IMG/VR virus record: IMGVR_UViG_3300036398_005784
Location: 1-31,130 of that record
DNA length: 31,130 nt
Strand: one strand, 5' to 3'
Source of the DNA: a virus
This document shows positions 1 through 31,130 of the stretch, piece by piece. The position numbers were made by a program, and so were the translations under genes. The notes beneath the pieces were generated by a model that was not told where the DNA came from, did no database searches, and was given only the letters and a program-made list of their open reading frames with translations. Every line of letters begins with the position of its first letter. Within the stretch, counting starts at the first letter, position 1.

Positions 1-657
1 TTAGAGTATTTTATCAATTATTCCATAATCTAATGCTTCTTGACTTGACATCCAATTATCTCTGTCTGCATCTTTCTTAATTTTATCCATATCTTGACCT
101 GTATGCTTTGAAATCACGCTATACAATGATTCTCTGATTCGTATCATTTCCTTCGTATAGATTTCAATATCAGATGCTTGACCTTGAGTTCCACCCAAAG
201 GTTGATGCATCATTACTCTTGAATGTGGAAGAGCAAATCTTTTACCTTTCGCACCTGCTGTAAGTAAAACTTGACCCATAGATGCAGCCATACCTACACA
301 AATAGTTGATACATCAGGCTTTACATACTGCATTGTATCATAAATTGCCATACCTGCACTAACACTTCCACCAGGTGAATTAATATAAAGATAGATGTCT
401 TTAGTCGGATCTTCTGATTGTAAGAACAATAATTGTGCAATCACAATAGATGAAACATCGTCATCTATACCTGCTCCTAAAAAAATTATTCTCTCTTTTA
501 GTAGTCGGGAAAAGATGTCATAGGATCTTTCACCTCTTGAACTTTGTTCAATTACATAGGGAATTAAGTGGGATTTCATTTTTATATCAAAATGTGGAAA
601 ATCAAAATTACTGTTAATTATATCAAGTATAATTTTTTTGTTCACTAATATCGTCAT
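1..657 (-). CDS. clpP: ATP-dependent Clp protease proteolytic subunit ClpP
   Basis: This is a complete serine peptidase of the ClpP family, the proteolytic barrel that degrades substrates unfolded by ClpX or ClpA. It is 218 aa from the ATG at 657; an upstream in-frame TTG at 675 is less likely. The stop codon is at positions 1-3. Visible motifs, numbered from the ATG, are INSPGGSV, the nucleophile in GMAASMGQ (Ser126), the histidine in MMHQPLGG (His151), and the acidic DADRD segment near 196-200 that holds the catalytic Asp. The core is very close to ordinary bacterial ClpP rather than to the divergent ClpP-like prohead proteases, which suggests recent acquisition from a host. About 40 N-terminal residues before [13 protein letters not shown] are less conserved. 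No ClpX is seen, so a host unfoldase is presumably the partner. The tmRNA gene lies 1.5 kb away on the other strand. Identity is near certain; the role in infection is inferred. Confidence 0.95.
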
Positions 658-686
658 TTTTTCAATACTACACAAAAATTATTTTC

Positions 687-717
687 TTGCTTAATTAAAA
701 AAAATATATTATCTTTG
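687..717 (+). promoter_or_regulatory. Host-type (Bacteroidota) promoter
   Basis: TTG at 687-689 is followed by 20 bases and then TATCTTTG at 710-717, which fits the Bacteroidota primary sigma consensus (-33 TTG, -7 TAnnTTTG). Transcription would start near 724, leaving a leader of about 35 nt before the ATG at 759. Confidence 0.6.
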
Positions 718-758
718 TACTATAAAATTAAGACGGTATTTTTTTATTAGTTTTAGAC

Positions 759-1007
759 ATGTTTGTTATGAGTTATTCAATTGAAGAAGTCGTTGTTTTA
801 GAACCACTTAACACAAAAGATTACAAAGTTATTGATAAGAAAACCTTAAAGCAGATTGGTTTTATGTTACGAAAAGCAAAAACTGAAGAAGGTTTTGATC
901 TTCATCCTAATTTTAGAATTCCAGAAAATATTGATTTTCCTGATTCAGCAAAAACTCTTCTTGAAGGTTGGGCTATATTTAATAGAATATACAGAAAACT
1001 TCAATAA
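759..1007 (+). CDS. Hypothetical protein, 82 aa
   Basis: This is a small soluble protein of unknown function. It has no membrane segment and no motif I recognise; the middle is lysine-rich (residues 22-42) and the C-terminal third looks helical. A second in-frame ATG at 771 (MSYSIEEV) is an equally good start. A strong host-type promoter lies directly upstream, so it is probably expressed early in infection by unmodified host RNA polymerase. Its last 7 bases overlap the end of the convergent gene on the other strand. The compact spacing and good promoter argue that the gene is real. Confidence 0.65.
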   Translation: MFVMSYSIEEVVVLEPLNTKDYKVIDKKTLKQIGFMLRKAKTEEGFDLHPNFRIPENIDFPDSAKTLLEGWAIFNRIYRKLQ

Positions 1008-1597
1008 TCTCCATCTAAATTCAATAAATCGGTTGGATGTTTTTCTTTTCTTGTATAGACCAAAGGTTTATAGAACTTTTTATATTTTTTCTGTTCAGGT
1101 GCTTCTTCAAAAAATGGAATATAGAATTTTCTCCCTTGTACCCAAGTATAAAAATCATTTCTTTTTTGTACATCTGAACTTAAAAATACTTCATCTACAA
1201 CATCTTTAACCTCACCATCTTGCTCAATATAATAGAACCTCATATTATTCTCACTTGTCTTTTCAGCCCATATAACTGATTCTTGATTGAATATTTGACA
1301 AAGATGAATCATTAAATTTTTACTTATATTGGGTATTATCAAAGAACTTTCAATGTTACCATATTTACCCATCACTTCGTGAAAGCCATAATTATTATCA
1401 CGGAGTAATTTTTTTAACTGATTTTGAGCATATTCATTTTGTTCTTTGGCTCTCTTTTCACCCATAGGATTTTCAGCAGTCATAATTCCTATTGTATCAA
1501 TAGATTCAACCATACCACTTATAGAACGAGCAACTCTCGGAAAGGTGGTTTCATTTACATCATGAAATTCATGAAACAATTTTATTCTTGTGGACAT
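1001..1597 (-). CDS. DUF3293-like protein, 198 aa
   Basis: The central part (about residues 36-112) carries the pattern ITAxNP, then a run of N/Q/K residues with LKKLL, then a G-N-x-E-S-S segment and finally IFNQESVIWAEK. This is the layout I associate with DUF3293, a small domain of unknown function found in bacteria and phages. Here it reads IMTAENPMGEKRAKEQNEY (around residue 38) and later IESSLIIP. The C-terminal 80 residues, rich in aromatic and lysine residues, fall outside that domain. No catalytic function is known. The gene converges on the 82-aa gene with a 7-bp overlap and is divergent from the 144-aa gene at 1682. The family call is from memory of the pattern and is moderate. Confidence 0.6.
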   Translation of the reverse strand: MSTRIKLFHEFHDVNETTFPRVARSISGMVESIDTIGIMTAENPMGEKRAKEQNEYAQNQLKKLLRDNNYGFHEVMGKYGNIESSLIIPNISKNLMIHLCQIFNQESVIWAEKTSENNMRFYYIEQDGEVKDVVDEVFLSSDVQKRNDFYTWVQGRKFYIPFFEEAPEQKKYKKFYKPLVYTRKEKHPTDLLNLDGDY

Positions 1598-1681
1598 ACT
1601 GAATTATTTTTTTTAAGTTGATATATTATAGCATTTCTGTTATCATTCATCAAATATATATCTGAAACTGAAATCAATTTT

Positions 1682-2116
1682 ATGTTTAAGATTGTTTCTA
1701 TACATTGGGATAATAGAAAAAGAGATTGGTTAGTTACTACCAATAAATGTAAAATTAAATCCGATAAAAAGAACATTTTAGAGATTTCAGTAGATGGTTT
1801 TAGAAAAAATCTATTTATTCATAAAAACATATTTGATTTCTTAACTATTTATTACAAAGCAGAAGAGAATGAAAATAATTATACCAATATAGATTGGGCT
1901 GCTTTATCTTTAGATGAATGTATAATTTTTATAGAGAAGGATTCTGATATTAACAAATGCATATCTTATTTTTATAGAACTCTTGAGAAAATTGAAGAAA
2001 ATGAAGAATTAAAAGGGAATAAACTATATCATTTTTACAATAGAACTCAATTATCTCATGGTTTATTTTATCCATCTTATCCACATAAAGAAAAAAGATT
2101 TGGTAAATTCAGATAA
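1682..2116 (+). CDS. Hypothetical protein, 144 aa
   Basis: This is an unrecognised protein with an alternating hydrophobic and charged N-terminus (MFKIVSIHWDNRKRDWLVTT) that suggests a beta-rich start. An acidic helical middle follows, and the tail is rich in Tyr, His, Phe and Lys. There is no signal peptide and no membrane segment. The gene is divergent from the DUF3293-like gene, and the intergenic stretch holds GATATATTATAG at 1620-1631, a weak relative of the GATATATAG element seen before the structural genes. The tmRNA gene begins 60 bp downstream. Confidence 0.6.
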   Translation: MFKIVSIHWDNRKRDWLVTTNKCKIKSDKKNILEISVDGFRKNLFIHKNIFDFLTIYYKAEENENNYTNIDWAALSLDECIIFIEKDSDINKCISYFYRTLEKIEENEELKGNKLYHFYNRTQLSHGLFYPSYPHKEKRFGKFR

Positions 2117-2130
2117 TTTTATTATTTTTG
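2100..2130 (+). promoter_or_regulatory. Host-type promoter for the tmRNA gene
   Basis: TTG at 2100-2102, a 20-base spacer and TATTTTTG at 2123-2130 match TTG-N20-TAnnTTTG with the same spacing as the promoter at 687. The start would fall near 2137, giving a 5' leader of about 40 nt that RNase P would remove to make the mature tmRNA end at 2176. Confidence 0.5.
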
Positions 2131-2175
2131 TTCTGAATTAAATATCAATTGTTTAATTCATTAGTTCTTTGATAT

Positions 2176-2565
2176 GGGGGTGTCATTGGTTTCGATTGGC
2201 TTTTGACGCATTAAGAAGCAACCCGTGCTGATACTCGGTGGAGCACGATAATACAACTGAGTAAACTATAAGTGGCAATAACAGCACACATATTTTCAAT
2301 CTTTATCCAATGGTTGAAAATACCCAGAATCAATACGCAGTAGCGGCTTGATTCCAAGTGATACAATTTGTGGCTATTCTCATTATATCACTTGTCGCAT
2401 ATAATAGCATATATTGTAAAGGGCTTTCACTTTACAATGAATACTTGAAAGCAAAAGGATTATCGGCTGTCCTTTGCCTAAATAATTCTTATCAATAAAG
2501 GACTATGGTTGTAGTGGTCTGGTAACTTGGAAGTCAAGACGGGGGTTCGATTCCCCCCACCTCCA
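2176..2565 (+). ncRNA. ssrA: tmRNA (transfer-messenger RNA)
   Basis: This is a one-piece tmRNA of about 390 nt that rescues stalled ribosomes and adds a degradation tag. The acceptor stem pairs 2176-2182 (GGGGGUG) with 2558-2564 (CACCUCC) and includes a G3-U70 wobble, the alanyl-tRNA synthetase identity element. The T arm is 2541-2557 with loop TTCGATT. The 5' side has the typical UCAUUGGUUUCGAUUGGC start. A tag frame ending at 2351 reads ENTQNQYAVAA plus stop, probably preceded by V (GTT at 2313). Long pairings follow at 2355-2363/2386-2394, 2413-2421/2430-2438 and 2451-2459/2470-2477, as expected for pseudoknots 2-4. The gene encodes A then CAA, so CCA is not encoded and must be added after transcription. 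The exact resume codon cannot be fixed by eye. Confidence 0.95.
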
Positions 2566-2608
2566 CAATTTTATATTTGTGAGTGTATTTTATTATTTGA
2601 GGTTTATT

Positions 2609-3379
2609 ATGTTATACTATGAAAAGTTATGTCATCTCTTGTCATATCCAAATCAAAAAAGAGGTGAACATGTTAAAGAGGTTATAGAATTAGTCAAAAA
2701 TGCTGAACTATTTTTGATTCATCCAAAAAATGAAATTCCATCTTATGATGGAGAGTTTGATATCTTTCATGATCCTGAAGGATATAAAGGTCATTTAGAT
2801 TCTCCATTCAAAACTATCTGGATTGAAATGGGTGAGTTGAATGGTATAAAGTATAAAGTATCTGTTTCAGATAAGTCCTGTACAAAAAATAATTTTAATC
2901 ATATTGTAAATTGTTTAGGATTACTCGTACATGAAGTTAGCCCTAAACTATTTAGAATTTGGGCTTTAATGGAAATGTATGATTCATCAGGTAAATCAAA
3001 AGTAGATTTAGTATTTATAGAAACTAGTTTGTATAGTGAAATTGCAAAACAATTAATAGAACGAATTAACCAAGAAACTTGGGGATTAGAATCCATAAGA
3101 ACAAAAGTCCGTATCGGTAGCGGAAGTTCTAAAACTATAAGAAGAATTAAGTCAATTATTCATATAACTGAAAAAAGAAATACGAAAAAGATAGATAGAG
3201 AATCAAAAAAGATAATTAATTGGAGTCACGCATGGAATGTAAGAGGTCATTGGAGAAAAATCAATGGAGTTGGTAAAGGTAGAGATGGTGTTGAATTAGT
3301 TCTTGGTCACACTTGGGTTAATTCTTACATCAAAGGTAACGGAGAACTAATTAAAAAAACAAGAATAGTTAATGTGTAA
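2609..3379 (+). CDS. Hypothetical protein with C-terminal VRGHWRK motif
   Basis: This protein is 256 aa from the ATG at 2609; an in-frame GTG at 2579 lies just after the tmRNA and seems less likely. The N-terminal half (about 1-170) looks globular, with segments such as IWIEMGELNGIKYKVSV. A basic stretch follows (around 175-205). The C-terminus contains WSHAWNVRGHWRKINGVGK, then LVLGHTWVNSYIKGNGEL. The RGHWR plus a following W/H and G-rich turn is a pattern I have seen in uncharacterised phage and plasmid proteins, where it probably forms a small basic nucleic-acid-binding domain. It could be read from the tmRNA promoter. No function is assigned. Confidence 0.75.
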   Translation: MLYYEKLCHLLSYPNQKRGEHVKEVIELVKNAELFLIHPKNEIPSYDGEFDIFHDPEGYKGHLDSPFKTIWIEMGELNGIKYKVSVSDKSCTKNNFNHIVNCLGLLVHEVSPKLFRIWALMEMYDSSGKSKVDLVFIETSLYSEIAKQLIERINQETWGLESIRTKVRIGSGSSKTIRRIKSIIHITEKRNTKKIDRESKKIINWSHAWNVRGHWRKINGVGKGRDGVELVLGHTWVNSYIKGNGELIKKTRIVNV

Positions 3380-3400
3380 TTGTATTAAGGAATAAGAGTT

Positions 3401-4195
3401 ATGAATTTTAAAGAAATGTCATGTTATGAATTATTGGAAGTTTTTTCAGAACTTAGATCACACTCATCTTTTGATAGATTAGCACCTACTTGGACTCCAA
3501 GAGTTCTTAAAATAAAAGAAATATTAGAAGTATTTGAAATACCATATAGAATTAAGCACTATGTAGTTCCTGGTTTTGAAAATAGATATTTCACAAATTT
3601 TTATATTTCTTTCAATCAAGAAAGTGAAGAAGATGGTCTTTTGTTTTTAGCCCATCACGATATAAATAATGAAAGGTCACAAAATGCTCAGGACAATACA
3701 TCTTCAGTATGTCAATTACTCACTATGATGCGTGATTTGAAAGATAAGCAACTCACAAGACCAATTCATTTTGCTATTGTGGATTCGGAAGAACATGTCA
3801 ATTTACATTGTTGCGGTAGTCAGGTTTTATCTGAAGATATACATAATGGTGAATTTGGAAAGTTAGAAGTATGTGTAAATCTTGAACTTACTGGTTTAGG
3901 AAAACATATATGGGTAAGTGCTTTTGAAAAATTTCCTGATGAATGTGCTAATATCATTGAGAAATTAAACGCAAAGAAAGTTACTACACCATACACAGAT
4001 GCTTATGTATTATCTATGCATGGCGTACCTGCTATGTGTATTGGTATCTTGGATGATAAAGATATTGATATAGCAACTAAATCTCTCGGTTATCCTGAAA
4101 TTTGGGCTTTATGTCACAGAATGGAAGATACATACGATAAGATTTCAAAAGAAGATATGTTAGAATTTCAAAATACCCTTATAGGACTTTGTTAA
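3401..4195 (+). CDS. M28-type zinc aminopeptidase-like protein
   Basis: This is a 264-aa protein with the metal-ligand order of peptidase family M28 (aminopeptidases and the related glutaminyl cyclases). It has His85-x-Asp87 in LAHHDI, Asp98 in NAQDN, the acidic pair Glu130-Glu131 in DSEEH, Glu162 in NLELTG, and a late histidine in CHRMEDTYDKIS near 238. All positions expected to bind the two zinc ions are present, so it is probably active. No signal peptide is visible, which points to a cytoplasmic enzyme, unlike many secreted M28 members. Its stop is 1 bp before the RmlB start, so the two are likely co-translated. A peptidase acting on peptides released by ClpP, or on a modified cell-surface peptide, are both possible roles; neither is shown. 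Confidence 0.8.
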   Translation: MNFKEMSCYELLEVFSELRSHSSFDRLAPTWTPRVLKIKEILEVFEIPYRIKHYVVPGFENRYFTNFYISFNQESEEDGLLFLAHHDINNERSQNAQDNTSSVCQLLTMMRDLKDKQLTRPIHFAIVDSEEHVNLHCCGSQVLSEDIHNGEFGKLEVCVNLELTGLGKHIWVSAFEKFPDECANIIEKLNAKKVTTPYTDAYVLSMHGVPAMCIGILDDKDIDIATKSLGYPEIWALCHRMEDTYDKISKEDMLEFQNTLIGLC

Positions 4196-4196
4196 T

Positions 4197-5177
4197 ATGA
4201 AACATGCTCTGGTTACAGGAGGTTTAGGATTTATCGGTAGTGCTTTCGTTAGACTTTTAACAAGATATGGTGTAAAAGTAACTCTCATAGATAAATACAC
4301 ATATGCTTCTGATGAAACAAGGATTAAAATAGATAGTCCCTATCTTACAATTAAATCTTCAGATATATGTGATGATGAAACCTACCATTCTTTACCAGAT
4401 GATATAGATTCTATATTTCATTTTGCGGCAGAAACTCATGTGGATAAATCCATTAAACAACCACAAGTTTTTTTGAACACAAATGTAATTGGAACTCAAA
4501 AGGTTTTAGATTATGCAAATACTATCGGAGTAAGAATAGTTCTCATTTCAACTGATGAAGTCTATGGTTCTGCTCCAGAAGGAATACATTTTAATGAAAC
4601 TGATATATTAAATCCTAGTTCTCCATATTCAGCATCAAAGTCATCTTCTGATTTGTTGGGAATTGCTTATCACAAAACCTTTGGTACAAAAGTTATTATT
4701 ACTCGTTGTAGCAATAATTATGGAGAGTATCAGACTATTGAGAAATTAATTCCATTGTCAATCCATAAAATGTTAAATAATTTACCTATACATATTTATG
4801 GTGATGGTACGCAACAAAGAGATTGGATTCATATTGACGATCATATCAGAGGTATTCTATACGCATTCAATTATGGAAATGATGGTGAAGTGTATAATAT
4901 AGGAACAGGTATTGAAACTTCAAATTTAGTTTTATTAAATTTACTTGCAAAAGAATTAGGTATAGAACCTAAATTTGAATTTGTCACAGACAGATTAGGT
5001 CATGATACTCGTTATGCAATTGATAGCACAAAACTTTCAAGTTTAGGATGGAAATCTCACTACACTTTAGAAGATGGAATAAAAGAGATTGCATATTGGT
5101 ATAAAAATAATTCCGAATGGCTAGAAAATAACAAAATTAAAAATCAAGAATGGTTAGAGCAACAATATGGAAAATAA
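4197..5177 (+). CDS. rmlB: dTDP-glucose 4,6-dehydratase (RmlB)
   Basis: This is an extended short-chain dehydrogenase that converts dTDP-glucose to dTDP-4-keto-6-deoxyglucose, a precursor of rhamnose and other deoxysugars. It is full length at 326 aa. It shows the NAD-binding TGGLGFIG (residues 7-14), FHFAAETHVD, the catalytic STDEVYG (118-124, with the TDE triad), and YSASK (Tyr144, Lys148). Then come RCSNNYGEYQ, the GDGTQQRDWIHIDDH substrate segment, and DRLGHDTRYAID near the end. It follows the M28-like gene by 1 bp and overlaps the next small gene by 11 bp. Phages use such enzymes for glycosylating virion proteins or DNA, or for remodelling host surface sugars. A possible degenerate partner (RmlD-like) lies at 18249-19064. 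RmlA and RmlC are not in the window. Confidence 0.95.
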   Translation: MKHALVTGGLGFIGSAFVRLLTRYGVKVTLIDKYTYASDETRIKIDSPYLTIKSSDICDDETYHSLPDDIDSIFHFAAETHVDKSIKQPQVFLNTNVIGTQKVLDYANTIGVRIVLISTDEVYGSAPEGIHFNETDILNPSSPYSASKSSSDLLGIAYHKTFGTKVIITRCSNNYGEYQTIEKLIPLSIHKMLNNLPIHIYGDGTQQRDWIHIDDHIRGILYAFNYGNDGEVYNIGTGIETSNLVLLNLLAKELGIEPKFEFVTDRLGHDTRYAIDSTKLSSLGWKSHYTLEDGIKEIAYWYKNNSEWLENNKIKNQEWLEQQYGK

Positions 5178-5346
5178 ATATTCACATAGACCTTTAAAAC
5201 AACCAAAAATAGATTTCAATGAAGATTCTATAAATCCAATCCTTAAAAAACTCATTGAAAATATGAATAAAGAAGGTTTTATGATTGAAGAAGATGATAT
5301 TTTGAAGAGATTAGAGGAATACAAAAAGAAAAAAAGACTTTCTTAA
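5167..5346 (+). CDS. Small charged protein, 59 aa
   Basis: The start MENKYSHRPLKQPKIDF overlaps the 3' end of rmlB by 11 bp, and the frame stays open to the stop at 5344-5346. The protein is helical and highly charged, ending in EEYKKKKRLS. The overlap suggests translational coupling to rmlB. It has no recognised domain. It is accepted because it fills the gap between rmlB and the next promoter-like element with gene-like composition. Confidence 0.6.
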   Translation: MENKYSHRPLKQPKIDFNEDSINPILKKLIENMNKEGFMIEEDDILKRLEEYKKKKRLS

Positions 5347-5362
5347 AATTGAGTTTTTAGAC

Positions 5363-5371
5363 GATATATAC
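5363..5371 (+). promoter_or_regulatory. Candidate late promoter (GATATATAC)
   Basis: GATATATAC lies 29 bases before the ATG at 5401. It is a one-base variant of the GATATATAG element found ahead of several structural genes in this window. Confidence 0.35.
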
Positions 5372-5400
5372 AATTTAACTTAAAAAATAAACGAATATTT

Positions 5401-5757
5401 ATGAGTTTTTTAACAATTTGTATTTCAATCTTTGTTTTGGCTTCACTTTATTTTTTCATAAAGGATTCCTTATCTGTTTTTTCAACAGCATCAAAAGTTT
5501 CTAATGATACAGAAACAGATAATACACCTAAAGAAATAGTAAAGAGTCCTAAAACTAAAATAAAGAAATCTAAAAAAGAAAAGCCACCTGTAAAGTTTTT
5601 AAAAGAAGTGGAGAAAGTAGGTAAAACTACAAAACCAAAACCTTCTGAAAAAACAAAGACTACAAAAAAGATAGAGAAGGTTTCTAATTCAAAATCTACA
5701 AAATCTCTAAATGTAGATTCTACACCTTCTGTCAAAAGAGGAAGAAAAAGGAAATAA
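5401..5757 (+). CDS. Single-pass membrane protein with lysine-rich tail
   Basis: This is a 118-aa protein. Residues 3-20 form one hydrophobic segment (FLTICISIFVLASLYFFI) followed by Lys22, so it is probably an N-terminal anchor. The rest is low-complexity and very basic (K, T, S and P rich), ending RGRKRK. With an anchor and a basic tail, it could tether to the inner membrane and bind nucleic acid or acidic partners. A strong intrinsic terminator follows the stop by about 5 bp, and a candidate late promoter precedes the start. The antisense frame is also open, but only because the gene is low-complexity. The function is unknown. Confidence 0.7.
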   Translation: MSFLTICISIFVLASLYFFIKDSLSVFSTASKVSNDTETDNTPKEIVKSPKTKIKKSKKEKPPVKFLKEVEKVGKTTKPKPSEKTKTTKKIEKVSNSKSTKSLNVDSTPSVKRGRKRK

Positions 5758-5762
5758 TAAAA

Positions 5763-5786
5763 GCCCTCTCACGAGGGCATTTTTTT
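5763..5786 (+). terminator. Intrinsic terminator
   Basis: A perfect 6-bp stem GCCCTC/GAGGGC (5763-5768 and 5773-5778) with a TCAC loop is followed by A and then seven T at 5780-5786. It closes the transcription unit of the 118-aa membrane protein. Confidence 0.9.
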
Positions 5787-5849
5787 GAATTTTATTTTGA
5801 ACATATTTGTATTCCTTGCTAAAATAGTTACAAATATATTTTACTATAA

Positions 5850-6068
5850 ATGATTACAATCGAAGACCTAATCAGGTTAAGTGAAATCGTAAAAATTAAA
5901 AAGATATGCGAGGAGTGCAATATCAACTATTCAACTATTATGGCTAAAATTAATAGAAGAACAGAGTTATCTATTAAAGAAAGTGAATTAATACAGACCT
6001 TTCTTTTAGGGCATGGTTTGAAATTTCAAGATGTTTCGCAATTAAGCATAGATGAAATAAAAAAATAA
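5850..6068 (+). CDS. Small HTH-like protein, 72 aa
   Basis: Residues 17-36 (around KKICEECNINYSTIMAKI) have the spacing of a helix-turn-helix: a helix with the small residue C/E-C-N, a turn at N, and a recognition helix starting S-T-I-M. Leucine-rich helices follow. The size and layout resemble Cro-type phage regulators. The gene follows a terminator, so it must have its own promoter; only a poor -7 match (CATATTTG) is visible upstream. It is followed after 5 bp by an acidic 81-aa gene. The regulatory role is inferred from the fold pattern alone. Confidence 0.55.
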   Translation: MITIEDLIRLSEIVKIKKICEECNINYSTIMAKINRRTELSIKESELIQTFLLGHGLKFQDVSQLSIDEIKK

Positions 6069-6073
6069 TAATT

Positions 6074-6319
6074 ATGAAGATAAAGGAATTAAGAGAGTTT
6101 TTTAATAATATACCAGAATCTATGGATGATTTTCAAATTATTTATAGAAAATTTGAAGATGATGAAGAGAATGTTCTTTTTTTTGATTATCCACTAACAA
6201 CTCTTTATCTTGATGAAGAAAATGAAGAGTCAGTATTTTTAGATGAAGACGGTTGGGATTATTTTAGTAAAAACCTTTTATTGAATGATGATGATGAATC
6301 CAATGAATCCAATGAATGA
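6074..6319 (+). CDS. Acidic small protein, 81 aa
   Basis: This protein is strongly acidic (many D/E). It begins MKIKELREFFNNIPESMDDFQIIYRKF, a pattern shared by small phage proteins of unknown function in which an N-terminal helix with a P-x-x-x-D turn is followed by beta strands carrying a DEE(x)nESVFLDE signature. The C-terminal SNESNE comes from a 9-bp tandem repeat (ATGAATCCA). The gene is 5 bp after the HTH-like gene and overlaps the next small reading frame. The acidic character could mimic DNA, but nothing specific supports that. Confidence 0.6.
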   Translation: MKIKELREFFNNIPESMDDFQIIYRKFEDDEENVLFFDYPLTTLYLDEENEESVFLDEDGWDYFSKNLLLNDDDESNESNE

Positions 6320-6416
6320 AAATACAGAATTAAAAAAACAACATCGTAGTTATGATGTATATGATGTTATTTTTGTGTTAAGTCTTTCACTTTCTATTAT
6401 TCACTTATTTTTATAA
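6294..6416 (+). CDS. Possible 40-aa membrane peptide
   Basis: A short frame overlaps the end of the acidic gene by 26 bp, with three in-frame ATGs at 6294, 6303 and 6312 created by a 9-bp repeat. The protein ends in one hydrophobic segment (DVIFVLSLSLSIIHLFL). The next membrane gene starts 4 bp after the stop. The support is position, the coupled overlap and the membrane segment. It could still be a chance frame. Confidence 0.4.
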   Translation: MNPMNPMNENTELKKQHRSYDVYDVIFVLSLSLSIIHLFL

Positions 6417-6420
6417 TCTT

Positions 6421-6597
6421 ATGAAAGATATAATTATTCCAGCTATTATTACATTGTGTTTAATAGCTCTCCATTTCTTATCTGAAACTCTTATTTCTTA
6501 TTGGAAATACCTATTACCAAAGAAAAAGTACACTTATCTGTTTTTTTGTTTTAGTATTGTAGCCATTATGTCAATGCTAATTTATTACACACATTAA
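6421..6597 (+). CDS. Small two-helix membrane protein, 58 aa
   Basis: This 58-aa protein has two predicted membrane segments, about residues 3-24 (DIIIPAIITLCLIALHFL) and 38-56 (TYLFFCFSIVAIMSMLIYY). A short basic loop, PKKKY, separates them. The positive loop suggests a hairpin with both ends outside the cytoplasm. It directly follows another small membrane frame. Such proteins occur in phage early regions as superinfection-exclusion or envelope modifiers, and small two-helix proteins can also be holins. Nothing here decides between these. Confidence 0.55.
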   Translation: MKDIIIPAIITLCLIALHFLSETLISYWKYLLPKKKYTYLFFCFSIVAIMSMLIYYTH

Positions 6598-6624
6598 AAG
6601 AGTAGAATTTTTCTAAATTTTTTT

Positions 6625-6633
6625 GATATATAG
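6625..6633 (+). promoter_or_regulatory. Candidate late promoter (GATATATAG)
   Basis: GATATATAG is preceded by a T-run (6618-6624) and lies 61 bases before the ATG at 6695. The T-run plus GATATATAG arrangement is repeated at 27381-27398. Confidence 0.45.
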
Positions 6634-6694
6634 TTTTCTATTCACTTCAAACTTTAGTTTCAACTTTGGAGAAAAAATATTATTTGTATTTATT

Positions 6695-7072
6695 ATGGTT
6701 GCATTAGCAGCTTCAGAATCATTTGAGGATAGAACTAACATTGATGAATTAGCGAATATCATTACAAGTTCTACAAAAAAAATTGAAAATATAACTATCA
6801 ACTTTGATACTCTACTGAATCAAATCTATGATAAGATGATTGATAAAGATAAAAACTTTGTCTATATTTTATCTGAAAAATTCAAAAAAGAAGTAGAACG
6901 ATTGCCAGATTATGTGGACTTATACAATATTTTAGTTGAAATTGATCCACAAACAACAACTTTAAGAACAACCAAAGATTCAATAACCCTCATTGAAATA
7001 TGCGAAGAGCATGAGATTATATTTGAAGAATATTTGGAACTACAAAGAATTTTGATAAATCTTTATAGATAA
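6695..7072 (+). CDS. Hypothetical helical protein, 125 aa
   Basis: I chose the ATG at 6695. The frame extends upstream to a TTG at 6623, but that part overlaps the promoter-like element and is AT-noise. The protein is acidic and mostly helical with regular leucine/isoleucine spacing, and has no membrane segment. Residues around 35-60 (INFDTLLNQIYDKMIDKDKN) look like a coiled-coil or helical bundle. It lies between a candidate late promoter and a strong terminator, so it appears to be a single-gene unit just before the virion block. The function is unknown. Confidence 0.6.
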   Translation: MVALAASESFEDRTNIDELANIITSSTKKIENITINFDTLLNQIYDKMIDKDKNFVYILSEKFKKEVERLPDYVDLYNILVEIDPQTTTLRTTKDSITLIEICEEHEIIFEEYLELQRILINLYR

Positions 7073-7096
7073 GAAATACATACAGAAATTTTACAG

Positions 7097-7123
7097 AAGC
7101 CCTATATTTTTAGGGCTTTTTTT
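7097..7123 (+). terminator. Intrinsic terminator
   Basis: An 8-bp stem AAGCCCTA/TAGGGCTT (7097-7104 and 7111-7118) with a 6-nt loop merges into a run of seven T ending at 7123. It separates the 125-aa gene from the virion block. Confidence 0.9.
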
Positions 7124-7163
7124 ATTTCTTTTTGATATTTTATCTTTACTAAATAATAAGTCA

Positions 7164-7172
7164 GATATATAG
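7164..7172 (+). promoter_or_regulatory. Candidate late promoter (GATATATAG)
   Basis: GATATATAG is 28 bases ahead of the ATG of the gp13-like gene and directly after a terminator, where a new promoter is needed. This is the best-placed example of the motif. Confidence 0.5.
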
Positions 7173-7200
7173 TATTAATCATCAAAATTATTTATCTATT

Positions 7201-7932
7201 ATGACACTAGATGAACTTGTAGAGCTTACACAAGATGAATTAACTGTTTCAAGTGGATTACCTAATTCAATCTCACCTCAAGAAATTGAGCGTATAATTA
7301 AAAATGCTGAAAGATGGTTTTACATCAATTACAAATATGCAGTTGAATCTGACTATTATATCGCCCCTTATTCTTATTTCACATCAAAAGAATTTACAGA
7401 TAGAAGATTTATACAATTACCAGATTGTGTTGTAACAATTCAAGACTTTAGAGAAATTCGTGGAGGTTCAAGAATTGGTATTGTTGATCGTGACATCACA
7501 GAAAATAAAATTATAGCATCTGAATTATTCTTATCTCCGATTATAGGTGACGATTTGGTTTTGAGAACTGCACAATATGCTTATTGGGATTTAACTAAAG
7601 CATATTTTCTTGACACTATCGCATATTCTTTCAATCCAAATAGTAAGAGAATTAAAATCACAGGAAGAAATCCAAGAACAAGTGCTATTATAAAATGTTA
7701 TTCAAAAGTATCACAAGAGAGTCTTTATAATGATGATTTATTCATCCGTTGGGTTTTTGCAAAAAGTAAAATACAATTAGGTTTTATGTATAGTCTTTAT
7801 ACATATCAACTACCATCAGGTGTTACTATAAATGGAAGTATTCTAAAAGATGCTGGAGAAAAAGAATTACAAGAAGTTAAAGATCAAATAGATAAAGAAG
7901 CACCACCAAGTTGGTTCATTCAATTTAACTGA
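7201..7932 (+). CDS. gp13-like head-neck (head completion) protein
   Basis: This 243-aa protein resembles the T4 gp13 neck family, which joins the filled head to the tail. The N-terminal helix segment ISPQEIERIIKNAERWFYINY is followed by a strand with FIQLPDCVVTIQDFREI. The C-terminal signature LPSGVTINGSILKDAGEKE then leads to a proline-rich end with a bulky aromatic finish (APPSWFIQF). In cyanophage and T4 homologues the same LPxGVTxxG...EA...E...PP.FF order marks the C-terminus. It is a little shorter than T4 gp13 (about 309 aa). It starts the virion block under a candidate late promoter. The partner gp14-like protein is encoded far away, on the opposite strand at 19866-21839. Confidence 0.75.
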   Translation: MTLDELVELTQDELTVSSGLPNSISPQEIERIIKNAERWFYINYKYAVESDYYIAPYSYFTSKEFTDRRFIQLPDCVVTIQDFREIRGGSRIGIVDRDITENKIIASELFLSPIIGDDLVLRTAQYAYWDLTKAYFLDTIAYSFNPNSKRIKITGRNPRTSAIIKCYSKVSQESLYNDDLFIRWVFAKSKIQLGFMYSLYTYQLPSGVTINGSILKDAGEKELQEVKDQIDKEAPPSWFIQFN

Positions 7933-7946
7933 TATTTAAACTATCT

Positions 7947-7955
7947 GATATATAA
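7947..7955 (+). promoter_or_regulatory. Candidate late promoter (GATATATAA)
   Basis: GATATATAA is 16 bases before the ATG at 7972, in the short gap after the gp13-like gene. Confidence 0.4.
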
Positions 7956-7971
7956 AAAAAACAAAATAATT

Positions 7972-8535
7972 ATGCCTGCAAAATCAGAAGCACAATTAAG
8001 ACTTATGAGATTAGCCCTTGCATACAAAAAGGGTTATGTAAAAGACGAAGTATCTCAAGAAGTTAAAGATATAGCAAAATCTATGACATATAAAGAATTG
8101 AAGGATTTTGTTAAAAAAGCAAAGGGAAAGAAACTTCCTATGCATGTAGATGAAGATTTCGCAACACTTGATTCAGTACCTGGAATGGGTGATGTTGTTG
8201 CTCCAACCGCAACTAGTCATGGAAGTGGTGATATTTTCAATGCTTACGGATTATACACACAAGGTTTTTTGAAAAATGCTAAAAAAGATAGAAAAGCAAA
8301 GAAAACTGATCCCATGAAGCATTACCATCCTGAAAAAGGAATTGTTCACTTTCAACCTCATGGTACAATCTTACATTTTCAAGATTTTATCAAGAATTTA
8401 GAAACAAAAAAACATGATGATTTTACTGACCACAATGATCCAAAAGATTCAGAGGGTAGTGTAACTTCAACAGGTAGATATGATGCACCATTTACTATGG
8501 ATGGTTCATTTGATGGTGATGGTGGTGGAGAATAA
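7972..8535 (+). CDS. DUF3008-like phage protein, 187 aa
   Basis: The N-terminus (MPAKSEAQLRLMRLALAYKKG, then a segment ending SMTYKELKDFVKKAKGKKLP) matches the pattern of DUF3008. That family is a small basic domain of phage and bacterial proteins that typically begins MPAKSKAQ and ends with DFAxTKHKGLP. Here the domain covers about residues 1-60. The rest contains HYHPEKGIVHFQPHGTILHF, an acidic His/Asp-rich stretch and a glycine/aspartate-rich end (GDGGGE). It sits between neck and baseplate genes with its own candidate late promoter, so a virion or assembly role is likely. The biochemical function is unknown. Confidence 0.65.
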   Translation: MPAKSEAQLRLMRLALAYKKGYVKDEVSQEVKDIAKSMTYKELKDFVKKAKGKKLPMHVDEDFATLDSVPGMGDVVAPTATSHGSGDIFNAYGLYTQGFLKNAKKDRKAKKTDPMKHYHPEKGIVHFQPHGTILHFQDFIKNLETKKHDDFTDHNDPKDSEGSVTSTGRYDAPFTMDGSFDGDGGGE

Positions 8536-8552
8536 AGTAATTTTTCAAATTT

Positions 8553-11500
8553 ATGGTATATGCGGCAGATAAATATTTAAGAAAATTTTTAGGAATAGCA
8601 AGTGTACGAGATCCCGTTATTGGAGCAGATCCAAATTATGAAGATCCGACATTTCCTATTTTTAGTATTAAATTTGAATTTACATCAAGAGATTCAAAAC
8701 ATCCTGACTATTTACCAAATAGACTTTTAACTAGTGGTCCAGAATCAGCAGTTCAATTTTTATATTCAGTAGGTGAACCAGAACGAGCAAAAATGCTTGA
8801 AAAATTTATTTCTTCCCTACGAAAGATAAGTGAGGAGACTCCTTGGTATTTTCAGTCTGTTACAGGATTAGATAGTTTGTATTCTCAAGGTTATATTAAT
8901 ACTAGAGGTACTCAAACTGGATTATCAGATGCTTCCATAACTATAAGTACTCTTGAAAGTTTAGATTATAGATTACACGCACTAAAAGATTTATATCGTA
9001 AAGCAGCGTATGATAGAAAATATAGAAGATGGATTTTACCTATAAATATGCGTAGATTTAGAATGAGTGTATTTATTGGTGATTATAGGCAAATGGCAAT
9101 TACTGAAGATAATTACTCTATCAATCCAAGACAAGCACTTGATGCTTTAAGAGATATTGATGTTTTTAATGGTAGTAATATTGGTGGCAAATTATTAGGT
9201 AAAATTAATGATGGTGCATTATCTTTTGTAAAAAGATTACAATGGTGGGATAATCATTTTTCTTGTATGCTTTTTGATTGTCAAGATTGTGAATTTGATA
9301 TGTCAGGTTTTGTAACAGATTTAAGTCATAGTAGATTAAATAATGATTTAGATTCTAAATTTACCATAAATATTGGTAGGGTTTTAGAAACTAATACATA
9401 TAGTCTTTTAAAATATGCAATTAGTGATAATTTATTAGAAAATAGATTAAAAGCTGAAAATGAAAATGAAGTAGCTAAACAATCTGAAAATTTAAAAAAT
9501 GTATTCAAACCTATTGTATCAAGTTGGAAAGAATATCAAAATCTTGAAAGAGAAAAGGGCGACAATAAAAGGGTTATTTTAGAAGATAATGGATTTTCTA
9601 ATGCTTTAGGTGCTGGTGTTAGTGAAGCATTAGGTGGAATAGGTGCATTGGGTGGTAGTAATTTAGGAGAACGAGGTGGATTTTTAGGTTCAGTTGGTGA
9701 TTTTTTTGGTGATACCGCATCCGAATTAGCCCAAGAAGCATTAGGTATGGCTACTGAACAGATTGCTTCAAATGTTTATGGTAATGAATTAACACGATCC
9801 GCTGCTGGAGTTGGCTTGGGTATATTAAATGGAGATTTGAATCAAGTTGCTCGAAACTTTTCTAATCCAGCCCTCGCTGGTGCTCTTGGTATTAATGTTG
9901 AGTCATCTGGAAGACCTGTCCAACCTAATTTGAGAGATGGTGTACCATCTAATGTAGATTTAACTGCCCCAAGTGTTCAAAGATCATTAAGTGATGCTCA
10001 AGCTAATTTAGTAGGTGAAGGTGCAGATCCAAGATTTCAATCTATTGGTAGGCCTGGTCAATCTCTTTTCACAAACCCTAATTCAATTGACAGAACATTT
10101 GATCAAAGTAACATTGATTTGACAAGCCCAAGAGTAGAAACCGAAATGCCAATTAATGTTGAATTTACTGAAGTAAGAAAAGAAACAAGACTTAATCCTT
10201 CAAAGGAAAGTTTATCTGGAGCGACTCCTAAAACTACATTAGATGAAAGAAATGCAAATCTTTTAGGTGCTGGAAAGAAAACAGATTTAACTCCAAGCAA
10301 TGCAGATTTGACAGGGGCGCAACCACTTAAAGACCTTGTTCCAAGCAATGCAGACTTGACAGGGGCACAGCCACTTAAAGACCTTGTTCCAAGCAATGCT
10401 GATTTGAATGGTGCTGAACCACTTAAAGATTTAGTCCCAAGCAATGCAGATTTAACAGGAGCACAGCCACTCAAAGACCTTGTTCCAAGCAATGCTGATT
10501 TGACAGGAGCACAACCACTTAAAGATCTTGTTCCAAGCAATGCTGATCTGAATGGTGCTGAAGCACTTAAAGATCTTGTTCCAAGCAATGCTGATTTGAA
10601 TGGTGCTGAAGCACTTAAAGATTTAGTCCCAAGCAATGCTGACTTGAATGGTGCTGAAGCACTTAAAGACCTTGTTCCAAGCAATGCTGACTTGAATGGT
10701 GCTGAAGCACTTAAAGACCTTGTTCCAAGCAATGCAGACTTGACAGGAGCACAACCGATTAGGGACTTGACACCTAATAGTGCAGATTTGACAGGAGCAC
10801 TGCCACTTAAAGATCTTGTTCCAAGCAATGCTGATTTGAATGGTGCTGAAGCACTTAAAGACCTTGTTCCAAGCAATGCAGACTTGACAGGAGCACAACC
10901 GATTAGGGACTTAACACCTAATAGTGCAGACTTGACAGGAGCACAACCGATTAGGGACTTAACACCTAATAGTGCAGACTTGACAGGAGCACAACCAATT
11001 AGGGACTTAACACCTAATAGTGCAGACTTGACAGGGGCACAACCGATTAGGGACTTAACACCTAATAGTGCAGACTTGACAGGGGCACAACCGATTAGGG
11101 ACTTGACATCTAATAGTGCAGACTTGAATGGTGCTGAACCGCTCAAAGATTTAGTTACAAACAATGCAGACTTGACAGGAGCACAACCGATTAGGGACTT
11201 AACACCTAACAGTGCAGACTTGACAGGAGCACAACCAATTAGGGACTTAACACCTAACAGTGCAGACTTGACAGGAGCACAACCAATTAGGGACTTGACA
11301 TCTAATAGTGCAGACTTGACAGGGGCACAGCCAATTAGGGACTTGACATCAAAAGATATTGATTTCAATGAAATAAATGTAACAAGAAACTTAAATGATA
11401 CTCAAATTTCCCTTTCTGAACCAAATGTAGTTAGAGATTTCAATACAACTAATTTAGATTTAAATCAACCAAATGCTAAAAATTCTTTTGATTCTTCAAA

Positions 11501-12191
11501 TGTTAATTTGATTGGAAGTGAACCATCTAATACATTTTCATCTGAAAATATAAATTTCAATGAAGGTTCTAAAGTAATGACGATGGATAAATCAATAGAA
11601 CTTAACGGAAGCACTCCACTAAAACAAAGTTCAGAGAGCAATGTTAATTTGATTGGCTACTCACCAGTTCAGAAAACAAGTTTAGGTTCAGAAAATTTGA
11701 CAGGAATTAAGCCTATAACAGAAATGCCTAATAAAAATGTCGGTGGTATGATTTCTGATGGAATAACTAATGTAAAATTAGGTACGGAAAATTTAGTAGG
11801 TCAAAGTCCTGTGACTAATTTTAACGAACTTAATATGAAATTAGAGGGTCAAATAAGAAAACCTGAAACGATTGAAAATGTAGAACTAGAAGGGAATACA
11901 AAAGATATATCTATTCCAAAAAATATAGATTTACAAGGTAGAAATCCTCAAATAACTATGGAAAAGAATATTCAGTTTAGAGATGATTCTTCTCCTCAAA
12001 ATCAATTAGGAAAACTTGATTTTTCTGAAATCCCAGTTGATAAGACATTCAGTAAAACAAATGTTGAATTAGAATCTAGAACTCCAACTTCTACAACTTT
12101 AAGTAATATAGGTTTAACTGATAATACACCACCAGGTGTGATAAGAAGCATAGACGGAACGATTAATTTTAATAATGATAATTCAGAGTAA
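8553..12191 (+). CDS. Baseplate/tail-tube-type virion protein with 16-residue repeat array
   Basis: This is a 1212-aa protein in three parts. Residues 1-330 form a globular domain with RRFRMSVFIGDYRQ, FDCQDCEFDMSG and SRLNNDLDSKFTINIG. Its order (dimension-setting strand, CEFDMSG, then an E-strand) resembles tube-fold baseplate proteins such as gp48/gp54 of T4. Residues about 345-465 are rich in Gly, Ala and Leu. Residues about 470-1200 are built from a repeat of about 16 residues whose core motif is ADL[T/N]GA. Twenty-two near-identical copies occupy residues 584-935, with decayed copies on both sides. The next gene encodes the OB-fold spike, which supports a central baseplate role. The array could be an extended solenoid or a disordered ruler-like tether. 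The gp48/54 comparison is tentative. Confidence 0.6.
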   Translation: MVYAADKYLRKFLGIASVRDPVIGADPNYEDPTFPIFSIKFEFTSRDSKHPDYLPNRLLTSGPESAVQFLYSVGEPERAKMLEKFISSLRKISEETPWYFQSVTGLDSLYSQGYINTRGTQTGLSDASITISTLESLDYRLHALKDLYRKAAYDRKYRRWILPINMRRFRMSVFIGDYRQMAITEDNYSINPRQALDALRDIDVFNGSNIGGKLLGKINDGALSFVKRLQWWDNHFSCMLFDCQDCEFDMSGFVTDLSHSRLNNDLDSKFTINIGRVLETNTYSLLKYAISDNLLENRLKAENENEVAKQSENLKNVFKPIVSSWKEYQNLEREKGDNKRVILEDNGFSNALGAGVSEALGGIGALGGSNLGERGGFLGSVGDFFGDTASELAQEALGMATEQIASNVYGNELTRSAAGVGLGILNGDLNQVARNFSNPALAGALGINVESSGRPVQPNLRDGVPSNVDLTAPSVQRSLSDAQANLVGEGADPRFQSIGRPGQSLFTNPNSIDRTFDQSNIDLTSPRVETEMPINVEFTEVRKETRLNPSKESLSGATPKTTLDERNANLLGAGKKTDLTPSNADLTGAQPLKDLVPSNADLTGAQPLKDLVPSNADLNGAEPLKDLVPSNADLTGAQPLKDLVPSNADLTGAQPLKDLVPSNADLNGAEALKDLVPSNADLNGAEALKDLVPSNADLNGAEALKDLVPSNADLNGAEALKDLVPSNADLTGAQPIRDLTPNSADLTGALPLKDLVPSNADLNGAEALKDLVPSNADLTGAQPIRDLTPNSADLTGAQPIRDLTPNSADLTGAQPIRDLTPNSADLTGAQPIRDLTPNSADLTGAQPIRDLTSNSADLNGAEPLKDLVTNNADLTGAQPIRDLTPNSADLTGAQPIRDLTPNSADLTGAQPIRDLTSNSADLTGAQPIRDLTSKDIDFNEINVTRNLNDTQISLSEPNVVRDFNTTNLDLNQPNAKNSFDSSNVNLIGSEPSNTFSSENINFNEGSKVMTMDKSIELNGSTPLKQSSESNVNLIGYSPVQKTSLGSENLTGIKPITEMPNKNVGGMISDGITNVKLGTENLVGQSPVTNFNELNMKLEGQIRKPETIENVELEGNTKDISIPKNIDLQGRNPQITMEKNIQFRDDSSPQNQLGKLDFSEIPVDKTFSKTNVELESRTPTSTTLSNIGLTDNTPPGVIRSIDGTINFNNDNSE
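10302..11357 (+). repeat. 22-copy 48-bp in-frame tandem repeat
   Basis: Twenty-two tandem units of exactly 48 bp (16 codons) lie within the 1212-aa gene. Three sequence subtypes are visible: ADLTGAQPLKDLVPSN, ADLNGAEALKDLVPSN and ADLTGAQPIRDLTPNS. They occur in blocks, including a run of four NGAEA units and a run of five PIRD units. Phase is never broken. Neighbouring units differ by few bases, which indicates recent unequal recombination or slippage. Because 48 is a multiple of 3, an antisense frame also stays open here. Confidence 0.95.
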
Positions 12192-12244
12192 AACCTCTTA
12201 TTAGTAATTATTTTAATTAAGTTTTTACAACCTATATTTTTTAG

Positions 12245-12253
12245 GATATATAA
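12245..12253 (+). promoter_or_regulatory. GATATATAA element before the spike gene
   Basis: GATATATAA ends only 5 bases before the ATG at 12259. If it is a -10-like late element, the transcript would be leaderless or nearly so. The position is therefore odd compared with the other copies. Confidence 0.3.
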
Positions 12254-12258
12254 CTATT

Positions 12259-13008
12259 ATGGAAAGAAATAATACTTATTTTGGAAAAATAGTAGTCAAC
12301 GAAGACCCTGAAAGAATAGGTCGTTGTAAAATTAGAATTTTAGGTGTGTTTGATAAACTACTTGATGATGAACTACCTTGGGCTTTTCCTGCTTATAATA
12401 CAACATTTGCAGGTGGAGAGTCAAAAGGGTTTGGTTCAATCAGCATACCAAAACTTGATACTATAGTTAGAGTCAGATTTGAAAATGGAGATGCTTATAG
12501 CCCTGTTTATTGGAGTATTCCAATAGCAAATGAAGCTATGAGTGCAGAACTTGATGCATCTTATTTAAATTCTCACGTTGTAACATATGATGAAGATGAA
12601 AAGATGAAAGTTCTATATAGTCCATCAATTGGTCTAAAATACCACTTAAATGGCTCACATTTAACGATAAATCCAGATAAGTCTATAACAATAGAGCATG
12701 ACGCAACGCAATCTGTAATTGAATTAAATGGCTCAAATATAACAATCGTAGCTAATGCAAAGATTGAAGCGACTGCTCCAACTAAAATTGAGATTAATAG
12801 TTCAAATGTGCATGTAAATGGTGTTAAAACAGAATTAGGTGCAGCTCCTGTTTTTTCTAACATTTGTGCAGAACCATTATGGGTATTTTTAAAAGCACTT
12901 GCTGCGGCAACGGATGCAAAATGGCCTCCCTCACCAGGAGTTCTATCAAGTTTAGCAGCAACAGCAGAAGTTGCAAGTACATCAAAAACAGTAAAAACTT
13001 CACTCTAA
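12259..13008 (+). CDS. gp5-like baseplate spike protein (OB fold plus beta-helix)
   Basis: The N-terminal 90 residues have the OB-fold pattern of T4 gp5 and VgrG-type spikes: YFGKIVVNEDPERIGRCKIRI, then LPWAFPAY, GFGSISIPKLDTIVRVRFENGD and SPVYWSIP. Residues about 115-195 are short alternating strands (HLTINPDKSITIEHD, NGSNITIVANAKIEA, KIEINSSNVHVNG) that fit a trimeric beta-helical needle. The C-terminus (195-249) is alanine-rich. There is no lysozyme domain between the OB fold and the helix, unlike T4 gp5 (about 575 aa), so cell-wall cutting must be done elsewhere. The gene ends 1 bp before the 1114-aa gene. Confidence 0.8.
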   Translation: MERNNTYFGKIVVNEDPERIGRCKIRILGVFDKLLDDELPWAFPAYNTTFAGGESKGFGSISIPKLDTIVRVRFENGDAYSPVYWSIPIANEAMSAELDASYLNSHVVTYDEDEKMKVLYSPSIGLKYHLNGSHLTINPDKSITIEHDATQSVIELNGSNITIVANAKIEATAPTKIEINSSNVHVNGVKTELGAAPVFSNICAEPLWVFLKALAAATDAKWPPSPGVLSSLAATAEVASTSKTVKTSL

Positions 13009-13009
13009 A

Positions 13010-16000
13010 ATGGCAAAATCTTTATTACAAATATCAAATTATGCATTAGTAGAATTAGATTACGAAACTACACTCATTTCTACTAGTTCTCAATCATTCT
13101 TATTAATAGATTCTTCTTATACGAATGAAAGACAAATCTTAAATGTTACAAAAGGAAATAATCCAACATCAAACATTTTAGATAGGTCTGCTGTTCGTTT
13201 AACAGATACGAGAACATGGGCACATTTAGACCAAGATAGAGCTATTCCATATAATGTTTTAGATACAAATAATCTCAATCAACAAGTATTAAGTGACCTT
13301 ACATCAACTCAATGGCCAGTTGAATATGAAACTTTAAAATTACATCTTCTTTCAGGATATAATTTAGAAGATTTAGATGGTCTTTTGTTAAGTGTTGAAT
13401 ATCCAGAAGTTTCGGGGAAAAACTCTACTATTGCTCAAGTAGCATATTTAAGGGGTGATGAATATATTAAATTCAATCCAAGACCTATTGTTATTGCTGG
13501 AAGAAGTTATGATAGATATATTGAGGTTCTTATACCATCACTATTTTATCTAAATACAGAGTATTACGCTAATCCTACAAGCGGTGCATTAGCATATTGG
13601 CTAACATCTGATAATAAAGGATATCAGAAAAATGGTCTCATTTCTATCTCTTTAAGAGAAATTACAACAAGTAATGATAATGGTGTTACGCTTACTTTAA
13701 CTACTGGAAATGTTAGTAATGTAACATATAAACAGCAAGACGCTTTTAATCTTCTAAATGCTGTAATTGTAGAAAATGAGGAAGAAGATTGTTTTGAATA
13801 CTATCCATCATGGCAAGGAGGATTTGTAGAGGATTTAATAACAGATTTGAATGGTGTGGGTGGTGATTATTATGTATTCCATGAATTATACATATATGAA
13901 CAGGTTGGATTTAGTCAAGTTCAAACAGATTATTTTGTATCTATTCAAGAAGGAGATTTTAATGCTCCAAAAAGATTTAGACCTATTCTAAAAAATGCGG
14001 ATTCTGCATATTCGTTTAGTATAGATTATGTAATGAGACTTACTGATAAAGATACAGGTTCTCAAATTGTCAGAACTGCATCTGTTACCTCATTTGAACC
14101 AAAAAGTTATGGTAGAAAAGTTCAAAAAGTCAATTTAGAAAGTGATGTCAGATCCTTTAAGATTTACAATAAAATAATTGAAGAAACAAAACTTCAAATC
14201 AATAAAAGCACAGTAGAAAAAAAGATTGAAAAACTTTATACGCCTACATTTTTTGATTTCAACGAAATTGCCGTTAATACCTCAAATGTCATATTAAAAA
14301 CTGATGGAACTTTCACTACCGAATCCGTATGGAATTGGGATGTGATTTTTGGACAAGGTGAAGCGATACTACTTTTGCATCCTTATGAGAATTATGTAAA
14401 ATTCAAAATGCATCGTTATTTGGAAGGAAATCAAACTACAAGTCTTGATTTAAGATTTGATGTAGATTTATTTTTAGTTATTGAATATGATAGCAAAAGA
14501 GTAAAGTTTTCTAAAATAGATGGATTTTATTCTACTAACCTCGCTGAAGGAGAAGTAATATTTAAAATACCATCAAAAGAAGCGTCTAATATCTATGCTA
14601 CAGAAAGTGGTATTTTTTATATCACTTCAAAAGTGCCATCCTTTATTAAAGTTAAAGTTAAAGATAATTTTGTTGGTGGAATAGCCAATAGAGAAATTAA
14701 TATAATTTCAAAAGAGTATTATTCAAAAGGTGATACTGATAATTTTGAATTAGTTTTTGATGGTGTAACTTATTTCGTACCGAAAAATATGTTACAAGTA
14801 ATACAAGTTATACCAACAGGTTCTGGCGTTAGCGAAACCACTCTTTATACAGGTAAATGGCGTAGAATGGAAGACGCTGATAAAGTAAAAGATGATATTG
14901 AAAATATAAGAAAAGCTGAACTAGAAAGGGTATTAAACAAGATTAGAACTGGTCAACAATCTTTATCTACAAGACAATCAGAGTTAGAACAAAGAGCTAC
15001 CGAATTAGCGGCTCTTGAAGCAAGATTGAATGCTCAAAAATTATCTCAATCAAATCAATCTGACTTATTAAGGTCTTTACAAAATGATGTAAATAGTCGT
15101 GAAAAACTACTTAATCAAAGAGAACGAGATTTAAGAGAACAATCAAAAAGAGCAGCAGAAGCTGAAAATGCAAATATTTCTGCATTTCAAGACCAACTGA
15201 ACAAAATATTAAAATCAATAGAAGATTTAGAAAACGCAACACCATCAAATCCTGTTGTTGATAATCAAGGTTCTGGTAATCAAGGTTCTGGTAATCAAGG
15301 TTCAGGAAATCAAGGTTCTGGTAATCAAGGTTCTGGTAATCAAGGTTCAGGAAATCAAGGTTCTGGTAATCAAGGTTCGGGTAATCAAGGTTCGGGTAAT
15401 CAAGGTTCGGGAAATCAAGGAACTGGTACACAAGGGACAAGAGTAACAGCATCTGATATTTTAAATAGAAATGCAGGTATAAGTGTTAATAACAATGTCA
15501 ACATTACAAATGTAGCAAGTAGAATCAATTATGTAGATTTTGCAGGTAGGTCTGGAAATGATTTAGGCGTATTGCCATCAACTGGCTTTAACCCAATAAC
15601 TATTGATGCTGGACTAGATACTTCAAAGAAAGGTTTCCAACTTGCTGGATCGGGTTCTTCAGTTGGTACTAATGCTAATTCAAATGTTAATGCAACAGTG
15701 AATAGACTGATAGGTGGTACAACAAATACAGCAAGTGGAAATAATAATTTTTCAGACCCACAATATAATCTTACTCCTATTGCAAGAGAAAGAAATAGAA
15801 TTGTAAGGAATAATACAGAATCTAATTCAGGAACGAATACTAATCCCCCTTCTGAAAATACGGACAAAATTGTATACGGTAAAGTTATTGATTGGGATAG
15901 TCAAGTAAGAAATGAATTAACTTTTAAGAATTTATCAAACGGAACAACTGAATCGTTCTATAAATTTACACCATTCACATACGATGGTTTTAAGACAAAT

Positions 16001-16354
16001 AATAGAAGAATTGAAATTCAGGTAGATACTGTTAATTATTTAAAAGTTGGTGATATTATTATTTCACAATTAACCGAAAAAATGGAATATTTATCCATTA
16101 ATCAACCAGTAAATTTAGATATTAAATATATCAAAATAGAAATTAAGAATATAATATCACCAAATATAGTGCAAGGTGTATATTTGAGACCTGAATACGA
16201 TGGTCTCCCCCTTAATCAGTATTTGAATGTAAAAACTAATCCTTATGAACAAAGACATAAATGGGATATAATAAAGAAAGCTAATTCAGGTAGTGGAGGA
16301 TCGCAAGGTGATGGTGGTGGCGGTGGAGACACTGGTGCAAAAGTACCATTATAA
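13010..16354 (+). CDS. Large virion structural protein with coiled coil and (NQGSG)n linker
   Basis: This is a 1114-aa protein. Residues 1-610 are beta-rich with no family I recognise. Residues about 617-742 form a long heptad-rich coiled coil (for example QSELEQRATELAALEARLNA). Residues 752-806 are an exact pentapeptide linker, NQGSG, repeated ten times plus a variant. Residues 807 onward contain a Gly/Asn/Ser-rich segment and a final beta domain (KIVYGKVIDWDSQVRNELTFK) before a GGSGG-rich end. The order (rod, flexible linker, terminal domain) suits a fibrous or baseplate-wedge part. It is read with the spike gene (1-bp gap) and followed at 14 bp by a small tube-like gene. The exact T4 counterpart is not identified. 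Confidence 0.65.
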   Translation: MAKSLLQISNYALVELDYETTLISTSSQSFLLIDSSYTNERQILNVTKGNNPTSNILDRSAVRLTDTRTWAHLDQDRAIPYNVLDTNNLNQQVLSDLTSTQWPVEYETLKLHLLSGYNLEDLDGLLLSVEYPEVSGKNSTIAQVAYLRGDEYIKFNPRPIVIAGRSYDRYIEVLIPSLFYLNTEYYANPTSGALAYWLTSDNKGYQKNGLISISLREITTSNDNGVTLTLTTGNVSNVTYKQQDAFNLLNAVIVENEEEDCFEYYPSWQGGFVEDLITDLNGVGGDYYVFHELYIYEQVGFSQVQTDYFVSIQEGDFNAPKRFRPILKNADSAYSFSIDYVMRLTDKDTGSQIVRTASVTSFEPKSYGRKVQKVNLESDVRSFKIYNKIIEETKLQINKSTVEKKIEKLYTPTFFDFNEIAVNTSNVILKTDGTFTTESVWNWDVIFGQGEAILLLHPYENYVKFKMHRYLEGNQTTSLDLRFDVDLFLVIEYDSKRVKFSKIDGFYSTNLAEGEVIFKIPSKEASNIYATESGIFYITSKVPSFIKVKVKDNFVGGIANREINIISKEYYSKGDTDNFELVFDGVTYFVPKNMLQVIQVIPTGSGVSETTLYTGKWRRMEDADKVKDDIENIRKAELERVLNKIRTGQQSLSTRQSELEQRATELAALEARLNAQKLSQSNQSDLLRSLQNDVNSREKLLNQRERDLREQSKRAAEAENANISAFQDQLNKILKSIEDLENATPSNPVVDNQGSGNQGSGNQGSGNQGSGNQGSGNQGSGNQGSGNQGSGNQGSGNQGSGNQGTGTQGTRVTASDILNRNAGISVNNNVNITNVASRINYVDFAGRSGNDLGVLPSTGFNPITIDAGLDTSKKGFQLAGSGSSVGTNANSNVNATVNRLIGGTTNTASGNNNFSDPQYNLTPIARERNRIVRNNTESNSGTNTNPPSENTDKIVYGKVIDWDSQVRNELTFKNLSNGTTESFYKFTPFTYDGFKTNNRRIEIQVDTVNYLKVGDIIISQLTEKMEYLSINQPVNLDIKYIKIEIKNIISPNIVQGVYLRPEYDGLPLNQYLNVKTNPYEQRHKWDIIKKANSGSGGSQGDGGGGGDTGAKVPL
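15263..15427 (+). repeat. 11-copy 15-bp tandem repeat encoding NQGSG
   Basis: Ten units of AATCAAGGTTCNGGN and one variant unit (AATCAAGGAACTGGT) are in frame within the 1114-aa gene. The third-position changes (TCT, TCA, TCG; GGT, GGA) form a higher-order order, with tct-tct-tca blocks first and tcg units last. That shows expansion in more than one step. Confidence 0.95.
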
Positions 16355-16368
16355 AATTCTTATAGATT

Positions 16369-16914
16369 ATGATATTAAATGCTAGACAAAATTTATTTGA
16401 TTTCAGATTTCCAAGAGGATTCTTCTTTCCACAAGTTGAGGAGAAGTATAGGGCATATGTGAGAGCTTTACCTTTACCGATTGATAATGTATCTGATTTT
16501 GTAAATCATACAATTCAATCATTCAGATTACCTGAAATTAATGTTCCATCATCAGAACAATATTTAAGTGCGAGAAAAACAATTTGGAGAGGTCATTTAC
16601 CTCAACACTTGCTTACAAATCAGAAATTTACTGTAACTTTTAAGCTGACGGAAGGATATATAAACTATTTTATATTGTATGATCAATTAAGATTTTTTTT
16701 GGAATTTAGTAATGAAATAGAATTTTTACCAACTTGTAGATTAAGACTTTTAGATTATGGAGGAAGGGAATTTGTTGCAATTAAATTACAGCAAATTACT
16801 ATGACAAATTTAAGTACAGTAGAATTAAGTTATACTTCATCACTACCTCAACAAACTCAATTTACTTGTGATTTTACATTTAATATTTTTGAATTATTAA
16901 AGGAAAATCAATAA
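16369..16914 (+). CDS. Tail-tube/baseplate-like protein, 181 aa
   Basis: This is a compact beta-rich protein. It starts with an RFPRGFFFP segment, has FTVTFKLTEGYINYFILYDQL in the middle and a strand pair near the end (FVAIKLQQITMTNLSTVELSY). The long amphipathic strands, the TVTFKL...NYF element and the size of about 180 aa are typical of tail-tube-fold proteins (gp19/gp48/gp54 type). It closes the virion block, 14 bp after the 1114-aa gene. A role as baseplate tube initiator or tube-like adaptor is inferred; gp19 itself is less likely because only one small copy sits at the end of a baseplate block. Confidence 0.5.
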   Translation: MILNARQNLFDFRFPRGFFFPQVEEKYRAYVRALPLPIDNVSDFVNHTIQSFRLPEINVPSSEQYLSARKTIWRGHLPQHLLTNQKFTVTFKLTEGYINYFILYDQLRFFLEFSNEIEFLPTCRLRLLDYGGREFVAIKLQQITMTNLSTVELSYTSSLPQQTQFTCDFTFNIFELLKENQ

Positions 16915-16921
16915 TTATCCT

Positions 16922-16929
16922 TATCTTTG
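16922..16929 (+). promoter_or_regulatory. Host-type -7 element (TATCTTTG)
   Basis: TATCTTTG is identical to the -7 element at 710-717 and lies 28 bases before the exonuclease ATG. No good -33 TTG is present at the usual distance, so the promoter may be weak or activator-dependent. Confidence 0.4.
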
Positions 16930-16957
16930 TATTATTTTCATTTTCAAGGATATAGTT

Positions 16958-17668
16958 ATGCACAACATCAGTTTTGTACACAATTGCTTATTTTTTGACA
17001 TTGAAACAGTTCGTAAATATAAATCTTTTGAAGAATTAAAAGACAATGAACCACAGATTGCTGAAATTTGGTTGGATAAATGTCAGCATAATGAAAATTA
17101 CAAAAATGAACCAGAATTGATGTATGAAAAATATGCATCATTATATCCTGAATATTCTAAAATAGTTTGCATATCATATGGCTACTATGATTCTGTTACT
17201 TCAAAGTGGAAAATTGAACACTTGAACGATGAACAGATTACTGAAAAGGAATTATTATTTGAATTTGGCAAATTATGTAATACTAAATTTCATAAAAGCA
17301 TTTTGGCTGGATATAATATCAGAAGATTTGATATACCATTTGTATATCGCAGAATGTTAGTTAATAACATATTACCTCCAACACAATTTGATTCTTCTGA
17401 AAAGAAACCTTGGGAAATTATAAATTTAGATTTGTATAAAGTATGGTCAGATTACAATACTTTGAATGGAATGTCTAATTTTGATCTTGTTTGTCATATT
17501 ATGGGAGTACCATCACCTAAACAAGGAGAAGTTAAAGGTGATAGTGTAGGTGAGTATTATTACAATGGTAAGATTCAAGAAATTACGGAATATTGTAAAA
17601 AAGATGTTCAAGCATCAATAAAATTAGCATTAAGTTTAAGCACAGAAAAATTAGAAGAACCTATTTGA
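16958..17668 (+). CDS. Stand-alone 3'-5' exonuclease (PolB exo2 / DEDDy family)
   Basis: This 236-aa protein has all three DEDDy exonuclease motifs. Exo I is FFDIET (Asp14, Glu16), Exo II is GYNIRRFDIPF (Asn120, Asp125), and Exo III is YCKKDV (Tyr212, Asp216). It matches the pattern of the proofreading-type exonuclease family often annotated as predicted 3'-5' exonuclease related to family B polymerase. There is no polymerase part: no motif A, B or C. It sits in an otherwise structural region behind a host-like -7 element, so it may be switched on earlier than its neighbours. Because the polymerase gene in this window lacks an exonuclease domain, this enzyme is a candidate proofreading partner, though it could equally serve in recombination or nucleotide recycling. 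Confidence 0.85.
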   Translation: MHNISFVHNCLFFDIETVRKYKSFEELKDNEPQIAEIWLDKCQHNENYKNEPELMYEKYASLYPEYSKIVCISYGYYDSVTSKWKIEHLNDEQITEKELLFEFGKLCNTKFHKSILAGYNIRRFDIPFVYRRMLVNNILPPTQFDSSEKKPWEIINLDLYKVWSDYNTLNGMSNFDLVCHIMGVPSPKQGEVKGDSVGEYYYNGKIQEITEYCKKDVQASIKLALSLSTEKLEEPI

Positions 17669-17678
17669 AATTCAATAT

Positions 17679-17706
17679 ATAGGGGTAGAATATAATCTAC
17701 CCCTAT
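17679..17706 (+). other. Perfect 11-bp hairpin over the first leader ATG
   Basis: ATAGGGGTAGA at 17679-17689 and TCTACCCCTAT at 17696-17706 form a perfect inverted repeat with a 6-nt loop. There is no T-run on either side, so it is not a normal terminator. The right arm covers the first two bases of the first leader ATG (17705-17707). It may end or protect the exonuclease transcript, or regulate the next gene. Confidence 0.7.
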
Positions 17707-17772
17707 GAACAAATATACATTTTAGTAATGAACAAATATACATTTTAGTAATGAACAATATACATTTTAGTA
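17705..17772 (+). repeat. Three tandem 23-bp units forming leader mini-frames
   Basis: Units lie at 17705-17727, 17728-17750 and 17751-17772. The first two are identical and each encodes MNKYTF then TAG, with the next ATG 2 bases after the stop. The third has lost one A, which removes the stop and opens the 165-aa gene (MNNIHFSK). The array therefore sits at the gene's own start. Confidence 0.9.
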
Positions 17773-18248
17773 AAATATTATTTGAAAACAGAATGTTACT
17801 TGATAAAGTAATGAATAAAGCATTTTCTTTTGGTTTAGAAAGTCTAAACAATGAAGAAAAAGAGATTTTACAAAAGTTTTCACAAGGTAATTTTGTTTTT
17901 CAAAGTTCTGAACAAGATGCAGAAGATTGGATAAATGAACTTTTAAAAGATTTTGAGATTAAACCGTATAAAAGAAAATCGTTTGATTATCTTATTGAAG
18001 AGGGGTATTTAGTTGTAAATAAAAATACAGATTTTGAATTAGCAATTATACAATTAAAAGTAACAAATATTAGACTGAATAGTTCAAGAAAGTTTAAAGA
18101 TTTATTTTTAGATAACGAAACTTTAATGAATTTAAAGACAACATTTGGATTGACTGATGAAAATGCTACATACATTTTTGTAAAATGTTTAGAAGAAAAG
18201 TTTCCAGATTTTGACTTTGAAAAATTTGAGCATTATTTAAAATTTTAA
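17751..18248 (+). CDS. Hypothetical protein, 165 aa
   Basis: This is a soluble, mostly helical protein with no recognised motif. Acidic clusters occur near 58-70 (EQDAEDWINELLKDFEI) and at the C-terminus (FPDFDFEKFEHYLKF). The start lies in the third copy of a 23-bp repeat: one deleted A relative to the other copies gives this frame instead of a short stop. The gene converges on the RmlD-like gene with no space between the stops (18246-18248 and 18249-18251). No terminator is visible there. Confidence 0.6.
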   Translation: MNNIHFSKILFENRMLLDKVMNKAFSFGLESLNNEEKEILQKFSQGNFVFQSSEQDAEDWINELLKDFEIKPYKRKSFDYLIEEGYLVVNKNTDFELAIIQLKVTNIRLNSSRKFKDLFLDNETLMNLKTTFGLTDENATYIFVKCLEEKFPDFDFEKFEHYLKF

Positions 18249-19064
18249 CTATTCTTCTATTAATTCTTTATTTTCAAATAATTCTCTGAAACTCGGTAAT
18301 GATTCATAATTAGCATATCCCCATAATTTTTCTAATTCTTTTCTTTTTATTGTTTTTAATGTGTGATTAATAGGTATGACAGAAGAAGAACGCTCTATGT
18401 AAGGGGATTGATTATTTCTCCAAGCAATATAATGGAAAATCTCATATTCTGTTTGTTCGTCTTTTGGTATAAGATGATATACTCCATTTTTAATCTCATA
18501 ATAATTCTGAATAAAACCATTAATCAAAAGATTAAGAGATAGATTTGTTATGTATGTATATTTTTTATCAATAGATCCGTAGTATGTCTTTTCATTATTA
18601 AATTTGATATTTATGTCATTAAATAATTCATATCTAAAAGTCCAAACTCTTTCACTATAAATTTCACCAACTGATATTGTTTTACCATAAAAGTCTATTG
18701 GGGAATGTCTATCAATTTCTGTTGATTGATTCCAATTCTCATTTCCAAAAACATAACCTGATGTTAAGAAAATAAATTTAACTTTAGGATTTTGTCTATA
18801 AAGACAATAAGGAATATACGAATTAAGAATCAACATCTTCTCTTTATTGAAACCACTATTCTCATTAATATCATAAATAATCCACTCTAAATTATCAGTA
18901 TTATTTTCATCTATGATATTTTGAAAATAGTTGGCATATAACAATTCATTTTCTAACTCTTGAATTTCGTCTAAATAAAATGTTGTACTATTATTAATAA
19001 GGAGATTTCTGTTTAATGTAAAAACTATTGTGTTAGTTTTAGAATTTTTGTAGGTGTTTGTCAT
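18249..19064 (-). CDS. Degenerate RmlD-like SDR protein
   Basis: Residues 96-135 follow the dTDP-4-dehydrorhamnose reductase (RmlD) pattern: KFIFLTSGYVFGNENW, then TEIDRHSPIDFYGKTISVGE, comparable to the usual STDYVFDG...E.D...P...YGRSKLAGE. However, the catalytic lysine four residues after Tyr126 is replaced by Ile130, the usual Asp in STDYVF is Gly103, and no N-terminal GxxGxxG cofactor loop is visible. The enzyme is therefore probably inactive as a reductase, or altered to a binding role. The gene is 271 aa, close to the family's usual 280-300. It lies downstream of the small terminase-like gene, with 70 bp between them. The true RmlB at 4197 could supply the upstream sugar intermediate. 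Confidence 0.55.
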   Translation of the reverse strand: MTNTYKNSKTNTIVFTLNRNLLINNSTTFYLDEIQELENELLYANYFQNIIDENNTDNLEWIIYDINENSGFNKEKMLILNSYIPYCLYRQNPKVKFIFLTSGYVFGNENWNQSTEIDRHSPIDFYGKTISVGEIYSERVWTFRYELFNDINIKFNNEKTYYGSIDKKYTYITNLSLNLLINGFIQNYYEIKNGVYHLIPKDEQTEYEIFHYIAWRNNQSPYIERSSSVIPINHTLKTIKRKELEKLWGYANYESLPSFRELFENKELIEE

Positions 19065-19134
19065 ATATGAATACCTAATACTTAACTTATAAGAATTGAA
19101 AGCAAATTATAGTATTTTAATATTAAATCAAAAT

Positions 19135-19833
19135 TTATTCTAAGCCACCTTGTCCATCTTCTTCATTCTCTGTGTATTTCATACGCACAACTTCAATCTT
19201 TTCTTCAGTTTCTTCTTTAATCTTTTCTTCTTCTTCTAAATTTTTACGAGCATCTTCAATTTCAGAAGCATTTTTTATAGCCAAAAGAAGATTTCTAGTT
19301 CCTCTAAATTTCATTGAATTGGCATTTACACCTTCAATATCATCTATTGGTAATTTACTTTGCTCAAATAATTCACTTTTCAAATCTTTATAGTTCTTCT
19401 CTAATACCATTATAGTCTGTAATAACTCTTTTGGCATATTATTTTTTGAACCTAAAAGTGATGCAAGAGCGGTGTACATCTTAAAGTCATCATCTCCTGA
19501 GTCTATTCTTTCCATAATTTGAATTAAAGCAACATCACTAACCGCCTTTTTCCATAAGATTTCAGAAAGAGCAATTGAATCAACATTAAGTCTTTGCTGA
19601 ACTCTCGGATCTAACATATTTTCATTAGTCACATATGACTCACAAAATGCTTCCACTATTGGACGAACACTTTTATTTGTTTCATCAAGCATTTTACGAA
19701 AATCTGTAAAACCAGTTTTTGGTTTAGTCACAGATTGTAAAATTTTAGGATCATTCTGTATTCTACCTTGGATTTCATTATTAACTTTTTCAAGTTCTTT
19801 AAGAATATCCAAATCTTGATTTTTTGAATCCAT
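19135..19833 (-). CDS. gp16-like small terminase subunit
   Basis: This 232-aa protein is helical. In the middle it has the pattern of T4 gp16: a segment DSGDDDFKMYTALASLLGSK followed by helices with LLQTIMVLEKNYKDLKSEL. A strand then reads KFRGTRNLLLAIKNAS, comparable to the FxGSxxELxxxI element near the end of gp16. The C-terminus (about 200-232) is acidic and ends EEDGQGGLE. T4 gp16 is 164 aa, so this protein has an extra N-terminal segment. Small terminase binds the packaging substrate and stimulates the large terminase, which is not in the window. The gene follows the gp14-like neck gene by 32 bp, similar to the 13-14-15-16-17 cluster of T4 but with gp15 missing. The assignment rests on weak similarity. 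Confidence 0.5.
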   Translation of the reverse strand: MDSKNQDLDILKELEKVNNEIQGRIQNDPKILQSVTKPKTGFTDFRKMLDETNKSVRPIVEAFCESYVTNENMLDPRVQQRLNVDSIALSEILWKKAVSDVALIQIMERIDSGDDDFKMYTALASLLGSKNNMPKELLQTIMVLEKNYKDLKSELFEQSKLPIDDIEGVNANSMKFRGTRNLLLAIKNASEIEDARKNLEEEEKIKEETEEKIEVVRMKYTENEEDGQGGLE

Positions 19834-19865
19834 ATTATATTCCTTTATTATACTATTATAGATTT

Positions 19866-21839
19866 TTACAATAATTTGTTTGGATGACCACCGACATAAG
19901 GTAATCTTATTCGTGGTATAGCATTATCTATAATAATAGATTGGTCTGAATCAGAAACAATTGATTCATTTAGAAATTTTACCATTTTTTCTGGTTCAAT
20001 TGTTACTGACATAAGACGTAAATTAGTCATTTTCATATAACTAGCCATAACTTTATATTTATATGGATGAGACACATCATTTACTTCTATGTTATTATAT
20101 GTATATTCATATATTACATCCATATCAGTTGTGGTTGGTATATTTGTGTTTGGATTCCATTTCCGCTTTAAGATGCTTAAAGAAAGCTGTTTATACTTTG
20201 CTGAATAATTAAATACTAAACAATACCATGTGTCTAAAGCAAGATTTTCAGGTAAAATGAAATTATAAATATCAGTTCCAATAGTTGCTTGGAAAAATTT
20301 TGAATCGTGATTTTCTAAACGAAATCCTTTTTCATTATAAAGTCCATCTATAAATGTTCTTGGATAATTTTTACGAACTTTAAGTCCAGCATAATTTGAA
20401 GACCAATCTGGATAATTATTATCAAGATATTGTTTTATTGAATTTGTTATTTCTACTCTAATTATTGTAGCAGATAATCTTTGAATAACTTTTCCATAAA
20501 ATGTTAGAGTTGAATTGTTTTTAGAAAAAGTTACTGTTCCTCCAACATCAACGCCTATATCAGCATTTGTTGTAATTTTAAGAATAGTCCCATACTCTTC
20601 AAGAACTGTAACTGAACGGATTAATGTTGTTGGATTTCTTAATAAAAACCAACAAGTTAAAGCCCTTTCACTACTTTCATCCCATGAAACAGGAACAAGA
20701 TAATCAACCATAGTTCTTACAATATTCTTATCATCAGTTATTGAAGAACTTAAATCGTATCTGTAATGTGAAATTAAGGTGTGATAATTTAATAAATCTC
20801 TTTCTTCAATTAAAAGATTACTATCAATATAATCTCTTACTTTATCAGATTTTCTTGTACTAATTGTGAATTGTTGTTCGTTAGTTATTTTCTTTAATTC
20901 TTGGTCAAGTTTATTATCAAATAATTCAGCAGTTGAATTTGATAATTCGTCCAATTCATTCATTATAGATTCATCTTTTAGAACATTTGCTTTATCTGCA
21001 TACTTAATCAAAGATACTTTGTAGTATAAATCTTTATACATCATATCTCTATGTTGTGTTGAAGATGCAACTTCAAAAAGACGATTAGCTATTGGTAAAT
21101 AAATAATATCTCTTTTTTGAGGACCAATCCCCTTCCCATAAAATGATTCAAAATATCGTTTATCAATATGAACTTCAAATGGTTCTTCGTAATCTATATT
21201 AAAAGGATTGAAATTTAATTTAGAATCAGGAAACTGATTATTTGGAACTAATAACTTTATACACTTATAGTCTTTAGATGATTCATAAATACCATATTCT
21301 TTTAGGATAACATCTAAAGAACGCATTTGTGGTGTAACTCTAATATATGCAGCTTTATGACCAAAAATAAGATTTACATTATAAGATAATTTTCTTTGAA
21401 GTTCTACCGCTAAATTAACAGCATAGGGGTTAAAATAAAAGTTGTTAAGAAAAGCAGCACCTTTTCTATTTCCAGTTGTATATGCATTTACAGGTGGCTG
21501 AATCACATTATCATCTGTGCTTTCAGGAATAGTAATAATAAGAGGACTTATGGAATTTATAGTAAGTGGTGAACCGCTAATTAAGGTATAGCGAATTTGA
21601 AAATATAAAACTGTTTGATTTGTTAAGGTTATACTTTCAATATTGGGAATTGTAAGTTCTATCCAAGATGAATAAGTTTCTTGATCATAACTCCATCTAA
21701 ATACTTTTTCAACATTAGTATTATCAATATCTTCAAAATCAATATTTTCAACTATTTGATAACTACTAACATTAGATAAATTGCTAATAGATTGAGTTAT
21801 GATGGCATAATCACCTGGTAAAGATAAATAAGAACTCAT
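19866..21839 (-). CDS. Enlarged gp14-like neck protein
   Basis: This is a 657-aa structural protein, much longer than T4 gp14 (about 256 aa). Residues about 170-285 contain the gp14 signature: MRSLDVILKEYGIYESS, then FEVHIDKRYFES and QKRDIIYLPIANRLFEVA followed by MMYKDLYYKVSLIKY. In T4-like neck proteins the same order reads RDLIYLP(L/I)xxxLFEIxxVEH...YQxG. The N-terminal 110 residues are a separate beta domain (FRWSYDQETYSSWIELTIPN). The C-terminal 150 residues contain a jelly-roll-like LamG pattern (ENLALDTWYCLVFNYSA). The extra domains may decorate the neck or bind sugars. A candidate late promoter lies 24 bases upstream. The gene is followed by the gp16-like gene, which supports a neck/packaging role. 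Confidence 0.5.
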   Translation of the reverse strand: MSSYLSLPGDYAIITQSISNLSNVSSYQIVENIDFEDIDNTNVEKVFRWSYDQETYSSWIELTIPNIESITLTNQTVLYFQIRYTLISGSPLTINSISPLIITIPESTDDNVIQPPVNAYTTGNRKGAAFLNNFYFNPYAVNLAVELQRKLSYNVNLIFGHKAAYIRVTPQMRSLDVILKEYGIYESSKDYKCIKLLVPNNQFPDSKLNFNPFNIDYEEPFEVHIDKRYFESFYGKGIGPQKRDIIYLPIANRLFEVASSTQHRDMMYKDLYYKVSLIKYADKANVLKDESIMNELDELSNSTAELFDNKLDQELKKITNEQQFTISTRKSDKVRDYIDSNLLIEERDLLNYHTLISHYRYDLSSSITDDKNIVRTMVDYLVPVSWDESSERALTCWFLLRNPTTLIRSVTVLEEYGTILKITTNADIGVDVGGTVTFSKNNSTLTFYGKVIQRLSATIIRVEITNSIKQYLDNNYPDWSSNYAGLKVRKNYPRTFIDGLYNEKGFRLENHDSKFFQATIGTDIYNFILPENLALDTWYCLVFNYSAKYKQLSLSILKRKWNPNTNIPTTTDMDVIYEYTYNNIEVNDVSHPYKYKVMASYMKMTNLRLMSVTIEPEKMVKFLNESIVSDSDQSIIIDNAIPRIRLPYVGGHPNKLL

Positions 21840-21863
21840 GAATATAATGTTAATTATTATCTT

Positions 21864-21872
21864 CTATATATC
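21864..21872 (-). promoter_or_regulatory. Candidate late promoter (GATATATAG, minus strand)
   Basis: Read on the minus strand, GATATATAG is 24 bases before the ATG of the gp14-like gene. It is the only perfect copy seen on this strand. It marks the change from replication genes to virion genes in the leftward unit. Confidence 0.5.
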
Positions 21873-21914
21873 TATAATAAAAGAATAATACAAGATATGC
21901 TGTAATATTTGAAA

Positions 21915-22373
21915 TTAGAACAATCTCCCTATTTTTTTGCTCTTGAAAATCTCAAAATCAACATTTAATTCATTAAGTAGTTCTTCTTTGAATTTTACAG
22001 GTATAGCATTAAAGAATTGAGATAGATTTATTTTAAGTATTTCTGCCGTTTTATCAATTAATTCAACTCTTGTCCATTCCATAGTAGAAGTGTTTGAATG
22101 AACTAAGATATAAAGTTCTGCTAAATTATTTTTAGGAAATTTTCTTTGTTCAATAAGATAATGGGCAAATATAGAATGTTCTAAGACTTCTACAATATGA
22201 GTTTCCAATCTTGATTTTCTATCATATTCTTGTGGATTTTTACAATAATCAAGATGTTGGCTTACATAAACTTCATCTAAATTATTGTTTTGAATCGGAT
22301 TAAAATCAATATTATTCTGATTGAAATCATTATCTAAAATTTTATCTCCACGCTTATATCGTGAATTACTCAT
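21915..22373 (-). CDS. Hypothetical protein, possible gp33-like late transcription coactivator
   Basis: This is a 152-aa protein. The N-terminal 35 residues are Asn/Asp-rich and probably disordered. Residues 60-145 are helical. The region TRVELIDKTAEILKINLSQFF followed by PVKFKEELLNELNVDF has the helix pattern of T4-like gp33 coactivators, in which a YCExxxIE segment is followed by KLIxxPLKEKI and then ELNxL. The very C-terminal residues are KKIGRLF, an aromatic-ended tail like the clamp-binding tails of T4 gp33, gp55 and gp43. If correct, the protein would link the sliding clamp at 26513-27298 to late transcription at GATATATAG sites. The similarity is short, and an unrelated helical protein is quite possible. 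It is read from the replication operon, 16 bp after the helicase. Confidence 0.45.
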   Translation of the reverse strand: MSNSRYKRGDKILDNDFNQNNIDFNPIQNNNLDEVYVSQHLDYCKNPQEYDRKSRLETHIVEVLEHSIFAHYLIEQRKFPKNNLAELYILVHSNTSTMEWTRVELIDKTAEILKINLSQFFNAIPVKFKEELLNELNVDFEIFKSKKIGRLF

Positions 22374-22389
22374 ATGTAAAAGGTTATTT

Positions 22390-23709
22390 TTATTCTATAT
22401 CTTGAGTTATTGGTGATTCAGCATCTTCATCAATTCGCATTAAATTATATTTAACATTGAATTTTTTTCTATAATTTTTAGCTTGAGCATGACGAGTAAG
22501 CAATGCTTTAATCACATAACTATTTTCACTATACATTAGTGGATCTTGGATAATTGCACCCATAAAATCAACCGTATGTGCTAATGAAGAACTTTCTGCG
22601 ATATTTGTTATATTTATGTTTGATGCTGCAAATGCTCCACGATTAACTTGCATAGCAGTAGCAATACACCATCTATTTTTTTGACCCATAGCACGTAAAT
22701 CTTCTGATACATGCTTAATTTTCATATATGTATTTTCTGAATTTGGTATTCTCCAATTCTTAACAATACCTATATAGTCAATTATTACGAGATCAAAGTT
22801 TATTCCATGAACTTCTTGTTCTTTTTTTAAATATGCTTCAAAATCTAAAACAGATGCTGTGGACATTGGAAACTCTTTAACAAAGAGTTGACCTGGCACA
22901 ATAAATTCTGTTGTTGAATTTTCAAATTTGAATTGCTTCAATTTTTGTTTCATTTCTATTGGATCTTCGGCTGAAGTAGAATATTGATCCATAGACAGAT
23001 TAAGAAGATTTGCACCGCATCGTTGTGTTATTTCAAAATCTTGTAATTCAAGAGTAATATAACACACATTATGTCCATTTCTAACAGCATTACACGCTAA
23101 ATTAACAAGCCAAACGCTTTTACCTACTTTAGGTTCTCCTAAAAGAACAACAAGATTTCCATAGCCATAACCACCGCCAAGAACTGCATCAAAAAATGGA
23201 TATCCTGTAGAAAATCGTTCTATTCTTTTTGATTTATGGGATTCTGCATTATAAAAATCAAGACCGCCATTAAAATCAAGTCCAAGTGATTCACTATCAA
23301 GAAGAAGTTTTTTTATGGTGTAAACAAAGTCGTTTACATTTTCACTATTAACTTCAGTTGTTTGTGCATATTCAACACCACTCTCAAGAGCAATTAATAT
23401 ATTTCTATATTCAAGAAAAGTGTGAAAGTTTTCTTTTAACCACTCTTGATCGTATTCATTAATGTCTGTGTCATAAATAGAATCAACTGCTTCGGAACTT
23501 ATCTTGTCAGTAAGTTTCTTTTCAATAAGCAAATGTTCAAATTGCTTTTTCGTTGGAATCTTACTAAATCGATCAAAAAATTTCTTCACAATTGAAAAGA
23601 TTCTCTGATACTCTTTTATTCTAAAGAATTCTAATTTAATCTTATGAAGATAATCAGGATTATCTAAAATATATTTTAGATAAAGTCTTTCAAATTGAGT
23701 TGATTCCAT
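22390..23709 (-). CDS. DnaB/gp41-type replicative helicase
   Basis: This 439-aa protein is a hexameric RecA-fold helicase that unwinds DNA at the replication fork. An N-terminal helical domain covers about residues 1-110 and a linker about 110-160. The core has STGYPFFDAVLGGGYGYG (167-184), Walker A GEPKVGKS (191-198), a VCYITLELQ strand with the catalytic Glu, and Walker B LVIIDYIGIV (Asp311). A later ESSSLAHTVDFMGAI sensor segment resembles the DnaB/gp41 Gln/Arg-finger region. The length is near that of T4 gp41 (475 aa). It lies 6 bp after the 92-aa gene in the clamp-polymerase-UvsX operon. A gp61-type primase is not seen in the window. Confidence 0.9.
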   Translation of the reverse strand: MESTQFERLYLKYILDNPDYLHKIKLEFFRIKEYQRIFSIVKKFFDRFSKIPTKKQFEHLLIEKKLTDKISSEAVDSIYDTDINEYDQEWLKENFHTFLEYRNILIALESGVEYAQTTEVNSENVNDFVYTIKKLLLDSESLGLDFNGGLDFYNAESHKSKRIERFSTGYPFFDAVLGGGYGYGNLVVLLGEPKVGKSVWLVNLACNAVRNGHNVCYITLELQDFEITQRCGANLLNLSMDQYSTSAEDPIEMKQKLKQFKFENSTTEFIVPGQLFVKEFPMSTASVLDFEAYLKKEQEVHGINFDLVIIDYIGIVKNWRIPNSENTYMKIKHVSEDLRAMGQKNRWCIATAMQVNRGAFAASNINITNIAESSSLAHTVDFMGAIIQDPLMYSENSYVIKALLTRHAQAKNYRKKFNVKYNLMRIDEDAESPITQDIE

Positions 23710-23715
23710 TTATTT

Positions 23716-23994
23716 TTATTCCCAGCCGTGCTTTATTAGATTATAGTTTGATTCGTCAATTTGTTCTAAGAATTCTTTTTTAATCAAAGTCTTTAGAATT
23801 ATTTCTAATTTATCTTCATCATTAGAAACAATTTCCATTAGTTTTGATTTTTTAATTATAGTATTATCTTGAAATTCTAAATATCTAGCAATTTCATATA
23901 ATACTCCTTCTGCATCAGGCCAATTTTTTGTCTTTCTATGTACCTTTAATTCATATTTCAAAGGTAACTTTTCTGCATCAATTTTCAAAGACAT
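23716..23994 (-). CDS. Small winged-helix-like protein, 92 aa
   Basis: This 92-aa protein has the helix-helix-strand layout of a winged helix. Helix 1 is GVLYEIARYL, a helix follows at IIKKSKLMEIVSNDEDK, a recognition-type helix reads LEIILKTLIKKEFLEQI, and a short hairpin ends the chain. In T4, small genes 40 and 46.x also sit near uvsX and 41, and a helicase-loading or assembly role is one possibility. It is embedded in the replication operon with gaps of 3 and 6 bp on its two sides, so it is clearly a real gene. No similarity to the gp59 loader is seen; gp59 is larger. Confidence 0.6.
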   Translation of the reverse strand: MSLKIDAEKLPLKYELKVHRKTKNWPDAEGVLYEIARYLEFQDNTIIKKSKLMEIVSNDEDKLEIILKTLIKKEFLEQIDESNYNLIKHGWE

Positions 23995-23997
23995 AAA

Positions 23998-25281
23998 TTA
24001 TTCCTCATCTTCATTATCAGAACCTAAATCCATTCCTGCAAGGTCTTCATCAAGAACAATGAATTCATCATCATTAACTGCTTCTGGTAATAAGAATCTT
24101 TTACCCATTTCTACATCCAATGCTTTTAAAACTTCTTCGGTAAAAACTTCTTTTGTTAATAGTTCTTTAGCAGTTTTAATATTTTTACCTAAATGTCTAA
24201 CTGCATAAGTTTTTGCATTTTCATCAGGAACGAACTCAATTTCGTCAGTTTCAATTTCTTCAAACTTGGGCTTTCCACGACTAATTATTTGTTCGCCATT
24301 ATCGTCCAAAACAGGTTTTTTAATAACCTTTTTAGTTAAAGTACCTTTTTGAATTCCACATATTTCCCATTTTACAAAAGTTTCAAGATAAATATACTTA
24401 TTCATCCCTGAGAAGAAATTGATATGAAACTTAATTGGAACAGGACGAGTAAAACGAGATTTCTCAAGTTTTGATGTTACAATAATTCCAGTTTGTGTCA
24501 TATTAACTTCTTTAGATTCTTTTGTTTCTTCTTTCAATTTTGCTTTTGAAAGAATAATATTAACAGATGGATTATATTGAACTCCTGAACCACCAGCAAT
24601 CTTATCTGTAGGGACATATGCAGTAGTATCTGTATATGTATGATTAACAAAAAGAATAGGAACATTTAATTTTCCAGATGGAACAGTAATTGTTCTAAAA
24701 AGAGATTTGATTTCAGAAGGTCTTGTCATATCTCTTTTATGATCTCCAGTTTTTGAATCTGAATCTTCTTTGGCTGTTTTTAAGTTACCAATTGAGTCTA
24801 TGATTATCATAAACTTACCTGGATCTTTTTTTACTTTAATTGCATCCTTCATTGCTTCAAATATTTCAACAATTTGATGCTTTACATTATGAATTACATC
24901 TTCAGGAATAAGAGTAAATTCACTTGAATCTATACCAAACTTTGAAACATGATTTTCATCTATGGCAAATTCAGTATCAAAATACAAGATATGGTATCCA
25001 ATTTTTTGAGCTTCTCTTGCCATATTGAGAGCCAAATAAGTTTTACCAGTTCCAGATGGTCCACTTATTCCGATAATTCTATTAGAAGGGATACCTTTGA
25101 ACAATGATCCTGATATTTGACAATTCAAAGCATAATTTCCAGTAGGAATCCATTCTTTAATGTCTCCAAAAGCAGATTCACTAATAAGTGCAGCATCTGG
25201 GTTAAGTTTCTTTAATCTTGAAAGGATAGATCCTTTAGCTGATTTTACTGATTCTTCGGGTTGTTCTTTTTGCTTTGCCAT
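23998..25281 (-). CDS. uvsX: UvsX/RecA-type recombinase
   Basis: This 427-aa protein is a RecA-fold strand-exchange protein, and the operon context fits T4 UvsX. It has Walker A GPSGTGKT (residues 74-81), the FDTEFAID segment with the catalytic Glu (about 101-108), and Walker B FMIIIDSIGNL (Asp162). A DNA-binding loop stretch around KTGDHKRDMTRPSEIKSL follows, then PILFVNHTYTD and the loop KIAGGSGVQYNPS. The C-terminus (about 395-427) is very acidic (DNEDEE), as in RecA and UvsX, where it controls DNA loading. Its stop is 3 bp before the 92-aa gene and its start lies 6 bp after the polymerase stop. It would drive recombination-dependent replication. Confidence 0.9.
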   Translation of the reverse strand: MAKQKEQPEESVKSAKGSILSRLKKLNPDAALISESAFGDIKEWIPTGNYALNCQISGSLFKGIPSNRIIGISGPSGTGKTYLALNMAREAQKIGYHILYFDTEFAIDENHVSKFGIDSSEFTLIPEDVIHNVKHQIVEIFEAMKDAIKVKKDPGKFMIIIDSIGNLKTAKEDSDSKTGDHKRDMTRPSEIKSLFRTITVPSGKLNVPILFVNHTYTDTTAYVPTDKIAGGSGVQYNPSVNIILSKAKLKEETKESKEVNMTQTGIIVTSKLEKSRFTRPVPIKFHINFFSGMNKYIYLETFVKWEICGIQKGTLTKKVIKKPVLDDNGEQIISRGKPKFEEIETDEIEFVPDENAKTYAVRHLGKNIKTAKELLTKEVFTEEVLKALDVEMGKRFLLPEAVNDDEFIVLDEDLAGMDLGSDNEDEE

Positions 25282-25287
25282 AGTTTT

Positions 25288-26523
25288 TTAGAATAATGAG
25301 TTTGTAACAATTAAAGTATCAGGTATTGAATTTATACCTATAACTTCTAATAATCTATTTGTAGGTTCTATAATTTTTTTTGCAAATTGTTTATCGTAAT
25401 CAATAAATGGTGCAAATTCTTTTGGATGATTTTGTGGTAAATAACAGAAAATATCGTCTTTCTTGGTGTTTGATTTTACATAATATTGTTTTACTTTATC
25501 ACCAGATTTAATTCTGTGATATTTCATATTATATTTAGAACGAGAAAGAGTATAGTTATAAATGGCAGCACCTCTTACATGAATAGGGCACCCTGGTTTT
25601 ACCAGTATTTCAGACCTATCATTTATAATCCATTTATCATAATCTGAAATTCTTTTGGTTTCAGATATTTCATCTAAGTCTTTCATTTCTATTTCTTTAC
25701 GCCATTTTTTAAGTGTGGTCAAAATCACTTCGTATTTTATTTTTTTATCATTTTTATACGAAGATAAAAGAAGTTTAAGCATTTCTTCAAGTTTTGCTCT
25801 ACACCAAGATGGATGTGATGGCTTAACTGCTTCAAGTCCAGTCACGGATAATTTAACATCTGAATACCTAATGCCTTCAAATATAACTTCATCATTTTCA
25901 ACTTTGATTGAAGTAAATTTATAGGCAAGTTCAATAGCATAATTCTTCTTGGCAATGAAGATACCGATTCTAATCAACTTTTCAAACTCAAAATCCATAA
26001 GATTTTTTGTATTGAATTTTTTTGCATAAATATCATAAGATTTTACTATGTAATTATGCAAACGATATTTATAAATATCAAGAATAAAGTCAATTGGGGA
26101 ATCGCCATTATAGTTTGCAGATTCTAAAACTTTATCAAATCTAAAGTATGCAGAATCGGTATCTCCTTGTATTAAAAGACTTTCTTTACCAATAGGTTTA
26201 ACAGATTCAACTAAACCTAAATTTTGATGAAGTTTTTTGTCTTTATGCCAATGATTTGTAAAATAGTTATCAAAGATTTTTTTAGCATTTAAAGAAATAT
26301 CCACACTCTGTTGAGTTATAGCTTCTGCTACATTAACATTAAAACAAAGAAAATGGGTATTTCCAAAAGCACCATATACAGAATTGATAAAAATCTTGAT
26401 ACCCTGTTCCTCATTATGAAGGTCATGCTTTAGTTTTGTCAATCTTTCAATTTCAGCTTTGACATCTTCATATGTGGCAGTTTCAAGATTTATGTCTGTA
26501 TATTTGAGTGCATTATGCATCAT
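25288..26523 (-). CDS. Family B DNA polymerase, C-terminal half (split gp43)
   Basis: This 411-aa protein matches only the C-terminal part of T4 gp43 (898 aa). It has motif B, KIFINSVYGAFGN (residues 43-55), and motif C, GDTDSAYF (catalytic Asp121 and Asp123). The palm/thumb elements follow (FIAKKNYAIEL, the KxxGLEAVKPSHP segment, CPIHVRGAAIYNY). The C-terminal tail ends NSLF, like the clamp-binding tail of gp43. Motif A (DxxSLYPS) and the exonuclease and N-terminal domains are absent. The start is genuine: AGGAAGA precedes the ATG and the gene overlaps the clamp stop by 11 bp, so translation is coupled. A complementing N-terminal half must be elsewhere and is not in this window. Because motif A supplies a catalytic aspartate, this subunit cannot be active alone. 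Confidence 0.9.
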   Translation of the reverse strand: MMHNALKYTDINLETATYEDVKAEIERLTKLKHDLHNEEQGIKIFINSVYGAFGNTHFLCFNVNVAEAITQQSVDISLNAKKIFDNYFTNHWHKDKKLHQNLGLVESVKPIGKESLLIQGDTDSAYFRFDKVLESANYNGDSPIDFILDIYKYRLHNYIVKSYDIYAKKFNTKNLMDFEFEKLIRIGIFIAKKNYAIELAYKFTSIKVENDEVIFEGIRYSDVKLSVTGLEAVKPSHPSWCRAKLEEMLKLLLSSYKNDKKIKYEVILTTLKKWRKEIEMKDLDEISETKRISDYDKWIINDRSEILVKPGCPIHVRGAAIYNYTLSRSKYNMKYHRIKSGDKVKQYYVKSNTKKDDIFCYLPQNHPKEFAPFIDYDKQFAKKIIEPTNRLLEVIGINSIPDTLIVTNSLF

Positions 26524-27298
26524 TTCTTCCTACAACTAAGATAGTTTGTGAGTCAGCAGATGTAAATACGATTCTTGATTCACTTACTTTTACTCTATAT
26601 GATTCATTATCTAACATATTCAAATATGATTTAGGGAATCTAGCCGAACTATCTGTTCTGCCCTCATTATTTTGAGATGCTAATCTATATTTGAATGTTT
26701 GATTTCCAAATATAACCGAACCCTTACGATATTCAGCAACAAGATTGGTATTAATCTTATCTATATTAACAAATTTTTTGATTTTTACCAAATCTTCTAA
26801 TGATAAATCAAATTCAAAGATTGGTTCATCAATGTTTGCTATATCATTGAAGAATTTTTCGTTAGTTATTACACCATAAATAGTTAAAGAGCCATTTTCA
26901 AATGAAAACTGTAAATCTTTATTATTATTAAATGAGGTTCTAATGGCTACATTTTCTTCTTCAGTATCTAAACCTGCTATGGTCATATATTGAATACCCA
27001 TAGAAATTTGGTCTGAACCTTCTAAAAATTTGAGAGCTTGTTGGAATTGTTTAATTCCAATTAACCCAACTTTAAGATTTTCAGGTAAATTTTCATCTTT
27101 TATCTGAAGAATTTCATCAATATTCAAGGATGAATATTTAATTGCACTTCTGTCGGGAGTATAAGTTTTGGCAAAAAACTCATTTGGAGTAATCTCTAAT
27201 AAGAGATTTTCGTCAAAATGTGTGAATCTGTCCAAAAAATCTGACATTTTATTGCCATTTACATTAAGAATGTCCAGTTTTTTTGAGTTTTCTTTCAT
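26513..27298 (-). CDS. gp45-like DNA sliding clamp
   Basis: This 261-aa protein resembles T4 gp45 (228 aa), the trimeric clamp that tethers polymerase and late transcription factors to DNA. It has two repeats of the beta-alpha layout (IGIKQFQQALKFLEGS and FDLSLEDLVKIKKFVNI), plus GIQYMTIAGLD and a C-terminal strand set ending SYRVKVSESRIVFTSA then LVVGRND. It is the first gene of the leftward operon, and the polymerase half overlaps its last 11 bases. Its promoter is in the 140-bp gap upstream, where I see an AT-rich region with no clear consensus. Clamp loaders gp44 and gp62 are not in the window. The fold assignment rests on pattern plus the operon context. Confidence 0.75.
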   Translation of the reverse strand: MKENSKKLDILNVNGNKMSDFLDRFTHFDENLLLEITPNEFFAKTYTPDRSAIKYSSLNIDEILQIKDENLPENLKVGLIGIKQFQQALKFLEGSDQISMGIQYMTIAGLDTEEENVAIRTSFNNNKDLQFSFENGSLTIYGVITNEKFFNDIANIDEPIFEFDLSLEDLVKIKKFVNIDKINTNLVAEYRKGSVIFGNQTFKYRLASQNNEGRTDSSARFPKSYLNMLDNESYRVKVSESRIVFTSADSQTILVVGRNDA

Positions 27299-27389
27299 CG
27301 GATTTACCTTTGAATTGTTGAATAATTAAAGATTTTATATTCTATTATTAGAATAAATTTAAGTTCTTTTAACCATAATATTTTTTTTT

Positions 27390-27398
27390 GATATATAG
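27390..27398 (+). promoter_or_regulatory. Candidate late promoter (GATATATAG)
   Basis: GATATATAG is preceded by nine T (27381-27389) and lies 40 bases before the ATG at 27439. It faces away from the clamp operon, so it can serve only the 1158-aa virion gene. Confidence 0.5.
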
Positions 27399-27438
27399 AA
27401 TAACATACTAATTTAATAATAAATCTACAAACAAACAA

Positions 27439-30400
27439 ATGAAATCATCAGATAATAGTTTACACGATGTGTTACAAGAACTTATGAGGACACATGCCAA
27501 TTCTTTAGAAATATTAGCAAAGTTCTCCGAAGCATTTACATCAACAACCGATTCCGTTTCGGTTAATCTAGTTGATAATTCAGGTCAAACCACTACATAT
27601 CAAATTCCGTCTATTGGTTATTTAAATTCTGAATTAAAAAGATTGGAAGAAAACATCAAAGGATTAGCTGGTGTTGATACAGGAAGTGCAACTATTCGTT
27701 TAGAAGATGGTACATATAAAAGAATCTTAGCATCTGAAAATTCAAAAGAACCAAGTAGAATCGGTAGTGTTACTATTCCTAATTCTTTTACCAGAAGAAA
27801 TAATTGGTTTTTTGATAATTTTATTAACCCTATGCTTGTAGTAACTTTTGATGTTACAAATTATGTTTCTTCAGATGTTCGTAGTGTATGGTATCGTAGA
27901 ATTATTGTTAATACTGATACTGATGAAAAAAGAACAATTTTTGACCAAAATATCAAAGGTAGAAATGATATTGATTATGAAACATTAATGTTATTTCTAA
28001 ATGGTAGGGGCATAAATCACTTTGTTGATGAAGACGAATATAGATTTCCTCCTTCTATAAGTCAATTTACGGGTACATTTGATGTTATAAGTATTTTGAA
28101 TTCAGATACATCAAGTTCTGGAAATTCAAAGATTTATAGATTAAATAAATTAACATACACAAATAACTTAAATCAAGTAATTGATACTGAAACTCTTAAA
28201 ATTGGAGATATTCTTTCAACGAGAGGTGGTGCTCGTTATCGTGTAGATGAATTAAACAAAATAGATAATACTATACGATTGACTTTGACTTCGGGATATG
28301 AACTTATTCCTATTGGAACAGATGTTTTATACATTTATTCTGAGGTTTTAACATTAAGACAAGTTGAAGTTTCTATTGGACATGATGAACGACAAGTGAT
28401 TTTCTTCAGACCTGTGAATAATAGCACTCAAGTTGCTTCAACTAAATGGTCACCTGGTGCAGGAATTTATTCAAATGAATTAAGAATCCGCACAGCCGAT
28501 TCAGAGATGTCTCTTGATGATTATTATCGTAAATATTGTATTGACTTTGGAGCATATCTGTTAGATGCTGCAAAAAATAAACCTGTTCCAACAATTTTAG
28601 GGATAAAACCAGATTCTCCTCTTTTGAGAGCAGATTATTTTAAAGTCGTTATCGCTAATGAGCATAAAATACAATCACAAGATGCTGAATCTTTGAGATT
28701 AAAATTTGCAGAAAAAAATAGATTACAATCTGAAATTCAACAACTAGAATTAGCGATTTCTAAAACTAAAGAAGAATTACAAAAATCATATTTAGGTAAT
28801 CCTGCTGATAATAGAATTATAAATAACAAATTAAAAAATCTAATAGATCAAAAGAATAGTCTTTCAACACTATACTCTACTATAGTAAGAGAAATGGGAG
28901 CTATGAGTACGACTGAAATTGTTAATGAATCTCCAAAATATAGAATTAGAGGATTTTTTCCTATCCCAACACCAAAGATTGAAAATAAAAGTGGTGCTCA
29001 AAATATAATACAATTTATCATTCAGTATAGATATTTGAGACTTGATGGTACTGCAAATGGTTCAAAATCTTTTGAATTTACAGATAATACAGGTAATAAT
29101 CTCAAAGGATATTATTCAGAATGGGTTGAAGTTTTAAGTCCAGTTAGAAAGCAAGTTTATGATACAACTACTCAAAAATATGTATGGGCAAATGAAGATG
29201 TAAATGATGCTGATGCCGTAAATATTAATCAAGTTGATATACCAATTACTTCAAATGAGAAAGTTGAAATAAGAATTGCTTCTATTAGTGAAGCTGGATT
29301 TCCATTAAATCCATTAAAATCAGATTATTCTCAAAGTGTAATAATTGATTTCCCTACAGAACTTGTACAAGCAAATGAAAAATCATTATTACAACAAGCA
29401 CAACAAGAATTAAACAAAGTTGAAGTTATATCAGAACTCAATTCACAAGGTTTAGATGTTGTATTATCAAATGTATTTTCACTTGGTGATAAAGTTTATG
29501 TAACTAAAGGTGATGTCGTTGCTTCAGGATTTACAACAGATTCTGGAACTCAACTTTCTGTATTTGAAAAATTCAGAGATATGGAAAGTAAAATGTTAAG
29601 TCTTCAAGAAATGGTGACTGCCACAAAAGGTAAAATGGATGTTTATCTTTTGGATGATGCTAATAACAGATATACAATATCCAATGGTGGTCTTCTTGAA
29701 TTACATGCTGGATTTTATTCCGAAATCGTACAGCAATTCCCTGAAAATGAAAGAAAAGGAGCAATCGTTACAGCTAAATATTGTATCGTTATAGAAAATC
29801 TTAATTCTACTCCTTTAGAACTAGTAACTAGATTTCCTGGTGGTATAAATCAATCAATAGAATATTTATATGATAAAGTAAATAAAAATCCTGAATATCT
29901 AAACAGAAATTATCATTTAGCACCATTACTCCATAATAATGTTTCTACTGATAGATTAAGTAGAAATAGTCCTTATTGGTTAGCACCATTTATGAGTTCA
30001 CAAGTACCCAGTCAATTTGCATATGCACGAGGTAAGGCATTAGGTTTAGTAGAAGATTTGTATAAGAGACCAACTGACAATAGATATTTGATACCAACTG
30101 AATTTACTCAAACAAATATCAATCCAGATGCATTTGTTTGGACAGGAGTGTATGATACTACTGGTAAACCTTATGGAACAACAAATGTAACAGATTTCTG
30201 TGTTCACATAGATCATCCAGATGTAAGAAGTAAAGCATTTGCAGGATCTCCGTCTCAAATATATGAACCAAATGTTATAGAAACTACTACAATTCCAAAT
30301 CAGGTCAATCCAAAAATACGTCATGCAAAATACTTTAATTTACAAATGAGTGAGCAAGATGGTATGGTTCAATTAGGTTATAAAGATATTGTTGATGATA

Positions 30401-30915
30401 ATATTTGGAAACAAATAGCATCAAGTCAATTAACTCAAGCACAACCATTCCAGAAAAGAGCAAATTATCAAGATAAATTAGGTTTTTCTCCTAATGATAG
30501 ATATTTAATTGGTAGTAAAACTTGCGGATCGTATCTAATGTTTGCTCCCGCTTCTACTCAACAACTAATGGTAAATGGAACAGATTATAGATCCAATTTA
30601 TTATTAGAACAAGGTGAAGATAAAGCTATTAGAATACCTGTTATTTTCCAATTCAGAATGACTGATTATCATGGTGTAGGAAGTAGTGGAACAGGGAAAG
30701 TTGGTGGATTCAATCCTTCTTCAACTATTGAACTTACAAATATTACTTATGGTAAAAAAATAGGAATGGATATTTATGTCAAAGATGAAGGAGTTTATAG
30801 TTTTGACATACTTGTTAAGGCAAGTTATGCAAGAGAAAGTTTGACACAAGTTGTTCAATCACCAGGATTTATTGATAGAACAAGAAGAGCAGTTCAAGAT
30901 TTCTTCAAAACATAA
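27439..30915 (+). CDS. Large virion structural protein, 1158 aa
   Basis: This is a very large protein without a recognised family. The N-terminal 75 residues are helical with a Ser/Thr-rich turn (LHDVLQELMRTHANSLEIL, then IKGLAGV). This is followed by a beta-rich body (for example RRNNWFFDNFINPMLVVTFD). Residues about 410-487 form a helical coiled coil (AEKNRLQSEIQQLELAISKT). Residues about 495-640 look like fibronectin-type strands ending in VEIRIASISEAGFPLNPL. The C-terminal half is Tyr/Asn-rich beta structure with a conserved-looking SNLLLEQGEDKAIRIPVIFQ segment, and ends in a basic helix (DRTRRAVQDFFKT). It sits behind a candidate late promoter, and a further gene follows after 29 bp. A baseplate or adsorption-apparatus part is likely, but not shown. 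Confidence 0.6.
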   Translation: MKSSDNSLHDVLQELMRTHANSLEILAKFSEAFTSTTDSVSVNLVDNSGQTTTYQIPSIGYLNSELKRLEENIKGLAGVDTGSATIRLEDGTYKRILASENSKEPSRIGSVTIPNSFTRRNNWFFDNFINPMLVVTFDVTNYVSSDVRSVWYRRIIVNTDTDEKRTIFDQNIKGRNDIDYETLMLFLNGRGINHFVDEDEYRFPPSISQFTGTFDVISILNSDTSSSGNSKIYRLNKLTYTNNLNQVIDTETLKIGDILSTRGGARYRVDELNKIDNTIRLTLTSGYELIPIGTDVLYIYSEVLTLRQVEVSIGHDERQVIFFRPVNNSTQVASTKWSPGAGIYSNELRIRTADSEMSLDDYYRKYCIDFGAYLLDAAKNKPVPTILGIKPDSPLLRADYFKVVIANEHKIQSQDAESLRLKFAEKNRLQSEIQQLELAISKTKEELQKSYLGNPADNRIINNKLKNLIDQKNSLSTLYSTIVREMGAMSTTEIVNESPKYRIRGFFPIPTPKIENKSGAQNIIQFIIQYRYLRLDGTANGSKSFEFTDNTGNNLKGYYSEWVEVLSPVRKQVYDTTTQKYVWANEDVNDADAVNINQVDIPITSNEKVEIRIASISEAGFPLNPLKSDYSQSVIIDFPTELVQANEKSLLQQAQQELNKVEVISELNSQGLDVVLSNVFSLGDKVYVTKGDVVASGFTTDSGTQLSVFEKFRDMESKMLSLQEMVTATKGKMDVYLLDDANNRYTISNGGLLELHAGFYSEIVQQFPENERKGAIVTAKYCIVIENLNSTPLELVTRFPGGINQSIEYLYDKVNKNPEYLNRNYHLAPLLHNNVSTDRLSRNSPYWLAPFMSSQVPSQFAYARGKALGLVEDLYKRPTDNRYLIPTEFTQTNINPDAFVWTGVYDTTGKPYGTTNVTDFCVHIDHPDVRSKAFAGSPSQIYEPNVIETTTIPNQVNPKIRHAKYFNLQMSEQDGMVQLGYKDIVDDNIWKQIASSQLTQAQPFQKRANYQDKLGFSPNDRYLIGSKTCGSYLMFAPASTQQLMVNGTDYRSNLLLEQGEDKAIRIPVIFQFRMTDYHGVGSSGTGKVGGFNPSSTIELTNITYGKKIGMDIYVKDEGVYSFDILVKASYARESLTQVVQSPGFIDRTRRAVQDFFKT

Positions 30916-30944
30916 TTTTCTTACACATTACAAATTGAGTTTAT

Positions 30945-31130
30945 ATGGCAGACTTACAAATAACTACGAAAGATACAATTTTATTTTCAAGTACGGATGT
31001 TTTCTTTGTTTCATTAAAAAAGAACATACCAGACGATAGAGAAATTTTAGTTTGGTTTGATGATACTGAACCTTCAGTACCAGAATACTGGAATATAGAA
31101 AGACATTACAAATGTGAAGACTTTACTGAA
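30945..31130 (+). CDS. Partial hypothetical (likely virion) protein
   Basis: The frame opens with ATG at 30945, 29 bp after the 1158-aa gene, and runs for 62 codons to the window edge without a stop. The start MADLQITTKDTILFSSTD is beta-like. It is probably co-transcribed with the upstream virion gene. Nothing more can be said from the fragment. Confidence 0.55.
   Translation, partial: MADLQITTKDTILFSSTDVFFVSLKKNIPDDREILVWFDDTEPSVPEYWNIERHYKCEDFTE

Follow-up and report, generated by a model that had tools for sequence, protein, structure and literature searches.

Phages that carry tmRNA genes are already known. One survey counts phage tmRNA in 402 of 18,146 phage genomes (PMC9004378), and two further papers report tmRNA in mycobacteriophages and Bacillus phage G (PMC4131195) and tmRNA together with SmpB in huge phages (PMC7162821). 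Flavobacterial phages with tmRNA have also been described (PMC8776804, PMC11590407, PMC13120357). The reason why phages carry these genes is debated, and ribosome rescue, protein clearance, and host control have all been considered. Among cellular systems, Mycoplasma and Mesoplasma have an unusual extended tag that is matched to a particular protease, Lon (PMC3985003, PMC8138137). What is new in the phage lineage described here is a tag of 24 to 26 residues with an internal hairpin, together with a conserved cluster of ClpC, ClpP, and peptidase genes. Searches of open-license papers turned up no phage tmRNA described as being linked to ClpC and ClpP.

The window, by which we mean the whole stretch of DNA analyzed (31,130 bases), is an uncultured virus record and probably a fragment. 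Its gene content includes T4-like tail genes, a UvsX-like recombinase, a DnaB-like helicase, and a phage DNA polymerase. A protein of 1,212 residues (8553 to 12191) contains about twenty to thirty near-identical LKDLVPSNADLTGAQP-type repeats and has a relative with similar repeats in contig L373, and a baseplate-region protein (13010 to 16354) has a GSGNQ repeat tract near its middle. The DUF3293 gene (1001 to 1597) has a product with a second match, to the S-adenosylmethionine lyase family; SAM lyases of phages are able to block restriction-modification.

The sole RNA family match in the window (Rfam) was to the tmRNA model RF00023, at 2176 to 2568 on the plus strand. This match covered all 374 model positions with a score of 131 bits (E value, 2.7e-51; gathering score, 47 bits), and ARAGORN independently called a tmRNA at 2176 to 2566. 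On these grounds we annotated a one-piece tmRNA gene (ssrA) at 2176 to 2568, with the mature 3' end at about 2566. The first-pass annotation had proposed a complete phage tmRNA with an alanine-type acceptor stem and a T arm, and this is confirmed. Within 2176 to 2565, the acceptor stem reads GGGGGUG/CACCUCC with G3-U70, and the T arm (GACGGGGGUUCGAUUCCCCCC) is intact. The fold of the 391-base tmRNA beat 100 of 100 dinucleotide shuffles (z score, −3.8). The window does not encode the 3' CCA (CTCCACAA), but the relative L064 does. Megablast recovered no close DNA relatives from the phage collection, and nearly all of the distant matches listed by blastn were confined to the 3' T-arm region of tmRNAs from other phages.

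A match to the Bacteroidota-type promoter (TTTG-N20-TAnnTTTG; consensus from PMC2483708) lies at 2099 to 2130 on the plus strand, 45 bases 5' of the tmRNA. The motif has five matches in the window versus 1.8 expected by chance, and a match (TTTG-N19/20-TAnnTTTG) is shared by four of the five distinct relatives, with start positions from −49 to −77 relative to the tmRNA. A search of 12 long-tag records, the majority of them fragments, found no SmpB (PF01668), so the phage tmRNA would need the SmpB of its host. Sequence and structure together support a working tmRNA, from which we infer charging and, with good support, tagging; the gene is genuine and very probably functional.

In E. coli tmRNA, the resume codon was placed by experiment four bases past a conserved A (U-A-GUC/GCA; PMC2481249). 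The phage frame obeys the same rule (U-A-AGU/GGC): UAAGU at 2269 to 2273 agrees with the A86 frame rule, GGC at 2274 serves as the resume codon, and the frame stays open as far as a UGA stop. The tag reading frame (2274 to 2351, plus strand; 25 codons plus UGA) thus encodes GNNSTHIFNLYPMVENTQNQYAVAA, a tag of 25 residues that is approximately 2.5 times the length of a bacterial tag. The earlier reading of the tag as (V)ENTQNQYAVAA had begun too late, at an internal Val/Glu.

The tag region forms two hairpins. One (2291 to 2322, plus strand), supported by the fold and by comparison of relatives, is an extra hairpin that lies wholly within the tag frame; in five distinct relatives, 88.6% of its cells were paired, and of the consistent pair changes, one was double-sided and four were one-sided. 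The other (2327 to 2354, plus strand) encloses the final codons of the tag together with its stop and resembles the helix at the tag end of short-tag tmRNAs; 96% of its cells were paired, and one compensatory change, from A-U to C-G, occurred in L067. The Rfam layout has room for just one of the two hairpins, so the second is displayed as an insertion. Because the tag end of a short-tag viral tmRNA (L311) is likewise enclosed by a hairpin, it is the hairpin at 2291 to 2322 that looks like the insertion. The best explanation of the tag is an ordinary Bacteroidota-type sequence (GNN...NQYAVAA) into which a hairpin-forming insert of ∼15 residues (S-THIFNLYPMV-ENT) has been placed. For all drawn helices over five distinct sequences, 93% of cells were paired versus 28 to 42% when the helices were slid, and there were four both-sided pair changes, of which the inserted hairpin and the stop-codon hairpin had one each.

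We then compared the length of this tag with those of cellular and viral tmRNAs. A tmRNA match was found in 294 of 296 genomes from the phylum of a Sphingobacteriales genome, and in 90 of those genomes ARAGORN gave host tags of 8 to 14 residues, nearly all of them 9 or 10. Longer host tags would have shown up, since ARAGORN reports tags of 24 to 26 residues in phages. The phage tag therefore falls outside the short Bacteroidota-type class (∼9 to 10 residues), in agreement with the first-pass annotation, which had called it longer than Bacteroidota tags. That annotation had also described the host tags as short and ending in ALAA; they are short, and this ending is common, but AMAA and RLAA are common too. 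The third-last residue is L or M in nearly all hosts and V or I in the phage.

The pattern ATAAGTGG-N36-66-TAYGCNNTNGCNGCNTRA matched 11 stretches in viral contigs, all 11 of which were tmRNAs with tags of 24 to 26 residues. Long-tag viral tmRNAs fall into three sequence families, namely, A (the window phage), B (tag GNTSIWDVINGFVGAPATEVEYA[VI]AA; 8 contigs), and C (tag GEEKSSFTFEDALAFVGADYAVAA). A short-gap version with the same flanks matched three stretches, of which two were tmRNAs carrying tags of 10 residues. In 84,980 species genomes of bacteria and archaea, 12 stretches fitted the long-gap pattern, and no long-tag tmRNA was among them; because the pattern is bound to these flanks, the coverage of hosts with different flanks comes from the 90-genome sample alone. 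The pattern GGTTTCGA...ATAAGTGG alone gave 119 matches, none of the loci examined was a tmRNA by ARAGORN, and we set these matches aside as chance. In the family B contig L324, the long-tag tmRNA (2444 to 2810) sits amid baseplate genes, a location different from that in the window, and clp genes are not nearby; the phage tail tube protein and one baseplate protein of this contig are distant relatives of those in the window (28 to 33% identity).

Five further contigs with family A tmRNAs were recovered by a ClpP scan, an M28 alignment scan, and a ClpC alignment scan. Single-protein scans with X2609 and with the M28 protein returned no tmRNA relatives, although the M28 alignment did. The relatives carry the tags GNNSTHIFNLYPMVESTQNQYAVAA (G001), GNNSTHIFNQYPLVGNTQTQYAVAA (G002), GTNTHIFNHYPMVEVSSNQYAIAA (L368), and GKNTHIFNHYPMVEVSQNQYAIAA (L373 and L375). 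Across the family A tags, THIFNxYP[ML]V and QYA[VI]AA are conserved and the linker is variable. L368, L373, and L375 have one codon fewer (24 instead of 25) with the frame unbroken, while the two alternative frames run into stops before the end of the region. Since pairing was kept, and the frame was kept through the loss of a whole codon, both the RNA structure and the open frame are maintained. Amino acid changes outnumber silent changes in the family A tag, which suggests that much of the tag peptide is not strictly held; the family B tag codons show four silent changes versus one replacement. THIFN is encoded by an arm of the hairpin, so an RNA constraint could explain its conservation, and selection on the peptide and selection on the encoding arm cannot be separated here.

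In all six related contigs, the tmRNA lies between an orphan gene and clpP on one side and a gene for an M28-type peptidase on the other. In every contig that extends past clpP, a complete clpC (827 to 845 amino acids [aa]) comes next, as in G001, G002, L373, and L375. The surrounding genes (o759, which has 82 residues; the DUF3293 gene; X2609; and a sugar epimerase gene) vary in presence among the six contigs. That clpC, clpP, the orphan gene, the tmRNA, and the M28 gene were kept together amid changing neighbors is the main argument, from gene order, for a functional link. A general association between phage ClpP and tmRNA was unsupported: most viral ClpP contigs have no tmRNA, and among the 35 records underlying the scans with ClpP and X2609, the only 2 with a tmRNA over the cutoff both belonged to family A. 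No ClpP or ClpC was found on the contigs of families B and C, which span 5 to 26 kb.

The clpP gene of the window (1 to 579, minus strand; 192 aa from the ATG) matches PF00574 and is of the cytosolic type with a Ser-His-Asp triad, which is present in every sequence of our ClpP alignment. Its longer form (open reading frame 1 to 675) scored 322.6 bits against TIGR00493, versus a clpP equivalog cutoff of 308.6, while the head maturation protease model scored 93, below its cutoff of 120. The best solved relatives are ClpP structures. Together, these matches indicate that the predicted product is a true cytosolic ClpP and not a head protease. The window and the L368 record (1 to 3) both stop exactly at the clpP stop codon, the point beyond which relatives carry clpC. 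An assembly break seems a less likely cause than the trimming of a host-like gene, clpC, at a predicted boundary.

The phage clpC gene lies off the edge of the window and was seen in relatives only. The ClpC of L318 has a Clp_N domain, two AAA domains, and a UVR motif (a match just above the cutoff). The Walker motifs are intact, and both aligned sequences have an LGF loop of the ClpP-docking type. Identity of the phage ClpC to Bacteroidota ClpC is 55 to 62%, versus 46 to 49% in other genomes with a comparable match. Combined with the promoter match in four of the five relatives, this identity supports a Bacteroidota host.

The orphan gene (1682 to 2116, plus strand; 144 aa) is found beside the tmRNA in all relatives, upstream of it, with products of 131 to 144 residues in the six contigs and 39 to 73% identity. 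The protein had no match in Pfam, PHROGs, or PADLOC, its weak structural model (mean pLDDT, 65) matched no known fold, and neither the family nor the fold searches related it to SmpB or to a Clp adaptor. We regard it as a candidate adaptor or RNA partner. The M28-family metallopeptidase gene (3401 to 4195, plus strand; PF04389), downstream of the tmRNA in all relatives, encodes a probable aminopeptidase in which metal-ligand-like H, D, E, and H positions are invariant.

These observations suggest a pathway in which the tmRNA would be charged with alanine, be bound by host SmpB, and enter ribosomes stalled on broken mRNA, where it would add the 25-residue tag. The terminal A-V/I-A-A would then route tagged proteins to Clp proteolysis. 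Judging by the conserved gene order, the linked phage ClpC and ClpP would be the most likely dedicated destroyer, the extra tag segment may serve recognition by this pair, and the M28 peptidase could finish the peptides to amino acids. We give about an even chance to this reading as a whole, that is, a working tmRNA with a lineage-specific extended tag whose products go to Clp proteolysis, most likely by the phage ClpCP. The link from tagged products to the phage ClpCP is plausible from gene order, and dedicated proteolysis is the best-supported, if unproven, account of the ClpC-ClpP-peptidase cluster. The terminal AVAA can probably be read by host ClpXP as well. A stricter version is possible but doubtful, in which the kit is orthogonal to the host: the phage ClpC-ClpP would read the extended degron in preference to host proteases, with the orphan protein perhaps as an adaptor and the M28 peptidase recycling amino acids. 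The earlier suggestion that phage-tagged proteins may be handled differently is made stronger by the 25-residue tag and by the adjoining clpP, with clpC in relatives.

The strongest competing explanation is that the tmRNA is an ordinary one. Host ClpXP would read the last residues, the insert would be an RNA element acting in folding, stability, or pacing, the peptide that it encodes would be irrelevant, and clpC, clpP, and the peptidase would have separate jobs. The conserved YA[VI]AA end, the compensatory changes that conserve the insert hairpin, the frequent amino acid changes in the tag, and the lack of nearby clp genes on the (short) contigs of families B and C are all consistent with this explanation. 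However, the core block was kept through gain and loss of the genes around it, hosts in the phylum manage without the insert, long tags occur in three sequence families, and the codon changes of family B run 4 silent to 1 replacement. We consider the ordinary tmRNA a tentative second choice. It is also conceivable, though improbable, that ribosome rescue alone matters and that it makes no difference to the phage whether the tagged protein is degraded. Ribosomes would stall during infection as a result of late translation and mRNA decay, and tag function was not critical for plaque formation by the hybrid phage lambda-immP22 (PMC2481249), yet rescue alone leaves the extended tag and the clp and peptidase neighbors unexplained. 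Less credible still is a decoy that binds SmpB and blocks host trans-translation: there is a precedent for SmpB titration in the tmRNA of phage DS6A, which consists of the tRNA-like domain only (PMC4131195), whereas the messenger part, frame, and stop of the phage tmRNA are intact and conserved in five distinct sequences. Finally, although host tmRNA genes are common integration sites, as argued for phages in PMC9004378 and PMC11590407, we rejected a remnant of such a site or of imprecise excision as the least probable origin, since no part of the gene is missing, a promoter match of its own precedes it, it shows compensatory changes, its tag is unlike those of hosts, and it belongs to a block conserved among tailed phages that have T4-like tail genes.

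Dedicated proteolysis by the linked ClpC and ClpP remains our preferred reading. The locus was also compared with the closest known systems. The ssrA genes of Bacteroidota hosts (with tags such as GENNYALAA and DNNYSYRLAA) are one-piece like that of the phage and share with it the G-x-N tag start (in many), the U-A-N-N-N/GGN resume context, and the Y-A-x-A-A end, but their tags have 8 to 14 residues without the extra hairpin. Among phages of this phylum, Chryseobacterium phage MA9V-3 (PV245944) has a 17-residue tag and a gene annotated as clpX, of the AAA+ kind, ∼4 kb away; unlike in the window, its tmRNA is of the permuted two-piece type (RF04321), and the record has no ClpP. The name ClpX is doubtful for this annotated protein (L312, 8939 to 9778; 279 aa), whose only Pfam matches are to general AAA domains. 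The Cellulophaga phages phi38:1 and Calle_2 (Callevirus) have a one-piece tmRNA, as the window does, with a tag of 30 residues by frame reading (GNNTNAVNAQIEANMEAVNAILNLEVAVGV) that ends in VGV and is unrelated in sequence; on frame grounds we infer this tag in place of the 22-residue one given by ARAGORN. The phi38:1 record, unlike the window, has no ClpP. Its tmRNA (L217, 2170 to 2529) is unannotated, with a coding sequence annotated on the opposite strand and a repeated AVNA motif in the tag, which contains no K or R; proteomes of Cellulophaga baltica cells infected with phi38:1 exist (PXD066074, PMC13288928). In Maribacter phage Panino (L316, 27557 to 27889), a permuted tmRNA overlaps tRNA-Asp and tRNA-Thr calls, and its predicted 16-residue tag (GKVMNVSFAPTVRQFA) is unlike the tags that end in A-A.

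Farther afield, the mycobacteriophage Bxz1 group, Streptomyces phages, methylophage Melnitz, and huge phages resemble the window in having a tmRNA in the genome, but the available portions of their descriptions include no linked ClpC and ClpP, and the annotated tags of other phages among the matches listed have 11 to 13 residues versus 25 here. ClpP genes occur in many other phage records. Two 640-kb uncultured phages (LR756502.1 and LR745206.1) encode a ClpC with 58 to 60% identity across the AAA part, along with two or three members of the ClpP family and a remote relative of the M28 peptidase (31% identity); in contrast to the window lineage, they have no one-piece tmRNA above the cutoff, and clpC is far from clpP. 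A precedent for an unusual tag matched to a protease comes from Mycoplasma and Mesoplasma, hosts without ClpXP in which tags are read by Lon and the Mycoplasma tag ends in AFA. A Lon-read tag of this type was rejected for the phage, whose tags keep the A-V/I-A-A end (AVAA or AIAA) and adjoin ClpC and ClpP encoded by the lineage itself. An extended-tag tmRNA locked to ClpC-ClpP and a peptidase offers a concrete, testable answer, dedicated proteolysis, to the question of why phages carry tmRNA, and possibly a new tag-protease pair. If this is correct, the phage tag would be the second natural tmRNA tag enlarged to suit a particular protease, after that of Mycoplasma, and, so far as the open-license literature shows, the first in a virus.
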